Source of the DNA: Curtobacterium sp. MCLR17_036
GTDB lineage: Bacteria; Actinomycetota; Actinomycetes; Actinomycetales; Microbacteriaceae
DNA length: 64,000 bases
Reading direction: 5' to 3'
Assembly: GCF_003234445.2 (NCBI RefSeq)
Contig: NZ_CP126269.1
Location: 2,914,001 to 2,978,000, forward strand
Below are positions 1 through 64,000 of the stretch, one piece after another. The notes beneath the pieces were generated by a model. That model saw only the letters and a program-made list of their open reading frames with translations. It was not told the DNA's origin and made no database searches. The translations under genes and the position numbers were made by a program. Each line of letters starts with the position of its first letter. Within the stretch, counting starts at the first letter, position 1.

Positions 1-295
1 GGTTGAGCGACGCGAAGGGGTCCTGGAAGACCATGCGCAGCTGCTGCCGGTACTTCCGCAGCCCCTTGCCCGAGGTCGGGATCGGCGACCCGTCGAGCAG
101 GACCTGCCCGGACGTCGGCCGCTCCAGCTGGGTGAGGATCTTCGCGATGGTCGACTTGCCGCTGCCGGACTGGCCGACGAGGCCGATGGTCTGCCCGGAG
201 GACAGCGTGAAGCTGACGTCGTCGAGGGCCTTGAGCTGTCCGGAGCCCCGGACGTTGTAGACCTTCGTGACGTTGGTGAACTCGAGGGTCGTCAT
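1..295 (-). CDS. Peptide/sugar ABC transporter ATPase (OppF/DppF type), 3' end outside window
   Basis: This is the first 98 codons of an ABC ATPase that energises solute import at the inner face of the membrane; the rest lies beyond the left edge. The visible part begins MTTLEFTNVTKVYN, carries Walker A GQSGSGKST at about residue 40 and reaches the Q-loop VFQDPFASLN. Its ATG overlaps the stop of the next ATPase gene upstream by four bases (ATGA at 292-295), so the two are translationally coupled and very probably form the heterodimeric ATPase pair of one importer. The OppF/DppF class is inferred from position and from the Q-loop; the signature and Walker B motifs are not in the window. Confidence 0.9.
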   Translation of the reverse strand, partial: MTTLEFTNVTKVYNVRGSGQLKALDDVSFTLSSGQTIGLVGQSGSGKSTIAKILTQLERPTSGQVLLDGSPIPTSGKGLRKYRQQLRMVFQDPFASLN

Positions 296-1116
296 CGTAC
301 GACCACCCCTTTCTCCCCGGTCAGACGCGGGAACGATGCGAGGAGCTTGCGGGTGTAGTCGTGCTGCGGGGCGTTCCAGATGCGCTCGGCGGTCGCCAGC
401 TCGACGATCTCGCCCTCGCGCATGATCGCGATGCGGTCGCTGATCTCGAGCAGGAGCGGCAGGTCGTGGGTGATGAAGACGACCGAGAACCCGAACTCGT
501 GCCGGAGCTGCGAGATCTGGCTGAGGATCTCGCGCTGGACGAGCACGTCGAGCGCGGTGGTCGGCTCGTCCATGATCATGAGCTGCGGACGGAGCGCGAG
601 CGCCATCGCGATCATGACGCGCTGCCGCATGCCGCCGGACAGCTCGTGCGGGTACGACCGGAAGCGCTGCGCGCCGACCTTCACGATGTCGAGCAGCTCG
701 ACGACGGCACGACGCCGCTGCTTGCGGTCCAGGTCGGGGCGGTGCACGACGAACACGTCGTCGAGCTGAGCGCCGATCGTCGCCACCGGGTTGAGCGCGT
801 TCATCGCGCCCTGGAAGACCATCGAGATCTTGTCCCAGCGGAAGCGGCGCATGGCCTCGACGTCGAGCGCGTTGACGTCGACGTCCTCGCCGGAGCGGTC
901 GTGGAACACGACGCTGCCGTCGGTGATGACGGCCGGCGGCCGCAGGAGTCGCTGGACCCCGTACGCCAGGGTGGTCTTGCCGCATCCGCTCTCGCCGGCG
1001 AGACCGACGATCTCGCCGCGCTGGATGTCGAGGGTGACGCCCTTGACCGCGCGCACCGGCGGGTCGACGTCGTACACGACCGAGAAGTCGCGCACGGAGA
1101 GGAGTGTGTCGGTCAT
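292..1116 (-). CDS. Peptide/sugar ABC transporter ATPase (OppD/DppD type)
   Basis: A 274-residue ATP-binding subunit of a family-5 (oligopeptide/dipeptide/oligosaccharide) importer. It shows Walker A GESGCGKTT near residue 40, the Q-loop VFQGAMNALNPV, signature LSGGMRQRVMIAMAL, Walker B LMIMDEPTTALDV and the H-loop ITHDL, in the usual order. It is shorter than the roughly 330 residues typical of OppD and lacks most of the C-terminal oligopeptide-transporter extension. It follows the binding-protein gene after an 85-bp gap holding a strong hairpin and overlaps the next ATPase by four bases. No permease gene lies between them; permeases are expected beyond the left edge. Confidence 0.93.
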   Translation of the reverse strand: MTDTLLSVRDFSVVYDVDPPVRAVKGVTLDIQRGEIVGLAGESGCGKTTLAYGVQRLLRPPAVITDGSVVFHDRSGEDVDVNALDVEAMRRFRWDKISMVFQGAMNALNPVATIGAQLDDVFVVHRPDLDRKQRRRAVVELLDIVKVGAQRFRSYPHELSGGMRQRVMIAMALALRPQLMIMDEPTTALDVLVQREILSQISQLRHEFGFSVVFITHDLPLLLEISDRIAIMREGEIVELATAERIWNAPQHDYTRKLLASFPRLTGEKGVVVR

Positions 1117-1145
1117 GTGCTCGTCGCCTTCCTGCTGACCGCGAC

Positions 1146-1185
1146 GTCCGGGGCGGGACGCGGTGGTCCGTGCCCCGCCCCGGAC
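1146..1185. terminator. 12-bp-stem hairpin between binding protein and ATPase genes
   Basis: A perfect 12-base inverted repeat (arm GTCCGGGGCGGG at 1146-1157, complement at 1174-1185, 15-base loop) lies in the 85-bp gap. A hairpin just after a binding-protein gene commonly causes partial termination or protects the upstream mRNA so that binding protein is made in excess of ATPase. No T tract follows, so attenuation or mRNA stabilisation is inferred. Confidence 0.6.
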
Positions 1186-1201
1186 GGGTGTGGTGGGGGT
1201 G

Positions 1202-2878
1202 CTACTTCGCGGGCTGCAGCTGCATGAGGACCTGGACGGCCCACGGCTGCGTCGGGTCGGCTGTGGCGTACTGGTCCTCCTCGCTCGGCCACCCGGTGAA
1301 GTTCCGGGTGTTGTACTCGCCGAGCTGCGGGTGGGTGCCGATCGGGATCGCCGGGACGTCCTCGACGAAGATCTTCTGCACCTCGTCGAGCGCCGCCTTG
1401 CGCGTCGCGTCGTCCGAGGCCGCGGCGTACTCCTTGAGCAGCTTGGTCGCCTCCGGGTTGTCGTAGCGGCCGAAGTTGTCGGCGACCTTGCCGCCGGACT
1501 CCTGCTCCAGGTAGGCGCCGTTCATCGTGTCGTCGTAGATGTGCCACGGGTTCGATCCGGAGCCGCTCCAGTGCAGGACGGCGTCGAAGTTGCCGGTGGC
1601 GACGTTCGAGGTCCAGGTGTCGGCGTCGGGGGTCGCGACCTTGACGTCGGCGCCGAGCGTCTTCTCCACCTGGGTGGCGATGAGCTGGATGCCGGTGACG
1701 TAGTCGTTCCAGCCCTGCGGGTTCTGCAGCGTGAAGGAGACCGCCTTGCCGGACGGGTCGGTCAGTGCGCCGCTCTTCCACGTGTAGCCGGCGTCGGTGA
1801 GCACCTTCTTGGCGCCGTCGACGTCGATCGAGAACTCCTGGTCCTTGTACTCGTCCGCGATGTACTGGTCGCCGGTCGGCTGCGGGATGCCGGTGACGTT
1901 CTTCAGCTCGGGCCCGGCGTTGCTGCGGGCCTTCTCGGCGTGCGCCTTGCGGTCGACGACCATGTTGACGGCCTTGCGGAGCGCGACGTCGTTGAACGGT
2001 GCCTTCGTGGTGTTCACGACGATCATGTCGGGGCTGAGGATGTTGGCGCCCCAGAACACGTTGTGCTCCGGGTCCTTCTGCACGTAGTTCTTCTCGAAGT
2101 CGGTGATGAAGATCTGCGCCCAGTCGGTCTCGCGGTTCTGCAGACCGCGCAGCAGGCCGGTGTTGTCGTTGTACTCGAGGTACTTCAGCTGCGCGACGGG
2201 GACCTTGCCGCCCCAGTAGTCCGAGCGGGCCTTGAGCACGACGCCCTGCGACGAGAAGGTCGAGATCGTGTACGGACCGGTGCCGACGGCGTCCTTGACG
2301 GCGTCCTTCGTCGGGTCCGCGATGTCCTTCCACTGGTGCTCGGGGACGATGCTGACGTGCAGCACGTCGCCCTGCTTCACGAACTTCGACTCGCTGAAGT
2401 CCATGACGACGTCGCCGCCGTCCTTCTCGATGCTGGTCAGCTTCAGGCCGCCGAGGTCGAGCGCGGGGTTGTCCTTGATGAGCGAGTACGTGAAGACGAT
2501 GTCGTCCGCCGTGAACGGCTCGCCGTCGCTCCACTTGACGCCCTCGCGGGGCGTGACGGTGAGCTTCGTGTAGTCGTCGTTCCAGGTGACCTTCGAGGCG
2601 AGCCACGGGGTGGTCTGGTTGTCGCCCACCGGGTTGACCATCGCGAGCGGCTCGAAGATCATCCGGTCGTACCCGAGGGACATGCCGGAGCCGGTGCTGA
2701 TGAACGGGTTGTTGATCTGCGTCGCGAGGACGGCAGCGCCGTCCGGCTTGGCGATCGTCAGGGTCGACGAGCCCGAGCCGCCGGAGCCGCCCTGGCTGCC
2801 GCTCGAGCATCCGGTGAGCACCATGGCGCCCAGCGCGGCGACGGCGGTCGCCGTGATCAGGTGTTTCTTGAGCCTCAT
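1202..2878 (-). CDS. Family-5 ABC transporter solute-binding lipoprotein
   Basis: A 558-residue extracytoplasmic binding protein (SBP_bac_5 fold) for peptides or oligosaccharides. The start at 2878 is chosen because it gives a lipoprotein signal MRLKKHLITATAVAALGAM with lipobox LTGC (Cys24) and follows a good ribosome site (GGGAG); the open frame continues upstream to 3628 only by chance. After a Gly/Ser linker come typical family features: LGYDRMIFEPLA, REGVKWSDGEPFTADDIVFTY, GTGPY and a C-terminal domain with VEDVPAIPIG. It is the first gene of a reverse-strand operon with the two ATPases and is divergent from a TetR gene with an operator-like repeat between. The substrate cannot be told from sequence; binding proteins of this type in actinobacteria often serve oligosaccharides. 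Confidence 0.95.
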   Translation of the reverse strand: MRLKKHLITATAVAALGAMVLTGCSSGSQGGSGGSGSSTLTIAKPDGAAVLATQINNPFISTGSGMSLGYDRMIFEPLAMVNPVGDNQTTPWLASKVTWNDDYTKLTVTPREGVKWSDGEPFTADDIVFTYSLIKDNPALDLGGLKLTSIEKDGGDVVMDFSESKFVKQGDVLHVSIVPEHQWKDIADPTKDAVKDAVGTGPYTISTFSSQGVVLKARSDYWGGKVPVAQLKYLEYNDNTGLLRGLQNRETDWAQIFITDFEKNYVQKDPEHNVFWGANILSPDMIVVNTTKAPFNDVALRKAVNMVVDRKAHAEKARSNAGPELKNVTGIPQPTGDQYIADEYKDQEFSIDVDGAKKVLTDAGYTWKSGALTDPSGKAVSFTLQNPQGWNDYVTGIQLIATQVEKTLGADVKVATPDADTWTSNVATGNFDAVLHWSGSGSNPWHIYDDTMNGAYLEQESGGKVADNFGRYDNPEATKLLKEYAAASDDATRKAALDEVQKIFVEDVPAIPIGTHPQLGEYNTRNFTGWPSEEDQYATADPTQPWAVQVLMQLQPAK

Positions 2879-2949
2879 TGCTTCTCCCTCGGGAACTTCG
2901 TCGTTTCCGTGGCCTGCTGAACAGGCGACTGCGGCAGAACGTAACGCAC

Positions 2950-2971
2950 TTACTGACCAGAAAGCAAGTAA
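2950..2971. promoter_or_regulatory. Putative TetR operator between binding protein and regulator
   Basis: An interrupted palindrome TTACT-N12-AGTAA (2950-2954 and 2967-2971) lies in the 141-bp divergent region, about 70 bp upstream of the binding-protein start and 50 bp upstream of the regulator start. Its AT-rich arms stand out in this GC-rich DNA. Control of both genes by the adjacent TetR protein is inferred. Confidence 0.5.
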
Positions 2972-3019
2972 CGATCCGGTGTAGTGTGACGAGTGACTCG
3001 AAGGCGGGAGACCGGTGCG

Positions 3020-3667
3020 ATGACCACGACTGCCAGCAGTGCCACGCCACGACCCGAGACCGAACGCAAGCGGCAGGACATCCTCCGGGCGGCGGTCGAC
3101 ACGTTCGGCGCGAAGGGCTCGACGAACGGCACCCTGGCCGACATCGCGGACCAGGTCGGCATCACCCGCGCGGGCGTCCTGCACCACTTCGGCTCGAAGC
3201 AGGCCCTGCTGCTCGAGGTGATCGAGTTCCGCGACCGCGACGACGTCGCCGACCTCGACGGCAAGCAGATGCCGGGCGGCGCCGGCCTGTTCGTGCACTT
3301 CGTGTCGACCGTGCTGCGGAACAGCCTCCGGCCCGGCATCGTGCAGGTCTACACGGTCCTGTCGTCCGAGTCCGTGACCGACGACCACCCGGCGCGCGCC
3401 TACTTCGAGCAGCGGTACCGGACCCTGCGGTCCGACGTCGACCAGGCGTTCCGCGCGCTCTGCGCGACCGAGGGCGTGACCGACCTGCGCACCGTCGACC
3501 ACGCCTCGGCGGCGGTCCTCGCGGTGATGGACGGCCTGCAGCTGCAGTGGCTGCTCGACCCGTCGGCCGTCGACCTCGCCGCGGCGAGCGAGTTCGCGAT
3601 CCAGGCGATCGTGAACGGCGTGCTGCACCCGGGTCCGCCGCTGTCGGCGTACCTCGACGAGGACTGA
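3020..3667 (+). CDS. TetR family transcriptional regulator
   Basis: A 215-residue TetR-type repressor. The N-terminal HTH spans about residues 15-60 (ETERKRQDILRAAVDTFGAKG, then LADIADQVGITRAGVLHHFGSKQALL); the rest is the helical ligand-binding domain. The ATG at 3020 is preferred because GGCGGGAG lies nine bases upstream; a GTG at 2993 would add nine residues but has no ribosome site. It is divergent from the ABC importer operon, whose expression it probably controls through the TTACT-N12-AGTAA repeat. The effector is unknown; a transported sugar or peptide is the obvious guess. Confidence 0.93.
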   Translation: MTTTASSATPRPETERKRQDILRAAVDTFGAKGSTNGTLADIADQVGITRAGVLHHFGSKQALLLEVIEFRDRDDVADLDGKQMPGGAGLFVHFVSTVLRNSLRPGIVQVYTVLSSESVTDDHPARAYFEQRYRTLRSDVDQAFRALCATEGVTDLRTVDHASAAVLAVMDGLQLQWLLDPSAVDLAAASEFAIQAIVNGVLHPGPPLSAYLDED

Positions 3668-3722
3668 CCCGGCACCGGACGACGGCGCCGCACGCCACGG
3701 GACCCGGCCGGTCAGGCCGCCG

Positions 3723-4646
3723 TCAGACCGCGGGCCGCACCGCCGTCCGGCGACGCCCGAGCACCCCGGACGCGAGCGCGATGCCGAGCAGCACGACCAG
3801 GCCGCCGACCGGCTCGTTCCACCGCACCCGCTCGCCGAGCACGAGCACGCCGAGCGCCACCCCGACCACCGGCGTCAGGTAGGTCACGGTGGACGCGCGA
3901 CCCGCGCCCCACGCCTGCACCAGGCGCGTGTTCCAGGCGTAGGCCAGCCCCGTCCCGACGCAACCGAGCGCGACCATCGCGGCCACGATCCTCCCGTCCA
4001 GCTGCACCGGACCGGTCGCGATGACGGGCGCGACCACCAGGAGCATCCCCGAGGCCAGCGTCAGCTGGACCGTCGCCAAGGTGACCGGGTCGTACGCGCT
4101 CGCCACCGCGACCCGGCGCAGGTAGGCGAGCCCGACGCCGTAGGACGCCGTCATGCCGAGCAGTGCGACCTGTCCCGGCACGCTCGCCAGGACCTCGGGG
4201 TCGGTGAGGACGTCCCACGGACCGACGAGCACGAGCACCCCGACGATGCCGAGCACGATCCCGAGCAAATGCCGGCCGCGCAGCCGCTCGGACGGCACGA
4301 GCACCGCGAGGGCGGCCAGCGTCATGATCGGGGTCGTCGCGTTGTAGATGCTCGCGAGCCCGGACGGCACCGTCTGCTCGGCCCACGCCATGAGCGACGA
4401 CGGCAGCGCGTTGAGGAACACCGCGACGACGGCCAGGTGCGCCCACACCCGCGGTTCCCGCGGCCAGCGCCGCCGGGTCGCGAGCAGCACCACGACGAGC
4501 GTGACGGCGCCGAGCACGGTCCGCACGGTGGCGACCTGCTGGGGCGCGAGGCCGTCGAGTCCGATCTTCGCGAAGAGGAAGCTCGAACCCCAGGTGAGGG
4601 CGACGAGGACGTAGAGGGCGGCGTTCACGAGGTACAGTCTCGACAT
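3723..4646 (-). CDS. EamA/DMT family transporter (RhaT-like exporter)
   Basis: An integral membrane protein of about 307 residues with ten predicted hydrophobic segments in two EamA repeats. The first repeat opens with ALTWGSSFLFAKIGLDGL; later segments include AWAEQTVPSGLASIYNATTPI and ALGCVGTGLAYAWNTRLV, typical of the drug/metabolite transporter superfamily. The ATG at 4646 puts the first membrane helix at the N terminus as usual; in-frame ATGs at 4670 and 4679 lie inside the presumed operator and lack ribosome sites. It is divergent from a LysR gene and convergent with the upstream TetR gene. Such pairs usually export an amino acid or toxic metabolite sensed by the LysR protein; the substrate is unknown. 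Confidence 0.92.
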   Translation of the reverse strand: MSRLYLVNAALYVLVALTWGSSFLFAKIGLDGLAPQQVATVRTVLGAVTLVVVLLATRRRWPREPRVWAHLAVVAVFLNALPSSLMAWAEQTVPSGLASIYNATTPIMTLAALAVLVPSERLRGRHLLGIVLGIVGVLVLVGPWDVLTDPEVLASVPGQVALLGMTASYGVGLAYLRRVAVASAYDPVTLATVQLTLASGMLLVVAPVIATGPVQLDGRIVAAMVALGCVGTGLAYAWNTRLVQAWGAGRASTVTYLTPVVGVALGVLVLGERVRWNEPVGGLVVLLGIALASGVLGRRRTAVRPAV

Positions 4647-4654
4647 CCTGGCGG

Positions 4655-4688
4655 CATGTCGCGAACGCATGTCGCTCATACCGACATG
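4655..4688. promoter_or_regulatory. LysR-type operator between eamA-like and lysR-like genes
   Basis: The heptamer CATGTCG occurs at 4655-4661 and 4668-4674 (direct repeat), and its exact complement CGACATG at 4682-4688. The latter two form a 21-bp inverted repeat with a 7-bp spacer containing a T-N11-A core, the usual LysR recognition pattern. It sits between the divergent starts, so mutual control of both genes is likely. Confidence 0.65.
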
Positions 4689-4698
4689 AGGAGCACGC

Positions 4699-5547
4699 AT
4701 GACCGTCTCCGTCCCGCAGCTGCGGGCGTTCGTCGCCACGCTCGACACCGGCTCGTTCACGGCGGCCGCCGCCGAGCTCGGCGTCGGGCAGTCCGCTGTG
4801 TCGCACGCCGTCGCCGGCTTCGAGCGCGAGGTGGGCGGACCGGTGGTCCGGCGCGGCGGCGTCGCGACCCCGACACCCCTCGGCGAGCGCCTGCTGGCCC
4901 ACGCCCGCAGCGTGCTCGCCTCCGTCGACGCCCTGGAGGCGGTGGTCCGGCCCGCCACGGCCCGCGGCACCGTGCGGCTCGCGGCCGTCCCCACCGTCTG
5001 CCAGGGCCTGCTGCCGCGGCTCCGCGAACTCTGGGCGGTGACCCTGCCTGACGTCGACGTCCAGGTCTACGAGGGGGACGACGACGAGATGCCCGAGTGG
5101 CTCGAGGCCGGCACCGTCGACGCCGCCGTGCTCGTCGACCCCTCGCCGGTCCCCGTCGGCGGGGTCGTCGTCGCCCAGGACGAGATGGCAGCAGTCGTAC
5201 GACGGGACCACCCGCTCGCCGAGCTGCCCGCACTCTCGCTCGACGACCTGCACGAGGACGGCCTCGTCGCCGGGGGTGGCGGCTGCGAGTACCAGATCCA
5301 GAAGCTGCACGAGCTCGAGGGGCGCCCCTTCCGCTACGCCCACCGCGTGCGGGAGATGAGCACCATGTTCGGCATGATCGAACGCGGCGAGGGCGTCTCG
5401 ATCGTGCCGACGCTCGGGCGCGTGATGCTGCCGCCGGACCTCGTCATGGTGCCGATGGCCCGACGACTGGAACGGACGCTCGTGCTGAGCGGGCCGGCGT
5501 CGCGCGAGTGGCACCCGCTGGCCCGGGCGCTCGTCGACGCGGTCTGA
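4699..5547 (+). CDS. LysR family transcriptional regulator
   Basis: A 282-residue LysR-type regulator. The N-terminal winged HTH is clear (VPQLRAFVATLDTGSFTAAA, then LGVGQSAVSHAVAGFE, about residues 3-60), followed by a linker helix and a LysR-substrate-binding domain (about 85-280). The ATG follows GAGGAG at a normal distance. It is divergent from the EamA transporter with an inverted-repeat operator between them, so it probably senses the exported compound and activates the exporter. Length is slightly below the usual 290-310. The effector cannot be predicted. Confidence 0.95.
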   Translation: MTVSVPQLRAFVATLDTGSFTAAAAELGVGQSAVSHAVAGFEREVGGPVVRRGGVATPTPLGERLLAHARSVLASVDALEAVVRPATARGTVRLAAVPTVCQGLLPRLRELWAVTLPDVDVQVYEGDDDEMPEWLEAGTVDAAVLVDPSPVPVGGVVVAQDEMAAVVRRDHPLAELPALSLDDLHEDGLVAGGGGCEYQIQKLHELEGRPFRYAHRVREMSTMFGMIERGEGVSIVPTLGRVMLPPDLVMVPMARRLERTLVLSGPASREWHPLARALVDAV

Positions 5548-5602
5548 GCGCGTACGACCTTCGGTGGATCCGCCGACCGCCCCGGTTTCCTAGGCTCGGA
5601 GC

Positions 5603-6814
5603 ATGACCACGACCGCCACCCTGCCCGCCGTCCCCGTCGGTCGACGCATCTGGGCGGAGACCTGGCGGCTGGCCGTCGCCGCGCTGGCCGGCGTGATCGC
5701 CTTCGCCCTGGTCTGGTCGTCGCTCGACACCGCTGGGTGGAGCGACGCCCGCGTCGGCGGTCTGCTCGTCGCCGACCTGCTGTGCGGCGTCCTCGCCCTG
5801 CTGCTCGTGCCGTTCCGGCACCGGGCACCCCTGCCGGTGACGATCGTGGTCGTCGCGCTGAGCACGGTCTCGACGCTGGGGATCGGGGCGGCGGCACTCG
5901 CGGTGGTCTCGATCGCCACCCGTCGTCGCGTCGTCGAGATCGCCGTCACGAGCGCCGTGATGGTCGTCGCCACGATCGTGTACGAGGGCGTGCTCGTGCC
6001 GGACGACGCCACACCGCTGTGGCAGGTCGTGGCCGCCGCCGCCGTCGTCGTCGCCCTGCTGGCGGCCATCGGCATCGGCATCGGCCAGCGCCGCGCCCTC
6101 GTCGTGTCGCTCCGCGAACGCGCGGCCCTGCTCGAACGCGACCAGCAGCTCCGCGAGGACCGCGCCCGCGAGCAGGAACGCGCACACATCGCCCGCGAGA
6201 TGCACGACGTGCTCGGACACCGGCTGTCCCTCGTCGCGCTGCACGCCGGGGCGCTCGAGTACCGCGGTCCCGCGCTCTCCCCCGACGAGACGGCGGCCGC
6301 GGCCGGGGTGGTCCGCGCCGAGGCGCACGCCGCGCTCACCGACCTGCGCGACGTGCTCGGGGTCCTGCGCGACCCCGCGTCCACCGGGGGCGACGAGGTC
6401 ACCGGCACCGCGCCTCCGCAGCCGACGCTCTGCGACCTGCCCGCGCTCCTCGACCAGGCGCGCGCCGCGGGGACGACGGTCCGGGCCACGCTCGGTGACC
6501 TCGACCCGGTGCCGCCCGTCGTCGGTCGCCACGCGTACCGCATCGTGCAGGAGGCCCTGACGAACGCCCGCCGCCACGCCCCCGGGCGGCCGGTCGACGT
6601 GGTGCTCGACCTGCTCCCCACCCCGGCCCTGCGCGTCGTCGTGACGAACCCGGTCGCGTCGACCGACGACGCCGCCGACGCCGGCGCGATCGACGTCGGG
6701 CACGGGCTGCGCGGCCTCGCCGAGCGCGCCCGGCTCGTCGGCGGCACGTTCCGCGCCGGGGTCGGTGCCGAGGGCGTCTGGACCGTCGAGGCGGTGCTGC
6801 CGTGGACGGCGTGA
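5603..6814 (+). CDS. NarL-type sensor histidine kinase
   Basis: A 403-residue membrane histidine kinase of the HisKA_3/HPK7 type. Four to five hydrophobic segments fill residues 20-170, then a coiled region and the phosphoacceptor helix with REMHDVLGHRLSLVALHAG (His at about residue 201), then a HATPase with YRIVQEALTNARRHA and GHGLRGLAERARLVGG. No large extracellular domain is visible, so it probably senses the membrane or a small ligand. The next gene, its response regulator, starts with a GTGA overlap of this stop codon. Related pairs in Gram-positive bacteria control cell-envelope stress or antibiotic export; the target here is not evident. Confidence 0.95.
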   Translation: MTTTATLPAVPVGRRIWAETWRLAVAALAGVIAFALVWSSLDTAGWSDARVGGLLVADLLCGVLALLLVPFRHRAPLPVTIVVVALSTVSTLGIGAAALAVVSIATRRRVVEIAVTSAVMVVATIVYEGVLVPDDATPLWQVVAAAAVVVALLAAIGIGIGQRRALVVSLRERAALLERDQQLREDRAREQERAHIAREMHDVLGHRLSLVALHAGALEYRGPALSPDETAAAAGVVRAEAHAALTDLRDVLGVLRDPASTGGDEVTGTAPPQPTLCDLPALLDQARAAGTTVRATLGDLDPVPPVVGRHAYRIVQEALTNARRHAPGRPVDVVLDLLPTPALRVVVTNPVASTDDAADAGAIDVGHGLRGLAERARLVGGTFRAGVGAEGVWTVEAVLPWTA

Positions 6815-7497
6815 CCGCACCGGTCCGGGTCGTCCTGGTCGACGACGACCAGCTCGTGCGCGCCGGCCTCCGGCTGCTGCTGAGCGGCGACGACGGCATC
6901 GACGTCGTCGGCGAGGCCGGTGACGGGCTCGAGGCCGAGGGCGTCATCGCGACGGCCGACCCCGACGTCGTGCTCATGGACATCCGGATGCCGCGCTGCG
7001 ACGGCCTGGTCGCGACCGCACGCGAACTGCGGCGTCGGCCGGAACTCGCCGTGCTCGTCCTGACGACGTTCGAGGGGGACGACCTCGTGCTCGGCGCCCT
7101 CCGGAGCGGCGCCCGCGGGTTCCTGCTCAAGGACACCCCGCCGCACGAACTCGTCGAGGCCGTGCGCACCGTCGCCGCCGGCCGCTCGATCCTGTCGCCG
7201 TCCGTGCTCGACCGGGTCATCGCGTTCGCCGCGGCACCGGACGCCGGGCCGGTGCGCCCCGACACCGACGGGGCGGCGGAGCGGCGGCTGCTCGCGCTGC
7301 TCACCGAGCGCGAGACCGAGGTCGCCCTCGCCGTCGCGAACGGGGCGTCGAACGCGCAGATCGCCGCCGACCTGTTCGTCGGGCTCGCCACGGTGAAGAC
7401 GCACATCGGCCACGTCTACGAGAAGTTCGGCGTCGAGAACCGGGTGCAGCTCGCGCTGGTCGTGCACGCGGCCCGGCGCGGGCGGACGTCCGGGTGA
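6811..7497 (+). CDS. NarL/FixJ family response regulator
   Basis: A two-domain response regulator of about 228 residues. The receiver has VVLVDDDQLVRAGLR, phosphoacceptor Asp in DVVLMDIRMPRCDG and the switch Thr and Lys in LVLTTFEG and FLLKDTPP; the C-terminal LuxR HTH is LTERETEVALAVANGASNAQ followed by TVKTHIGHVYEKFGV. The GTG at 6811 overlaps the kinase stop by four bases (coupled translation); a GTG at 6802 would add three residues. It is the cognate partner of the upstream kinase. Confidence 0.95.
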   Translation: MTAPVRVVLVDDDQLVRAGLRLLLSGDDGIDVVGEAGDGLEAEGVIATADPDVVLMDIRMPRCDGLVATARELRRRPELAVLVLTTFEGDDLVLGALRSGARGFLLKDTPPHELVEAVRTVAAGRSILSPSVLDRVIAFAAAPDAGPVRPDTDGAAERRLLALLTERETEVALAVANGASNAQIAADLFVGLATVKTHIGHVYEKFGVENRVQLALVVHAARRGRTSG

Positions 7498-7542
7498 CCG
7501 GGCGCTGAACGGGCACGTCGGGGTCGTCGGCAGGATGGGGCG

Positions 7543-8355
7543 ATGGCCGAGACGCACGTGAAGACCTTCACCACCCCCGACGAGGCAGCCGCCGAGGCGG
7601 CCGGACTCGAGTGGCTCGCGGCCGCCGAGCCGGCCGGCGGCACCAGGACGGCTCGGGTGCTCGGGCGGCCGAGCCGGACGGTGCTCGACCTCGAACTGAT
7701 CTCCGACGGCTCCCCCACCGCCGCGCAGGCGGAGCGCTTCGGACGCTCCCTCGCGCACACCCACGCCGCCGGGGCGGACCACTGGGGCGCCCCGCCCGCG
7801 GGCTGGCCGGCCGGGTCACCGCTGCGCATGGGGCGCTCGCGCACCCCGTTCGTCAGCGCCGAGCGCGCGCCGGCCACGTGGGGCGAGTTCTTCGCCGAGT
7901 ACCGCATCCGGGACTTCGTCCGCCGCATCGTCGACGCCGGCGGGTTCGACCACGACCAGGCCGCCGTGTTCGACCGGGTCGCCGACCGGGTGCAGGACGG
8001 CACCCTCGGATCACCGCAGCCGGCGCTCGTCGGCGACCGGCCGGCGCGACTGCACGGCGACCTGTGGGCGGGCAACGTGCTCTGGCCCACCGACTCGTCG
8101 GAGCCGACCGGGGCGGTGCTCATCGACCCGATCGCGCACGGCGGGCACGCCGAGACGGACCTGGCGCTGCTCGGGCTGTTCGGGCTGCCCCGGCTCGAGA
8201 CGGTGCTCGCCGCCTACGACCGGGAGTCCCGGCTCGCCGACGGCTGGCAGGAGCGCGTCGAACTGCACCAGCTCGCGCCGCTGCTGCTGCACGTGTTCCT
8301 GTTCGGCGGGTCGTACACCGGGTCGGCGCTGCGAGCGGCACAGCGGTACGCCTGA
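7543..8355 (+). CDS. Fructosamine kinase family protein
   Basis: A 270-residue protein of the fructosamine-3-kinase/aminoglycoside phosphotransferase superfamily. The catalytic loop is LHGDLWAGNVLW and the metal-binding segment VLIDPIAHGGHAETDLALLGLFG, both diagnostic of the family; the N-terminal lobe is short. Members phosphorylate sugars attached to amines (ketosamines, ribulosamines), which triggers spontaneous deglycation; bacterial members are mostly uncharacterised. It stands 45 bp downstream of the response regulator on the same strand and could be co-transcribed. An antibiotic kinase role is possible but less likely given the DLWAGN motif. Confidence 0.9.
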   Translation: MAETHVKTFTTPDEAAAEAAGLEWLAAAEPAGGTRTARVLGRPSRTVLDLELISDGSPTAAQAERFGRSLAHTHAAGADHWGAPPAGWPAGSPLRMGRSRTPFVSAERAPATWGEFFAEYRIRDFVRRIVDAGGFDHDQAAVFDRVADRVQDGTLGSPQPALVGDRPARLHGDLWAGNVLWPTDSSEPTGAVLIDPIAHGGHAETDLALLGLFGLPRLETVLAAYDRESRLADGWQERVELHQLAPLLLHVFLFGGSYTGSALRAAQRYA

Positions 8356-8434
8356 CCGCGGCGGGCCGGAGGGCCGTGCGCGGCCGGGGGGCGGAGCGCG
8401 ATACTGGGCGGACGGTCACGACGAGGAGGCCCGC

Positions 8435-8704
8435 ATGACGAACCGGTACGACGAGCTGCCCGACCGACCGGACCCGGCCGACCTGGTCGTCGAGGTCCCG
8501 GCCTTCGAGGACGACCGCCCGCAGCCGGAACCGGCTCCCCCGGCCGCCGCGCCCGAGCTCGTGGCGGCCACCGAGTTCGCCCGGTCCTCGCACGCCCCAC
8601 CGACGATCCGACGCACGCAGGTGCGGGCGGGCCTGTGGATCGCGGGCGTGCCGATCGCCGCGCTCGTCGTCGTCGCCGTCGTGCAGGTGTTGCTGCCGCG
8701 CTGA
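8435..8704 (+). CDS. Small single-pass membrane protein, function unknown
   Basis: An 89-residue protein not recognised as a named family. It has an acidic, proline-rich cytoplasmic N terminus (repeated Asp/Glu/Pro, about residues 1-60), a basic patch RRTQVR and one C-terminal hydrophobic helix (WIAGVPIAALVVVAVVQVLL), ending with an Arg: a tail-anchored arrangement. The ATG follows GAGGAGG at a good distance, which supports expression. No partner is suggested by the neighbours. Confidence 0.75.
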   Translation: MTNRYDELPDRPDPADLVVEVPAFEDDRPQPEPAPPAAAPELVAATEFARSSHAPPTIRRTQVRAGLWIAGVPIAALVVVAVVQVLLPR

Positions 8705-9043
8705 CCGTGGGCGCGGCGCGGGCGCGCTGCGTCCGCGGCGGCGCGGCGCGCGGCGGCGGCGCCGTTCGCACAACCGATGTCACCCCGAACCGCGGGATCG
8801 CGCGGCGCGGGATCGTTCCGGTCGTGCGAGCGGCTCTCGCGCCGGGTGCCGGTCCGGGCGGCCCGCGCCCGGGCGGTCTCGCGAGCGGAGCATGCCACGT
8901 GCGCGGCGCCGCGGTCGGGTCGTCAGACGATCGTCCAACGTCGGGCCGGATCACGTGCATCCCGGCCGGAGCCGACGCAGGCTGGTTCCTGTCCGAGCAA
9001 CACGACCCACACGGGTCACCGATGCAGAGATGGGAACACGATC
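8705..9043. other. 339-bp intergenic region
   Basis: Extremely GC-rich DNA with many CGCGGCG runs in its first half. An open frame continuous with the downstream secreted-protein gene reaches back to 8777 but has no signal peptide at that start, so it is treated as noncoding. No clear promoter boxes, repeat or RNA gene was identified; a short inverted repeat ACCC-ACAC-GGGT lies near 9008-9019. Confidence 0.4.
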
Positions 9044-9541
9044 ATGAACTCGTTCAAGTCCAAGTCCGTCAAGCTCTTCGCCGGCACCGCCCTCAGCGGC
9101 GCGGTCATCGCAGGCGCCCTCGTCGCCGCTCCCGCCCAGGCCGCGGAGCCGGCACCGGCGCCGAGCTCCTCCACCGCAGACCTCGGCGGGAACGTCAACG
9201 TCAACCTCGACCCGGTGGCGCTCGTCAACGCCATCAAGGACGCGGTCAACGACCAGGGCGACCGGGGCGGTGCCGTGCAGGCCGCACTCGACGTCGGCTA
9301 CTGGAACGCCGGCAACCCGGACCGCCTCACCGTCGCGGTGGTCAACAAGAACCAGGACATCACGGTCGAGGGCGACGTCGCCGACGCCCAGTCGATCGAC
9401 ATCAAGGGCGGCAACTACGTCATCTACTGGTTCAAGGGAGCCGGCCGGATCACCAACAACGGTGACGGCGGCTGGCTGAACTGGGGTGCGTTCGGCAACA
9501 TCGAGCGCATCGACAACGTCATCAGCGTCAACGGCGGCTGA
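9044..9541 (+). CDS. Secreted protein of unknown function
   Basis: A 165-residue exported protein. The ATG at 9044 gives a standard signal peptide: MNSFKSKSVKLFAGTALSGA, a hydrophobic core and a cleavage site after APAQA (about residue 34). The mature part is rich in Asn, Asp and Gly, with GNVNVNLDPVALVNAIKDAV and a C-terminal half of short beta-like strands (DITVEGDVADAQSIDIKGG, YVIYWFKGAGRI) ending NGG. There are no cysteines, lipobox or anchor, so it should be released. The family was not recognised. A GGGA ribosome site precedes the start and a strong hairpin follows the stop. Confidence 0.85.
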   Translation: MNSFKSKSVKLFAGTALSGAVIAGALVAAPAQAAEPAPAPSSSTADLGGNVNVNLDPVALVNAIKDAVNDQGDRGGAVQAALDVGYWNAGNPDRLTVAVVNKNQDITVEGDVADAQSIDIKGGNYVIYWFKGAGRITNNGDGGWLNWGAFGNIERIDNVISVNGG

Positions 9542-9548
9542 CCCGTCG

Positions 9549-9599
9549 CGCACGACGTCCGGCCCCTGGGACCTCGGTCTCAGGGGCCGTCGTCGTGCG
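9549..9599. terminator. Bidirectional terminator-like hairpin overlapping the end of the LuxR gene
   Basis: Two stacked stems form one long hairpin: CGCACGACG (9549-9557) with CGTCGTGCG (9591-9599), and GGCCCCTG with CAGGGGCC inside. It lies between convergent genes and includes the stop codon and last codons of the reverse-strand LuxR gene (9580-9599). Confidence 0.7.
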
Positions 9600-10398
9600 C
9601 GTCCGTCCCCGGGCCGAGCGCCGGCGGCCAGACGGCGTCCGGACGCTCCGAGCACCGCGCGCGGATCCACCCCTTCACGAAGGCGATCGACACCAGCGCG
9701 GTCCGGTTCGGCGCCTTCCACGTCCGCATGAGCCGTCCGAGGTGCCACGCCACCGCCTGCCGGCTGTACGAGGTCTCGCGCGCGATCGCGTCGTTCGACA
9801 GACCGTGGGCCGCGAGCGCCAGCATCCGCTCCTCGGTGTCGTCGAGACCGGGCGCCTCGGCGACCAGGTCGATCTCCCCCGTCGTCACCGTCGCCGACGC
9901 GTCGGCCGCGGCCCGCCGACGCTGGTGCGACCAGGACTCGGCCCAGCACGAGCCGAGCTCGTGGGCCACCAGCGACGCCCGGCTCATCGCGAGCATGGTC
10001 CGCGCGGCACGGTCCGCCGTGGCCGCGTGGTCGCGCGTCGCCGTGTGCATGACGAGGGCGAAGACCCGGATCGCGGGCAGCGCCCCGCGGAGCACCACCG
10101 AGACGTCCACCCGCGGGTCCTCGGCCCGTGCGGCGGCGACCTCGCGCAGCCGTGCCAGGCAGTCGCGGTCGACGGGCTCACCGCGCTCGACGGCCCGCAG
10201 CGCCGCAGGCAGCACGATCGGGACGATCTCGGCGTAGCGCTGCCGGAGCCAGTCGTGGCCGTCCGGCCGGATGCCGTGCAGCGGTGGTGCGAGCAGGAGC
10301 GCCTCGAACTCGGCGCACCGCTCGTCGAGCGACAGCCCCAGCAGTTCCCCCGGGAGCAGCACTGCCGATCGGTGTGCGTCATCGCGCTCGGTCGTCAT
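9580..10398 (-). CDS. LuxR-type HTH transcriptional regulator (orphan)
   Basis: A 272-residue protein with a C-terminal GerE/LuxR-type HTH (ERMLALAAHGLSNDAIARE, then YSRQAVAWHLGRLMRTWKA, about residues 190-245). The N-terminal 180 residues are mostly helical with no receiver, PAS or ATPase domain recognised. The start MTTERDD at 10398 is preferred over upstream starts whose translation is Arg-rich and improbable. It is convergent with the secreted-protein gene and divergent from gltB. With no receiver domain it may sense a ligand directly or act constitutively. Possible targets are the neighbouring secreted protein or gltB, but nothing in the sequence proves this. Confidence 0.85.
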   Translation of the reverse strand: MTTERDDAHRSAVLLPGELLGLSLDERCAEFEALLLAPPLHGIRPDGHDWLRQRYAEIVPIVLPAALRAVERGEPVDRDCLARLREVAAARAEDPRVDVSVVLRGALPAIRVFALVMHTATRDHAATADRAARTMLAMSRASLVAHELGSCWAESWSHQRRRAAADASATVTTGEIDLVAEAPGLDDTEERMLALAAHGLSNDAIARETSYSRQAVAWHLGRLMRTWKAPNRTALVSIAFVKGWIRARCSERPDAVWPPALGPGTDAHDDGP

Positions 10399-10559
10399 CG
10401 TGCGTCGAACGTATCCGTGCAACACGTGTCGTGTTCGCTCGTTCACCAGGAGTTCGCCGCGGCGGGGTGCCGCCCGGCGCGCACAGCCCGCGACGCACCC
10501 CACCCACGCCCCGCACGCCACCCGCACGCGCCCCGCACGCCACCCGTCCGGCCGGTCTG

Positions 10560-10589
10560 TTGCGGCCGCGGTATACCAAGCCGTAGCAT
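10560..10589 (+). promoter_or_regulatory. Candidate promoter of the gltB operon
   Basis: TTGCGG (10560-10565) and TAGCAT (10584-10589), 18 bp apart, resemble vegetative -35/-10 boxes; they lie about 70 bp before the chosen gltB start. The match to consensus is moderate. The preceding 150 bp hold imperfect direct repeats of CGCCCCGCACGCCACCCG. Confidence 0.35.
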
Positions 10590-10660
10590 CGCCCTACCGC
10601 ACCACCACCCCACAGGGCCCGACTGCCACCACCGGTCTGCCCGCGGCGAGCGCTCCACCG

Positions 10661-13600
10661 ATGCAGCCCGCGCCGTCCGCTGCCGGCAACGCCCCTCTGG
10701 ACCCTCCCGTGAACCCCACCTCCTTCGGTCTCTACGACCCTGCCCGCGAGTCGAGCGACTGCGGCGTCGGTTTCATCACCCGTCTCGACGGGACGCCGAG
10801 CCACGACGTCATCCGCAAGGGCGACGAAGCGCTGTGCTCCATCCCGCACCGCGGCGGCAAGTCCGCCGAGGGCGTCGGCGACGGCGCGGGCGTCAGCATC
10901 GACCTGTCGGTGGAGTTCTTCAGCGCGATCACCGGCGAGCAGCTGCGCGCGGGCCACTTCGGCGTCGCGAACTGCTTCGTGCCGAGCGGCGCAGGCGCGA
11001 CGGCGGACGCCGAGCGCGCCCGTGCGCAGCAGACCGTCACGGACGCCATCGAGCAGCAGGGCTTCGAGCTCCTGCTCGTCCGTGACGTGCCGGTGGACCA
11101 CTCGGTCGCCCGGCCCGAGGCCGAGCAGTACCAGCTGCCGATCGTGCAGTGGGTCTTCCGCGCGCCCGAGTCGTGGAAGCGCACCGAGGTCGACGCCGCC
11201 GCGAACCGCGCCCTGCTCGCGATCGAGGCGGTGTCGTACGGCGAGGCCGCAGCCGAGCACGCCGACCACGCCGCCCTGTACCCGCTGTCGCTCAGCGCGC
11301 GGACACAGATCCTGAAGGGCCGGCTGAACTCCGGCGAGGTGATCGGGTACTTCACCGACCTGCGCGACCCCCGGCACTCGGTGCGGACGCTCTACTTCCA
11401 CACCCGGTTCTCGACGAACACCGAGCCGCACCCGACGATGGCGCAGCCGTTCCGCCTGATGGCGCACAACGGCGAGCTGAACACCGACCGGAAGAACCGC
11501 CTGTCCGACGAGGCGCTCGCGCGCGCCCGCACCCGGAGCATCGTGCGCCCGCCCGGGCAGTCGGACTCGAGCCGACTCGACCAGACCCTGCAGAGCCGCG
11601 TGTTCGACGACGGGCTCGAGATCGTCGAGGCCGTGGTGTCGCTCATGCCGCCGGCGTGGGAGAACGACCGCACGCTGACCCCGGACGTCCGGGACATGCT
11701 CGAGTACTTCTCGCTGTACGAGGAGAAGAACGACGGCCCCGCGGCCGTGATCTTCAGCGACGGCGACGTCGTCGGCGCGCGCCTGGACCGCCTGGGGCTG
11801 CGCCCGCTGCGCACCACCGAGACGGCCGAGTACCTGATGGTGGCGTCCGAGGCCGGCCAGGTCGAGTTCGACGCCGACGAGGTCGTGCACCGCGGCCGCA
11901 TCGAGGCCGGCGGCATGCTCGTCGTCGACCACCGCACCGGCACCCGCATGCGCACGGGCGAGGTGCTGCACATGCTCGCGGCCCGCCGTGACTACGGCGC
12001 CCTGCTCGACGCCGCCCGCGTGCACCTGGACGACGTGCCCGCTCCGGACTACGAGCGCACGACGTCCACCCTGGGCTACGACGGCGACCTGTCGCTCGCG
12101 GGCCGGTACGTGGCGTACTCGCTGAACCAGGAGAGCTTCCGGTTCATGCTCGACCCGATGCTGCAGAACGGGTCGGAGCGCATCTCGGCGATGGGCTACG
12201 GCAACGCGATCAACGCCCTGAGCGACACCGAGGGCGGCATGGCGAAGTACTTCTCGCAGCGCTTCGCCCAGGTGACGAACCCGCCGCTCGACTCGATCCG
12301 CGAGGCCGACGGCATGTCGATGCGCGTCGCACTGGGCGCGAAGCTGGACAGCACCGCGCCGGACGGCTCGGGTTCGACGAGCCGACAGCTCGTCGTGCAG
12401 TCCCCGATCCTCGGCCACCTGGACATGGTGCGGCTGCGCGAGCAGGACGTCGTGCCGCTCGAGCGCTTCGACATGCTCTACGTGCCGGTGCCCGACGACG
12501 AGCAGGCGAACGCCGACGCGGTGCGGACCGCGGTCGAGCAGCTCGCCGACGCGGTCGCGTCCTTCGCGGCGACGACCGGCGGCATCGCCGTGGTCAGCGA
12601 CCGCGCGGTGTCGTCGACCCGTGCGCCCCTCCCCGTGATCCTGGCCGTGGCCGCCGTCAACCAGCGGCTCATCGAGACCGGTCTGCGCCTGCGGGTGTCG
12701 GTCGTGGCGGAGAGCGGTCAGCTGCCGTCGTCACACCACGTCGCGACCGCGCTCGGCTTCGGTGCCGCCGCCGTGTACAGCCTGAGCGCGCGCCTGCGTG
12801 CGGAGGAGAAGTACCCCGCCGCACCCGCGCCCGCCGGCGAGCTGACCGCGACCGACCTGGCGCTCAAGCGGTTCCGCAAGGCCGCCGAGAAGGCCCTGGC
12901 GAAGACCATGGGCCGTGTCGGCCTGTGCACCGCCGAGAGCTACATCGGTGGCGAGTTCTTCGAGCCGAACTACCTCGACACCGGCGACGACGTGCTCGCG
13001 CGGATCTTCCCGCACATGCAGGCACCGGTCGGCGGCGTCGGCTTCGCGCGCATCGCCCAGGCGGCGACGGACTGGCACGAGCGTGCCCGCTCGGTGGCGT
13101 CCGAGGGCCAGGTCCCGCTGCTCGGGCTGTTCAAGGAACGCTCCGACGGCGCCGGCCACTCGTTCGGCGTCGCGAGCGTCCGCGCGTTCGGCGGCATGAC
13201 CGAGGAGCGCCCGGCCTTCGAGCGCTCCGGCGACTCGGACGCGCTGCGCCTGCTCACGCTCGGCCAGCTCGACGACTCGTTCGGCATCACCGACGCCGCG
13301 TACCGGAACACCGGGTACGACCGGCTGAGCGACGCCGAGATCGACGCGCACCGCATCACGCCGGGCTACGTCACGTTCCTGCAGACGACCCACGACGAGC
13401 GGTCCCGTCGTCCCGCCGCGCTCCGCGACGTGCTCGCGCTGCCCGCGGACGTCACCGGCATCGACACGGCAGAGGACTTCGCCCGCGAGCTCGGTCGCTT
13501 CTCGACGAGCGGCAACGCCAGCGTCACCGTGCGCGGGCTCTCCGGCTCGCGTCCGGCGTCCCCCGACGGTCTCCCTGGGCCCACGCCGCCGGTTCCGGAC

Positions 13601-16351
13601 CGCCGCGCCAGCGGCGGGTCGGCCGTGCCGGTGGGGAGAGGCACGGAGCGGTTCTGCCTGGAGCTCACGTCGACGGGACCCACGGGCGCACTGCGCCACC
13701 AGGCCCTCGCGGACGGCCTCGCGCTGCTCCACCCGGGGCAGATCGACGTCGACGCCGTCGACGACACCCAGGTGACGCTCCGCGCCACCGGTGCGGCCGT
13801 CGCCCTGCTCGCGTTGCTGCAGAGCGCCCCGGCGAGCGTCGAGCTCGACGAGGTCCAGCCGGCCCACGAGATCACCCGGACCCTGGCGTCCGGCGCGATG
13901 AGCCACGGTGCCCTCGTCGCCACCGCGCACGAGGCCGTGGCGCACGGCACGAACATGGTCGGCGGCATGTCGAACAGCGGTGAGGGCGGCGAGCACCACT
14001 CCCGCTACGGCACGATCCGCGGCTCGCGCATCAAGCAGTTCGCCTCGGGCCGGTTCGGCATCTGGGCCGGCTACCTCGCCGACCCGATGCTCGAGGAGCT
14101 CGAGATCAAGATCGGCCAGGGCGCGAAGCCCGGCGAGGGCGGGCAGCTGCCCGCACCCAAGGTCACGGTGGACATCGCCGCGGCCCGCGGTGGCACGCCC
14201 GGCGTCGAGCTCATCTCGCCGCCGCCGCACCACGACACGTACTCGATCGAGGACCTCGCGCAGCTCATCCACGACTGCAAGGCCGCCCGCGTCCGGGTCA
14301 TCGTGAAGCTCGTGTCGTCCGAGGGCATCGGCACCATCGCGGTCGGTGTCGCGAAGGCCGGTGCCGACGTCATCAACGTCGCCGGCAACACCGGCGGCAC
14401 CGGCGCCGCGGCCGTCACGAGCCTGAAGTACGCCGGACGCTCCGCGGAGATCGGCGTCGCCGAGGTGCACCAGGCCCTCGTCGCGAACGGCCTGCGCCAG
14501 AAGGTCACGCTCCGCTGCTCGGGTGCGCACCAGACCGGCAGCGACGTCGTCACGAGCGCCCTGCTCGGCGGGGACTCGTTCGAGTTCGGCACCACCGCGC
14601 TCATGATGCTCGGCTGCGTGATGGCGAAGAACTGCAACGTGAAGTGCCCGGCGGGCCTGACCACGAACGCCGAGGCGTTCGAGGGCGACCCCCGCGCGCT
14701 CGCGCAGTACCTGCTCAACATCGCCCACGACGTGCGGCAGATCCTGGCCCGTCTCGGCCTGCGCTCCCTGCGCGAAGCCCGCGGCCGGACCGACCTGCTG
14801 CAGCTCCTCGACCACCCGGCGAGCGTCGGCCGGCTCGACGCCCGTGCCCTGCTCGCCCAGGTGCCCGAGAAGGTCGTCACCGACCCGGAGTACCTGGAGA
14901 AGGACTACCGCACCGACGACGCGCTCATCGAGCGCGTCCGGGCGGCACTGGTCGACGGGCACGAGCACGCCGTGGTGATCGACGACGTGGTCCTCGGCAA
15001 CGCGGACAAGTCGGTCGGCGGCCAGCTCGGCATCGACGTCGAGCGCCTGCTCAACCACGAGCTGCGCGACGCCGACCTGTCGGCACACCCCGCCGTCGCC
15101 ACCGACGACCGCGGCCGCCGCCGGCTGGTGGACGGCGCGGTCACGATCCGCACGCACGGCTCGGCCGGGCAGTCGTACGGCGTCTTCACCAACGACGGCA
15201 TCGTGCTCGAGCACACCGGCACCGCCAACGACGGCGTCGGCAAGAGCCAGAGCGGGGGCCGGATCGTCGTCCGGGCGCCCGGCGGCGGCAGCGCCGAGCG
15301 CGGCGGCAACGTGCTCGTCGGCAACTTCGCACTGTTCGGCGCGACCGGCGGCCGCACCTTCGTGCAGGGCGAGGCCGGCGACCGGTTCGCCGTCCGGAAC
15401 TCCGGGGCCACCGCGGTGGTCGAGGGCGTCGGTGACTTCGGCTGCGAGTACATGACCGGCGGGGCCGTGTTCAACCTCGGCGCCTTCGGCAAGGGCCTCG
15501 GCAACGGCATGTCCGGTGGGTTCCTGTACCAGTACGACCCGACCGGCCAGGTCGCCGAGCGCGCCAGCACGGACTCGCTCCTGGTGTTCCCCGTCACCGA
15601 CACCGAGCGCGGTGCGTTCCACGAGGACGCCGCCCGCCTGCTGCTCGAGTGGCACCTCGAGGCCACCGGCTCGACCCTCGCCGAGCGGCTGCTCGCCGCG
15701 TGGGAGACCACCCGCGCGCACGTGTACGTCGGCATGCCGCGGGCGCTCCTGCTCAGCCAGGACGCCGACGCGATCCTCGCCGGCGCGACACGACCGGAGC
15801 TGCTCGACGAACTCGCGGCCTCCGTCGCGACGGACAAGCTCGGCGCCTTCAAGGTCGACTACCGCGACCAGCGCACCGTGCTCGACGGCCGCGCGCCCGC
15901 CCTCGGCGACCAGGGCGAGGACATGTTCTCGCTCCTGGCGTCGTACACCGTGCTCGGCGTCGCCCAGGACGTGGCGCAAGAGCGCGTACCCGGTGCCGGC
16001 GCCGGTGACCCGCGGGTGACCGAGGCGGTGCGGAACCTGGTGCTGACCGAGGACTTCGCCGTCAAGCAGCGCGTCGTGAAGTACCTGCGCGGCACGTTCG
16101 ACCGGTTCGCCGACGACGAGCTCGCGACGCTCATCGCGGTCAAGCGGCTCGACGACTCCAAGCGCGCCCTCACGCAGCGGAACAACCGCAGCATGGACGC
16201 GCCCGGCACGACGGGTTGGATCATGCACCAGAACGCGAAGAACGCCGGCCGGCTGCGTGCCGCGCGCTTCGACGAGCTGCTCGCGACCGCGGCGCTCGAG
16301 GACATCGCCCGCCGCGCACCGCAGGCGCCGACCGAGGCGGTGACCGCGTGA
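10661..16351 (+). CDS. gltB: GltB-like glutamate synthase large subunit, extended, with palindromic insert
   Basis: Makes two glutamates from glutamine and 2-oxoglutarate. In order: a short propeptide, the class-II glutaminase domain with catalytic Cys34 (SSDCGVGFI), then HTRFSTNTEPHPTMAQP and MAHNGELNTDRKNR; the central domain (FAQVTNPPLDSIREA); the FMN/synthase domain (SGAMSHGALV, MSNSGEGGEHHSRYG, GQGAKPGEGGQLP); a cluster motif Cys1319-x5-Cys1325-x3-Cys1329, where E. coli has x5 and x4; the GXGXG beta-helix; and an extra C-terminal segment of about 200 residues. Total length is about 1896, against roughly 1500 for standard GltB. A 74-bp element adds residues 972-997. Two starts are possible, ATG 10661 or GTG 10709; the latter gives a more typical propeptide. 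No gltD follows; instead a diflavin reductase begins in a GTGA overlap. Confidence 0.93.
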   Translation: MQPAPSAAGNAPLDPPVNPTSFGLYDPARESSDCGVGFITRLDGTPSHDVIRKGDEALCSIPHRGGKSAEGVGDGAGVSIDLSVEFFSAITGEQLRAGHFGVANCFVPSGAGATADAERARAQQTVTDAIEQQGFELLLVRDVPVDHSVARPEAEQYQLPIVQWVFRAPESWKRTEVDAAANRALLAIEAVSYGEAAAEHADHAALYPLSLSARTQILKGRLNSGEVIGYFTDLRDPRHSVRTLYFHTRFSTNTEPHPTMAQPFRLMAHNGELNTDRKNRLSDEALARARTRSIVRPPGQSDSSRLDQTLQSRVFDDGLEIVEAVVSLMPPAWENDRTLTPDVRDMLEYFSLYEEKNDGPAAVIFSDGDVVGARLDRLGLRPLRTTETAEYLMVASEAGQVEFDADEVVHRGRIEAGGMLVVDHRTGTRMRTGEVLHMLAARRDYGALLDAARVHLDDVPAPDYERTTSTLGYDGDLSLAGRYVAYSLNQESFRFMLDPMLQNGSERISAMGYGNAINALSDTEGGMAKYFSQRFAQVTNPPLDSIREADGMSMRVALGAKLDSTAPDGSGSTSRQLVVQSPILGHLDMVRLREQDVVPLERFDMLYVPVPDDEQANADAVRTAVEQLADAVASFAATTGGIAVVSDRAVSSTRAPLPVILAVAAVNQRLIETGLRLRVSVVAESGQLPSSHHVATALGFGAAAVYSLSARLRAEEKYPAAPAPAGELTATDLALKRFRKAAEKALAKTMGRVGLCTAESYIGGEFFEPNYLDTGDDVLARIFPHMQAPVGGVGFARIAQAATDWHERARSVASEGQVPLLGLFKERSDGAGHSFGVASVRAFGGMTEERPAFERSGDSDALRLLTLGQLDDSFGITDAAYRNTGYDRLSDAEIDAHRITPGYVTFLQTTHDERSRRPAALRDVLALPADVTGIDTAEDFARELGRFSTSGNASVTVRGLSGSRPASPDGLPGPTPPVPDRRASGGSAVPVGRGTERFCLELTSTGPTGALRHQALADGLALLHPGQIDVDAVDDTQVTLRATGAAVALLALLQSAPASVELDEVQPAHEITRTLASGAMSHGALVATAHEAVAHGTNMVGGMSNSGEGGEHHSRYGTIRGSRIKQFASGRFGIWAGYLADPMLEELEIKIGQGAKPGEGGQLPAPKVTVDIAAARGGTPGVELISPPPHHDTYSIEDLAQLIHDCKAARVRVIVKLVSSEGIGTIAVGVAKAGADVINVAGNTGGTGAAAVTSLKYAGRSAEIGVAEVHQALVANGLRQKVTLRCSGAHQTGSDVVTSALLGGDSFEFGTTALMMLGCVMAKNCNVKCPAGLTTNAEAFEGDPRALAQYLLNIAHDVRQILARLGLRSLREARGRTDLLQLLDHPASVGRLDARALLAQVPEKVVTDPEYLEKDYRTDDALIERVRAALVDGHEHAVVIDDVVLGNADKSVGGQLGIDVERLLNHELRDADLSAHPAVATDDRGRRRLVDGAVTIRTHGSAGQSYGVFTNDGIVLEHTGTANDGVGKSQSGGRIVVRAPGGGSAERGGNVLVGNFALFGATGGRTFVQGEAGDRFAVRNSGATAVVEGVGDFGCEYMTGGAVFNLGAFGKGLGNGMSGGFLYQYDPTGQVAERASTDSLLVFPVTDTERGAFHEDAARLLLEWHLEATGSTLAERLLAAWETTRAHVYVGMPRALLLSQDADAILAGATRPELLDELAASVATDKLGAFKVDYRDQRTVLDGRAPALGDQGEDMFSLLASYTVLGVAQDVAQERVPGAGAGDPRVTEAVRNLVLTEDFAVKQRVVKYLRGTFDRFADDELATLIAVKRLDDSKRALTQRNNRSMDAPGTTGWIMHQNAKNAGRLRAARFDELLATAALEDIARRAPQAPTEAVTA
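13577..13650 (+). repeat. 74-bp palindromic element, copy A, in frame inside gltB
   Basis: This stretch matches 46835-46908 (opposite strand) at 69 of 74 positions with no gaps. It contains a hairpin CCGTGCC-N10-GGCACGG and a second, CCGCCG-N6-CGGCGG. It is read in the same frame in both hosts, giving GPTPPVPDRRASGGSAVPVG followed by RGTER here. The host protein is otherwise collinear with GltB on both sides, so it looks like an insertion tolerated in a surface loop before the synthase domain. Confidence 0.85.
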
Positions 16352-18136
16352 GCACCCTGCCCCCGACCGGGTCGCTCATCCCGGTCGACGCACCGTTCTC
16401 GGCTGCCCAGGAGTCCTGGCTCGCCGGGTTCATCGCGGGCATCGCCGCTGCCGGCGAGAAGGTCGCGGCGAGCGCGCCCACGACCACGATCGACGTGCTC
16501 TTCGGCACCCAGACCGGCAACGCGGAGTTCCTGGCCGACGAGCTCGTCGCCGGCGCGCGGGCCCGCGGACTCGGCGGTCGGGCCAGCGCCCTCGACGCCG
16601 TCACCCCCGAGCAGCTCGCCGGGATGTCGCACGTGCTCGTCGTCACCTCGACCTACGGCGAGGGCGAGATGCCCGACAACGCCGGGCTGTTCTGGGACGC
16701 GTTCCAGGCGAGCACCGTACCGCGGCTCGAGGGGCTGCAGTACGCGGTCCTCGGGCTCGGCGACACGAGCTACGACGAGTTCTGCCAGGCCGGCAAGCTC
16801 CTCGACACCCGTCTCGAGCAGCTCGGCGCGTCCCGCATCCACGACCGAGTGGACTGCGACGTCGACTTCGAGGACCCGGCCGCGCTGTGGTCCGCGGCGG
16901 TGCTCGACCGGCTGGCGGCCGAGGCCGGCGTGACGGGCACGCCCGGAGCGACCACGGGCGGCGGGGCCGGCGACGGCGCGACCGCGACCGGCGGGGCGGG
17001 GGGGGCGGGCCTCCCGACCGGGGTCGCAGTGGACCAAGCGCAACCCGTTCCCGGCGACGCTGGTGGAGAACCGGCTACTGTCGGCGCCGCACAGCGCGAA
17101 GGAGATCCGCCACCACGAGTTCGACCTCGGCGACTCGGGCATCGAGTACGCGGCCGGCGACGCGCTCGCGGTCGTCCCGGTGAACGACGCCGTGTTCGTC
17201 GCCGAACTGCTCGAGCAGGTCGGTGCGAACGGTGGCGAGACGGTCGACGGGCTCCCGGTCGCCGAGGTCCTGCGGACGGACCGCGAGGTCCGGACGCCGT
17301 CGAAGGACCTGATCGCCGACCTGGTGCAGCGCGCGCCGTCGAGCGAGCTCGCGGCCGTCGTGGCACACGGCGACAAGCACGAGCTCGACCGGTGGCTCTG
17401 GGGACGCGACGTGCTCGACCTGCTCCGCGACGCGGGGTCGGCGGCACCCGGTCTCGACGAACTGCTGCCGAACCTGCGGCCGCTGCAGGCGCGCCAGTAC
17501 TCGATCTCGTCGAGCCCGCTGGCGCACCCGGGTCGGGTCCACCTCACCGTGGCCTCCGTCCGGTACGGCGACCCGCACCGGATGCACGCCGGTGTCGCGT
17601 CGACGTTCCTCGCCGACCGGGTCGCGCCGGGCGGCACCGTCGACGTGTACCTGCAGCCGAACGCGTCGTTCGGGGTGCCGGCGGACCCGTCCGCGCCGAT
17701 GGTCATGATCGGTCCGGGCACCGGCATCGCGCCGTTCCGCGGCTTCCTGCACGAGCGGGCCGCCGCCGGGGCCACGGGACGCAACTGGTTGTTCTTCGGC
17801 GACCAGCACCGCGAGACCGACTTCGTCTACGAGGACGAGCTCACCGCCCTGCGCGAGCAGAGCGTGCTCACCCGGCTCGACCTGGCGTTCTCGCGCGACC
17901 AGGCCGAGAAGGTCTACGTGCAGACCCGGATGCGCGAGCAGGCCGACGAGCTGTTCGCCTGGCTCGAGGAGGGCGCCTCGGTGTACGTGTGCGGCGACGC
18001 CTCGCGCATGGCGAAGGACGTCGAGGCGGCGCTGCTCGACGTCATCCGGCGCGGCCGGGGTCGGGACGAGGACGACGCCCAGGCCTACCTGGCCGACCTG
18101 CGCCGGGCGAAGCGGTACGTCCGCGACGTCTACTGA
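16348..18136 (+). pseudogene. CysJ-like diflavin reductase, frameshifted at a G8 run
   Basis: Encodes an NADPH-dependent diflavin (FMN plus FAD) reductase like sulfite reductase alpha. The N-terminal frame (GTG 16348, overlapping the gltB stop) gives LIPVDAPFSAAQESWLAGF and a flavodoxin domain (VLFGTQTGNAEFLADEL, STYGEGEMPDNA, LGLGDTSYDEFCQAG). The rest lies in the next frame: KRNPFPATLVENRLLSAPHS, the FAD motif RQYSISSS, the NADPH motif GPGTGIAPFRGFL and the end RYVRDVY at 18136. The shift occurs at eight Gs (16998-17005) in a Gly/Ala linker; seven Gs would give one continuous protein of about 595 residues. It could be a sequencing error, a recent mutation or a slippage site. Position implies it supplies electrons to GltB. 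Confidence 0.85.
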
Positions 18137-18384
18137 GCAGCCGCCCCGGAGGTCGTGCGGGAGCCACCCCGGCCGCGGAACCCGAATCCGACGACCGAGG
18201 TGGTCCCCACGGAGGGCATCGGCCGGTGCGGTCCGGCCGACGAGCCCGTGATCACGAAGCGGTCGGCCGGGCGTCGCAGCCCGGCCTGCCGGGTGGTGAG
18301 TCCCCTGATCCAGGACTCCCACCGTGTGCGCCGCGCGGTTGCCGGTGGTTGGTCGGCTCCGGGCGCACACCGCCTCGTGTTCAT
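18130..18384 (-). CDS. Small hypothetical protein
   Basis: An 84-residue reading frame of unknown family, rich in Arg, Gly and Thr, with a Gly/Phe stretch GTTSVVGFGFRGRGG near the end. In its favour: a strong ribosome site AGGAGGGG nine bases before the ATG, and the region otherwise has no gene. Against: no recognised domain, biased composition, and an overlapping forward frame. It ends tail to tail with the diflavin reductase gene, overlapping it by a few bases. Confidence 0.45.
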   Translation of the reverse strand: MNTRRCAPGADQPPATARRTRWESWIRGLTTRQAGLRRPADRFVITGSSAGPHRPMPSVGTTSVVGFGFRGRGGSRTTSGAAAQ

Positions 18385-18525
18385 CGTTCGGGTCCCCTCC
18401 TGCCGCGGATCGTGCCCGTACCGACTCCCTGGATGCCGGCACTGGGACGGCAGCGAACCGCGGTGACGTCACCGTACGTCGACCGATCCGGGACCGGTAC
18501 CCGTTGACCGGGGACCGCGTCCGTG

Positions 18526-18921
18526 CTACCCGCCGGTGCTCCCCGTCGTCCGGTCCGACGCGTCGCCGGCGTCGCCCGCCGCCACCGCCCGCGACCACGC
18601 CGAGTCCGCCGCGGTGCTCGTGTCGGACGGCTCCTGCGTCAGCACGAGGCCGGAGCCGGAGGTGGCCGCCGCGTAGAGCTCCTCGAGCCAGCTGCGGTTG
18701 ATCGACGGCGTGCGGCTGCCGGTGAACTTGAAGTGCAGGCTGACGTTCGGGTGCAACCAGATCGTGCTGCGCCCGTCGCCGTGCACCACGTCGTCGCGCC
18801 ACGAGAACGCGAAGCGGTGGTCGCGTCGCAGCATGTTCACGATGACGATCTGCAGGTGCGTGAGTGCGCGGTCGTCGATGCGGAGGTCGAGCGGTTCGCC
18901 GTCGTAGATGAGCTGGCCCAT
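18526..18921 (-). CDS. DUF7882 family protein
   Basis: A 131-residue cytoplasmic protein of the small actinobacterial family now called DUF7882 (often mis-annotated as ATP-dependent DNA ligase). The family pattern is clear: MGQLIYDGEPLDLRIDDRAL, then VNMLRRDHRFAFSW, then GRSTIWLHPNVSLHFKFTG and INRSWLEELYAAA. Its biochemical role is unknown. The last 25 residues are a variable Ala/Ser/Gly tail. AAGGAG lies just before the ATG. It appears to be transcribed alone. Confidence 0.85.
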   Translation of the reverse strand: MGQLIYDGEPLDLRIDDRALTHLQIVIVNMLRRDHRFAFSWRDDVVHGDGRSTIWLHPNVSLHFKFTGSRTPSINRSWLEELYAAATSGSGLVLTQEPSDTSTAADSAWSRAVAAGDAGDASDRTTGSTGG

Positions 18922-19005
18922 GGCTCCTTGTACTCCCTCGGAGCCGTGCGGGCGGGACCCGGGCAGGATCCGGGTGGAACCCGTGCGGGACCCGAGCGGG
19001 GCGCG

Positions 19006-19020
19006 GCCACCAGGGGTGGC
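19006..19020. terminator. Short hairpin after the membrane-protein gene
   Basis: GCCACC-AGG-GGTGGC sits two bases beyond the stop codon of the reverse-strand membrane-protein gene and before the DUF7882 gene. The stem is only six bases and no T tract follows, so it is a weak candidate. Confidence 0.35.
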
Positions 19021-19022
19021 GC

Positions 19023-19928
19023 TCAGCCGCCGAGACTGCGGGTCAGCGTGCGCTCCGCCGACCGGACGTGGGCGAGCTCGGCGTCGTCCAGCGCACGGCC
19101 CTGCACCTCGGCGTCGCGGATCGCGATGACGAGGTCGTAGGTGCGGGTCTGGGCGTCACCGCCGCGCTCGACGGCGCGGACGGCGTGCCGACGGGTGATC
19201 CGCCGCAGCCGTCGGTTGTGCCGGCGGCACCGCACGTCACGGCCCCAGCGGCGGAACGTCAGCGAGGCCATCGCGAGCACCATGAGCACCACGCCGAGGT
19301 AGAACGGCGGGTCGAAGCCCAGCCGCAACCCGTCGCGGAGCGCCGTCGGGCCGACCTCGAAGTGGTCGAGGGCGAGCGACGCGACCTCGTCGAGGCAGGC
19401 GACCACGACGAGGGCGAGTCCCACGCGGAACACGACGAGCGCGACCCGGTCCTGCAGCACACCGTACCGCAGCGTCGTCGCCGCGATCGCCGCGATGCCG
19501 AGCAGGTAGACCGAGGCGCAGACCCACATGGCGGGCTGGTGGATCTGGACGACGATGAAGTGGAACTCGGTGCCGCCGCGGTCGCGCACCAGCAGGAACG
19601 GCACCGTGAACGCGACGACGATCGCCAGCAGTGCCAGCGGGTGCGCGAGGCGCGGGCGCCGCGGCAGGTCGGACGTGCTCGCGCGGAGCATCAGCCAGAA
19701 CGCCGCGGTCGCGCAGACGTTCTGCACCAGGTAGATGACGTTCGTGCCGCCGAGGAACCCGTCGAGCGTGGGCTGCGGCACGACGCTGCCCAGGGTCAGC
19801 AGCCCGAGCGCCCCGACGCCGGTCGCGCCCCAGGCGGCGCGGCCCCGCGGGTTGCGCAGCACGTACGGGGTGCGGGCGAGGAAGATCAGCGCCGCGCACC
19901 AGAAGGCGGCGGCGTACAGCAGGGTCAT
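19023..19928 (-). CDS. Multi-pass membrane protein (MAB_1171c-like)
   Basis: A 301-residue integral membrane protein with about seven hydrophobic segments in residues 1-225 (LLYAAAFWCAALIFLA, GALGLLTLGSVV, LALLAIVVAFTVPFLLV, FYLGVVLMVLAMASL) and a basic cytoplasmic C-terminal helix region rich in Arg (RRHNRRLRRITRRHAVRAVE). This layout resembles the MAB_1171c-type putative transporters of actinobacteria, which are commonly found beside ImmA/IrrE peptidases, as here: its ATG overlaps the peptidase stop (TGATG). Function is unknown; a receptor or transporter acting with the peptidase is the contextual guess. Confidence 0.8.
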   Translation of the reverse strand: MTLLYAAAFWCAALIFLARTPYVLRNPRGRAAWGATGVGALGLLTLGSVVPQPTLDGFLGGTNVIYLVQNVCATAAFWLMLRASTSDLPRRPRLAHPLALLAIVVAFTVPFLLVRDRGGTEFHFIVVQIHQPAMWVCASVYLLGIAAIAATTLRYGVLQDRVALVVFRVGLALVVVACLDEVASLALDHFEVGPTALRDGLRLGFDPPFYLGVVLMVLAMASLTFRRWGRDVRCRRHNRRLRRITRRHAVRAVERGGDAQTRTYDLVIAIRDAEVQGRALDDAELAHVRSAERTLTRSLGG

Positions 19929-20395
19929 CAGCCGTAGGCCCGCTCGTCGGCACCCGAGGCTCCGCCGAGCAGGACGGTCGCGAGTTCGTACGCGAACCGC
20001 TCGGCGAAGTGCTCGTCGTCGTCGGAGATGCTCACCAGACCGGTCTCGCCGTCGAGGGCCCGACGGCAGACGTGCCCGCCCGAGGCGAAGGCGGCGATCG
20101 ACGAGGTGGTCGGGGCGCCGGTGTCGCCGTTGGCGAGGTGCCCGAGCTCGTGCAGGACGCAGTGCATCCGGTAGAGCGCGGGCGCACCGGCCGGCACGAG
20201 GACCAGGTTCTCGTGCTCGAACTGCGACACCAGGGCCGTCAGCGGGCCCCAGCTCGGCCCGTCGACGTCCACCACGCGGGTGGGCTTGCCGACCATCCGG
20301 CCGACGCCGTCGACCACGTCGGTCAGCCGCGGGGCACGGGGCAGCGAGTCGACCAGCGTGGCGACCACGTCACCCGCGCCGAGCTGCTCTGCCAT
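19928..20395 (-). CDS. ImmA/IrrE family metallo-endopeptidase
   Basis: A 155-residue predicted zinc peptidase. The active-site helix is HCVLHELGHLANGD (HExxH) at about residue 79, with a downstream acidic helix EHFAERFAYELATVLL that supplies further metal ligands. ImmA/IrrE peptidases cleave repressors or regulators in response to signals such as DNA damage or cell-cell peptides. Usually an HTH repressor gene is adjacent; here there is none. The start ATG at 20395 fits the family length. It is translationally coupled to the downstream membrane-protein gene, suggesting a sensor-protease pair. Confidence 0.88.
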   Translation of the reverse strand: MAEQLGAGDVVATLVDSLPRAPRLTDVVDGVGRMVGKPTRVVDVDGPSWGPLTALVSQFEHENLVLVPAGAPALYRMHCVLHELGHLANGDTGAPTTSSIAAFASGGHVCRRALDGETGLVSISDDDEHFAERFAYELATVLLGGASGADERAYG

Positions 20396-20472
20396 CGCCC
20401 CTCCATCGTCCGCGCCCAGGATAGCGGCAGCGGGCGCACGGAGCGAGTGGGCGGGCGTCGGCCCTGCCGTCG

Positions 20473-21663
20473 TCAGTCGGTCGCGGTGGCCTCGTAGTGC
20501 CGTGCGCCGCCGCGCACCCCGGCGAACCGGTACGGCGCCGACGTGACCCGCGGCCGCTCGGTGTCCACGCTGGTGGCGGCCCCGGAGGCGTGCAGCTCGC
20601 GGTAGGCGTCGACGGTGAGCGGCACGCGGGCCGCGAGCAGCTGCCGCACGCGGCCGGTGCGCCGGTGCTCGCGGTACGACGGGCGCACGATGCCGGTGAT
20701 GAGCTCGCCGACGCTGCCGGACCCGTAGCTGAAGAGCGCGATCCGCTCCCCGGCCAGGTCGTCGTCGAGGTCGAGCAGTGCCGCGAGGCCGATCCAGAGC
20801 GACGCCGTGTACGTGTTGCCGGTCTGCCGGTTGTACGTGAAGCCGAGGGCGAGCTCGGTCTCGTCGAACGGCACGCCGACGTGCTGGGTGAGCTTGCGGT
20901 GCGCCTTGAGCGCCATCTTCGTGAACGGCTGGTGGTGCACGAAGCGGGCGATGTCCTGGTACGCCGGACCGCCCTGCGCCGCCAGGTCGTCCCACGCGCC
21001 GACGAACGCGTCGACGTAGGCGCTCACCGACAGGCGACCGTCGACGAGCGCGGTCGACCGGTCGTTCGGCCGCCAGAAGTCGTCGACGTCGGCGGTGAAG
21101 ACACCGGCGGCCGGCTCGAGCTCGACGAGGTCCGGGTCGGCGGACACCAGGATCGCGGCGGCGCCGGCACCCTGGGTCGGCTCGGCGGCGGTCTCGACGT
21201 CGTACCGCGCCACGTCGGCCGCGATGACGAGCACGCGCTCGTGCGGCGACCGGGCCACGATGCCGAGGGCGAGCTGCACGGCGGCGGTCCCGCCGTAGCA
21301 GGCCTGCTTCAGCTCGACGACGCGGACGTTCTGCGGAAGGCCGAGCAGGCCGTGCACGAAGACCCCGGCGGCCTTCGACTGGTCGACGCCGGACTCCGTC
21401 GCGAACAGCACGGTGCGGATGCCCTGCACCCCGTGGCGGTCGATGATCTCCTTCGCGGCCGCGGCGCCCATCGTGACGATGTCCTCGTCCGGGGCGGGCA
21501 CGCTGAAGGCGTCCTGCCCGATGCCGACGTGGTACTTCGCGGGGTCGACGCCGGTCGTCGCGGCGAGGTCGTCGAGGTCGAGCACGTGGTGCCCGGTCGC
21601 GACGGCGATGTCGTGGATGCCGACGCTCAGGGTCTGCTGCGGTGCGGGCTGCTGGGCGGTCAT
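20473..21663 (-). CDS. mvaS: Hydroxymethylglutaryl-CoA synthase
   Basis: A 396-residue thiolase-fold enzyme condensing acetyl-CoA with acetoacetyl-CoA to HMG-CoA, the first committed step of the mevalonate pathway. It starts SVGIHDIAVATGHHVLDLDD; the general-base Glu is in FATESGVDQSK, the catalytic Cys122 in LKQACYGGTAAVQLA and the catalytic His in FVHHQPFTKM. The ATG overlaps the stop of the reductase gene (ATGA at 21660-21663). It is the last of five reverse-strand mevalonate genes. Confidence 0.96.
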   Translation of the reverse strand: MTAQQPAPQQTLSVGIHDIAVATGHHVLDLDDLAATTGVDPAKYHVGIGQDAFSVPAPDEDIVTMGAAAAKEIIDRHGVQGIRTVLFATESGVDQSKAAGVFVHGLLGLPQNVRVVELKQACYGGTAAVQLALGIVARSPHERVLVIAADVARYDVETAAEPTQGAGAAAILVSADPDLVELEPAAGVFTADVDDFWRPNDRSTALVDGRLSVSAYVDAFVGAWDDLAAQGGPAYQDIARFVHHQPFTKMALKAHRKLTQHVGVPFDETELALGFTYNRQTGNTYTASLWIGLAALLDLDDDLAGERIALFSYGSGSVGELITGIVRPSYREHRRTGRVRQLLAARVPLTVDAYRELHASGAATSVDTERPRVTSAPYRFAGVRGGARHYEATATD

Positions 21664-22724
21664 GCTGCACCTCCGGCCGGGCGCGAGCCGCGGCGTTCCA
21701 TGGCGACGTGGGCGGCCATCAGCTCGCCCGGGTTGGTCTGGGCGGCGAGGAGCGAGAGCTCCCCGCACAGGACGGTCGCGGCGCACAGGGCGGCGAGGCG
21801 TCGGGCGTTCGCACCGGGCTCCCGCTCCTGTCGGCAGCCGAGGCGCACCAGGGCGTCCTCGACGACGGGCAGGTCGCCGCCCTTGCCGTTGCCGACGGTG
21901 CCGACGATCAGGTGCGGCAACGAGGTCGAGAAGTACAGGTCGCCGTCGCGGTCCTCGGCGCTCGTGATGCCCTGGGAGCCCTCGACGATGTTCGCGGCGT
22001 CCTGCCCGGTGGCCAGGTAGAAGCCGAGCAGCATGTTCGCGTAGTGCGCGTTCGCCGAGCGCAGCGCCCCGGCGATGGTCGACCCGATGAGGTTCTTCGC
22101 GATGTTCAGCTCGACGATGCGGGCGGTGCTCGAGCGCAGGCGCTTCTCGACGACCTCGCCCGGGATCACGATCTCGGCGATGGTGTTCCGGCCGCGGCCA
22201 CGGATGCCGTTCACCGCGGTGGCCTTCTTGTCGGTGCAGAAGTTGCCGGACACCGAGACGTACCGCAGGCCCGGCTGCCAGTCCAGGATCGCCGGCAGCA
22301 GCTTGTCCGCCGCCTGCGTGACCATGTTGTGGCCGGAGGCGTCGCCGGTGGTGAACGCGAAGCGCAGGAACAGCAGGTCCCCGACGATCTCCGGGTGCAC
22401 CTCGATGAGCTTCGCGAACCGGCTCTGCCCGGACACGATCGCGGCGAGCTCGTCCTGGCGCGCGAGGATCTGCCCCGCGGCCACGTGGGCGGCGGCGGCG
22501 CTGTCGGCACGGACGACGACCGAGCGGGTCATCCGCTCGTCGACGACGGTCGCCACGATGCCGTCCTCGACCAGGCGCGAGATGCGGGCGCCGCGGCCGA
22601 CGGACGGCCAGAGCGGCGACTCGTAGGTGGCGAGGGGCACCTCGTGCTCCCCCTGCACGGCGTTGCCGCTGACGCGGATCGGTCCGACCCACTTGGTGGG
22701 GATCGGCGTGAGCAGGTCACTCAT
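21660..22724 (-). CDS. mvaA: Hydroxymethylglutaryl-CoA reductase
   Basis: A 354-residue enzyme reducing HMG-CoA to mevalonate. The catalytic features resemble class I (eukaryote/archaea/Streptomyces-like) reductases: HEVPLATYESPLWPSVGRGA near the start, TGDASGHNMVT (the DAMGMN-like cofactor motif), SGNFCTDKKATAVNGIRGRG with the catalytic Lys, and GTVGNGKGG. It therefore probably uses NADPH. The start MSDLLTPIP at 22724 follows an AGGAG-type site; upstream frame extension is spurious. It overlaps the kinase upstream and the synthase downstream. Confidence 0.95.
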   Translation of the reverse strand: MSDLLTPIPTKWVGPIRVSGNAVQGEHEVPLATYESPLWPSVGRGARISRLVEDGIVATVVDERMTRSVVVRADSAAAAHVAAGQILARQDELAAIVSGQSRFAKLIEVHPEIVGDLLFLRFAFTTGDASGHNMVTQAADKLLPAILDWQPGLRYVSVSGNFCTDKKATAVNGIRGRGRNTIAEIVIPGEVVEKRLRSSTARIVELNIAKNLIGSTIAGALRSANAHYANMLLGFYLATGQDAANIVEGSQGITSAEDRDGDLYFSTSLPHLIVGTVGNGKGGDLPVVEDALVRLGCRQEREPGANARRLAALCAATVLCGELSLLAAQTNPGELMAAHVAMERRGSRPAGGAA

Positions 22725-23799
22725 CGAGGGCTCCTTCTGGTGCTCGCACCGCGACGCTGAGGTGTCTGATGTCGTGCGCCTCCCAGGCGCGGTGGATGCC
22801 GGCGGGGTCGGTGTCGAGCGGGACGAGGGCGATGCCGCAGTCCCCGCCGCCGGCGCCGGACGGCTTCGCCGCCCCACCCGCCTCCTCGACGACGTCGCAC
22901 AGGGTGGCGAGACGCTCGGTCTCGATCTGCGACCCGACGGACGCGCCGAGTCGCTGCAGCAGGACGCGTGCACGGCGGAGCGCGTCGAGCGTGCGCTCGG
23001 CGTCGCCGGTCTGGAGGCCCGCGGTCAGGTCGTCGACGCAGCTGCGGCTCTCGTCGAGGAACGCCTGGTACCCACCGTTGCGGTGCCGACGCACGACGTC
23101 GACGAGCTTCGTGGTCGACGCCGGCGAACCGGTCCAGCCGACGAGCAGCCGCAGGTTCTCCGGAGCGGGGAGCCGCTCGACGTCGAAGCCCTGCCAGGCG
23201 TCGGCGTCGGTGAGCACCTCGGACACGCTGTGGTCGTCGAGCATCGCGGCGAGGCGTTCGCGGTCCGGGGCGCTGTAGCGCAGCCAGCCACCGAAGGTGC
23301 TCGCGGCGAGGTCGCCGCCGGAGGCGCGGGGGTTCACCCGGATGGTGGCGAGCAGGGCGACCTGGAAGCGCTGCCGCTGCGTCAGGCCGATGCCGTAGAA
23401 GCGGTCGAGGGCGCCCACGGTCGCGACGGTCACCGCGGCCGACGACCCGAGGCCGAACTTCCGGCCGCTCGCGTCGTCGAGCTGGCTCTCGATGCGCAGG
23501 TCGTGGAACCGGGGGGCGATCCCGCGTTCGGCACGGAGCTTCTCGACGAGGTCGATCGTCTCCATCACGTAGTCGTACGGGTGGCGCTCGCGGTCCAGGG
23601 CGAGGCCGTCGGCGCCGCGGGTCCACGTCAGCGGCAGGTGGCCGTACTCCTCGGAGTGCACGCTGCCCGACCCGTGTCCCTCGGACACCTTCGCCGTGAT
23701 GGCGCGGTCGAGGGCGATGAGGACGGACGGCTGGCCCGGCTCGACGACGGCGTACTCGCCGGCGACGAACAGCTTGCCGTGGGCGCGGAACTCGATCAC
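22717..23799 (-). CDS. mvaK2: Phosphomevalonate kinase
   Basis: A 360-residue GHMP-superfamily kinase converting phosphomevalonate to diphosphomevalonate. The N terminus VIEFRAHGKLFVAGEYAVVE, the ATP-binding motif KFGLGSSAAVTVATVGALDR (about residue 115) and the C-terminal GAAKPSGAGGGDCGIAL are characteristic. The GTG start overlaps the decarboxylase stop (GTGA, 23796-23799) and is preceded by AAGGAG. The order in the operon is kinase, decarboxylase, this kinase, reductase, synthase. Confidence 0.95.
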   Translation of the reverse strand: MIEFRAHGKLFVAGEYAVVEPGQPSVLIALDRAITAKVSEGHGSGSVHSEEYGHLPLTWTRGADGLALDRERHPYDYVMETIDLVEKLRAERGIAPRFHDLRIESQLDDASGRKFGLGSSAAVTVATVGALDRFYGIGLTQRQRFQVALLATIRVNPRASGGDLAASTFGGWLRYSAPDRERLAAMLDDHSVSEVLTDADAWQGFDVERLPAPENLRLLVGWTGSPASTTKLVDVVRRHRNGGYQAFLDESRSCVDDLTAGLQTGDAERTLDALRRARVLLQRLGASVGSQIETERLATLCDVVEEAGGAAKPSGAGGGDCGIALVPLDTDPAGIHRAWEAHDIRHLSVAVRAPEGALDE

Positions 23800-24806
23800 T
23801 CGGCGGACTCCTTCTGGTCGGGACTGCTCCCGGACTGTTCGGAGCGGAGGACCCTTGCGGCTGGTCCGGTGCCGGACTCGATGACGTCGCCGAAGGACGC
23901 GAGCGCGGTCGCGACGGCCGAGCGGTCGTCGGGCCGGCACAGCACGACGACGTTCGGGCCGGCGTCGGCCGTGGCGTACGCCTGAAGGCCGACGGCACGC
24001 AGTTCGGCGACGGCGTCGAACACCGCGACGCTGCGGGCGTTCAGGTAGCGGATCGGCGGGAAGGCGCCCTCGATCGTGGCGTGCATGCGCAGGGCGTTGC
24101 TCTCGGTGAGCTCGCCGATGCGGGTGAAGTCGCCGGCCGCGCAGGCGTCGAGCATCTCGCCGACGGTCTCGGTGGTCGACGTGACCCAGGCCGGGTAGAA
24201 GGGCGACGTCGCGATCGTGCGGCGCATCGCCTCGCGCGAGCCGATCGGCTTCGGGCCGGCGTCGATCGTCACGACGACCATGGCCATCGGCGGCGCCGGG
24301 ACCGGCTCGGCGAACGAGCCCTGGTCGTCGCCGGCGTGCCACACCGCGACACCCCCGGGGATCGAGCGGGTGGCCGACCCCGAGCCGCGGCGGGCGAGCC
24401 GGGACAGGTCGCGCGGCGACAGGTCGAGCCCGTACGCCACCGAGGCCGCGGTCGCGAGCGCTGCGAACCCGGACGCGCTCGAGGCGAGTCCGGCACCGGT
24501 GGGCACGGTGTTCTCGGACACGACGGAGGCGCGCTCGGACGAGCCGGCGAGCTCGCGCACGAGGTCGAGGAACTGCTGCACCCGCACCAGCGCACCGTCC
24601 TCGACGACCTGGCCGTTCAGCGTGAACGCGTCACGCGCCTCCTGGCCGTCACCCGCGCCGCCGTCCAGCGTGACGGTCGTCGTCGTCGGGAACACGTCGA
24701 GCCCCATCGAGACGCTGCCCGTGGCGGGCAGCGCGAGCCGCGCGTCCGCCTTCCCCCAGTACTTGACGAGGGCGATGTTGGGGTGCGCGACGGCGGTGGC
24801 GGTCAT
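23796..24806 (-). CDS. mvaD: Diphosphomevalonate decarboxylase
   Basis: A 336-residue GHMP enzyme making isopentenyl diphosphate by ATP-dependent decarboxylation. Family signatures: NIALVKYWGKADARLALPAT with the substrate-binding Tyr-Trp-Gly-Lys, TGAGLASSASGFAALATA as the ATP loop, RRGSGSATRSIPGG and the catalytic Asp in ATADAGPNVVVLC. Its ATG overlaps the mevalonate kinase stop by one base (TGATG). Because it yields IPP, an isomerase is needed for DMAPP; none lies in this cluster. Confidence 0.96.
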   Translation of the reverse strand: MTATAVAHPNIALVKYWGKADARLALPATGSVSMGLDVFPTTTTVTLDGGAGDGQEARDAFTLNGQVVEDGALVRVQQFLDLVRELAGSSERASVVSENTVPTGAGLASSASGFAALATAASVAYGLDLSPRDLSRLARRGSGSATRSIPGGVAVWHAGDDQGSFAEPVPAPPMAMVVVTIDAGPKPIGSREAMRRTIATSPFYPAWVTSTTETVGEMLDACAAGDFTRIGELTESNALRMHATIEGAFPPIRYLNARSVAVFDAVAELRAVGLQAYATADAGPNVVVLCRPDDRSAVATALASFGDVIESGTGPAARVLRSEQSGSSPDQKESAE

Positions 24807-25786
24807 CAAGCGCGGGCTCCGATCGTGGTGGTCCAGGTGGCTGCGGCCCCTGCGCCGCGGAGTGCGGCCGCGATGCGGTCCGCGTGGTCGTCGTCGGTGG
24901 CGAGCGCCAGCACGCACCCGCCCCGGCCGCCGCCGGTCAGCTTCGCGCCGAGGGCGTCCGCTGCTCGAGCGGCGTCGACGAGCCGGTCCAGGTCGTCACT
25001 CGACACGTCGAGTGCGGCGAGCAGGCCGTGCGCGGCGTCCATGGTGACACCGAGCGCCTGGGCGTCGCCGTCCTCGAGTGTCCCCCGCGCGCGTCGCGCC
25101 AGGTCGCCGATCCGGTCGACGACGGCGCCGATGCGCGCCGGGTCCGCGTCGTGCAGGGCGCGCACCGCGGCGACGGCCTCGCGGGTGTGTCCGGGGACGC
25201 CGGTGTCGGCGACGACGAACGTGAAGCGCGCGCCGAGGGCGACGGGTCCGATGTGGCCGCCCTCGAACCAGACCGGGGCGGACGCGACGACGCCGCGGGC
25301 GTCGAGCCCGGACGGCCGGCCGTGCGCGACCCGCTCGCAGGTCTGGATGAGTTCGTGGTGGGCCTCGACGTCGAGCGTCTCGCCCAGGGCGTCGGCGACC
25401 GCAGCGGTGACGGCGGCGGCCACGGCGGCGCTCGACCCCATGCCGCGGGCGGTCGGGACCTCGCTGTCGACGCGGACGTGGAAGTGGCGGTCGGTCACCC
25501 CGAAGTGCTCGAGGGTGGCGGTGACGGCGGTGACGGTCGGCATGACGGCGGACGGTGCCAGGTCGAGCGGCCCGGTGTGCACCGTCGACTCGAGGGAATG
25601 CCCCGGTCGTGCGGCGTCCGCGGCGACCGGCGTGACGGTCGCGACGACCCGCGCGTCGAGCACCGGCAGGACGAGTGCGGGTGCGCCGTACACCACGGCG
25701 TGCTCACCGATCAGGATCGTCTTGCCGTGGGACGACGCCGTTCCGGTCCGGGGGGTCGTGGTGTTGTCGAGGTCGCTGTTGGTCAT
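24806..25786 (-). CDS. mvaK1: Mevalonate kinase
   Basis: A 326-residue GHMP kinase and the first gene of the mevalonate operon. It shows HGKTILIGEHAVVYGAPAL at residues 20-38, the ATP loop PTARGMGSSAAVAAAVTAAV and the C-terminal KLTGGGRGGCVLALA. The start is 147 bp from the divergent ohrR gene; the promoter should lie in 25787-25900. All five genes overlap each other, so one long mRNA and coupled translation are expected. Confidence 0.95.
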   Translation of the reverse strand: MTNSDLDNTTTPRTGTASSHGKTILIGEHAVVYGAPALVLPVLDARVVATVTPVAADAARPGHSLESTVHTGPLDLAPSAVMPTVTAVTATLEHFGVTDRHFHVRVDSEVPTARGMGSSAAVAAAVTAAVADALGETLDVEAHHELIQTCERVAHGRPSGLDARGVVASAPVWFEGGHIGPVALGARFTFVVADTGVPGHTREAVAAVRALHDADPARIGAVVDRIGDLARRARGTLEDGDAQALGVTMDAAHGLLAALDVSSDDLDRLVDAARAADALGAKLTGGGRGGCVLALATDDDHADRIAAALRGAGAAATWTTTIGARA

Positions 25787-25897
25787 CGTGGGTCACGTCA
25801 GCCTAACCGTCCCGGCCGTCGGGCGTGCTCGGCGATCCGGCCGCACTGACCCGACGCCGACGCCGAGGCCCGGAGCCGAGTCGCGGCGCCGGGTAGG

Positions 25898-25922
25898 TTG
25901 CGCACAACTCGGTTGCGTGCAA
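25898..25922. promoter_or_regulatory. ohrR: Putative OhrR operator: two near-palindromic boxes
   Basis: TTGCGCACAA (25898-25907) and TTGCGTGCAA (25913-25922) are near-palindromic decamers 15 bp apart, just upstream of the ohrR start. Regulators of this family are known to bind such A/T-flanked inverted repeats next to their own gene; autoregulation is inferred. The boxes also lie upstream of the divergent mevalonate operon. Confidence 0.6.
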
Positions 25923-25932
25923 TCCTTGTGGC

Positions 25933-26391
25933 GTGCCCGTGACCGACGAGATGGTGTGCTTCTCCCTCTACGCGGCGAGCCGTGCGACCACGCAGGCCTA
26001 CCGCACCCTGCTCGAGCCGTGGGGCCTGACGTACCCGCAGTACCTCGTGCTCGTGACCCTGTGGATCGAGGGCGACCAGACCGTCTCGGGTCTCGGCGAC
26101 CACCTGCAGCTCGACTCCGGCACGCTCTCCCCCCTGCTCCGCCGGATGGAGCAGTCCGACCTGGTCCGCCGCGAGCGCCGCAGCCCCGACGAGCGCGTCG
26201 TCACGGTCACCCTCGGTGACCGCGGCCGCTCGATCCGCGGCGAGCTCGGGCACGTCCCGGCGTCGATCGCGGCCGGCATGGGCCTGCCCGACGAGCAGGC
26301 CGCCGCGGAGCTCATCGCGACGCTGCACCGGCTGACCGAGACCATGCACGCCGCCACCAGGGACCCGGCCGGCGCGGCCGACCCCGCCTGA
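25933..26391 (+). CDS. ohrR: MarR/OhrR family organic-hydroperoxide sensor
   Basis: A 152-residue MarR-type repressor. The N terminus VCFSLYAASRATTQAYRTLL followed by GLTYPQYLVLVTLW is the OhrR signature, and Cys9 corresponds to the peroxide-sensing cysteine. The winged HTH spans about residues 50-105 (LGDHLQLDSGTLSPLLRRME, SPDERVV). A GTG at 25933 is used; GTG 25939 or ATG 25951 are also possible and no ribosome site is obvious, so a leaderless transcript is likely. It precedes ohr on the same strand; oxidation of the Cys should release the operator. Confidence 0.92.
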   Translation: MPVTDEMVCFSLYAASRATTQAYRTLLEPWGLTYPQYLVLVTLWIEGDQTVSGLGDHLQLDSGTLSPLLRRMEQSDLVRRERRSPDERVVTVTLGDRGRSIRGELGHVPASIAAGMGLPDEQAAAELIATLHRLTETMHAATRDPAGAADPA

Positions 26392-26500
26392 CCGACCGGC
26401 GTCGACACCCAGACCCCGAGCCCCGTCGCCCCACCCGGTCCCCGGGACGGGGCTCGGCCACCGCCCCACGCAGGCACTGCCCCCCGAAGGAAGGAACACC

Positions 26501-26923
26501 ATGGACGTCCTCTACACCGCAGAGGCCCTCGCCACCGGCGAAGGCCGGAACGGCCACGTCGCCACGAGCGACGGCACCGTCGAATTCGACCTCGCCATCC
26601 CGAAGGAGATGGGCGGCTCCGGCAACGGCGCGAACCCCGAGCAGCTGTTCGCCGCCGGCTACGCCGCGTGCTTCCACTCCGCGCTGCAGGGCGTCGCCCG
26701 CAGCCAGAAGGTCAGGATCACCGACTCGTCGGTCGGCGGACGCGTGCAGATCGGCCCGAACGGCGACGGCGGCTACCAGCTCGCCGTCATGCTCGAGGTC
26801 GTCATCCCCGGCATGGAGCACGACCAGGCCCAGGCCCTCGCCGACGCCGCCCACCAGGTGTGCCCGTACTCGAACGCGACCCGCGGCAACATCGAGGTCA
26901 CCATCACCGTCTCGGAGGACTGA
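26501..26923 (+). CDS. ohr: Organic hydroperoxide resistance protein
   Basis: A 140-residue OsmC/Ohr thiol peroxidase that reduces fatty-acid and other organic hydroperoxides in the cytoplasm. Both catalytic cysteines are present: Cys57 in AAGYAACFHSAL and Cys121 in QVCPYSNATRGN; the N-terminal strand MDVLYTAEALATGEGRNGHV is typical. GAAGGAAGG precedes the ATG. It lies downstream of ohrR and two bases before an oxidoreductase gene. Confidence 0.96.
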   Translation: MDVLYTAEALATGEGRNGHVATSDGTVEFDLAIPKEMGGSGNGANPEQLFAAGYAACFHSALQGVARSQKVRITDSSVGGRVQIGPNGDGGYQLAVMLEVVIPGMEHDQAQALADAAHQVCPYSNATRGNIEVTITVSED

Positions 26924-26925
26924 GC

Positions 26926-27924
26926 ATGACCGACACCACCCCCACCACCATGCGCGCCGTCGTCCACGACACCTTCGCCGAGCCCGCCGACGTGCTGCAC
27001 GTCGAGCAGCGCCCCGTGCCGACCCCGGCCGCCGGCAAGGTCCTCGTGCGCACGGTCCTCTCCCCCATCCACAACCACGACCTGTGGACCGTCCGCGGCA
27101 CCTACGGCTTCAAGCCGGAGCTCCCCGCAGCGTCCGGCACCGAGGCGCTCGGCGTCGTCGAGGCGCTCGGCGAGGGCGTCACGAACCTGCAGGTCGGCCA
27201 GCGCGTCGCCGGCGGCGCCTTCGGCGTCTGGGCCGAGTACTACACCGCGAACGCCGCCGGGCTCGTCCCCGTGCCGGACGCGATGACCGACGAGGCCGCC
27301 GCCCAGCTCGTGTCGATGCCGTTCAGCGCCATCAGCCTGCTGCACTCGCTCGACCTGCACGAGGGCGACTGGATCATCCAGAACGCCGCCAACGGCGCGG
27401 TCGGTCGCATGGTCGCCCAGCTCGGCGCCGCCCGCGGCATCAACGTCATCGGACTCGTCCGCCGCGCCGCCGGCGTCGACGAGCTCCGCGAGCAGGGCAT
27501 CGAGCGCATCGTCGCCACCGACGCCGACGACTGGCAGGACCAGGTCGCCGCGATCACCGGTGGCGCCCCGGTCACCGCCGGTGTCGAGTCGGTGGGCGGC
27601 AAGGCCGCCGGCGACATCGCCTCGGTGCTCGGCGAGGACGCCACCCTCGTCGTCTTCGGCGCGATGGCGTCGCCGACGCTCGAGATCCCGTCGGGGAAGG
27701 TCATCTTCGGCCAGCTCACGGTGAAGGGCTTCTGGGGTTCGGTCGTCAGCAGGACCATGCCGGCCGAGACGAAGGGGCAGCTCTTCGGTGAGCTCATCAC
27801 CCGCGTGCTCGACGGCTCGCTGACGCTCCCCGTCGCGGAAACGTTCGCCTTCGAGGACGTCCAGGACGCCGTCCGTGCCAGCGACACCGCCGGCCGCGTC
27901 GGCAAGGTGCTCCTGCGCCCGTAG
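26926..27924 (+). CDS. Zinc-type alcohol dehydrogenase-like (MDR) oxidoreductase
   Basis: A 332-residue medium-chain dehydrogenase/reductase. The N-terminal GroES-like fold (residues 10-130) has SPIHNHDLWTVRGTYGFKPE and GTEALGVVEALGEGV; the Rossmann domain shows IIQNAANGAVGRMVAQLGAA. The structural zinc cysteines are absent, so it belongs with quinone oxidoreductases or enoyl reductases using NADPH. It starts two bases after the ohr stop (GGAGG within the ohr end), so it is co-induced with ohr; it may reduce the carbonyl or enal products of lipid peroxidation (inference). Confidence 0.9.
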   Translation: MTDTTPTTMRAVVHDTFAEPADVLHVEQRPVPTPAAGKVLVRTVLSPIHNHDLWTVRGTYGFKPELPAASGTEALGVVEALGEGVTNLQVGQRVAGGAFGVWAEYYTANAAGLVPVPDAMTDEAAAQLVSMPFSAISLLHSLDLHEGDWIIQNAANGAVGRMVAQLGAARGINVIGLVRRAAGVDELREQGIERIVATDADDWQDQVAAITGGAPVTAGVESVGGKAAGDIASVLGEDATLVVFGAMASPTLEIPSGKVIFGQLTVKGFWGSVVSRTMPAETKGQLFGELITRVLDGSLTLPVAETFAFEDVQDAVRASDTAGRVGKVLLRP

Positions 27925-27935
27925 CGCGACCAGCA

Positions 27936-27983
27936 GACGGACGGGAGGCCCGTGGCGGATCCGCCACGGGCCTCCCGTCCGTC
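27936..27983. terminator. 48-bp perfect palindrome, copy 1 (bidirectional terminator)
   Basis: Two perfect 24-base arms meet at GGATCC; the outer arm begins GACGGACGGGAGGCCCG. It lies between the convergent oxidoreductase and ZIP genes. An identical copy is at 32176-32223, also between convergent genes. It can fold in either transcript; no T tract is present, as is usual for GC-rich actinobacterial terminators. Confidence 0.8.
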
Positions 27984-28003
27984 CTGGGGTGCGTCCGTCG
28001 GCG

Positions 28004-28744
28004 TCAGCCGCCGATCACGTGGATGCCGTAGGCGGCGAAGAAGCCGAGGACGGCGATGAGGCCCGTCCAGGGTCCGGTCTTCCGGAACGCCTCCGGCAGC
28101 ATCGTGTCGGCGAGCATCGCCAGGATCGCTCCGGCGGCGACGGCGGTCACGGCGCTCTGCGCCCCGGCCGGGGCCTGCCCGAGGATCGCGTACCCGCCGA
28201 GTGCCGACAGGGCGCAGGCGAGGGCGATGGCCCCCCACACCGTGAAGACGTAGCGGGCGCCGCGGCCGTTCGCCTTCATGTCCGAGGTGCTCGACAGCCC
28301 CTCCGGCAGGTTCGAGATGATGACGGCCGCGACGACCGCGATGGACAGCGACCCACCGGCGGCGAGTCCGACGCCCTGCACCGCCGTCTCGGGGATCCCG
28401 TCGAGCAGTGCGCCGAGGGCGATGCCGAGCCCCGTGCCGGACCCCGTCGAGCCGGTCCCGCTGCGTTTCTTGCGCGCCCCGCGGCGTTCGAGCAGGACGT
28501 CGAGCCCGACGTAGACCACCGCGCCCCCGAGGAACCCGGCCATCGCCGTCCAGAACGTGCCGGACCGGGTGGCCTCGGCGACCAGGTCGAAGGAGAGCGC
28601 GGAGATGAGGACGCCCGCGCCGAAGGCGGTGATCGTGGCGACGACGGTGCGCGGCACGCGGACGAACCAGGCGATCGCGGCGCCGACGACGAGGGCGAGA
28701 CCGGACGCGAGACCGGCCCCGGACGCCAGGAGGAGGGGATGCAC
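28004..28744 (-). CDS. ZIP family divalent metal transporter
   Basis: A 246-residue membrane protein with about eight hydrophobic segments. The two metal-site helices are visible: ALGALLDGIPETAVQGVGLA and IISNLPEGLSSTSDMKANG, with conserved Asn, Pro and Glu residues of ZIP proteins. It should move zinc or another divalent cation into the cytoplasm. The first motif has Asp where many ZIPs have His (HNIPEG), so substrate preference may differ. It follows the sugar porter on the reverse strand but a strong terminator separates them. Confidence 0.88.
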   Translation of the reverse strand: MHPLLLASGAGLASGLALVVGAAIAWFVRVPRTVVATITAFGAGVLISALSFDLVAEATRSGTFWTAMAGFLGGAVVYVGLDVLLERRGARKKRSGTGSTGSGTGLGIALGALLDGIPETAVQGVGLAAGGSLSIAVVAAVIISNLPEGLSSTSDMKANGRGARYVFTVWGAIALACALSALGGYAILGQAPAGAQSAVTAVAAGAILAMLADTMLPEAFRKTGPWTGLIAVLGFFAAYGIHVIGG

Positions 28745-28812
28745 GCGTCGAGTGTAGGAACCGGGTGGTGCGTGCGCTCCGAGGTCACCCGGACACGCAT
28801 TGCGTGCCCATG

Positions 28813-28863
28813 GTGAGCAGAAGACGTCGGGTGCCCCGGGGCGACCCGACGTCTTCTGCTCAC
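28813..28863. terminator. 20-bp-stem terminator of the sugar porter gene
   Basis: A perfect 20-base inverted repeat (28813-28832 with 28844-28863, 11-base GC loop) begins inside the stop codon of the reverse-strand sugar porter gene. Its strength and position indicate termination before the ZIP gene. Confidence 0.75.
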
Positions 28864-30341
28864 TCGGTGCGGCGTGGTGCGGACGAGCGGCGCGACTCCG
28901 TGACCGGGACCGTGAAGATGTTGCCGGTCGTGACGCCCTCCTCGACCTCTTCCAGGGTGCGGCCGCGACTCTCCGGCACGAACTTCCAGATGAACAGCAG
29001 GGCGAGCAGCCCGACGACCCCGAAGCCGAAGAAGGTCCCGGTGATGCCGGTGGCGGCGACCACCGTCGGGAAGTACAGCCCGATGCACGCGTTCGCGGTC
29101 CAGAGGCAGAACACCGAGATGCCCATGCCGAGCGCGCGGATCTGCGTGGGGAAGATCTCGGACAGGACGACCCACACCGCGATGTTGAGGAAGGTCTGCA
29201 TCGAGCCGACGAACGCGACCACCAGGAACAGGATGACCCAGGGGCGGGCGGGGTTGCCCTCGGGCAGGGCGACCGAGGCGATGCCGATGAGGAAGTGGCA
29301 GATCGTCGTCAGCGTGAACCCGAGGAGCAACGTCGTGCGGCGGTTGATCTTCTCCATGTTGGACAGCGCGATGACGCCGCCGACCACGGCGATCACGCCG
29401 GGGGCGATGTTCGCGATGAGGGCGGCCGACGCCTGGAACCCGGACTCGATGAGCACGGTCTGGCCGTAGTACATGATCGAGTTGATGCCGGTGAGCTGCT
29501 GCGCGACCCCGAGTCCGGCACCGATGAGCACGATGCGGACGAGCCACTTGTTGCCCCGCAGCGTCTGCCATCCACTGACGCGCTCGGCCTTCGCCTCGAG
29601 CTCGTTGCTCCGCGTGACGTCGTCGAGCTCGGCGCGGGCCCGTTCGGTGGTCCGGACCTGCTCGAGGACCGAGAGCGCCTCGGCGGTGCGGCCCTTCGAC
29701 GCGAGCCAGCGCGGCGACTCCGGCACCCGCAGCATCCCGACGAACAACGCGATCGCGGGGAGCGCGCAGACGGCCAGCATGACGCGCCAGACGCCGTCGC
29801 CCTCGCCCCACAGGTTGCCGATGACCGCGTTGACCACGTAGGCGGCGAGCTGCCCGATCACGATCATGAGCTCGTTGCGGCCCGACAGCGACCCGCGGAT
29901 CTCGTAGGGCGCGAGCTCGGCGAGGAACACCGGCACCACCGTCGATGCGCCGCCCACCGCGAGGCCGAGGAGCACGCGGCCCACGACGATCACGCCGAAC
30001 GTCGGCGCGGCGACGCAGATGAGCGTGCCGACGAAGAACGTGACGGCGAGGCCGATGATCGCCCTGCGACGTCCCCATCCGTCGGCGATGCGACCGCCGA
30101 GCACGGCACCGATCGCGGCACCGAACAGCAGCGAGCTGGTGACCACGCCCTCGGTGAAGGTGGTGAGACCGAGCTCGGCCCGCATCGGGTTCAGGGCACC
30201 GTTGATGACGCCGGTGTCGTAGCCGAACAGCAGGCCGCCGAACGTGGCGACGAGTGCCAGCACGCCGAGTCGTCGGCGGTGTGGACCGGTGCCGATCGGG
30301 GGCAGTGCGACGGCCCGGGCCGTCGGTTCGATGTCGACCAT
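28860..30341 (-). CDS. MFS sugar porter (xylose/inositol/glucose type)
   Basis: A 493-residue 12-helix proton symporter of the sugar porter family. Diagnostic motifs: GGLLFGYDTGVINGAL in helix 1, GRIADGWGRRRAIIG after helix 2, PESPRWLASKGR after helix 6, QQLTGINSIMYYG in helix 7 and PESRGRTLEEVEE after helix 12. The start at 30341 has GAAGGAGT upstream. The promoter region holds a 20-bp inverted repeat, so sugar-dependent repression is likely; the regulator is not adjacent. The precise sugar is unknown. Confidence 0.93.
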   Translation of the reverse strand: MVDIEPTARAVALPPIGTGPHRRRLGVLALVATFGGLLFGYDTGVINGALNPMRAELGLTTFTEGVVTSSLLFGAAIGAVLGGRIADGWGRRRAIIGLAVTFFVGTLICVAAPTFGVIVVGRVLLGLAVGGASTVVPVFLAELAPYEIRGSLSGRNELMIVIGQLAAYVVNAVIGNLWGEGDGVWRVMLAVCALPAIALFVGMLRVPESPRWLASKGRTAEALSVLEQVRTTERARAELDDVTRSNELEAKAERVSGWQTLRGNKWLVRIVLIGAGLGVAQQLTGINSIMYYGQTVLIESGFQASAALIANIAPGVIAVVGGVIALSNMEKINRRTTLLLGFTLTTICHFLIGIASVALPEGNPARPWVILFLVVAFVGSMQTFLNIAVWVVLSEIFPTQIRALGMGISVFCLWTANACIGLYFPTVVAATGITGTFFGFGVVGLLALLFIWKFVPESRGRTLEEVEEGVTTGNIFTVPVTESRRSSAPRRTE

Positions 30342-30401
30342 TCGGTGACTCCTTCGTCGGTGATCGCGCCGCAGCGCGTGGACCGATGGTAACGCGGATA
30401 C

Positions 30402-30421
30402 ATGTCCTGTCAATTGGACAT
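30402..30421. promoter_or_regulatory. Operator-like inverted repeat upstream of the sugar porter
   Basis: ATGTCC-N8-GGACAT (30402-30407 and 30416-30421), 61 bp upstream of the porter start. The surrounding 30 bp are AT-rich for this genome. The size fits a dimeric GntR- or LacI-type repressor; the regulator must be encoded elsewhere. Confidence 0.5.
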
Positions 30422-30484
30422 TCTTACTTTCACGGTGTCTGACCGATCCACAGAAGACCTGGTGAGGACGGGTGCCCGCGAAGC

Positions 30485-30612
30485 GCTCGTCGCCGGCCCG
30501 GTCGTCGGTGTTCGTCACCGGCCCGGTCGTCAGTGCTCGTCACCGGCGCTCGTCGTCGGTGCTCGTCACCGGCGCTCGTCGTCGGTGTTCGTCACCGGCG
30601 CTCGCCGTCGGC
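30485..30612. repeat. Five tandem 25-26-bp repeats
   Basis: Five adjacent units beginning GYTCGTCRCCGG and ending with GTCGTCRGT or a close variant start at 30485, 30510, 30535, 30561 and 30587. They lie between the sugar porter promoter and a hypothetical gene; the last unit overlaps that gene's 3' end. There are no spacers between units, so this is not a CRISPR array. Confidence 0.7.
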
Positions 30613-31095
30613 GGAACCGTCGCCGAGGACGTCCCCCAACGAGGACATGCCCGCGCCGTGGTCGGTCGAGCGTCGCACGGTCCGTCGGGCGGCCGCGCTG
30701 GCCGCACCGGACAGCGCCGGGTTCCGACGTGCGGCGTCGGCCACGCGACCGGCGTGCCCGGCGGCGGAGAGCAGCACGTTCGCGAGCGCGCGGGCGTCGC
30801 CACGCTCCGGCACCCCGGCGACGGACCACGCCGAGCGGACCTGCGCATCGGGTGTCACCCCACGACGGGTGCCCATGCGGTGCCAGTCCGACAGCACGCC
30901 CTCGGTGCGCGAGGCGGCACGGTCCGCCTCGCCGGCGCGCCGGCGGTCGACCGCGCGGACCGCTTCGTCGGTCAGGGAGTCGCGGCCGTGCATGGCGGCG
31001 GCACGCTCGCGGGCGGCGGTGTCGTCGCCACCGGCCTCGGCGATGCGGGCGGCGTGGGCAGCAGCGGCGGCGGCGAGGATGTCCGAACGGTCCAT
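30592..31095 (-). CDS. Hypothetical helical protein
   Basis: A 167-residue cytoplasmic protein of unknown family, rich in Ala, Arg and Asp: MDRSDILAAAAAAHAARIAE at the start, a central SDWHRMGTRRGVTPDAQVRS and ALANVLLSAAGHAGRVADAA, ending in an acidic, Gly-rich tail. It is predicted to be mostly alpha-helical without membrane segments. Composition-biased frames run on the other strand too; this one is chosen for its clean start, length and placement divergent from the LysM lipoprotein gene. Confidence 0.55.
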   Translation of the reverse strand: MDRSDILAAAAAAHAARIAEAGGDDTAARERAAAMHGRDSLTDEAVRAVDRRRAGEADRAASRTEGVLSDWHRMGTRRGVTPDAQVRSAWSVAGVPERGDARALANVLLSAAGHAGRVADAARRNPALSGAASAAARRTVRRSTDHGAGMSSLGDVLGDGSADGERR

Positions 31096-31216
31096 GCCTC
31101 GACGGTAGCCGCTCCGGCCGACACCGGACGCCCACCGCTGGGTCCCGGGACACAGCAGCGGGCGACCGCCTCGCTCGAGCGCCCGGGCACGTCTAGCATC
31201 GACGTGAGGGGTGATC

Positions 31217-32125
31217 ATGGAGCGGAGCCTGACGATCGGGGTCGTGCTGCTGGCGACGGCCGGCCTGGCGGGGTGCTCGCTGCTGCGGGGACCGGACGGA
31301 GCGCTGCCCGCGCCGTCCGGACCGGCGACCGCGCCGAGCCGCTCCGCCGAGGCGACACCGACCCCCACCCCGGACGGCGAGACCGACGGCGAGCTCCTCG
31401 AGTCCTCCGCACATCCGCGCACCCCGACACCGGAGCCCACGGAACGCGCGGCCCCCGCGCCGACCCTGACCCCGATCCCCGCCGGCACCGTGCTTGCGCA
31501 GGGCGACGTGGCCTCGCCGAAGGGCAGCGTCCACTTCCGCTTCCGGATCGTCGCGACGGGTGAGGACACCTTCACCGCGCAGTACTCCGGCTTCACCTCG
31601 ACGCTGCCGGTGCCGGTCGGGGTCGGCCTGTTCGACCTGCCCCGCGCGGTCGGCGACGGCCTGACCTACCACGGCGTCGGCGACCGGACCCTCGGCGGCG
31701 CGACGACGACGCCGACCTCGGTGGACGTCCCGCTCGACGGCTCCGGCGTCGACCCGTCGCACCTCGGCACGCTCGTCACGTACTCGGCGGCGGAGCCCGG
31801 CCAGGACGTCCCGGTGGAGATCGCCGCGGACAAGGTGCTCGCGGTCACGACGGTGCGCTGGTCCGTGCCCGCCCGGCAGACGAACGTGCACCCGGTGGAC
31901 GCCGGGTCCCGGCCCAACGCGACCGGCGCCGTCGCCGCGACGACCGCCGCGGGGGCGCCGCGTTCCTACACCGTGGCGCCGGACGACCTCATCGGCGACG
32001 TCGCTCGCCGCTTCGGCATCAGCGTGCGCGCGCTCGTCTGGCTGAACGAGGGCGTGCAGGTGTTCGGCGACGACCAGCACCTGTACGAGGGCACCACCCT
32101 GAACCTGGACCCGCTCGGCCGCTGA
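31217..32125 (+). CDS. LysM-domain lipoprotein
   Basis: A 302-residue cell-envelope lipoprotein. The signal MERSLTIGVVLLATAGLAGC has a lipobox LAGC (Cys20), followed by a long Pro/Thr/Ala linker (residues 25-95), a beta-rich middle domain (GSVHFRFRIVATGEDTFTAQ, about 95-215) and a C-terminal LysM (SYTVAPDDLIGDVARRFGIS, ALVWLNEG, about 250-300). LysM binds peptidoglycan, so the protein probably bridges membrane and wall. GAGGGG precedes the ATG. It appears monocistronic, ending at a 48-bp palindromic terminator. Confidence 0.88.
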   Translation: MERSLTIGVVLLATAGLAGCSLLRGPDGALPAPSGPATAPSRSAEATPTPTPDGETDGELLESSAHPRTPTPEPTERAAPAPTLTPIPAGTVLAQGDVASPKGSVHFRFRIVATGEDTFTAQYSGFTSTLPVPVGVGLFDLPRAVGDGLTYHGVGDRTLGGATTTPTSVDVPLDGSGVDPSHLGTLVTYSAAEPGQDVPVEIAADKVLAVTTVRWSVPARQTNVHPVDAGSRPNATGAVAATTAAGAPRSYTVAPDDLIGDVARRFGISVRALVWLNEGVQVFGDDQHLYEGTTLNLDPLGR

Positions 32126-32175
32126 GCGCGGCGCGGGACCAGCCCGCGTCCGCGCCGTGACCAGCGCGACCGCAC

Positions 32176-32223
32176 GACGGACGGGAGGCCCGTGGCGGAT
32201 CCGCCACGGGCCTCCCGTCCGTC
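32176..32223. terminator. 48-bp perfect palindrome, copy 2 (bidirectional terminator)
   Basis: Base-for-base identical to 27936-27983, centred on GGATCC, and again placed between convergent genes (LysM lipoprotein and pgi). Confidence 0.8.
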
Positions 32224-32238
32224 AGGTGGGGGCGTGCG

Positions 32239-33945
32239 CTACCCGCGCAGCTCCAGGTACTTCGCGATGAGCGCCTTGGTTGACGGGTCCTGCGCGTCGA
32301 GCGCGGACCGGTCGCCCTCGACGGCCGGCGTGACCTGCAGCGCCAGCTGCTTGCCGAGCTCCACACCCCACTGGTCGAACGAGTCGATGCCCCAGATGGT
32401 GCCCTCGGTGAACACGATGTGCTCGTACAGGGCGATGAGCTGGCCGAGCACGCTCGGGGTGAGCTCCGGCGCGATGATCGACGTGGTCGGCTTGTTGCCG
32501 GGGAACGTGCGGGCCGCGACGATGCCTTCGTCGGTGGTGCCCTCGGCACGGACCTCGTCGGCGCTCTTGCCGAACGCGAGCGCCTTGGTCTGCGCGAAGA
32601 AGTTCGCCAGGAACAGCGTGTGCACGTCGGTGCCGGGCGCGACGCCCTTGCCGTCGCCGGTCTCGTCCTGCAGCGGACGGGCCGGGTTGGCGACCGTGAT
32701 GAAGTCGGCCGGGATCAGGCGGGTGCCCTGGTGGATGAGCTGGTAGAACGCGTGCTGGCCGTTCGTGCCGGGCTCACCCCAGAAGACCTCGCCGGTCTCG
32801 GTGGTGACGGGTGAGCCGTCCCAGCGGACGCGCTTGCCGTTCGACTCCATCGTGAGCTGCTGCAGGTACGCGGCGAAGCGGTGCAGGTACTGCGTGTACG
32901 GCAGGACCGCGTGGCTCTGCGCGCCGAGGAAGTTCGTGTACCAGACGTTGAGCAGGCCCATCAGGACGGGGACGTTCTGCTCGAGCGGCGTGGTGCGGAC
33001 GTGCTCGTCGATCGCGTGGAAGCCGGCGAGGAACTGCTCCCAGTTCTCCTTGCCGATCGCGATGACGACGCTCGTGCCGATGGCCGAGTCGACCGAGTAC
33101 CGGCCGCCCACCCAGTCCCAGAAGCCGAAGGCGTTCTCGGGGTCGATGCCGAACGCCTCGACCTTGTCGAGCGCGGTGGACACGGCGACGAAGTGCTTGG
33201 CGACGGCGTTCTTCTTGTCGTCGTCGGCGGCGTCGGTCAGGCCGAGCTCCTCCCACAGCCACTGGCGGGCCAGGCGTGCGTTCGTCAGGGTCTCGAGCGT
33301 GCCGAAGGTCTTCGACGCGACGATGAAGAGCGTGGTCTCGGGGTCGAGGTCCGCGGTCTTCTCGTAGATGTCCGCCGGGTCGATGTTCGACACGAAGCGG
33401 GCCTCGAGCCCGGGCTGCACGTACGGCTTCAGGGCTTCGTAGACCATGACCGGGCCGAGGTCAGAACCACCGATGCCGATGTTGACGACGGTCTCGATGC
33501 GCTTGCCGGTGACACCGGTCCAGGCGCCGCTGCGGACCTGCTCGGCGAAGCCGTAGACCTTGTCGAGCGTGGCGTGCACGTCGGCGTCGACGTCCTGGCC
33601 GTCGACGACGAGCGCCGGGGTCGCACCCTTCGGGCGGCGGAGTGCGGTGTGCAGCACGGCGCGGTCCTCGGTGACGTTGATGTGCTCACCGGCGAGCATC
33701 GCCTGGAAGCGCTCGGCGACGCCGGTGTCCTTCGCGACCTGCAGGAGCGCGGCGAGGATCTCGTCGGTCACCAGGCCCTTCGACAGGTCGACGGTCAGGT
33801 CGGCCGCCTGGAACGTGTACTGCTCGGCACGACCGGGGTCGCTGTCGAACCACCCTCGCAGGTCCGGGGTGAAGCCGGCGGCGATGCCGTCCAGCTTCTT
33901 CCAGCCGTCGGTCGATGTGGGGTCGACGGGAGCGGATTCGGTCAC
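32239..33945 (-). CDS. pgi: Glucose-6-phosphate isomerase
   Basis: A 568-residue cytoplasmic enzyme interconverting glucose 6-phosphate and fructose 6-phosphate. Signatures include [37 protein letters not shown], the active-site region [14 protein letters not shown] and, near the C terminus, [13 protein letters not shown]. Length agrees with the bacterial enzyme (about 550). The GTG start at 33945 follows AGGAGG. It is downstream of copA on the same strand, separated by 164 bp. Confidence 0.97.
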
Positions 33946-34052
33946 TTCGGTCCTCCTGAACCTTGAAGACGTACAAGCCCGCGGGTCACCGCAGCGCTGC
34001 GTCGCGGACCGTCTCCGAGCGTAGTGCTGTTGGCCTGCGGGTGCGCACCGCT

Positions 34053-34085
34053 GGACGGGAGGCGCGGCTCGCGTTCGCTGCGCGC
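34053..34085. repeat. Partial copy of the GGACGGGAGGC palindrome family
   Basis: The stretch GGACGGGAGGCGCGGCTCG plus GCGTT resembles the left half of the palindrome at 52586-52650, but the right arm is missing. It lies between copA and pgi, a same-strand junction, and looks like a decayed copy. Confidence 0.4.
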
Positions 34086-34109
34086 GTCACCGGACGCGGG
34101 TGGCCGGTC

Positions 34110-36356
34110 TCAGGGCCGCGGTGCGAAGCGACGCAGCCGCAGGCTGTTCGTCACGACGAACACGGACGAGAACGCCATGGCCGCACCGGCGAGGACGGGG
34201 TTGAGCAGGCCGGCCATCGCGAGCGGGATGGCTGCGACGTTGTACGCGAACGCCCAGAACAGGTTGCCCTTGATGACGCCGAGCGTCGCGCGGGACAACC
34301 GGACCGCGTCCGCCACCACCGTGAGCCGACCGCTGACCACCGTGATGTCGCTCGCCGCGATGGCGGTGTCGGTGCCGGCACCCATCGCGATGCCGAGGTC
34401 GGCCGCGGCGAGCGCCGCGGCGTCGTTCACGCCGTCGCCGACCATGGCGACGCTGCGGCCCTCGGCCTGCAGCCGGCGGACGGTCTCGAGCTTCGTCGCC
34501 GGGGTGGCCCGAGCGTGCACGTCGTCGATGCCGACCGCGGCGGCGACGGCGCGGGCCGCGCCGTCGTTGTCGCCGGTGAGCAGGACCGGGTGCAGTCCGA
34601 GCGCCCGGAAGCGTGCGACGGCGTCGGCGGCCTCGGGCTTCACGGTGTCGCCGACGACGACGACGCCCAGGGCGCTGCCGTCCCGGGCGACGACGACCGC
34701 GGTGGCCCCGTCGGACTCGGCGCGCTCGACGGTGTCGGACAGCGCCGGCGACAGGGTGACCGACCACGAGTCGGCGAGCCAGCGGCTCGTGCCGACCAGG
34801 ACCACGGCGCCGTCGACGACGGCCTGCACGCCGGCCCCGGCGGTCGCGGTGAACTGCTCGGCCACCGGCAGGTCCGCCCCTCGGGCACGGGCCGCGGTGG
34901 TGACGGCACGGGCGACGGGGTGTTCGGAGCCGTCCTCGACCGCGGCGGCGAGGCGCAGGACGACGTCCTCGGTCTCGGTCTCGGTGCCCCCGGGGTCCGC
35001 GACGGCGGTCACCGACCGCAGGGTCATCGTCCCCGTGGTGACGGTGCCGGTCTTGTCGAGCACGACGGTGTCGACCCCGCGGGTGCGTTCGAGCACCTGC
35101 GGCCCGCCGATCAGGATGCCGAGCTGCGACCCCCGGCCGGTGCCGACGAGCAGCGCGGTCGGCGTCGCGAGCCCGAGGGCGCACGGGCAGGCGATGATCA
35201 GGGTCGCGACCGCCGCGGTGAACGCCGCGGTGACCGAGCCGCCGGACACGAGCCAGCCGACGAAGGCCAGCACGGCGAGCGCGATGACGATCGGCACGAA
35301 GACCCCGGAGACCCGGTCGGCCAGGCGCTGCACCTCGGCCTTGCCGGTCTGCGCGTCCTCGACGAGCCGACCCATCCGGGCGAGCTCGGTGTCGGCGCCG
35401 ACGCGCGTGACCTCGACCACGAGGCGACCGCCGACGTTGATCGTCGCGCCCGTGACCCGGTCGCCCGAGCCGACCTCGACCGGCACGGACTCGCCGGTGA
35501 GCATGCTGCGGTCGACGGCGGAGGAGCCGTCCTGCACGAGGCCGTCGGCCGGGATCCGTTCGCCGGGTCGCACCACGACGACGTCGCCGACGGCGAGCGA
35601 CGAGGCGGGAACGCGGTGCTCCACCCCGTCGCGCAGGAGCGAGGCGTCCTTCGCGCCGAGTTCGAGCAGGGCACGGAGGGCGGCGCCGGACTGCGTCTTC
35701 GCCCGGGCCTCCATGTACCGGCCGGCGAGGATGAACACCGTCACGGCCGTCGCGACCTCGAGGTACAGGTCTGTGGCCTCGGGGTCGGTCGCGAACCACG
35801 AGAACGTCATGTGCATGCCGGTCGTGCCCGCGTCGCCGAGGAACAGGGCGTACAACGACCAGCCGAAGGCGGCGAGGACGCCGACGCTCACCAGGGTGTC
35901 CATGGTGGCGGCACCGTGCCGGGCGTTCACCCACGCGGCGCGGTGGAAGGGCAGCGCGCCCCAGACCGCGACGGGGGCAGCGAGCGTCAGCGCGAGCCAC
36001 TGCCAGTCGGGGAACTGCAGGGCCGGCACCATCGAGAGCACCACGACGGGCACGGCGAGCACGGCGGACACGACCAGGCGTCGGCGCAGTGGGTCGGCCG
36101 CGTCGTCGTCGCGGGGAGCGTCGTCGACGGCCGGTGGTGCGGGGACGGCGGCGCCGTAGCCGGCGGCCTGCACGGCGGCGATGAGCACGTCGGCACCGGC
36201 CGCACCGTCGTCGGCCACCTGCACCTGCGCCTTCTCGGTGGCGTAGTTCACCGTGGCGGTGACGCCCGGCAGCTTGCCGAGCTTCCGTTCGATGCGGTTC
36301 GCGCACGAGGCGCAGGTCATCCCCGTGATGTCGAGCTCGACGATGCGGTCGGTCAC
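34110..36356 (-). CDS. copA: Copper-exporting P1B-type ATPase
   Basis: A 748-residue Cu(I) efflux ATPase. It has one N-terminal heavy-metal domain ([18 protein letters not shown], residues 10-27), eight membrane helices, the transport-site [11 protein letters not shown] (about residue 389), phosphorylation site DKTGTVTTG (about 432), [10 protein letters not shown] for nucleotide binding, [10 protein letters not shown] (about 640), and C-terminal helices with [10 protein letters not shown] and [18 protein letters not shown], the copper-specific YN and MxxSS signatures. The GTG start overlaps the copZ stop, and the csoR gene lies upstream, forming a copper-responsive operon. Confidence 0.96.
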
Positions 36357-36571
36357 GACCGCACGACCTGGTACCCCGCCTCGGTGACGGCGCCGTCGAG
36401 GGCGTCCGCGTCGATCGGGGCGGCCGAGGTGACGGTGACCTCGGACGAGCCGCCCACGACGAGCCGGACGTCGACGCCGGACACCCCGTCGAGTTCGGTG
36501 AGTTCCTCGGTCACGCTCATCACGCAGTGCTCGCAGGTCATGCCCTCGACGAGCAGGGTCTCGGTGGTCAT
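36353..36571 (-). CDS. copZ: Copper chaperone, heavy-metal-associated domain
   Basis: A 72-residue HMA-fold metallochaperone. The Cu(I) site is [13 protein letters not shown] (CxxC at about residues 13-16), followed by the beta-alpha-beta pattern [14 protein letters not shown] and [17 protein letters not shown]. It hands copper to CopA, encoded immediately downstream with a GTGA overlap. It lies 26 bp after csoR. Confidence 0.94.
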
Positions 36572-36597
36572 GGTGTCTCCTCCTGGATCCGGGGTGG

Positions 36598-36888
36598 TCA
36601 CGAGCGGACGAGCCGGGCGATCGCGTCGCTCGCCTCGCGCACCTTCGCGTCGGCGGCGTCGCCGCCCTCGGCGACGGCCTCGGCGACGCAGTGCCTGAGG
36701 TGGTCCTCGAGCAGGGACAGCGCGACCCGTTCGAGTGCGCGGTTCGCCGCCGAGATCTGGGTGAGGACGTCGATGCAGTACGTCTCGTCCTCGACCATCC
36801 GGGCGATGCCGCGCACCTGCCCCTCGGCGCGACGGAGCCGCTTCAGCAGGTCGTCCTTGTCGCCGATGTACCCGACGTGATCGTGCAC
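36598..36888 (-). CDS. csoR: CsoR copper-sensing repressor
   Basis: A 96-residue all-helical repressor of the CsoR/RcnR family. The Cu(I) ligands Cys38, His63 and Cys67 are in place ([10 protein letters not shown] and EDHLRHCV), as is the helix [15 protein letters not shown]. The GTG at 36888 is preferred because GGAGGA lies just before it; an upstream start at 36927 would overlap the operator. It heads the csoR-copZ-copA operon and should release DNA on binding Cu(I). Confidence 0.95.
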
Positions 36889-36929
36889 GGTGTCCTCCGC
36901 CGTTCGTCGTGCCGATCGGACCGGCACGG

Positions 36930-36944
36930 TACCCCCCTAGGGTA
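36930..36944. promoter_or_regulatory. csoR: CsoR operator
   Basis: TACCC-N5-GGGTA (36930-36944) with a C-run on one side matches the actinobacterial CsoR-box style of a TACCC..GGGTA pseudo-palindrome. It lies about 42 bp upstream of the csoR start and the same distance from the divergent AraC gene. Confidence 0.75.
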
Positions 36945-36985
36945 TCTCGATCACCGCGGCGCGCAACCCCTGGCATGATCGGCGC

Positions 36986-38200
36986 ATGACCGACCCGTCG
37001 ACGAACGGCTTCCGCAGACTGCGGTTCGTCGACGGCGAGGGCTCGGACTACTCCGCCATCTTCGAGGCCGAGTACCACGGCACCGAGTTCGCCACCGACA
37101 CCTTCGCGACGCACGACGCCCGGTACGAGTACACGGTCGTCGGCGACGACGACCTCACCCTGCGCACCATGCGCGCCGAAGGCGGTCGCCGCGGCGGTCG
37201 GATCGGCCCCCGGAGCGACCACGTCGTGTTCTGGCTGACGAAGGGTCGGCTCGAGATGCACTTCACCGACCACACGCGCGTCGTCCTGCCCGGGAGCCCC
37301 TCCATCGCCTCGGCGTCGGAGGAGTACCGCTTCGAGTCCTCCGAGACCGTCTACAACGGGGTGCACATCGCCGACCGGTTCCTGCGGGCCGTCGGCCGCG
37401 ACCTCGGCTACCGTCTGCCGTCCGGTCCCCTGCTGTTCGACCAGCAGGACGAGACCGTCGCCCGACGCGAGCCGCTCCGGCACCTGATCGGCGAGATCGG
37501 CCCGGCCCTGGTCGACGACCGCGTGCTCGGCCCGATGCGCACCGCGCTCAACCGTCGACTGGCCGTGGTCGTCCTCGACACCTTCCCGATCCGGAACCGG
37601 GGCGACGACGTGCCGGTGGCGAACCGTCTCCGCGACGCGATCCGCTTCATCGAGGCGCACGCGGCCGCGCGGCCGTCCGTCCCGGAGATCGCGGCGGCCT
37701 GCGGCCTCAGCCAGCGCGGGCTGCAGGACGTCTTCGCACGCACGCTCGGTTCCACGCCGAACCGCTTCCTGCGCGACCACCGACTCGACCAGGTGCGCAC
37801 GGAGCTCCTGCGCGCCGACGAGTCGCCGACGGCCGAGCACACGACGGGCACCGACGGGGTGACGGCCGTCGCACGCCGCTGGGGCTTCACGAACCCGGGT
37901 CGCTTCGCCGAGACCTACCGGGCACGGTTCGGCGAGGACCCCGCGACGACCCTGCGGAGCGCCTTGGCCGCGCGACCGGGGCGGCCCTCGTGGCGGGTCC
38001 GCCGTGCCCTCGCGTACATCGAACAGCACGCCGACGGCGACCTGTCGCTGGCCGACGTCGCGGCAGCGGCCGGGGTGCTCCCCCGCCGCCTCCAGCAGCT
38101 CTTCCGTGACGAGCGCGGTGAGACGCCGATGGCGTCCGTGCGTGCCGCCCGAGCGGCCCGAGCGCGCAGCACGGCAGCCGATTTGCGACGAGACCGCTGA
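36986..38200 (+). CDS. AraC family regulator with duplicated C-terminal HTH
   Basis: A 404-residue protein. An N-terminal AraC-binding-like domain (residues 1-200, FWLTKGRLEMHFTDHTRVVL) is followed by a full AraC HTH pair (LRDAIRFIEAHAAARPSVPE, IAAACGLSQRGLQDVFARTL, then VARRWGFTNPGRFAETYRAR, about 215-325). A second HTH half follows (VRRALAYIEQHADGDLSLAD, VAAAAGVLPRRLQQLFRDER, about 338-395), clearly homologous to the first. Ordinary family members end after one pair. It is divergent from csoR, sharing the 97-bp intergenic region. Effector and targets are unknown. Confidence 0.88.
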   Translation: MTDPSTNGFRRLRFVDGEGSDYSAIFEAEYHGTEFATDTFATHDARYEYTVVGDDDLTLRTMRAEGGRRGGRIGPRSDHVVFWLTKGRLEMHFTDHTRVVLPGSPSIASASEEYRFESSETVYNGVHIADRFLRAVGRDLGYRLPSGPLLFDQQDETVARREPLRHLIGEIGPALVDDRVLGPMRTALNRRLAVVVLDTFPIRNRGDDVPVANRLRDAIRFIEAHAAARPSVPEIAAACGLSQRGLQDVFARTLGSTPNRFLRDHRLDQVRTELLRADESPTAEHTTGTDGVTAVARRWGFTNPGRFAETYRARFGEDPATTLRSALAARPGRPSWRVRRALAYIEQHADGDLSLADVAAAAGVLPRRLQQLFRDERGETPMASVRAARAARARSTAADLRRDR

Positions 38201-38361
38201 CGTCTGCCCCCGCCCAGGGGCGGTTCGTCACCCGCACGAGCCCTTGTCTGGCAGTTCCCTGGGATCGCGTGACCCGGTGTGACGAAGGTCGATCGCAGCC
38301 CGTCTCATCCGTGAACAGCAACCGCTGGGAACGCCCGGCGGGACACACGGAAGGAACCACC

Positions 38362-38829
38362 ATGGCAGACACCACGACCCCCACCCCCGCGACCACCTCG
38401 GTGGCGGCCACGACCGCCCGCACGGTGCCGAACGGCTCCGGTGTCACCGGCAAGACCGTCATCGACGACGCGGTCGTCTCGAAGGTCGCCGGCATCGCCG
38501 CCCGCGAGGTCAACGGCGTGCACTCGCTCGGCGGCGGCGCAGCGCGTGCGATCGGTGCCCTCCGCGACGCGATCGGCCAGCGTGACTTCGGCCAGGGCGT
38601 CAAGGTCGAGGTCGGCGAGAAGCAGGTCGCCGCGGACATCATCATCGTCGCCGAGTACCCGGTGGCCCTGCAGCAGGTCGCCGACGGCGTCCGCCAGGGT
38701 GTCGCCCGCGCGCTCGAGCAGATCGTCGGCATGGAGGTCGCCGAGGTCAACGTCACCGTGCAGGACGTCTTCATCCCGGGCGACGACGACGACAAGGACG
38801 ACGAGAAGAAGGAAGCGCGAGTCGCATGA
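38362..38829 (+). CDS. Asp23/Gls24 family envelope stress protein
   Basis: A 155-residue Asp23 (DUF322) protein. The domain is about residues 30-135: TGKTVIDDAVVSKVAGIAAR, GVHSLGG, VKVEVGEKQVAADIIIVAEY, AEVNVTVQDVFI, followed by an acidic Asp/Lys/Glu tail. In firmicutes Asp23 forms a layer under the membrane held by AmaP and is linked to envelope stress. It is the first of at least nine collinear genes; AAGGAA precedes the ATG and the next gene overlaps by four bases. Confidence 0.93.
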   Translation: MADTTTPTPATTSVAATTARTVPNGSGVTGKTVIDDAVVSKVAGIAAREVNGVHSLGGGAARAIGALRDAIGQRDFGQGVKVEVGEKQVAADIIIVAEYPVALQQVADGVRQGVARALEQIVGMEVAEVNVTVQDVFIPGDDDDKDDEKKEARVA

Positions 38830-39017
38830 GCAACACACTGATGGGCGCCCTCATCGGCGCCGTCCTCGCAGTCGTCGCACTGCAGTTCGGGTTCTGGGGC
38901 TTCGTCCTCGTCGTGGTCTTCGGTCTCGTGGGTGCGCTCGTCGCGGCACTGGCGACCGGCAAGATCGACCGCGGTGCCCTGACCGACGTGCTCACCGGGC
39001 GCCGGAGCTCCCGGTGA
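38826..39017 (+). CDS. Small membrane protein (DUF2273-like)
   Basis: A 63-residue protein with two hydrophobic helices (LMGALIGAVLAVVALQFGFW and GFVLVVVFGLVGALVAALAT) and a basic tail GRRSSR. Small proteins of this layout (DUF2273) are found within asp23 operons, where they probably help anchor Asp23 to the membrane. Both ends overlap its neighbours by four bases, so it is coupled to both. Confidence 0.88.
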   Translation: MSNTLMGALIGAVLAVVALQFGFWGFVLVVVFGLVGALVAALATGKIDRGALTDVLTGRRSSR

Positions 39018-39328
39018 CCGCCGGCCCGGACGTCCCGGGCCGCGTCGAGATCACAGCGCGCGCGCTGACCTCGCTGGCCCGGGCCGTCGCAGCCGAACGG
39101 CTCGGCGCGCCCGCCAAGCGGGTGCGGGTCGGACTCGGCGATGCCAAGGGCGCGATCGCGCTCGACATCACCGGTCCGGTCGCCGCGGGTGACGACCTCG
39201 TCACGCGTGCCACCCGGGTCGCCGACGAGGTCAAGAGCCGCGTGAGCGAACTCACCGGCCGCCGGGTCGGCAGCGCTCACATCGAACTGACCGGGATCGT
39301 GCGCGAGCACGAGACCCGGGTCGACTAG
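39014..39328 (+). CDS. Asp23/Gls24-like protein, short
   Basis: A 104-residue protein starting with GTG in a GTGA overlap. The sequence GRVEITARALTSLARAVAAE, VRVGLGDAKGAIALDITGPV and RRVGSAHIELTGIV follows the Asp23 strand-helix pattern with a shorter C terminus. No membrane segment. Position inside the operon supports a role as a second Asp23-type subunit. It could be missed by ORF callers that require ATG. Confidence 0.82.
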   Translation: MTAGPDVPGRVEITARALTSLARAVAAERLGAPAKRVRVGLGDAKGAIALDITGPVAAGDDLVTRATRVADEVKSRVSELTGRRVGSAHIELTGIVREHETRVD

Positions 39329-39337
39329 GAGGCCATC

Positions 39338-39913
39338 ATGAGCAACGGTTCCGTCGAACGACGCATCCGTCGCCGGAGCGTGCACCGTTCGCGTTCCACC
39401 GCCGTGGCGGTGTCACTCGTGGTGCTCGCCCTGGTGGCCGTCTGGATCGGCACCGAGTCGGTGCTCCGCGCCCTCGGCCGGGGTCCGCTCCTCGCCGACC
39501 CGCAGACCGCGGTGGACACCGCGCTGCAGCCCGACGCGACCTTCGTCACGATCATCGAGGTCGTCGCCGTGGTGCTCGTGGTCCTCGGCATCGTGCTGAT
39601 CGTCCTGGCCCTCAAGCCCGGTCGTCAGCACCGCTCGATCGTCGAGCACGACCGCGGCGCCGTCGTCATCGACACCCGCATCGTGGCCTCGACCGCGGCC
39701 AACGCCGCCGGGACCGCGGCGGGCGTACCGGAGGGCAATGCCTCCGCCACCGCCCGCGGCCGTCGCACCGACGTCCGGATCGTGCCCGTCACCGGCATCC
39801 CGGTCGACGAGCAGGCCGTGCACGACGCCGTCCGGGACCGCCTGTCGGGTCTGGACGAGCGCTTCGGCCGCAACGTCCGCGTCCGCGTCGAGGAGAAGGG
39901 CACACTCGCATGA
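39338..39913 (+). CDS. DUF6286-type membrane protein of the Asp23 cluster
   Basis: A 191-residue protein with a very basic N terminus (RRIRRRSVHRSRS), two membrane helices (AVAVSLVVLALVAVWIG and FVTIIEVVAVVLVVLGIVLI, with an extracytoplasmic loop between) and a C-terminal cytoplasmic alpha-beta domain (VVIDTRIVASTAANAAG, TDVRIVPVTGIPVDEQAVHD). This matches the DUF6286/AmaP-like anchors of actinobacterial asp23 operons. GGAGG precedes the ATG; it overlaps the next gene by four bases. Confidence 0.85.
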   Translation: MSNGSVERRIRRRSVHRSRSTAVAVSLVVLALVAVWIGTESVLRALGRGPLLADPQTAVDTALQPDATFVTIIEVVAVVLVVLGIVLIVLALKPGRQHRSIVEHDRGAVVIDTRIVASTAANAAGTAAGVPEGNASATARGRRTDVRIVPVTGIPVDEQAVHDAVRDRLSGLDERFGRNVRVRVEEKGTLA

Positions 39914-40473
39914 CCAAGAGCAACCGCACCCTCAACCGCATCATCCTGTTCGTCCTCGGCCTGGTCGCCGTGGTCGTCGGGCTGGCGATGGGCGCCGGCG
40001 TGCTGCCGGCTGTGCAGGACGCGATCTCGCCGTACGTCGACCTGCCGAGCAGCCTGACGGTCCCCGCGTCGTCGCTCTGGATCGTCGCTGCCGTGTGCGC
40101 CGTCGTGATCGTGCTCGCACTCCTCTACGCGTTCACCCGCGGCGGGGGCGGCACCGCCGTCGCCGTCCGCGAACGTTCGGGCGACGACGCCGTCACGGTC
40201 AACGTCGCCCTCGTCCGCGACGTCGTCGAGCACGAGCTGTCCGGCGTCCGCGACGTCGTCGGCTCCCGCGTCGACACCTACCTCGTCCGCCGGCAGCGCG
40301 CCGCACGGATCCGGGTCGCGGTCCGACGCGGCGGCGACGCCGTCACGGTGCTCGACGCCGTCGACCGGGCCGTCGCGGAGCTCGACCGCACCCTCGGTCG
40401 CGAGGTGCCCGTCCTGGTGCACCTGACCGGCGGGACCCGCTCCGCGCTCGCGAAGCCGACCCGCGTCCACTGA
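39910..40473 (+). CDS. AmaP-like alkaline-shock membrane anchor protein
   Basis: A 187-residue protein with two membrane helices (IILFVLGLVAVVVGLAMGAG, WIVAAVCAVVIVLALLYAFT) and a cytoplasmic domain with VNVALVRDVVEHELSGVRDV and ARIRVAVRRGGDAVTVLDAV, the two-helix-plus-domain plan of AmaP, which tethers Asp23 in Staphylococcus. It is the second such anchor in the operon, so the two may form a heteromer (inference). Confidence 0.85.
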   Translation: MTKSNRTLNRIILFVLGLVAVVVGLAMGAGVLPAVQDAISPYVDLPSSLTVPASSLWIVAAVCAVVIVLALLYAFTRGGGGTAVAVRERSGDDAVTVNVALVRDVVEHELSGVRDVVGSRVDTYLVRRQRAARIRVAVRRGGDAVTVLDAVDRAVAELDRTLGREVPVLVHLTGGTRSALAKPTRVH

Positions 40474-40563
40474 CGCCGACCGGACGACGCACCACGGGCC
40501 TCCCGGCCCACCAGCACCACCCACCACTCCGGGCCATGCGCCCGACCGAAGGAAGGAACCCTC

Positions 40564-40737
40564 ATGGGACTCGACGACAAGATCAAGAACGCCGCCCAGG
40601 ACCTCGCCGGCAAGGCGAAGGAGGCCCTCGGGAACGCGACGAACGACGACTCGAAGGTCGCCGAGGGCAAGAAGGACCAGACGGCTGCGAGCGCGAAGCA
40701 GACCGGTGAAGACGTCAAGGACGTCTTCAAGCACTGA
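40564..40737 (+). CDS. CsbD family stress protein
   Basis: A 57-residue soluble protein, MGLDDKIKNAAQDLAGKAKE at the start, rich in Lys, Ala, Asp and Gly and predicted helical. This is the CsbD pattern of general-stress proteins with unknown biochemistry. GAAGGAAGG lies seven bases before the ATG, and a 13-bp hairpin follows the stop. It is 90 bp after the anchor gene, so it may also have its own promoter. Confidence 0.93.
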   Translation: MGLDDKIKNAAQDLAGKAKEALGNATNDDSKVAEGKKDQTAASAKQTGEDVKDVFKH

Positions 40738-40750
40738 GTCGCACGACCAC

Positions 40751-40782
40751 CACGGGGCACCCGCGCAGACGGGTGCCCCGTG
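40751..40782. terminator. Hairpin after the CsbD gene
   Basis: CACGGGGCACCCG (40751-40763), a six-base loop, then the exact complement (40770-40782). It separates the CsbD gene from the next Asp23-type gene and may terminate or attenuate the transcript. Confidence 0.7.
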
Positions 40783-40813
40783 GCGTTCCCGCAGACCCGA
40801 ACGAGGAGGAACC

Positions 40814-41881
40814 ATGCAGCACGACACCGACGCGCACACGCAGGTCACCACGGTGCCCCTGCCCGCAGAGCTCACGGAGCCGCTGCCCGACGACGCGGGC
40901 ACCGTGGCCCTCGTCGCACGCACCGCGGCGGAGACGGCGCTGGCCGTGCCCGGCGTGCACCACCTCGGCGGGATCGCGTCCCGGGCCGCCGACGAGTTCC
41001 GCAAGCGGCTCGGCCGCTCCGCGGGGACGGCCGGGGTGCAGGTCGACGAACAGGACGACGCACTCGCCGTGCAGGTCTCCGTCATCGTCCGCTACCCGCA
41101 GCCCGTCCTGACCGTGGCCGACGAGGTCCGTCGGCAGGTCACGGCCGCGGTGCGACAGCTCTCGACGCTGCCGACCGAGGTGGACGTCCGCGTCCTCGAC
41201 GTGCACGGTCCGTTCGACGACGAGCCCTCGCCCGTGGAACGCGCCGCGTCGTCCGCCCTCGAGGCCACGAAGGACGCCGCGACCACGGCCTCCGACGCCA
41301 CGAAGCGCGCTGCCGAAGCCACCGCAGACGCCACGAAGGACGCCGCTGCCGCGACGGTCGACGCGACGAAGCGTGCTGCGGACGCCACCGCCGACGCCAC
41401 GAAGCGCGCCGCCGATGCCACCGCCGCCACCAGCAAGCGTGCCGCCGACGCGACCGCCGAGGCCGGCAAGCGGGCGGCGGACGCGACCGCCGCCGCGGCG
41501 AAGCAGGCGGCCGACGCCACCCGCGACGCCGCCGGGCACGCAGTCGACGCCGCGAGCACGACCGCCGGCCGGGTGCAGGACGCGGCCTCGGACGCGCTCG
41601 ACCAGGCGTCCCGAGGCGCCGAGGACGCTGCCGCCGACGCCCGCGACGCCGCCGACCGCGCGCGGGCGGCCGGAGCCGACGACGCCGTCGCCGCGGACGC
41701 TGCGGACGGGGAGGCCGACGCCACCGCCGCCGCCGCTGCCGCAGCCCGTGCCGCCGACGCGGCCGACGAGGCAGCGGAGGACGCCGCAGCAGCAGCCGCA
41801 GCGGCCGCCGACGCGAGTTCGGCAGCACACGCGGCGACGCCCCCCGACACGGGAGACGCCGCCGGCCGGACCCGGCCGTGA
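40814..41881 (+). CDS. Asp23-type protein fused to LEA-like 11-residue repeats
   Basis: A 355-residue protein. Residues 15-135 form an Asp23-like domain (GTVALVARTAAETALAVPGV, ALAVQVSVIVRYPQPVLTVA, TEVDVRVLDVHGPFDDE). Residues about 145-265 hold roughly ten copies of an 11-residue repeat of the type ATKRAADATAD, followed by an Ala/Asp-rich coil to the end. The repeat has the period and composition of group-3 LEA desiccation proteins. No Cys, Trp or membrane segment occurs in the tail. GAGGAGG precedes the ATG; the stop overlaps the next gene by four bases. Low-complexity expansion by slippage is possible. Confidence 0.88.
   Translation: MQHDTDAHTQVTTVPLPAELTEPLPDDAGTVALVARTAAETALAVPGVHHLGGIASRAADEFRKRLGRSAGTAGVQVDEQDDALAVQVSVIVRYPQPVLTVADEVRRQVTAAVRQLSTLPTEVDVRVLDVHGPFDDEPSPVERAASSALEATKDAATTASDATKRAAEATADATKDAAAATVDATKRAADATADATKRAADATAATSKRAADATAEAGKRAADATAAAAKQAADATRDAAGHAVDAASTTAGRVQDAASDALDQASRGAEDAAADARDAADRARAAGADDAVAADAADGEADATAAAAAAARAADAADEAAEDAAAAAAAAADASSAAHAATPPDTGDAAGRTRP
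41247..41595 (+). repeat. 33-bp (11-codon) tandem repeats in the Asp23-LEA-like gene
   Basis: About ten degenerate 33-bp units coding for [AT]xKxAAxATxx run through this stretch, for example ATKRAAEATAD, ATKDAAAATVD, ATKRAADATAD, TSKRAADATAE and AGKRAADATAA. Third positions vary, showing selection on the peptide. Confidence 0.75.
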
Positions 41882-42294
41882 CCACCGCCAGGTCCGGCGG
41901 CCGGCCGCCTCGTGCCCGCCGGCCCCGGCCCCGCGGCGTCTGGATCGCGAGCGGCATCGGCATCGTGCTCGTCGCCGGGGTGCTGTTCGGGGCGTTCCTG
42001 CCCCTGGTCGGCTTCCTCGGTGGCGTCACCGCCACCACCGCGGGGCTCGTGCCGTTCCCGTTCGTGCGCGTCACCGTCGTCGCGCTGGTCGGGGCCGTCG
42101 TCGTGCTCGCCCTGCTCGCCCTCGCGGTGACGCGACGGCACACCACCACCGCGACCATCGCGGTCGTGCTGGCGGTCTTGGTGTCCGTCGCCGTGACCGC
42201 CGTCCCGGTGGTGCTGGTGGCCGTCGGATCGGCCGACCGGGCCGGGGACGTCTGGCCGATCGTCTCCGAGCTCTGGCAGCGCTTCACCGGCTGA
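41878..42294 (+). CDS. Small membrane protein of the Asp23 cluster
   Basis: A 138-residue protein of unknown family beginning GTG in a GTGA overlap. A basic Pro/Arg-rich N terminus (GGRPPRARRPRPRG) is followed by three hydrophobic segments (VWIASGIGIVLVAGVLFGAF, VTVVALVGAVVVLALLALAV and TIAVVLAVLVSVAVTAVPVV) and a short polar end VWPIVSELWQRFTG. Coupling to the Asp23-LEA-like gene suggests it anchors that protein (inference). Confidence 0.8.
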   Translation: MTTARSGGRPPRARRPRPRGVWIASGIGIVLVAGVLFGAFLPLVGFLGGVTATTAGLVPFPFVRVTVVALVGAVVVLALLALAVTRRHTTTATIAVVLAVLVSVAVTAVPVVLVAVGSADRAGDVWPIVSELWQRFTG

Positions 42295-42342
42295 CCCGAA
42301 TGCGGCGCCACGACCGTCCCCCTGCTCCGCTACGGTGAGCGT

Positions 42343-42987
42343 GTGTCACGCCTCTCCCCCGGTCAGCGCTGGGTCGTCGCCCTCGGCGGGTTCGCCGTCC
42401 TGTTGCTCGTCGTCGGCCTGGTCGGCATCGTCGTCGGTGTCGTGCACGCCTCCGCCGTCTGCGGCGACGACGAGTACACCGTCCCCTGTCCCGGCGACAC
42501 ATCCGGTGTCCTCTGGGGCGGCGTGCTCGCCGTGCTCGGGCTGCTCCACCTCGGTCTCACCGGACTCGCCGGGGCCGTCGTGTGGTCGACGACGCCGACT
42601 GTCGCGCCGCGCCCCGCTCGCCGGCCGCGCATCGAGCCCGACGGCCCGCACCGGGTCTTCTCGTACGGCACGCTGCAGCAGTCCGCCGTCCAGGACGCCC
42701 TGTTCGACGGGGTCGTCCGCACCGAGCCGGACTCGCTGCCCGGGTGGCGGATCGACCACGTCACGATCACCGACCCCGAGGTGGTCCGCACGAGCGGGTC
42801 CGACCGCCACCCGATCCTGCGCCGCGGCACCGCCGAGGACCGCGTCGACGGCGCCGTCCTGGTGCTCGGCTTCGCCTGGCAGCTCGAGGCCGTCGACGCC
42901 TACGAGGTGGCGGACTACCAGCGGATCGAGGTGACGCTCGCCTCGGGGACGACCGCGTGGGTGTACGTCGCCGCCGACCAGGTCTGA
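42343..42987 (+). CDS. Membrane-linked gamma-glutamylcyclotransferase-like protein
   Basis: A 214-residue protein with two N-terminal membrane helices (VVALGGFAVLLLVVGLVGIV and SGVLWGGVLAVLGLLHLGLT, the loop between them holding two Cys) and a C-terminal GGCT/AIG2-like domain (about 100-214) starting HRVFSYGTLQQSAVQDALFD, with LPGWRIDHVTI, VDGAVLVLGF and VDAYEVADYQRIEVTLASG. The YGTL glycine loop and Glu in DAYE are the cyclotransferase substrate-site signature. Most GGCT proteins are soluble, so the membrane fusion is unusual. The GTG start lacks a strong ribosome site. Confidence 0.85.
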   Translation: MSRLSPGQRWVVALGGFAVLLLVVGLVGIVVGVVHASAVCGDDEYTVPCPGDTSGVLWGGVLAVLGLLHLGLTGLAGAVVWSTTPTVAPRPARRPRIEPDGPHRVFSYGTLQQSAVQDALFDGVVRTEPDSLPGWRIDHVTITDPEVVRTSGSDRHPILRRGTAEDRVDGAVLVLGFAWQLEAVDAYEVADYQRIEVTLASGTTAWVYVAADQV

Positions 42988-43276
42988 CCCCCGCGGGGCG
43001 TGCGGGGCGTCCGGCGTGTGCGGGGTGCGCGACAACCTCGGTGTCGCACGACGTCGGTCTTGTCGCGTCGGGCGTCGCTGCGTCGGGCGGCGCTGAGTCG
43101 AGCGCACTGAGCGGGGCACGCTGACCCCCGACGACATCGTCGACGTCGCACGACGTCGATCTCGTCGCACCACGTCGCGACGCCCCACGGCCCACCCCGG
43201 CCAGCGCCCGGCCAGCGCCCCGAGCCACCGCGCCCGTCCCCGGCCAACGCCCGCCGCGCCCGCGCCCGCCCCCGCG
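42988..43276. other. 289-bp intergenic region with a repeated 23-mer
   Basis: A 23-bp motif of the form TCGCACGACGTCGRTCTYG plus TCGC occurs at 43044-43066 and 43146-43168 (21 of 23 identical). GCGACAA at 43029-43035 pairs with TTGTCGC at 43060-43066 around the first copy. The region separates the convergent cyclotransferase and oleD genes; hairpins here could terminate both. Confidence 0.5.
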
Positions 43277-44245
43277 TCAGCGAGCCGCCGCGAGACGCGC
43301 CAGGCCCTCGTCGATCGTCACCGACGGCGTCCACCGCAGGTCGGCGCGGGTCCGACGCTGGTCGAACCAGTGCGCCGTCGACAGCTGCTCGGCCAGGAAC
43401 CGGGTCATCGGCGGTTCGTCCTGCCCGGGTCGGACCCGCCAGACGGCCTCGACGAGCGAGCCGGCGGCCCGCGCCACCACGGCCGGCACGTGCCACCGCG
43501 GTGCCGGCACGCCCGAGGCGATGCAGATTCCGGCGAGCAGGTCCGCGACGGGGCGCGGTTCGCCGTTCGTGACGACGTAGGCGTTCCCGTGCACCCGCTC
43601 GTCCGCCGCACGGTCGAGCGCGGCGACCATCGCGGACGCCGCGTTGTCGACGTAGAGGGTGTCGATGAGGGCTGCACCGGAGTCGAGCAGCGGCAGACGG
43701 CCGGCCCGTGCTCGTTCGACGATGCGCCCGACGAGCTGGGTGTCCCCCGGCCCCCACACCAGGTGCGGCCGGACCGCGACCACCGCGAACCCCGCCGCGT
43801 CGGCCCCGAGTGCGAGCAGTTCCGCGGCGGCCTTGGTCCGGGCGTAGTCGCCCCGGGCCCGGGTCGGTTCCGCGGGACCCGCACCGGCGCCGGTGAGCGA
43901 GCTGCCGGTGTGCGCGACCGACGGCGACGACACGAACACGAAGCGCTCGGCCCCGGCGGTGCGTGCCGCGTCGAGCAGCAGCCGGGTGCCGTCGACGTTG
44001 ACCCGCCCGAACTCGGCCGGGTCGCCCGCCAGGGACACCTTCGCGGCGAGGTGCACCACGGCGTGGACGCCGACGACGGCGCGCGACAGGGCCGCGGCGT
44101 CCGTCATCGTGCCGGCGACGTCCTGCACGCCGGCGACGCCGGACGGACGGCGCTGGAAGGTCCGGACCTCGTGCCCGGCGTCGCGAACGGCCGCGGCGGT
44201 CGCCCGGCCGAGGAACCCGCTCGCCCCGGTGACGAGCACCCTCAT
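43277..44245 (-). CDS. oleD: OleD, NADPH-dependent 2-alkyl-3-ketoacyl reductase
   Basis: A 322-residue short-chain dehydrogenase of the extended (epimerase) type. It starts MRVLVTGASGFLGRATAAAV (TGxxGxxG cofactor loop), has FVFVSSPSVAHTGSS and the catalytic YARTK (Tyr-x3-Lys), then RPHLVWGPGDTQLVGRIVER. In the olefin pathway OleD reduces the beta-keto acid from OleA to the beta-hydroxy acid. The ATG overlaps the oleBC stop (ATGA, 44242-44245). The family alone would be ambiguous; the OleA-OleBC context decides. Confidence 0.92.
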   Translation of the reverse strand: MRVLVTGASGFLGRATAAAVRDAGHEVRTFQRRPSGVAGVQDVAGTMTDAAALSRAVVGVHAVVHLAAKVSLAGDPAEFGRVNVDGTRLLLDAARTAGAERFVFVSSPSVAHTGSSLTGAGAGPAEPTRARGDYARTKAAAELLALGADAAGFAVVAVRPHLVWGPGDTQLVGRIVERARAGRLPLLDSGAALIDTLYVDNAASAMVAALDRAADERVHGNAYVVTNGEPRPVADLLAGICIASGVPAPRWHVPAVVARAAGSLVEAVWRVRPGQDEPPMTRFLAEQLSTAHWFDQRRTRADLRWTPSVTIDEGLARLAAAR

Positions 44246-47034
44246 GGTCGGACCATCCGCCCGCCGGCGAGGACCCGCTCCGCCCACCGCGAAAGCCGTG
44301 CGCGGTCGACCTTGGAGTTGTGCCGGATGTCCGTCGGCAGCACCGGGACCGTCAGCACCGCGGCGAGCGGCACACCGGCGGCGGCACGCACTGCCGCGGC
44401 CAGCGCGGGCTCGGCGAGCGCGGGTCCGGTGAGCGCGGCGCGGCGGGACCGGCGGCCGGCGCCGGAGCGCTCGACCACGGCCACGACCTGCTGGGTGCCG
44501 CGCGGCCCGATGCCGGCGACCCCGGCGCGCCCGACACCGCTGACCGACTCGATGCGCTGCTCCGGCCCGACCGGCGTCACGACGCCGTCGGCCGTGGTGA
44601 GCACGTGCTGCAGTCGTCCCTCGACCCAGAGCCGGCCCGACCCGTCGAGGTGGCCGACGTCGCCGGTGCGGTGCCCGCGCGGGTCCGCGACGCCGAGCCG
44701 CGCGGTCCGGTTCGTCCGCCACAACCGGTCGTACCGGTCGCGGACGTGGGGCGCCGCGACGACGATCTCGCCGGTGATGCCGGGGTCGTCGGTCAGCGCA
44801 CCGGTCGGCAGGCCGTCGGCGTCGAGCGGCGCGATCCGGACGCGCACGTTCGCCGCGGGGACGCCGACGCAGATGCCCTCCTGCGCCGAGGCGGCGGCGG
44901 ACCGCACCCCGTCCAGGTCGACGTCCGTCATGAGCAGGCCCTCGGTCATGCCGTAGGGCGTGTGCGCGCTCGCGTTCGGCATGAGCGCCGTCGCCGCGGC
45001 GAGCAGCGGCTCGGACACGGGTGCGCCGGCGGACAGGAACAACCGGACCCGTCCGAGCGCGCGGTGGTCGTCTTCGGTGAGCGCCGGCGCCGTCGCGACG
45101 ACGTTCGCCAGCGCGGCCGGCGACAGGAACACCACGGTCGCGTCCGCAGCGGCCACCGAGTCGGCGACGGCCCGGGCCGTCAGGGTCCGGGGAGCGGTGA
45201 CGTCCATGTCCGGGGCGACCGAGCGCGCGCCGAGGGCGGGGCCGAGCAGCGCGAAGGGGGCGAACCCCGCGACGAGTCCGGTGCCGACCCCGATGTCGTA
45301 CTGTGCCGCCAGGACGTCCCGCACCGCGCCGAGCTGCCCGTGCGTGTACACGACGCCCTTCGCGGGGCCGGTCGACCCCGAGGTGAAGAGCACCGCGGCG
45401 GGGGCTCCGGCGTCCGGTGCGGCCGGCAGCGTCGCGCCGCTCGCGAGCCGACGGGCACCGCGTCGCGCCACGTCGACCAGGGTGTGCTCGACGCGCAGCG
45501 CTCGCCGAGCGGGAGCCGGCAGCGCGACGGTCGCGATGCGCCGCCCCGGCCACCCGAGCGCACGGGCCGCTCCGAGTCCGGGCAGCGCGCCGATGATCCA
45601 GGCCGGCCGGGCGCCGCGCACCGCACGGGTCAGCCCGCGCAGTCCGAGCCCGGCGTCGGCGACGACGACGACCGCTCCGATGCGGACGCAGGCGTAGAGC
45701 ACCGCGGTCAGGTCGGCACCCGGTGTGACGAGCAGCGAGACACGGTCGCCGCTGCGGACGCCCAGGTCCGCGAGCCCGGCCGCGATCTCGTCGACGCGGC
45801 GGGCGAGCAGCCGCCACGAGACCGTGCGGGGCCCACCGGCCGCGGCCATCTCGACCAGGGCTGCGTCGTCGCTGTCGCGCAGCTCGTCGAGACGGCTCCA
45901 CAGCGGGCGGCTCGCGTCCGCGTGCTGGTCGGGGGCGGACGGGAGGCCCGGGGTGACGTCGTCGGGGACGCTCCCGTCCGGCAGGCGGTCACCCAGCCAG
46001 TCGAGCACCGTGCCGGCGACGTCGGCGTCGTCGGGCAGCAGGTGGCCGGCGCCCTCGAAGCGGTGCACGTCGGCGTGCGGCAGCCGGGCGGTGAGGTCGT
46101 CGAGGTAGCGCTCGAGGAACACCGGGTCGCGGGGTCCCCAGAGCAGCAGCGCCGGGACCTCGAGCGCGGCGACGCCCGCGGCGATCCGGTCGAGCTCGGC
46201 GGCGCTCCGGTGGTCCGCGTCGACGGGGATGTCGGCGACGAAGCCGCCGATGCCGCCGCGGCGGGCAGCTCCGCGGTAGGGCGCTCGGTACGCGTCGGCC
46301 ACGGCGCGCTCGAGCTTCGGGTGCGCGATGGCGAGGGTCGTCTCGAGGAACGCCGGCGTCACGACCGTGGCGCGGCCGAGCATGCCCGGCCCGAGTGCGA
46401 GGCGGAGGGGCGCCGGGATCGGCGCGTCGTCGGGCTGGTGCACGGCCGTGTTGCACGTGATCGCTGCCGCGAGGACCTCGGGGTGGTCGACGGCCCAGCC
46501 GAGCGACACGACCCCACCCCAGTCGTGGCCGAGCGTGACGACGGGGCCGGTCAGCCCGAGCTCGTCGGTCAGGGCGCCGAGGTCCGCGACGCGCTGCGCG
46601 AGCCCGCGCTCGACGCCGGTGCGCTCCGAGAAGCCCATGTCGAGCTGGTCGACGGCGACCACGCGCCAGGCCGGACCGCCCGCGCGGGCGGTCTCGAGCG
46701 AGGCGCGGAGCACCGCCCGCCACAGGTACGACCACGTCGGGTTGCCGTGCACGCACAGGATGGTGCCGACCGGCTCCACGCCGAGCGCGGCCAGGGACCC
46801 GGCCGTGTCGAGGAGGTGCCAGGTGCGCGCGGCGCGATCCGTGCCTCTCCCCACCGGCACGGCCGGCGCGCCGCTGGCGCGTCGCTCCGGAACCGGCGGC
46901 GTGGGCCCAGTCCGCTCTTCGGACCACTCGGGGACCGTGACCAAACGCGACCAGGCCGGGTCGAGACCGGGCAGGGAGGGCGGCTGCGTCGCCGGAGCGG
47001 TGCTCGCGGCGACGCGGGGCAGCCGCGACGTCAC
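44242..47034 (-). CDS. oleBC: OleBC fusion: beta-lactone decarboxylase plus beta-lactone synthetase
   Basis: A 930-residue two-enzyme fusion. The N-terminal alpha/beta hydrolase (about residues 70-370) is OleB-like: ILCVHGNPTWSYLWRAVLRA, nucleophile Asp171 in LGHDWGGVVSLGWAVDHPEV, and the His in FEGAGHLLPDDA. The C-terminal part (about 390-930) is an adenylate-forming OleC: VLFTSGSTGPAKGVVYTHG (about 549), YGMTEGLLMTDVDL, HRTGDVGHLD and IRHNSKVDRARLSRWA. OleC makes a beta-lactone that OleB decarboxylates to an alkene. Fused OleBC is known from actinobacteria. The GTG start overlaps the oleA stop. Residues 43-67 come from a 74-bp palindromic element, and a GGACGGGAG hairpin lies in the inter-domain linker. 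Confidence 0.94.
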   Translation of the reverse strand: MTSRLPRVAASTAPATQPPSLPGLDPAWSRLVTVPEWSEERTGPTPPVPERRASGAPAVPVGRGTDRAARTWHLLDTAGSLAALGVEPVGTILCVHGNPTWSYLWRAVLRASLETARAGGPAWRVVAVDQLDMGFSERTGVERGLAQRVADLGALTDELGLTGPVVTLGHDWGGVVSLGWAVDHPEVLAAAITCNTAVHQPDDAPIPAPLRLALGPGMLGRATVVTPAFLETTLAIAHPKLERAVADAYRAPYRGAARRGGIGGFVADIPVDADHRSAAELDRIAAGVAALEVPALLLWGPRDPVFLERYLDDLTARLPHADVHRFEGAGHLLPDDADVAGTVLDWLGDRLPDGSVPDDVTPGLPSAPDQHADASRPLWSRLDELRDSDDAALVEMAAAGGPRTVSWRLLARRVDEIAAGLADLGVRSGDRVSLLVTPGADLTAVLYACVRIGAVVVVADAGLGLRGLTRAVRGARPAWIIGALPGLGAARALGWPGRRIATVALPAPARRALRVEHTLVDVARRGARRLASGATLPAAPDAGAPAAVLFTSGSTGPAKGVVYTHGQLGAVRDVLAAQYDIGVGTGLVAGFAPFALLGPALGARSVAPDMDVTAPRTLTARAVADSVAAADATVVFLSPAALANVVATAPALTEDDHRALGRVRLFLSAGAPVSEPLLAAATALMPNASAHTPYGMTEGLLMTDVDLDGVRSAAASAQEGICVGVPAANVRVRIAPLDADGLPTGALTDDPGITGEIVVAAPHVRDRYDRLWRTNRTARLGVADPRGHRTGDVGHLDGSGRLWVEGRLQHVLTTADGVVTPVGPEQRIESVSGVGRAGVAGIGPRGTQQVVAVVERSGAGRRSRRAALTGPALAEPALAAAVRAAAGVPLAAVLTVPVLPTDIRHNSKVDRARLSRWAERVLAGGRMVRP
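45937..45979. repeat. GGACGGGAG palindrome in the OleB-OleC linker
   Basis: GGACGGGAG (45937-45945) pairs with CTCCCGTCC (45971-45979). The left arm with its flank, GGACGGGAGGCCCGG, is identical to the arm of the intergenic palindrome family. It codes for the linker around DGSVPDDVTPGLPSAPD. Chance cannot be excluded for so short a match. Confidence 0.45.
46835..46908 (-). repeat. 74-bp palindromic element, copy B, in frame inside oleBC
   Basis: Same element as 13577-13650, on the opposite strand, 69 of 74 identical without gaps. It is translated in the same frame, giving GPTPPVPERRASGAPAVPVG then RGTDR, just before the hydrolase domain. The hairpin CCGTGCC-N10-GGCACGG is conserved exactly, and a second hairpin (CGCGCC-AGC-GGCGCG) replaces the CCGCCG/CGGCGG one of copy A. 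Confidence 0.85.
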
Positions 47035-48122
47035 CAGTGCAGTTCCATCATCGCCGTGTTGATGCCCGAGCCGACGCCGCCGAGGAACACGCGGTCGCCG
47101 CGACGGATGCCGCCGGAGGCGACCTCGTCGGCCAGGGTGATCGGGATCGACGCGGGCCCGACGTTGCCGAAGCGCTGGTACGTGGTGGGGACCTTGTCGC
47201 GCGGGATGCCGATCGCCTCGACGAAGGCGTTGGTGTGCACGTCGGAGACCTGGTGCAGCACGTAGCGGTCCATGTTCGCCCAGTCGAAGTGGGCGCGGGC
47301 CTCGGTCCAGGCGGCGACGACGAGCTCCATGCCGCCCTTGAGCAGCATCTTCGCGTCCGTGAACATGCCGTCGACGCTGCCGACGCACAGGTCGTACCAC
47401 TGGGTCGCCGCACGGGTGACCCCGCCGATGATCCGGTGTCCTTCGGGGTGCAGGTCGGCCGGGCCGAGCACGGCGGCCGCGGCACCGGACCCGAGGGTCA
47501 AGCTCGCGAACTCGCTCATGAAGTCCTTGCGGTTCCGGCCGCCCTGGTTCAGGCGGTCGATCGTGTTGAGCTGCACCTGGTCGGCGTCCTCGCCGTCCAC
47601 CACCAGCGCGTACTTGATCTGCCCGGAGTCGATCATGCCGGCGGCGACGCTCATGGCGTTGACGAACCCGAGGCAGGCGTTCGCGATGTCGAAGTTGATC
47701 GCCGACGACGGCAGGCCGAGCCCGTGGTGCAACCGCACGGCGACACTCGGCTCCAGGTGCGGGCGCGTCACCGACGTGTTGATGAGCAGCCCGATCTCGT
47801 CGGGTCGGACACCGGCCTCGGCCATGGCGCGACGTCCGGCGTCGATCGCGGCGTCCTGGAAGGTCTGGTCCTCGCCCCAGTTGCGACGCTCGATGACCCC
47901 GGCCACACGCTCGAGCAACCCCATCGGCAGACGCAGGCGGCGGAGCACCCCGCGCAGGCGCTGCTCGATGTCCGCAGAGGTCGTCACGCGTTCGGCGGTG
48001 GTCGTCGCAACGGAGAGCAGCGACACGTTGTGGTGCTTCGCCGTGGCGTTGCCGGGCTGCTCGGGTTCGTTGCGCGGCGCTCGTCCACCGCTCACTGCCT
48101 GGTCGACCGGCCGTTCCGTCAT
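47031..48122 (-). CDS. oleA: OleA, acyl-CoA head-to-head condensing enzyme
   Basis: A 363-residue thiolase-superfamily enzyme (KAS III-like) that joins two fatty acyl-CoAs to a 2-alkyl-3-ketoacid in long-chain olefin synthesis. Features: GNATAKHHNVSLLSVATTTA at the start, LLINTSVTRPHLEPSVAVRL, catalytic Cys150 in FDIANACLGFVNAMS, His in MDRYVLHQVSDVHTNAF, and QRFGNVGPASIPITLADEV. The ATG 48122 is used; ATG 48149 would add nine residues. Neither has a strong ribosome site. It heads the operon oleA-oleBC-oleD. Confidence 0.94.
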   Translation of the reverse strand: MTERPVDQAVSGGRAPRNEPEQPGNATAKHHNVSLLSVATTTAERVTTSADIEQRLRGVLRRLRLPMGLLERVAGVIERRNWGEDQTFQDAAIDAGRRAMAEAGVRPDEIGLLINTSVTRPHLEPSVAVRLHHGLGLPSSAINFDIANACLGFVNAMSVAAGMIDSGQIKYALVVDGEDADQVQLNTIDRLNQGGRNRKDFMSEFASLTLGSGAAAAVLGPADLHPEGHRIIGGVTRAATQWYDLCVGSVDGMFTDAKMLLKGGMELVVAAWTEARAHFDWANMDRYVLHQVSDVHTNAFVEAIGIPRDKVPTTYQRFGNVGPASIPITLADEVASGGIRRGDRVFLGGVGSGINTAMMELHW

Positions 48123-48198
48123 GATCGTCACCGATACATACTTCCCCATCCGGGCTGTGTGCGCGATCCGGATGCGGTTCAGCGCATCAACTCCTCGT

Positions 48199-48229
48199 GA
48201 TGCATTGCATCTGAAATACATATTGCATA
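48199..48229. promoter_or_regulatory. AT-rich divergent promoter region with GATGC-ATT-GCATC
   Basis: A 13-bp palindrome GATGC-ATT-GCATC (48199-48211) is followed by a second ATTGCAT at 48223-48229. The 140 bp between oleA and the surface-protein gene are markedly AT-richer than their surroundings, with ATACATATTGCATAC resembling -10 elements. It probably holds both promoters and a shared operator. Confidence 0.45.
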
Positions 48230-48262
48230 CGATGGCTTCGTTCACTTCTGATCGGAGCCCGT

Positions 48263-51200
48263 ATGTCCTCGCGCACCACGTCCACCGCAGCCGCCGCCCT
48301 GCTCCTGGCCCTCGCGCCCCTCGCCGTCCCCGACATGGCGGCGGCGACGACCGCCACGGTTGACGCGCCGTCGAGCGACGAGCGCCCCGACGAGGTCGAC
48401 GTCGAGTCCCCCGAGCAGCCGACGGACGAGCCCTCCGGCTCGCTCGTCCCGGCCGCCCCCGAGGAGACCGCGCCGCCGGAGGTCGTGGAGACCCCCGCGG
48501 CTCCTGAGGTCGAGCCGGCACCGACGCCCACGGCCACCCCGTCGGCGGAGGCCGCGGCTCCGCGCACACCGAGCGCCACCGCCACGCCGGACGCGGTCAC
48601 CCCGAACGAGACGACCATCGACGTCCACGTCGAGGGACTCGCAGACGCGACCGGCAAGGCGGGCGACCTGTTCCAGAGCTCGATCTTCAACATCAAGAAC
48701 GAGAGCGGCTTCACCATCCCCTCCCGCACCCTCGACATCCACTGGACCATCGACGGGCCGGCGACGTTCCCCACCTCACCCCGGCCGTACTCGGTGGCGA
48801 ACTCGGGCACGGCGAACGTCGCGAACTGCACGTTCACCTCACCGAAGCAGACCGACTGCATCGGCGCGAACCCCCAGTCGATGGGCACCGGTGGGGCGAA
48901 CTACAACCACATCCGGGTCCCGGTCCGCGTCGATGACACCGCACTCCCCGGCGACGTCGTCAGCGTCCACGGGTACTTCGAGCCGAACGCCGCGACCGAC
49001 TACGTCAACTCGAACCCGCTGACGTCGTCGACGTGGAAGATCACGATCCCCCTGACCGCCGCCGTCATCGACGCACCGAACTCCCCGGTCGGCCCGACGC
49101 CCACGGTGACCGGCACGGGTGTCCCCGGCGGCACGGTCGACGTCACCGTCGGCGACCGGTCGCCGGTCGAGGTGCCGGTCGGCGACGACGGGACGTGGTC
49201 CCTCCCCGTCACCGAGGCGCTGCCGCACGGTCCCGTCACCGTCACCGCGGTCCAGCAGCGCAACGGGTTCACCGCCGAGCCGGCGACCGCCACCCTCGAC
49301 GTCGACGCCGTCGCACCCGAGGCGCCGATCGTCGACGACCCCGGCACCCTCACCGACCCGACCGGCCCGATCACCGGGCGGGCCGAGCCCGGCACGACGA
49401 TCATCGTGCGCGACGCCGACGGCACCGAGCTCGGCCGCGGTGAGACCGACGTCGATGGCGACTTCTCGGTCACCCTCGACGAACCGCTCGCCGAGGGGTC
49501 GCACGACCTGGAGGTCGTGGCGGCCGACCGCGTCGGCAACGAGTCCGACAGCACACCGGCGACCGCGGTCGTCCCGGACACGACCGCGCCGGACGCGCCG
49601 ACGGTCGCGCGGCAGGACCTCGCGACCCCGACCGGTCCGGTGCGCGGGAAGGCGGAGGCTGGCTCCACCGTCATCGTCCGGGCCGAGGACGGCACCGAGC
49701 TCGGCCGCGGAGAGGCAGACGAGAACGGCGACTTCGCCGTCGAGCTCGACAGTCCCCTCGTCGAAGGCGACCACGACGTCGAGGTCGTCGCCCAGGACGA
49801 CGAGGGCAACACCTCCGACCCGACGCCGGTGACTGTGACCGCTCCGGACGTCACCCCTCCGGACGCACCGATCAGCACGACCCCGGAGTACCTCGCCGAC
49901 GGCACCGGTCCGTTCACCGGCGCCGCGGAGGCCGGCTCGACAGTGATCGTGCGGGACCTGGACGGCAAGGAGCTCGGCCGAGCAGAAGCCGACGAGAACG
50001 GCCAGTTCACGGTCGTGCTCGACGAGAGACTGTCCGACGGCGCCCACGCACTCGAGATCGTCGCCGAGGACGCCTCCGGCAACGTCTCGATCCCCACGCC
50101 CATCACGGTCGAGGTCGACGAGGCCGCCCCGAACCCCCCGGTCGTCACCGGTCCGACGGACCTCGCGGACGGCACCGGCCCGATCACCGGCACCGCAGAG
50201 GCCGGCGCCACCGTCATCGTCCGCGACGAGAACGGGAAGGAACTCGGCCGGGACACCGCCGACGAGGACGGCGACTTCACGATCGTGCTCGACGAACCCC
50301 TCTCCGAGGGCGAGCACGAGTTGGAGGTCGTCGCCGAGGACAGGGTCGGGAACACCTCGACCGTCACCCCGGTCACCGTCGACGTCGACACTGAAGCCCC
50401 GGAGAAGCCGGTCGTGACCAGCCCGTCCGACCTCGCCGACGGCACCGGACCCATCACCGGCACCGCAGAAGCCGGCGCGACCGTCATCGTCCGCGACGAG
50501 GACGGCAAGGAACTCGGCCGCGGCACCGCAGACGACAACGGCGACTTCACCATCGTCCTCGACGAACCCCTCACCGAGGGCGAGCACAAGCTCGAGGTCG
50601 TCGCCGAGGACAAGGTCGGCAACACCTCGAGGCCGACCGAGACCACCGTCGACGTCGACACAGAGGCCCCCGACAAGCCGATTGTGACCAGCCCCGCCGA
50701 TCTCGCCGACGGCACCGGCCCCATCACCGGCACCGCCGAGGCCGGCGCCATCGTCATCATCCGCGACGAGGACGGGAAGGAACTCGGCCGGGGCACCGCG
50801 AACGACGACGGCGACTTCGAGATCGTCCTCGACGAACCCCTCTCCGAAGGCGAGCACAAGCTCGAGATCGTCGCCGAGGACAAGGTCGGCAACACGTCCA
50901 AGCCGACCGAAACCACCGTCAACGTCGACACCGAGGCACCCGAGAAGCCGGTCATCACCAGCCCCACGGACCTCGCGGACGGCACGGGTCCGATCACCGG
51001 CACTGCTGAGGCTGGCTCGACCGTCATCGTCCGCGACGAGGACGGTAAGGAACTCGGCCGCGGCACGGCGGACGACAACGGCGACTTCGAGATCGTCCTC
51101 GACGAACCCCTCCCCGAGGGCGAGCACGCGATCGAGATCGTCGCCGAAGACAAGGTCGGCAACACCTCGAAGCCGACCGAAACCACCGTCGACGTCGACA

Positions 51201-52576
51201 CCGAAGCCCCCAAGGCCCCGGTCGTCACCAGCCCGTCCGACCTGGCCGACAGCACCGGCCCCATCACCGGCACCGCAGAGGCTGGCAGCACCGTCATCAT
51301 CCGCGACGAGGACGGGAAGGAACTCGGCCGCGGCACGGCGAACGAGGAGGGCGACTTCGAGATCGTCCTCGACGAACCCCTCACCGAAGGCGAACACAAG
51401 CTCGAGGTTGTCGCCGAAGACAAGGTCGGAAACGTCTCCGACCCGACCAAGACCAAGGTCGACGTCGACACCGAAGCCCCTGAGAAGCCCGTCGTGACCA
51501 GCCCGTCCGATCTCGCGGACGGCACGGGTCCGATCACCGGCACCGCAGAGGCTGGCAGCACCGTCATCGTCCGCGACGAAGACGGCACCGAAGTCGGCCG
51601 CGGCACCGCGAACGAGAACGGCGACTGGACCGTCGAACTCGACCAGCCGCTCAGCGAAGGCGACCACAAGCTCGAAGTCGTCGCGCAGGACAAGGTCGGC
51701 AACGAGTCGGAGCCGACCGAGACCACCGTCGACATCGACACCGAAGCACCGGAGAAGCCCGTCGTCACCAGCCCGTCCGACCTCGCCGACGGCACCGGCC
51801 CCATCACCGGCACGGCTGAACCCGGCTCCACCGTCATCGTCCGCGATCAGGACGGCACCGAACTCGGACGCGGCACCGCAGACGACAACGGCGACTGGAC
51901 CGTCGAACTCGACCGGCCGCTCACCGACGGCGAGCACGACCTCGTCGTGGTCGTCGAGGACGAGGTCGGCAACGTGTCCGGCCCGACCGAGACGACCGTC
52001 GACGTCGACACCGAAGCTCCGAGTGCCCCCGTACTCGAGGCCTTCGACGACATCGTCGACGGCACCGGTGTCGTGCGCGGGACGGCCGAGCCGGGCGCGA
52101 CGGTCGTCATCTGTGACGCCAACGGTCGCGAGATCGGCCGGGGCACCGCCGATGCGGAGGGGCACTTCGCCTTCCGCACGACCGTGCCGCTGGAGCCGGG
52201 AGCGCACCTGCTCTCGGTGGTCGCGATCGACCACGTCGGCAACGAGTCGCCGGGATCGAGCATGCTCGTCACGCTCGTGCCCGAACAGGACGGCGAGGAC
52301 GGCGGGGACGCTCTGCCCGAGATCACCACGCCCGTGGTGACCCTGCCCGGCACCGTCGCACCACCGGTGGGCACCGGCAGCGTCGCGGCCACCGGCACGT
52401 CCGACCAGCGTCCGGCGCGGAGCACCGCACACGCCACTTCCGCCACGGCGGACGAGCTCGCCTTCACCGGCGTCGAACTCGGCGGCTGGCTCGCCGCAGC
52501 ACTGACGGCGCTCGGGCTCGGCGCGTTCCTGCGCCTGCTCGGCCGTCGCCGGCGGCGCGACGACGTGCAGCACTGA
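48263..52576 (+). CDS. Sortase-anchored surface protein with Ig-like tandem repeats
   Basis: A 1437-residue cell-wall protein. A signal peptide (MSSRTTSTAAAALLLALAPL, cleavage near AAA-TTA) is followed by an acidic Pro/Thr region (35-115), a domain of about 150 residues with two Cys (VANCTF, TDCIGAN), one divergent Ig-like unit, and eleven near-identical 90-residue Ig-like repeats (about residues 350-1340) each holding DLADGTGPITGTAEAG, TVIVRDEDGKELGRGTAD, and VVAEDKVGN. The C terminus has the sorting signal LAFTG (1399-1403), a hydrophobic helix and RRRRR. LAxTG is typical of class E sortase substrates in high-GC Gram-positives. No sortase gene is nearby. Adhesion or interaction with plant or microbial surfaces is inferred. 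Confidence 0.93.
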   Translation: MSSRTTSTAAAALLLALAPLAVPDMAAATTATVDAPSSDERPDEVDVESPEQPTDEPSGSLVPAAPEETAPPEVVETPAAPEVEPAPTPTATPSAEAAAPRTPSATATPDAVTPNETTIDVHVEGLADATGKAGDLFQSSIFNIKNESGFTIPSRTLDIHWTIDGPATFPTSPRPYSVANSGTANVANCTFTSPKQTDCIGANPQSMGTGGANYNHIRVPVRVDDTALPGDVVSVHGYFEPNAATDYVNSNPLTSSTWKITIPLTAAVIDAPNSPVGPTPTVTGTGVPGGTVDVTVGDRSPVEVPVGDDGTWSLPVTEALPHGPVTVTAVQQRNGFTAEPATATLDVDAVAPEAPIVDDPGTLTDPTGPITGRAEPGTTIIVRDADGTELGRGETDVDGDFSVTLDEPLAEGSHDLEVVAADRVGNESDSTPATAVVPDTTAPDAPTVARQDLATPTGPVRGKAEAGSTVIVRAEDGTELGRGEADENGDFAVELDSPLVEGDHDVEVVAQDDEGNTSDPTPVTVTAPDVTPPDAPISTTPEYLADGTGPFTGAAEAGSTVIVRDLDGKELGRAEADENGQFTVVLDERLSDGAHALEIVAEDASGNVSIPTPITVEVDEAAPNPPVVTGPTDLADGTGPITGTAEAGATVIVRDENGKELGRDTADEDGDFTIVLDEPLSEGEHELEVVAEDRVGNTSTVTPVTVDVDTEAPEKPVVTSPSDLADGTGPITGTAEAGATVIVRDEDGKELGRGTADDNGDFTIVLDEPLTEGEHKLEVVAEDKVGNTSRPTETTVDVDTEAPDKPIVTSPADLADGTGPITGTAEAGAIVIIRDEDGKELGRGTANDDGDFEIVLDEPLSEGEHKLEIVAEDKVGNTSKPTETTVNVDTEAPEKPVITSPTDLADGTGPITGTAEAGSTVIVRDEDGKELGRGTADDNGDFEIVLDEPLPEGEHAIEIVAEDKVGNTSKPTETTVDVDTEAPKAPVVTSPSDLADSTGPITGTAEAGSTVIIRDEDGKELGRGTANEEGDFEIVLDEPLTEGEHKLEVVAEDKVGNVSDPTKTKVDVDTEAPEKPVVTSPSDLADGTGPITGTAEAGSTVIVRDEDGTEVGRGTANENGDWTVELDQPLSEGDHKLEVVAQDKVGNESEPTETTVDIDTEAPEKPVVTSPSDLADGTGPITGTAEPGSTVIVRDQDGTELGRGTADDNGDWTVELDRPLTDGEHDLVVVVEDEVGNVSGPTETTVDVDTEAPSAPVLEAFDDIVDGTGVVRGTAEPGATVVICDANGREIGRGTADAEGHFAFRTTVPLEPGAHLLSVVAIDHVGNESPGSSMLVTLVPEQDGEDGGDALPEITTPVVTLPGTVAPPVGTGSVAATGTSDQRPARSTAHATSATADELAFTGVELGGWLAAALTALGLGAFLRLLGRRRRRDDVQH
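49312..52281 (+). repeat. Eleven 270-bp tandem repeats in the surface-protein gene
   Basis: Units of 270 bp start near 49312 and recur every 270 bases to about 52281. Units 4-10 are very similar at the DNA level, implying recent duplication or gene conversion, while units 1-3 and 11 are diverged. Copy number is likely to vary between strains. Confidence 0.88.
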
Positions 52577-52585
52577 ACCACGGAC

Positions 52586-52650
52586 GTCGGACGGGAGGCC
52601 CGGCTCGCGTTCCCCGACCCGGGGACGCGGGTCGGGCCTCCCGTCCGTCC
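52586..52650. terminator. Palindrome family member between convergent genes
   Basis: GGACGGGAGGCCCG (52589-52602) pairs with CGGGCCTCCCGTCC (52633-52646) around a 30-base insert that itself folds (CCCCGACCCGGGG). It shares its arm with the 48-bp palindromes at 27936 and 32176 and, like them, separates convergent genes. Confidence 0.75.
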
Positions 52651-52653
52651 GTC

Positions 52654-53847
52654 TCAGCTGTCCGTCTGCAGCGGCTCCTTCGGGAGCTTCCGCACCTTCG
52701 CGCGCCGCTTGCGGCGCTCCGGGATCATGGAGCGCATCTCCTCGAGCTTGCCGAAGCAGAGCAGGCGGTCGCCGGACTCGAGCGCGACGCCGCTGCGCGG
52801 GTTCGGGATGACGTTCGAGCCACGGTGCAGCGTCAGGACCGTGATGTCCCGGTCCCAGAGCCCGGACTCCTTGATCGTCTTGCCGACGAGGTCCGCGTTG
52901 GTGTGCACGAGGAGCTCGGCGACGCCGTACCCGGTCGAGACGGAGAGGCGCTGCCGCACGTCGATCTCGGGGAACGCGACCTGGTTCGCGATGTAGTCGA
53001 CGATGGCGCCGGCGATGTCGAGGCCGGTGGCGCGTTCGACGCCCTCGAGGCCCGGTGAGGAGTTGACCTCCATGACGAGCGGCCCGTCGTTGCCCTCGAG
53101 CATGTCGACGCCGGCGACCTTCAGGCCCATGATCTGCGCCGACCGGACCGCGACGGCCTCGTACTCCGGCGACAGCGTGACCTTCTCGACGGTGCCGCCG
53201 CGGTGCACGTTCGACCGGAACTCGTCACCGGAGGCGGTCCGGCGCATCGCCGCCACGACCCGGTCGCCGACGACGAGGGCCCGGATGTCCCGGCCCCGGC
53301 TCTCCGAGATGAACGACTGGATGAGGACGTTCTGCTTCGTCGAGTGCAGGGTCTCGACGATCGACTCGGCGACCTTCGCCTCGGGGGCCAGGATCACGCC
53401 GATGCCCTGCGTGCCCTCGAGCAGCTTGATGACGACGGGTGCTCCCCCGACGCGCTCGATCGCTCCTCGGACGTCGGTGCGACCGGCCACGAAGGTCGTC
53501 GCCGGCATGCCGATGTCGTGCCGGGACAGGATCTGGTTCGCCCGGAGCTTGTCGCGGGAGTTCGTGATGCCGTTCGCCGTGTTCGGCGTGTAGACGTCCA
53601 TCTGCTCGAACTGCCGCACCACCGCCGTGCCGTAGTACGTGATCGAGTTGCCGATGCGGGGCAGCACGGCGTCGTAGTCGCTCAGGAGCTTGCCGCGGTA
53701 GAGCAGGTCCGGGTCCTCGCCGGACAGGTCGATCGCGAAGCGCAGCGTGTTGAGGACCTTGACCTCGTGACCACGGTCGAGCGCCGCGGCGCGCAGGCGC
53801 TGGGTCGAGTAGGCCTGGGGTGCGCGCGACAGGATGGCGAGTTTCAT
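52654..53847 (-). CDS. rimK: RimK-type glutamate ligase with C-terminal TrkA-C domain
   Basis: A 397-residue ATP-grasp protein ligase. Residues 1-290 match RimK: LPRIGNSITYYGTAVVRQFE, NSRDKLRANQILSRHDIGMP, VVIKLLEGTQGIGVILA, FISESRGRDIRALVVGD, GVDMLEGNDGPLVMEVNSSP. RimK adds glutamates to ribosomal protein S6 in E. coli. Residues about 310-390 form a TrkA-C/RCK_C domain (VAELLVHTNADLVGKTIKES, ITVLTLHRGSNVIPNPRSGV, GDRLLCFGKLEEM), a ligand-binding module of potassium transport regulators. It is divergent from a RimB-like protease gene 66 bp away. The open frame extending far upstream is spurious. Confidence 0.93.
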   Translation of the reverse strand: MKLAILSRAPQAYSTQRLRAAALDRGHEVKVLNTLRFAIDLSGEDPDLLYRGKLLSDYDAVLPRIGNSITYYGTAVVRQFEQMDVYTPNTANGITNSRDKLRANQILSRHDIGMPATTFVAGRTDVRGAIERVGGAPVVIKLLEGTQGIGVILAPEAKVAESIVETLHSTKQNVLIQSFISESRGRDIRALVVGDRVVAAMRRTASGDEFRSNVHRGGTVEKVTLSPEYEAVAVRSAQIMGLKVAGVDMLEGNDGPLVMEVNSSPGLEGVERATGLDIAGAIVDYIANQVAFPEIDVRQRLSVSTGYGVAELLVHTNADLVGKTIKESGLWDRDITVLTLHRGSNVIPNPRSGVALESGDRLLCFGKLEEMRSMIPERRKRRAKVRKLPKEPLQTDS

Positions 53848-53913
53848 CGGGGAGTGCTCCGCGGGAGGGGTTCGACGGCGACGCTCCATCCAAGCATGCG
53901 ACAGGATGGGGTC

Positions 53914-54396
53914 ATGTCCCGCACCCCGAGGTTCCCCGACGGCGGGCTCGTGGTCGCCGGCTGGCGCGAGTGGGCGGGACTCCCCGACCTCGGCGTCCCG
54001 TGGATCAAGGTGAAGCTCGACACCGGTGCGCGGACCTCCGCGCTGCACGCCTTCGACCTCGAGGAACTGCCCGACGACCGGGTCCGCTTCTCGCTCCACC
54101 CCTGGCAGGACACCGACGCCGACGCGTCCACCGTCGAGTGCCCCGTGCACGACCGGCGGACCGTGCGGAGCTCGACCGGTCACACCCAGGAACGCATCGT
54201 CGTGCGCACCAGCATCACGCTGGCCGGGCGGGTCGTCGAGTCCGAGGTCACCCTGAGCAACCGCGACCAGATGGGCTTCCGGATGCTCATCGGCCGCGAG
54301 GCCCTGCGCCAGGGCTTCCTCGTCGACCCGGCCCGCTCGTTCATGGCCGGCCGTGCCCCGAAGGAGATCCGGCGGCGCAACCGCGGTCGCGCCTGA
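53914..54396 (+). CDS. RimB-like retropepsin-type protease (ATP-dependent zinc protease family)
   Basis: A 160-residue protein of the family annotated as putative ATP-dependent zinc protease (DUF785), related to E. coli RimB. It shows GWREWAGLPDLGVPWIKVKL, the aspartic-protease-like DTGARTSALHA, SNRDQMGFRMLIGREALRQG and FLVDPARSFMAG. In E. coli RimB trims or regulates the RimK modification. Placement divergent from a rimK-type gene strengthens the link. Confidence 0.88.
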   Translation: MSRTPRFPDGGLVVAGWREWAGLPDLGVPWIKVKLDTGARTSALHAFDLEELPDDRVRFSLHPWQDTDADASTVECPVHDRRTVRSSTGHTQERIVVRTSITLAGRVVESEVTLSNRDQMGFRMLIGREALRQGFLVDPARSFMAGRAPKEIRRRNRGRA

Positions 54397-54430
54397 TCGG
54401 GGCGGGCGGGGGCCTGCGGGCGGGCGCATG

Positions 54431-54850
54431 CGTCTGTCGCGAAAGCGACAGAGTGCCGCAACTGTTCCGCGCGGATCTGTCGCTTCGGCGACGGGGTCGG
54501 GACCGGACCGGCGGGATCTGTCGCTTCGGCGGGATGGACGGGCCACGCACCGGACGGGAGGCACGACCCGCGTCCGGCAGCGCGCCTCCCGTCTGCCGCC
54601 GCCCACGAAAGCGACAGGGTGCTGCGACCGTTCCGCGCAGATGTGTCGCTTCGGCGAGAGGGTCCGGACCGGGCGGGCGGGATCTGTCGCTTCGGCGAGG
54701 TGGACGTGCCACACACCGGACGGGAGGCACGACTCGCGCCCGGCAACGCGCCTCCCGCCCGCCGCCGCCCGCGAAAGCGACAGAACGCGGCAAGTGTTCC
54801 GCGCGGATCTGTCGCTTCGGCGAGGTGGACGGGCCGGAGCCGGACGGGTC
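54431..54850. repeat. 166-bp tandem repeat, about 2.5 copies, intergenic
   Basis: CGAAAGCGACAG recurs at 54440, 54606 and 54772, exactly 166 bp apart, and whole units are closely similar. Each unit holds GAAAGCGACAG in one direction, two copies of CTGTCGCTTCGGCG in the other (able to pair with it), and a GACGGGAGGC/GCCTCCCGTC hairpin (54553-54593 in unit 1). The third copy is partial and ends at the esterase stop. Frames across it are shadows. The block separates the convergent protease and esterase genes. Confidence 0.85.
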
Positions 54851-55742
54851 AGCGGCCGAGGTGCTCGCCGAGGAAGGCGAGCTGCTCCGGCGCCATGCGA
54901 CGCCAGTAGCCGTGCGTGTGCGCGCCCGGCTCGAAGCCGCCGGCAGGAGGGGTCGTGAAGCCGTCGACGTAGGCGTGCACCGCGGGTGCGAACCCGTCGC
55001 CGTTGCCGCAGTCGACGCGGACCGCGACCCCGTCGAGCTCGTGCTGCCGACCGAGGACGGTGTTCGCGCGGAAGTCGGCCGCGTCGTCGAAGGCGCCGCG
55101 GGCGGTGTCCCCGGCGGCGGTCCAGAGCGCGGGGCTGATCGCGGAGACGGCGCGGACGCGGTCGGCGCCGAGCGCCCCGGCGAGCCGGAGGGTGCCGTAG
55201 CCCCCCATCGAGTACCCGGTCAGGGCGAGCCGGTCGAGGTCGGCGCCCCGCCGGGCGATCAGGGGCAGGAACTCGTCGAGGATCATCACGGCGGGGTCGT
55301 CGCCGTCCGACCGGCGGTGCCAGTAGCGGTTGCCACCGTCGACTGCGGCGATCGCGAAGGGAGCTCCCCCGCCGGCGACGTGCGCGGCGAGGAACCGGTC
55401 CCAGCCGAGCGCCCTGCCGAAGAAGCTCCGGTGGTCGTCGCCGTAGCCGTGCAGGGCGACCGCGACGGGCAGCGGTGCGTCCGACTCGGGAGCGGCGATG
55501 GTCCAGCCGACGGTGCGACCGCCCCGCGCCCGCGAGGTGAACGTGCCGGAGGTCGTCGGGACGGGTGCGATGTCGGGGATGCTGCCGGCGGAGCCGTTCA
55601 GGCCGAGGACCCGGTACATGCTGGTGCGCCCGGGCAGCAGGCCGTGGTCGACCGCACCGGCGGCGGCACCGCCCGCGGCGACGGCCGCTCCGCCGATGAG
55701 CAGGGAGCGGCGGGTGACGGTCGCGGCACGTGACCGGGTCAT
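54849..55742 (-). CDS. Tat-exported esterase / alpha-beta hydrolase
   Basis: A 297-residue secreted hydrolase of the esterase-D/antigen-85-like type. The N terminus has a twin-arginine signal (TVTRRSLLIGGAAVAAGG). The hydrolase shows VAVALHGYGDDHRSFFGRAL, nucleophile Ser178 in LTGYSMGGYGTLRLAGA, an Asp in VRVDCGNGDGF and the His in GAHTHGYWRRMAPEQL. It probably acts on esters outside the cell, cell-wall acyl groups or plant-derived esters; the substrate is unknown. Several Met/Val codons lie upstream in frame; 55742 places the twin arginines normally. Confidence 0.88.
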   Translation of the reverse strand: MTRSRAATVTRRSLLIGGAAVAAGGAAAGAVDHGLLPGRTSMYRVLGLNGSAGSIPDIAPVPTTSGTFTSRARGGRTVGWTIAAPESDAPLPVAVALHGYGDDHRSFFGRALGWDRFLAAHVAGGGAPFAIAAVDGGNRYWHRRSDGDDPAVMILDEFLPLIARRGADLDRLALTGYSMGGYGTLRLAGALGADRVRAVSAISPALWTAAGDTARGAFDDAADFRANTVLGRQHELDGVAVRVDCGNGDGFAPAVHAYVDGFTTPPAGGFEPGAHTHGYWRRMAPEQLAFLGEHLGR

Positions 55743-55894
55743 CCGGCGGACACGTCGTCGCGGGGCACGGGCGTCGTGGCGCAGGTGCGGGTCGGTCGCA
55801 TGCTCCGCACGGTAGCGAGTCCGCCGGCGGGGACACCCCGGCGCGCCGGACCGGTGCGTGTGAGGACGTGCAGCATCGGTGGGGTGGCCGTCGC

Positions 55895-56458
55895 TCAGAC
55901 CGCGGCGTCGACCAGCGCCCCGGCGACGGTCCTGGCGGTGCCGGAGTCGAGCCCCGGTTCGCGCAGCCGCATGGCGAGGGAGCCGGACACGACGAGGAGC
56001 AGCTGCTCGGCGAGCACGCCGGCACGGTCGCCGACGACCGGCTCGGCCGTGGCGGCGAGGCGCCGGCGGAGCGTGCCGGTCTCCTGGTCGAGGACCGCGT
56101 GCACCTCGGCGGGTGCGTCGACGTACTCCGCCGCGGTGCCGAGGAACGCGCACCACCGCGACCCCGCGGGCGTCGACCGGTAGTCGTCGAGCGCGTCGAA
56201 CACGGCGAGCAGCCGCCCGCGGTCGTCGGGGGCCGCGGCGACCGCACGGTCCCAGGCGGCGAGCCAGTCGTCGTGGCGCCGACGGAGTGCGGCGGCGACG
56301 AGTGCCTCCTTGCTCGGGTACCCGCGGTAGAGCGTGGCCGCCGAGACGCCGGCACGCTCGAGCACGGCGTCGATCGGGGTCGCCGCGATGCCGCGGGTGA
56401 AGAAGAGTTCCTCGGCCGCGTCCAGCAGCTTCTGCTCGGTTCCTGGACGCATCGGCAT
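55895..56458 (-). CDS. TetR/AcrR family regulator of the adjacent MFS gene
   Basis: A 187-residue TetR-type repressor. The HTH spans residues 8-55 (KLLDAAEELFFTRGIAATPI, DAVLERAGVSAATLYRGYPS, KEALVAAALRRR), followed by a helical sensor domain. Its start is only 23 bp from the divergent MFS start, and a perfect 12-bp palindrome AAACGATCGTTT sits at the MFS start. It should therefore repress the exporter and itself. Confidence 0.92.
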   Translation of the reverse strand: MPMRPGTEQKLLDAAEELFFTRGIAATPIDAVLERAGVSAATLYRGYPSKEALVAAALRRRHDDWLAAWDRAVAAAPDDRGRLLAVFDALDDYRSTPAGSRWCAFLGTAAEYVDAPAEVHAVLDQETGTLRRRLAATAEPVVGDRAGVLAEQLLLVVSGSLAMRLREPGLDSGTARTVAGALVDAAV

Positions 56459-56481
56459 GAGAGCACCCTAGGCTCTGCAAA

Positions 56482-57666
56482 GTGAAACGATCGTTTTCGT
56501 TTGGTCAGCTGTTCCTGGTCGGGAGCGGGCTCGCCCTCGTCGCCGTGACGTACGGGCTGGTGCGCCTGGCGTACGGACTCTTCCTGCCCGACGTGCAGCG
56601 CGACCTCGGGCTGCGCTCGGACGCCGCCGGGTGGGTCTCGTCGGGGGCGTCGGCGCTGTACTGCGTCGGCGCGGTCGTCGGGTTCCTCTTCGCCGCGCGG
56701 GTTCCTAGGGTGCTCGTTGCCGTGGCGGCCCTCGTCGCGGGCGGCGGCGCGGTCGCGATGGCCACGGCGACCGGGCCGGTGGCGTTCGGGATGGCCGCCG
56801 TGTTCGCGTCGGCGGGCGCGGGTCTGGCGTCCCCGGCGCTCGTGCAGCTCGTCGCGCGCGCGGTGCCGGAGCGGGCACAGGACACCGCCCAGGCCGTCGT
56901 GAACTCGGGCACGGGGCCGGGCCTCGTCGCGGCCGGGGCGCTCGCACTCGTCCTGCTGCCGGACTGGCGCACCGCGTGGGCCTGGTCCGGGGTCGTCGCA
57001 CTCGTCGTCGGCGTCGCGCTGCTCGCGGCGTCCCGCGGGGTGGGGTCCGGCGACCGGACGCCGGCGCCGGGTCGCACCTGGTTCGCGCGGCACCGCCGGG
57101 TGCTGGCGTCGGCACTGCTCTTCGGCACGGGGTCCGCGGTCGTCTGGACCTACGGCCGCTCGGTGCTGGTGGACGCCGGCGCCCCGGACGTCGTGTCGGT
57201 CTCGGCGTGGATCGCGCTCGGTGCCGGCGGGGCCGCGGTCGCCGTCACCGCGCGGTGGACGAGCGGCCTCCGGGCCCGGACCCTCTGGACGGTCACCGCC
57301 GGCGCGGTCGCCGTCGCCGTCGTGACGCTGGGGACCGTCCCGCAGTCGACCCCGGTGGCGATCGCCGCGTGTGCCGTCTTCGGCTGGGGCTACACGGCGG
57401 CGACCGGGGCGCTGATCGCGTGGACCACCGAGATCGACGCGGACCGGTCCTCCGCCGGGACGTCGGTGCTGTTCGTGGCGCTCGTGCTCGGGCAGGCGGT
57501 CGGGGCCGCGGCGGCGGGCGGGGTGCTCGCGGCGGTCGGTCCGGCCGGCACGTTCGTCGCCGGGGCGGTCGTCACCGCGGCGAGCGCCGTGCTCGCGGTG
57601 GTCGGCCGCCGCGCCGCCTCCGGCGCCCACGACCGGAGCGTTGCCCGGGAGCCGACCGCGCGGTAG
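56482..57666 (+). CDS. MFS transporter (YbfB/CynX-like)
   Basis: A 394-residue protein with twelve hydrophobic segments (FLVGSGLALVAVTYGLVRLAY, then DLGLRSDAAGWVSSGASALYCVG; later CAVFGWGYTAATGALIAWTT). The set of short loops and GYTAATG fits the YbfB/YjiJ group. The GTG start at 56482 has no ribosome site and follows TAGGCT by seven bases, so a leaderless mRNA is likely. The TetR operator covers the first codons. Export of a toxic compound is probable but unproven. Confidence 0.88.
   Translation: MKRSFSFGQLFLVGSGLALVAVTYGLVRLAYGLFLPDVQRDLGLRSDAAGWVSSGASALYCVGAVVGFLFAARVPRVLVAVAALVAGGGAVAMATATGPVAFGMAAVFASAGAGLASPALVQLVARAVPERAQDTAQAVVNSGTGPGLVAAGALALVLLPDWRTAWAWSGVVALVVGVALLAASRGVGSGDRTPAPGRTWFARHRRVLASALLFGTGSAVVWTYGRSVLVDAGAPDVVSVSAWIALGAGGAAVAVTARWTSGLRARTLWTVTAGAVAVAVVTLGTVPQSTPVAIAACAVFGWGYTAATGALIAWTTEIDADRSSAGTSVLFVALVLGQAVGAAAAGGVLAAVGPAGTFVAGAVVTAASAVLAVVGRRAASGAHDRSVAREPTAR
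56485..56496. promoter_or_regulatory. Putative TetR operator overlapping the MFS start
   Basis: AAACGATCGTTT is a perfect 12-bp palindrome (56485-56496), AT-rich for this DNA, lying at codons 2-5 of the MFS gene. TetR-family operators of the AAACGnnCGTTT kind are common. Binding would block both promoters of the 23-bp divergent region. Confidence 0.6.
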
Positions 57667-57686
57667 CGTGACGGCGAACACCCTCG

Positions 57687-57701
57687 CCGGGGCCTCCCCG
57701 G
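57687..57701 (+). terminator. Short hairpin after the first MFS gene
   Basis: CCGGGG-CCT-CCCCGG lies 20 bp after the stop of the first MFS gene and before the leader of the second. The stem is short and no T tract follows. Confidence 0.4.
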
Positions 57702-57724
57702 GACGACGACACGACAGCGGAGTC

Positions 57725-57742
57725 ATGGCAACGAAGCGCTGA
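57725..57742 (+). CDS. Candidate five-residue leader peptide MATKR
   Basis: ATG-GCA-ACG-AAG-CGC-TGA, 105 bp upstream of the second MFS gene. A purine-rich GCGGAG lies very close before the ATG. Its stop codon is the first base pairs of a stable hairpin, the arrangement expected if a stalled ribosome on the leader changes RNA folding. Too short to be certain as a coding sequence. Confidence 0.4.
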   Translation: MATKR

Positions 57743-57826
57743 GCCGGCACCAGAGCCGGCTCCCCCTCACCGCGGACCACCGGTCCGCGCGCTTCCAGTA
57801 CGCCCGCGCGGCACCGACGCCGCGCG
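57741..57826 (+). promoter_or_regulatory. Leader with three stable hairpins upstream of an MFS gene (putative attenuator)
   Basis: Three consecutive 8-bp perfect hairpins: GAGCCGGC-N6-GCCGGCTC (57741-57762), CGCGGACC-ACC-GGTCCGCG (57771-57789) and CGCGCGGC-N6-GCCGCGCG (57805-57826). They fill the 180-bp leader between a possible MATKR leader and the MFS start. Stacked hairpins after a short peptide are typical of drug-responsive attenuators. Confidence 0.55.
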
Positions 57827-57846
57827 ACGACTCCGAGGGACCCACC

Positions 57847-59115
57847 GTGTTCTCCATCCGCGCCCGCCTCCGGGCCGCTTCGTCCTCGCTCGCCGAGCAC
57901 CGCTCCGTCACCGCCGCCGTCCTCGTCGACACCGTCGGCGCCGGCCTCACGCTGCCGCTCACGATCGTCTACTTCACCCTGACCACCGACCTGTCGCTCG
58001 GCGTGATCGGCGCCCTGTCGACCGTCGCGTCGCTGCTCGCACTGCCGGTCGGCCTGCTCGGCGGCGTGCTCACCGACCGCTTCGGTGCGCGCGCGTCGAT
58101 GGTCACGAACAACCTGCTCTCCGCCGCGGGCTTCGCCCTGTACCTCGTCGCCCACGAACCGGTCACCGTGCTCGCCGCGGTGTTCCTGGCGACCGCGTCG
58201 GAGCGCCTCTACTGGACGGCGTGGACCGCCTACGTGCACGACCTGGCGGCGGGGCGACCGTTCGAGCGGTGGTTCGCGTTCCTCGAGGCGACGAAGGCCG
58301 CGGCGCTCGGGGCCGGCGCCGTCGTCGCCGCGGTCGTCCTCGCCGGGGGCGGCTCCGACGGGCTGCGGTGGCTCGTCGCCGCGAACGTCGTGTCGAGCGT
58401 CGTCGCCGCGGTCGTGTTCGCCACCCAGCGCACCGGGAGCGCCCGCCCGCCCGTGGCTGCCGCCGGCGACCTGTCGGAGGGCCGTGCGGGTTCCCTGCGG
58501 GCGTTCGCCGCGGACCGGTCGATGCGGCTCGTGACGCTCGGCCAGTTCCTGCTCGGGCCGGCGATGGTGCTGCCGAACGTCGCGCTGAGCGTGCTGTTCG
58601 TCGAGCGGTGGCACCTGCCCGCCGCGGTCGCACCGGTGCAGTTCGCGATCGCCACCGGTCTCGCGGCCTTCCTGCAGACCTCCGTCACCCGGTGGGTCGC
58701 CGGGTGCGACCGCGGCGTCCTGGTGGCCGTCGGCGCCGGCCTCACCGCCCTGACGACGGTGCCGCTCGTCGTGCTCCCGCCGCTCGCCGGTGCCGGGGCG
58801 TGGTCGTACGTGGTCGCCGTGGGGGTGGTCCTGGCGGTGGCGGACATGATCGCGATGCCGGCGTCGAACGCCGTGATGGCCGAGGCCCCGCACCCACGAG
58901 TCCGCGGCCGGGCGATCGGCGTCTTCCAGACCGCGGGCTCGGTCGGCATGGCGCTCTTCCCGCTCAGCCTCGGACTGCTCGACTCCGACGCCCCGTGGCT
59001 GCTGTGGGTGCTGACGGCGGTCGTGTTCTCGGGCGCGGCGTGGGCGTGGAAGGCGGCGGTCGCGGGCCTGCCGGCGCGGGTCCGGACCGCGACGGCGCAG
59101 GACGCCGAGGGCTGA
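57847..59115 (+). CDS. MFS transporter, probable drug efflux
   Basis: A 422-residue protein with twelve hydrophobic segments: VLVDTVGAGLTLPLTIVYFT in helix 1, LLGGVLTDRFGARASMV as motif A, and ATASERLYWTAWTAYVHDLA. It resembles the MFS efflux pumps of actinobacteria that export macrolides and other drugs. The GTG start follows GAGGGA. Its mRNA would begin with a leader containing a candidate MATKR peptide and three hairpins, suggesting antibiotic-dependent attenuation (inference). A 180-bp gap separates it from the first MFS gene on the same strand. Confidence 0.9.
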   Translation: MFSIRARLRAASSSLAEHRSVTAAVLVDTVGAGLTLPLTIVYFTLTTDLSLGVIGALSTVASLLALPVGLLGGVLTDRFGARASMVTNNLLSAAGFALYLVAHEPVTVLAAVFLATASERLYWTAWTAYVHDLAAGRPFERWFAFLEATKAAALGAGAVVAAVVLAGGGSDGLRWLVAANVVSSVVAAVVFATQRTGSARPPVAAAGDLSEGRAGSLRAFAADRSMRLVTLGQFLLGPAMVLPNVALSVLFVERWHLPAAVAPVQFAIATGLAAFLQTSVTRWVAGCDRGVLVAVGAGLTALTTVPLVVLPPLAGAGAWSYVVAVGVVLAVADMIAMPASNAVMAEAPHPRVRGRAIGVFQTAGSVGMALFPLSLGLLDSDAPWLLWVLTAVVFSGAAWAWKAAVAGLPARVRTATAQDAEG

Positions 59116-59218
59116 CCACGTGTGACGATCCGTGACGCTCCGTGCAGCGGGGCCGGGCGCTCCCTGCCTACGCTCCCTGCGGACGGTGACCCCGCCGGCC
59201 ACGACCACGGAGGACCCG

Positions 59219-59893
59219 ATGCCCCAGGACACCATCGCTCGCCGCGTCGACGAGTTCAACGCCGGCTTCACCGCGCAGATCGGCCCCGAGCTGAGCGGCG
59301 TCTTCGACCGCGAGCAGGCGGACCTGCGCGCCGCCGGTCTGCCCGACACGGTGCTCGGGGCCGGCGACGTCGTACCCGACGCGGCCCTGCTCGACGCGAC
59401 CGGCGGCGGCACGACGCTGCGCGAGGTCCGCGGTGACGCGCCGACGGTCCTGGTGTTCTACCGCGGGGCCTGGTGCCCGTACTGCAACCTCACGCTGCGC
59501 ACCTACCAGCAGGAGCTGCTGCCGGCGCTGCAGGAGCGGGGTGTGCGGCTCGTCGCGGTGTCACCGCAGACGCCGGAGGGCACCGAGCAGGCGATCGCGA
59601 ACGGCGAGCTCGCGTTCCCGGTGCTGTCCGACCCGGAGAACGTCCTCGCCGGACGGTTCGGGGTCGTCACGGCACCGAACGCCGAGGCCCGCGCAGCCCA
59701 CACGCAGCTCGGCTTCGACGTCGCGGACAGCAACGCCGACGGCACCGCCGCGATCCCGTTCCCGTCGGTCTTCGTCATCGACGAGGACGGCACGGTCCGG
59801 TTCGCCGACGTGCACGTCGACTACACGACACGGACCGAGGTGGCGACGGTGCTCGAGGCCGTCGACGCCCTGCGGGTGGGCACGACCCGGTAG
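59219..59893 (+). CDS. AhpC/TSA-type peroxiredoxin-like protein
   Basis: A 224-residue thioredoxin-fold protein. After a helical N-terminal region (about 45 residues) comes APTVLVFYRGAWCPYCNLTL with Cys86 and Cys89 in a CPYC arrangement, then VRLVAVSPQTPEGTEQAI and PFPSVFVIDEDGTVRFADVH. The family reduces peroxides or acts as a thiol oxidoreductase. The ATG 59219 has GGAGG upstream. It stands alone between an MFS gene and a sensor kinase gene 10 bp away, which may be co-transcribed. Confidence 0.92.
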   Translation: MPQDTIARRVDEFNAGFTAQIGPELSGVFDREQADLRAAGLPDTVLGAGDVVPDAALLDATGGGTTLREVRGDAPTVLVFYRGAWCPYCNLTLRTYQQELLPALQERGVRLVAVSPQTPEGTEQAIANGELAFPVLSDPENVLAGRFGVVTAPNAEARAAHTQLGFDVADSNADGTAAIPFPSVFVIDEDGTVRFADVHVDYTTRTEVATVLEAVDALRVGTTR

Positions 59894-59903
59894 CGTCTCC
59901 TGC

Positions 59904-61178
59904 ATGGGGGCGACGGGGGAATGGTCACGACTGCCGGTGGGACGGCGCGAGCACCGGCAGGACACGGTGCTCGCAGCCGTGCTCGCCGGCGGGCTCGTCG
60001 TCACGACGTTCCTGTACAGCTCGGCCGGCACCTACGGTGACGACCAGGCCGCGTGGTGGGTCTCCGGGCTGATGATCGTCGCGAACGCGGCGCCCGTCGC
60101 GTTCCGTCGGCGCTTCCCGATGACGGTCGCGCTCGTGGCCGGCGTCGCGTTCGCCGCGACGCAGCTCTTGCAGGTGCCCGAGCTCCTCCTCATCAACTTC
60201 ACGCTGTTCATCCCCCTGTACACGGTGGGTGCGTGGTGCTCCGACCGGCTCCGGGCCGAGGTCGTGCGGTGGGTCGTCATCGGCGGCATGTTCGCCTGGC
60301 TGTTCATCGCGATCTCGTTCGGCTGGGCGTCACCGAACGCGCTGCCGAACGACACGGACTCGCCCGTGGCGCCCTACGTCGCGCTGTCGCTGGTGAACAT
60401 CCTCATCAACGTCATCTACTTCGGAGCCGCCTGGTGGGCGGGCAACCGGGCCTGGGCGGCGGCCGTCGCGCGGCACGAGCTCGACGAGCGGACGGGTGAA
60501 CTCGCCGCCGAGCGGGAGCGGTCGGCGGCCCAGGCGGTCACGATCGAGCGGGTGCGCATCGCGCGGGAGCTGCACGACGTCGTCGCGCACCACGTCGCGC
60601 TCATGGGCGTGCAGGCCGGAGCGGCGCGCCGGGTGATCGGCCGCGACCCGGCGCAGGCGACGGCGTCGCTCGGCGTGGTCGAGGAGAGCGCCCGCACCGC
60701 GGTGGAGGAACTCCGGCGGATGCTCGGCACGTTGCGTTCCGAGGACGACGCCGCCGTGGCCGCGACGGACGGCGCCGACGCCCCGAGCACCGAGGGCATC
60801 GCCCGCATCGCCGAGCTGGCCGAGTCGGCCCGCGTCGCCGGCCACCCGACGGAGTACGTCGTCGTCGGCGTCGAACGGCCGGTGCCGCCGACCGTCGCAG
60901 CGGTGGCGTACCGGATCGCGCAGGAGGCCGTGACGAACGTCCTCAAGCACGCCGGCCCGGCCGCCCGTGCGGACGTCCGCCTGCGCTACCTCGACGACGC
61001 CGTCGAGGTCGAGGTGTCCGACGACGGCCACGGCGCCCGTGCCGCGCGGAGCACCGCCGGCAGCCGCCTCGGGCACGTCGGGATGCGTGAACGCGTCGCG
61101 GCCGTGGACGGTCGGATCGAGATCGGGCCCCGTGCCCGGGGAGGCTGGCTGGTGCGCGCATGGCTCCCGACGACCTGA
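59904..61178 (+). CDS. Sensor histidine kinase (HisKA_3 type)
   Basis: A 424-residue membrane kinase. Residues 20-190 contain four to five hydrophobic segments, then a cytoplasmic coil, the phosphoacceptor RELHDVVAHHVALMGVQAG (His224) and a HATPase with YRIAQEAVTNVLKHAG, DDGHG and GHVGMRERVAAVDG. It is the DesK/NarX-like class, with no extracellular sensor domain. The response regulator gene overlaps its end by 19 bp. The ABC efflux genes downstream are candidate targets. Confidence 0.95.
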   Translation: MGATGEWSRLPVGRREHRQDTVLAAVLAGGLVVTTFLYSSAGTYGDDQAAWWVSGLMIVANAAPVAFRRRFPMTVALVAGVAFAATQLLQVPELLLINFTLFIPLYTVGAWCSDRLRAEVVRWVVIGGMFAWLFIAISFGWASPNALPNDTDSPVAPYVALSLVNILINVIYFGAAWWAGNRAWAAAVARHELDERTGELAAERERSAAQAVTIERVRIARELHDVVAHHVALMGVQAGAARRVIGRDPAQATASLGVVEESARTAVEELRRMLGTLRSEDDAAVAATDGADAPSTEGIARIAELAESARVAGHPTEYVVVGVERPVPPTVAAVAYRIAQEAVTNVLKHAGPAARADVRLRYLDDAVEVEVSDDGHGARAARSTAGSRLGHVGMRERVAAVDGRIEIGPRARGGWLVRAWLPTT

Positions 61179-61843
61179 CGATCGTGCTGGCCGACGACCA
61201 GGAGCTCGTCCGGGCCGGCTTCCGCGTGATCCTGGAGTCCGAACCGGGCTTCCGTGTGGTCGGCGAGGCCGGCGACGGCGCCCAGGCCGTCGAGGCGGTC
61301 CACGCGCTGCGCCCCGACGTGGTCTGCCTGGACGTGCAGATGCCCGGGGTGGACGGCCTCGAGGCCGCCCGGCGGATCGCGACGCTGCCGGATCCCCCTG
61401 CCGTGCTCGTGCTCACCACGTTCGACAGCGACGACGCGCTCTTCCAGGCGCTCGAGGCGGGGGCGAGCGGGTTCCTGCTGAAGAACGCCTCCCCCGAACG
61501 GCTGATCGACGCCGTGCGCACCGTCGCCGGCGGGGACGCGCTGCTGGCCCCCGACGTCACGCGACGGGTGATCAGCCGGGCGACCGCGGCGCACGCCGTC
61601 CCCCAGGCAGCGCCGCTCGCGCCGACCCCGACGGTCGTGCTCGCCGAGGTCGGGCTCACCGAGCGCGAGTGCGAGGTGCTGCGCCTGCTCGCCCGCGGCC
61701 TGAGCAACGCCGAGATCGCCGCCGAGCTGTACGTCGGCGACGCCACCGTGAAGACCCACGTCTCGAACGTGCTGCAGAAGCTCGGGCTCCGGGACCGCAT
61801 CCAGGCGGTCGTGTGGGCGTTCGAGCACGGCGTCGCGCGCTGA
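61160..61843 (+). CDS. NarL/FixJ family response regulator
   Basis: A 227-residue response regulator. The receiver shows IVLADDQELVRAGFRVILES, phosphoacceptor Asp in DVVCLDVQMPGVDGLEAARR and FLLKNASP; the LuxR HTH is LTERECEVLRLLARGLSNAE with VKTHVSNVLQKLGLRDRIQ. The ATG at 61160 lies inside the kinase gene, giving a 19-bp overlap. It probably controls the ABC efflux operon 407 bp downstream, by analogy with similar clusters. Confidence 0.95.
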   Translation: MAPDDLTIVLADDQELVRAGFRVILESEPGFRVVGEAGDGAQAVEAVHALRPDVVCLDVQMPGVDGLEAARRIATLPDPPAVLVLTTFDSDDALFQALEAGASGFLLKNASPERLIDAVRTVAGGDALLAPDVTRRVISRATAAHAVPQAAPLAPTPTVVLAEVGLTERECEVLRLLARGLSNAEIAAELYVGDATVKTHVSNVLQKLGLRDRIQAVVWAFEHGVAR

Positions 61844-62250
61844 CCGGGACTCGATGCGCGCGCATGCATCGACGGGACACGTGACGTTCGACGCGTGGAT
61901 CGTCGGAACGTGCACGCGCACGGGATGCGGGCGCATCGTTCGACAGGACACGTGACGATCGACGCGTGCATCGTCGGAACATGCACACGCATCGGCGCGC
62001 CGCACCGCCGCACCGCCGCACCGCCGCCCGCCGCCCGCGCCGCACTGCAGACCGCCCCACCGCACCGCCGCACCGCACCGCCGACCGCGCCGCCCACCGC
62101 CCGCCGCCCTGCCCCCCCCCGCGCGACGGAGCAGGCGGAGCAGACGCCGCACCGATCCCCGCCACTCGTGGGAGGCGTCGGGCACACCCCGCGCAATAGC
62201 GTCGGACGCACCGACGACGACCGTCGCGGACAGTGCCACGAAGGGACGAC
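61844..62250. other. 407-bp intergenic region: repeats and a C-rich tract
   Basis: After the 71-bp repeats (61853-61995) follows a low-complexity C-rich tract of GCACCGCC-type units (about 61990-62120) ending in a run of ten C. The last 100 bp should contain the ABC operon promoter and an AAGGGA ribosome site; no clear promoter boxes were identified. The complementary G-rich strand could form quadruplexes. Confidence 0.5.
61853..61995. repeat. Two 71-bp direct repeats downstream of the response regulator
   Basis: Copies at 61853-61923 and 61924-61994 share GGACACGTGACG, TCGACGCGTG and ATCGTCGGAAC. Each contains CACGTG and ACGCGT palindromes. They begin nine bases after the regulator stop codon. 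No open frame with codon bias crosses them. Confidence 0.75.
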
Positions 62251-63132
62251 ATGCTCACCATCGACGGGGTGACCAAGCAGTTCGGCGACCGCCGGGTGCT
62301 CGACGACGTCGGGTTCACGGTCGGCAGCGGCCGGCTCACCGGGTTCGTCGGCGGCAACGGCGCCGGCAAGACGACCACCATGCGGATCATGCTCGGGGTG
62401 CTCCGGGCCGACGCCGGCACGGTGTCGATCGACGGCACCGAGGTCCGACCGGCGGACCGGCGCCGCTTCGGCTACATGCCCGAGGAACGCGGCCTGTACC
62501 CGAAGATGCCGGTGGCCGAGCAGGTCGCGTACATGGCCCGGCTGCACGGGGTCGACAAGCGCACGGCGACCTCGCGGACGAGTGGCCTGCTCGAACGCCT
62601 CGAACTGACGGCGCACGCCACCGACCCCGTCGAGAAGCTGTCGCTCGGCAACCAGCAGCGCGTGCAGATCGCGGCCGCGCTGGCACACGACCCCGAGGTG
62701 CTCGTGCTCGACGAGCCGTTCTCCGGCCTCGACCCGATGGCCGTCGACACGGTGCTCGGCGTGCTGCGCGAGACCGCGGCGCGCGGGGTCCCGGTCCTGT
62801 TCTCGAGCCACCAGCTCGACGTGGTCGAGCGGCTCTGCGACGACGTCGTCGTGATCGCCGGCGGCACCATCCGCGCCGCCGGGCCGCAGGAGGAACTCCG
62901 CAAGCAGGCCGGTCCGGCCGCCTGGGAGCTGCTGGTCGACGGCGACGTCGCCTGGCTCCGGGAAGAGCCGGGGGTCGGCGTCCGCGAGTTCGACGGCGGG
63001 TACGCGGTCTTCGAGGCCGACGCCGCCACCGCCCAGCGCGTCCTGCAGCGTGCCGTGCAGCACGGCACCGTCGGGTCGTTCGCGCCGCGGGTGCCGCGGC
63101 TCAGCGAGGTCTTCCGGGAGGTCGTCCGATGA
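62251..63132 (+). CDS. ABC transporter ATPase (NatA/drug-export type)
   Basis: A 293-residue ATPase of an ABC-2 exporter. It carries Walker A GGNGAGKTTTMRIMLG, the Q-loop GYMPEERGLYPKM, a signature segment LSLGNQQRVQIAAALAH (with LSLGN in place of LSGGQ), Walker B VLVLDEPFSGLDPMAVD and the H-loop SSHQLD. The C-terminal 80 residues form the extra domain usual in NatA-like proteins. The ATG at 62251 follows AAGGGA. The permease gene downstream overlaps it by four bases. Confidence 0.95.
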   Translation: MLTIDGVTKQFGDRRVLDDVGFTVGSGRLTGFVGGNGAGKTTTMRIMLGVLRADAGTVSIDGTEVRPADRRRFGYMPEERGLYPKMPVAEQVAYMARLHGVDKRTATSRTSGLLERLELTAHATDPVEKLSLGNQQRVQIAAALAHDPEVLVLDEPFSGLDPMAVDTVLGVLRETAARGVPVLFSSHQLDVVERLCDDVVVIAGGTIRAAGPQEELRKQAGPAAWELLVDGDVAWLREEPGVGVREFDGGYAVFEADAATAQRVLQRAVQHGTVGSFAPRVPRLSEVFREVVR

Positions 63133-64000
63133 ACAGCTCCTTCGTGCAGGCCGTGCGCCTCGTCGCCGGACGCGAGATCCAGGCACGCATCCGCAGCAAG
63201 GCCTTCGTGGTGTCGGCGCTCATCCTCATCGGCATGGTCGTGGCCTCGATCGTCGTCGGCGGGATCGTGGGCAAGGCCACCGCCGACGACACGACCCCGG
63301 TTGCCGTCGTGGACGGTGTCTCGCTGCCCTCGACGAGCGGGCTCGACGTCACCGACGCGGCCTCCGTCGACGCGGCCGAACGACTCGTGCGGGACGGCGA
63401 CGTCGACGCGGCGATCGTGCCGTCCGACGACCCGCTCGGCTACACGGTCGTCGGACTCGACGACGCACCGTCCGAGGTCGTCTCGGCGCTGAGCGTCTCG
63501 CCGCGGATCGAGCTGCTCGACCCGGACGCCCTGCCCGGCGGTCTGGTCTACCTCATCGCCATCGCGTTCGGTGTCGTGTACTTCGCCTCGGCAGTGACGT
63601 TCGGCCAGTCGATCGCGCAGAGCGTCGTCGAGGAGAAGTCGACACGGGTGGTCGAGATCCTCATGTCCGCGATCCCGGCCAGGGCGCTGCTCGCGGGCAA
63701 GGTGCTCGGCAACAGCCTCATGGCGTTCGCCCAGATCGTCGCGGTGGCCGTCGCCGCGATCGTCGCACTGGCCCTGACCGGACAGGACAACGTGTTCGCG
63801 ATGCTCGGCCCGAGCATCCTGTGGTTCGTCGGGTTCTTCGCCGTCGGGTTCGTGCTCATCGCGTCGCTGTTCGCTGCGGCCGCGGTGCTCGTCTCCCGCC
63901 AGGAGGACGTCGGCAGCGTCACCACCCCGGTGATGATGCTCGTGATGATCCCGTACTTCCTCATCATCGTCGCGTACGACAACCCGCTCGTGCTCGGGAT
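63129..64000 (+). CDS. ABC-2 type permease (NatB-like), 3' end outside window
   Basis: The first 290 codons of the partner permease. It starts MNSSFVQAVRLVAGREIQAR (GREI motif), has a first membrane helix (about residues 25-47), an extracytoplasmic region (about 50-135) and a run of helices from 138 on, with VVEEKSTRVVEILMSAIPAR and AGKVLGNSLMAFAQIVAVAV, which is the ABC-2 permease signature. The start overlaps the ATPase stop (ATGA). NatB-type pumps export sodium or drugs; the substrate here is unknown. Confidence 0.93.
   Translation, partial: MNSSFVQAVRLVAGREIQARIRSKAFVVSALILIGMVVASIVVGGIVGKATADDTTPVAVVDGVSLPSTSGLDVTDAASVDAAERLVRDGDVDAAIVPSDDPLGYTVVGLDDAPSEVVSALSVSPRIELLDPDALPGGLVYLIAIAFGVVYFASAVTFGQSIAQSVVEEKSTRVVEILMSAIPARALLAGKVLGNSLMAFAQIVAVAVAAIVALALTGQDNVFAMLGPSILWFVGFFAVGFVLIASLFAAAAVLVSRQEDVGSVTTPVMMLVMIPYFLIIVAYDNPLVLG

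Follow-up and report, generated by a model that had tools for sequence, protein, structure and literature searches.

A recently mobile element of about 60 nucleotides with a predicted hairpin, sometimes inserted in frame into genes of Curtobacterium

Rickettsia palindromic elements (RPEs), for which no mobiliser is known to us, are among the described elements closest in behaviour to the one reported here. According to two articles, RPEs are palindromes lying in frame in unrelated genes, where the encoded peptide is tolerated (PMC10969869; PMC3733652), and their length is given as ~150 bp (PMC10969869). By its behaviour the Curtobacterium element can be said to work like an RPE, since it is palindromic, sits in frame in unrelated genes and adds a peptide that is tolerated; it differs in belonging to another phylum, in measuring ~60 nt instead of ~150 bp, in having a short target motif and in that a minority of its loci are coding. 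Cyanobacterial SDR elements, the subject of work by Elhai in 2008, are reportedly very short (21–27 nt), carry compensatory changes, insert into an over-represented motif and have moved recently. Set beside this description, the Curtobacterium element is similar in its compensatory inner-stem changes and its recent mobility and dissimilar in its greater length and its unrelated host group; a terminator-type target block has dozens of matches in 8 genomes, but in the window GGAGGCNCGG is near chance. It is with high probability a non-autonomous, structure-dependent mobile element of ~60 nt, presumably moved in trans and found here in Microbacteriaceae, and it adds an actinobacterial case to the short palindromes that enter genes in frame. 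Full-text searches, a light test of novelty in print, returned no paper that links elements of this kind to Curtobacterium or Microbacteriaceae, and no word starting with actinobacter occurs in the main text of a 2013 survey of REPs (PMC3733652).

The analysed stretch of DNA, called the window below, is 64,000 nt of a Curtobacterium genome (G000). A search of this genome with the 74-bp sequence on which the original prediction was built recovered the match between 13577–13650 (+) and 46835–46908 (−) at 69 of 74 positions (93% identity, no indel, E = 5.2e-26), and both copies are read in the same frame, giving GPTPPVP, RRASG and AVPVGRGT. The domains are consistent with the names given to the two host genes: the gltB ORF (10271–16351, +) encodes the large chain of glutamate synthase (Pfam GATase_2, Glu_syn_central, Glu_synthase and GXGXG), and the oleBC-like ORF (44242–47400, −; ORF list and Pfam) encodes a fusion of abhydrolase and AMP-binding domains. 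The 74 bp had been taken for the whole element, and this part had to be revised, as the final 13 bases (GAGGCACGGAGCG in gltB, GAGGCACGGATCG in oleBC) are target site and are present, identically or nearly so, at empty gltB and oleBC-like sites of other genomes.

An alignment of 41 copies together with empty sites placed the gltB copy at 13576–13637 (+; T-GGGCCCAC...GGTGGGG-A, 62 nt long and adding a net 60 bp), at about residues 1103–1123 of the product, and the copy in the oleBC-like gene at 46848–46909 (−), upstream of the abhydrolase domain. The conserved unit reads T-GGGCCCACGCCGCCGGTTCC...GGCCGTGCCGGTGGGG-A (~62 nt), and its ends form an imperfect terminal inversion (T..CCCAC / GTGGGGA). 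The right part of the gltB target, GAGGCACGG (13638–13646, +), is pre-insertion sequence that occurs in the empty gltB of the same species and exactly or nearly so in other empty gltB genes. On the oleBC side the target-derived right flank lies at 46835–46847 (−) and is known from empty orthologues, six of which (L204, L205, L210, L212, L214 and L215) read GAGG.AC.GATC at this place. The hairpin CCGTGCC/GGCACGG proposed for the 74 bp pairs an element half with a target half, and in this exact form it is missing from copies with the flank AGGCGCGG.

Filled and empty sites were compared across the 66 Curtobacterium genomes. An element-less gltB query gave a long match in 51 of them, and gltB was unbroken in 49, being interrupted just in this genome and in G004; 33 empty junctions were read (G031 and 32 others). 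The nearest empty gltB, 98% identical, is that of G031, which belongs to the same species, and the 49 empty genes argue against a deletion in G031 and for an insertion in this genome. In G004 the same gltB linker is interrupted, at a point nine bases further along and in the same frame, by what looks like an independent insertion. At the oleBC-like locus, seven other genomes were read, six of them empty, and in one (G041) the same linker holds a variant that is different and diverged. Of the nine loci of this genome, seven have no copy in G031 (gltB, GH92, the N-terminus of a transport permease and another four), and the remaining two, the oleBC-like gene and a terminator, are filled there. 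The element moves, as a genome of the same species is without seven of the nine copies, and the presence of empty and filled alleles within one species means that the insertions are recent.

The gain relative to G031 was 60, 60, 60, 59, 60, 60 and 60 bp at the seven sites. Five of the seven empty sites contain the motif C(G/T)GGAGGC, and the two deviants end in A (L003) or read TGGGGAGGC (L008); the typical filled form is C-TGGGCCC...GGTGGGGA-GAGGC. No target duplication longer than 2–3 bp was found at the seven same-species pairs, and a very short one would be indistinguishable because the element ends are G-rich. A flank logo of 67 loci (119 copies, five 67-column copies left out) agrees with the target motif and has a variable left junction base. 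In the window GGAGGCNCGG occurs 6 times against 3.35 expected, which is near chance.

These sites also bear on the reading that the segment is an immobile, conserved functional part of a protein or a regulatory RNA. One peptide frame does dominate among the coding copies, as such a reading would have it, but orthologues are empty within one species and across the genus and 50 of 63 loci were not called coding, so that it is scarcely credible; as a conserved protein part the segment is ruled out by the empty orthologues, and an ancient conserved segment is refuted by the 49 of 51 gltB genes without it, the same-species gltB among them. Rfam gave no match in the window at the gathering score. 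The spread of an in-frame, palindromic and protein-compatible sequence among unrelated genes, the core of the original prediction, is supported by the empty orthologues and by further copies.

What had been noticed as a two-copy feature is more abundant, with 9 clear copies in this genome (84–100% identity, whole-genome search). A covariance model built from the 41 copies returned the same 9 and 5 weaker matches (E up to 1). Two of the weaker matches, the diverged copies L052 and L054, overlap in tandem (G000:C1:3144168-3144285). The expectation of further copies in related genomes was borne out for most of them: at least one was found in 62 of the 66 Curtobacterium genomes, this one included. 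The sequence search of these 66 found no copy in G002, G027, G043 and G049, and in G043 the covariance model detected a weak one. With 14 candidates scored per genome in the genus, and 12–14 across both scans, the numbers of copies are minima. In a sample of the family (398 genomes, 85 genera), the structure model matched 59 genomes in 25 genera; 51 of the 59 lie outside Curtobacterium, many with a single weak match. In the order, a broader model matched 3 of 396 genomes, all Microbacteriaceae, the share of the 396 from outside the family not being given. In a peptide-pattern scan, four named loci were among the matches listed, all Curtobacterium, and one of them (L011) is an empty gltB. The element was found here in Microbacteriaceae alone, in Curtobacterium and other genera of the family.

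The consensus of the 41 copies, computed with RNAalifold, is predicted to fold into a single long imperfect hairpin spanning columns 6–62 (13580–13636, + in the gltB copy), within which columns 21–32 pair with 37–48 to form an inner stem-loop (13595–13622, +). For this inner stem, double changes affect six pairs in Curtobacterium (20 cells, with 5.0 in shuffles) and nine across the family (66 cells, with 19.8 in shuffles), related copies being non-independent in these cell counts; none of 500 shuffles reached any of the covariation measures. The outer stem is almost invariant between copies, and since it hardly varies, the covariation backs the inner stem alone. Wobble in the inner stem amounts to 20 G.T against 1 A.C, an asymmetry that points to the written strand (GGGCCCAC...GGTGGGG) as the folding strand. 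When four sequences were folded singly as DNA, their predicted stability did not clearly exceed that of shuffles, the edge being slight (z −1.22 for the gltB copy, −0.93 for its complement, −0.69 for the oleBC copy and −2.28 for L010). A sub-family with a longer inner hairpin, of the GGAGCCTGCGGAGC type, comprises L055, L250, L266–L268 and L272.

Coding context was assigned with a codon-usage test, which called 13 of 63 distinct loci (124 copies) coding; 13 is a low count, as the test misses the oleBC-like gene, L142 and the permease copy L004, and the 50 loci that were not called may include genic ones. The set of 63 keeps the 67-column copies and was clustered slightly more loosely, many of the 124 copies are the best-scoring listed matches and hence a non-random draw, and the context counts leave out loci outside Curtobacterium, L010, L012, L013 and the weak matches L052–L056. 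An earlier and looser call scored 23 of the 124 copies as coding and put 18 of these in the GPTPPVP frame. The likeness to RPEs that had been predicted stands for the in-frame, palindromic and intragenic copies and is limited by the 13 coding calls, which suggest an element chiefly of non-coding DNA, with an in-frame copy tolerated now and then.

The GPTPPVP frame is used at seven of the 13 loci called coding, gltB counted twice among them for its two insertions, compared with 5 of the 60 target-like motifs in coding DNA to which a frame could be assigned (Fisher p = 5e-4; 145 motifs in total, 85 without an assignable frame). Hosts in this frame include SAHH, GH92, Mur ligase and glutamate synthase, and those that carry it on the opposite strand include a TPP enzyme, a histidine kinase, an ABC ATPase and YjeF. 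The permease copy L004 (PF00528) is open in yet another frame (GPRRRFRRDAPAAGRPRRWGE), and its site is empty in G031. All six frames are free of stops in 99 of 119 copies, against 29% of random 68-mers from the window and 45% of shuffled consensus sequences, and with a net gain of 60 bp the reading frame is usually kept. In-frame tolerance is not universal, since at L036 and L150 the YGVSK motif of a short-chain dehydrogenase gene (adh_short) is closely followed by a copy that breaks the frame in both genomes. The gltB insert falls within residues 971–1189, a stretch that is unaligned to the best solved glutamate synthase. The oleBC-like gene at L035 (G013) carries one copy in the GPTPPVP frame and, further on, a diverged copy on the opposite strand, the latter left out of alignment A1. 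Insertions of this kind show a route by which proteins acquire linkers of 20 residues.

Surrounding palindromes were examined at 54 loci that the earlier, looser call had not scored as coding; at 19 the inverted repeat exceeds the 99th percentile for random positions, and 35 are outside strong inverted repeats. Many copies lie within terminator-like palindromes of the type GGACGGGAGGCGCGG, in one arm. A search of 8 Curtobacterium genomes with one such palindrome, that flanking L006 (CTGGAGGC...GCCTCC, query block 1330-1430), gave dozens of matches of 73–96% identity; judged by these matches it is a high-copy palindromic repeat, and it serves as a target of the element.

Short palindromes that lie mainly outside genes and sometimes within them recall GTAG/CGTC REPs and REPINs, which are described in the 2013 survey as mostly extragenic, with some copies in genes, and, for the CGTC type, as being without a dedicated transposase (PMC3733652). 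The many copies outside genes fit an element of the REP/REPIN type, for which the mover would be the tyrosine (Y1) transposase associated with REPs. The element differs from REPs in having no end tag and in preferring a motif; the consensus contains no GTAG or CGTC on the written strand, and GACG, the complement of CGTC, is inside the stem and away from the ends. PF01797, the Y1 transposase family, matched none of the 66 Curtobacterium genomes and 5 of 14 control genomes. With no Y1 transposase detected in any of the 66 at the sensitivity of Pfam, which a very divergent one might escape, this explanation was rejected and is very improbable. An integron attC-like site was dropped as well, no GTTRRRY-type box being seen.

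The element might also be a MITE, that is, a deletion derivative of an insertion sequence (e.g. IS110-like or serine-type) mobilised in trans by the transposase of its parent. It resembles MITEs in being non-autonomous, in its many copies and in lying near and within genes, its defined ends with their imperfect terminal inversion suit this origin, a duplication of 2–3 bp is possible, and the targeting of palindromes matches some insertion sequences found in REPs (PMC1525189). It departs from them in that the seven Curtobacterium sites have no longer duplication, in that the ends are not clear inverted repeats and in that no parent was found in 6 genomes. Among the ends compared by pattern in these 6 genomes, none belonged to a longer version of the element; 5' and 3' ends are mostly 44–45 bp apart, and the 14 stretches retrieved, for the most part around ends without a partner, contained short elements, of which some have an enlarged inner loop. 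Also against a MITE, phage and plasmid records gave no match at E 1e-5 and viral contigs none to two exact patterns, results for which carriage by phage, plasmid or virus was dropped. A MITE is a possible but rather unlikely source.

Loci near tRNA genes differ from those described so far. Among 25 loci tested (24 in other genera and 1 divergent Curtobacterium), a tRNA gene lies upstream in the fetched stretch in 8. Direct repeats on both sides (score at least 15) were present at 8 loci, namely seven of the eight tRNA-side loci and L080 (short stretch); none flank L063. The repeats are 15–151 bp long, five of them at least 54, and in four the left repeat ends no more than 7 bases from the element. 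The right flank mostly begins inside the T loop of the tRNA. The repeats may represent a long target duplication, a tandem duplication or the relic of a second tRNA gene, and they do not fit the duplication-free insertions of Curtobacterium, so that there are maybe two routes. A mixture of insertions with and without duplication recalls target-primed insertion.

A SINE-like RNA element, with target-primed reverse transcription as its mode of insertion, would agree with this mixture (direct repeats at some tRNA-side copies and almost none elsewhere), with the variable left junction base and with the strand-asymmetric tolerance of G.T pairs. The reverse transcriptase domain RVT_1 was found in 43 of the 66 genomes. 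At the RVT_1 loci L231–L234 the open frame often has 497 codons. Against this explanation, RVT_1 was not found in G000, G031, G010, G016, G055 and G062, all of which have 8–16 listed copies, the last four 14–16 each, and the median of listed copies is 9 without and 8 with RVT_1 (p = 0.59). The reverse transcriptase was set aside, having no association with listed copy number in the 66 genomes, and a SINE-like element is distinctly unlikely.

Y1 transposase and reverse transcriptase do not explain the movement. A further proposal, of less than even probability, is a recently active actinobacterial element of ~60 nt whose moving unit is the folded strand, which moves without either enzyme, enters hairpins of terminators and tRNA T loops through an undescribed enzyme and, with its usual length of 60 and few stop codons, writes linkers of 20 residues. 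On the main reading, the written strand would fold as RNA or single-stranded DNA, a trans-acting factor would recognise the fold, and the folded strand would be copied into exposed hairpins of terminators or tRNA ends. Genic copies would survive where 60 bp are frame-neutral and the GPTPPVP...VPVGRG frame adds a harmless, linker-like peptide, and selection would purge most other genic insertions. With target motif, junctions and structural requirements defined, the movement of such tiny elements becomes testable.

The tRNA-side loci also suggested a tRNA-derived origin, a possibility raised by their position. In genus g58 (9 genomes) the element lies behind tRNA-Ser in G364, G289 (two in tandem) and G418, and the 5' half of it in G190; G329, G122 and G393 have no element in the 520 bases shown. 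Different palindromes occupy the same place behind tRNA-Ser at L274 (G442) and L281 (G242), and next to the latter lies a copy of the 3' end of the tRNA.
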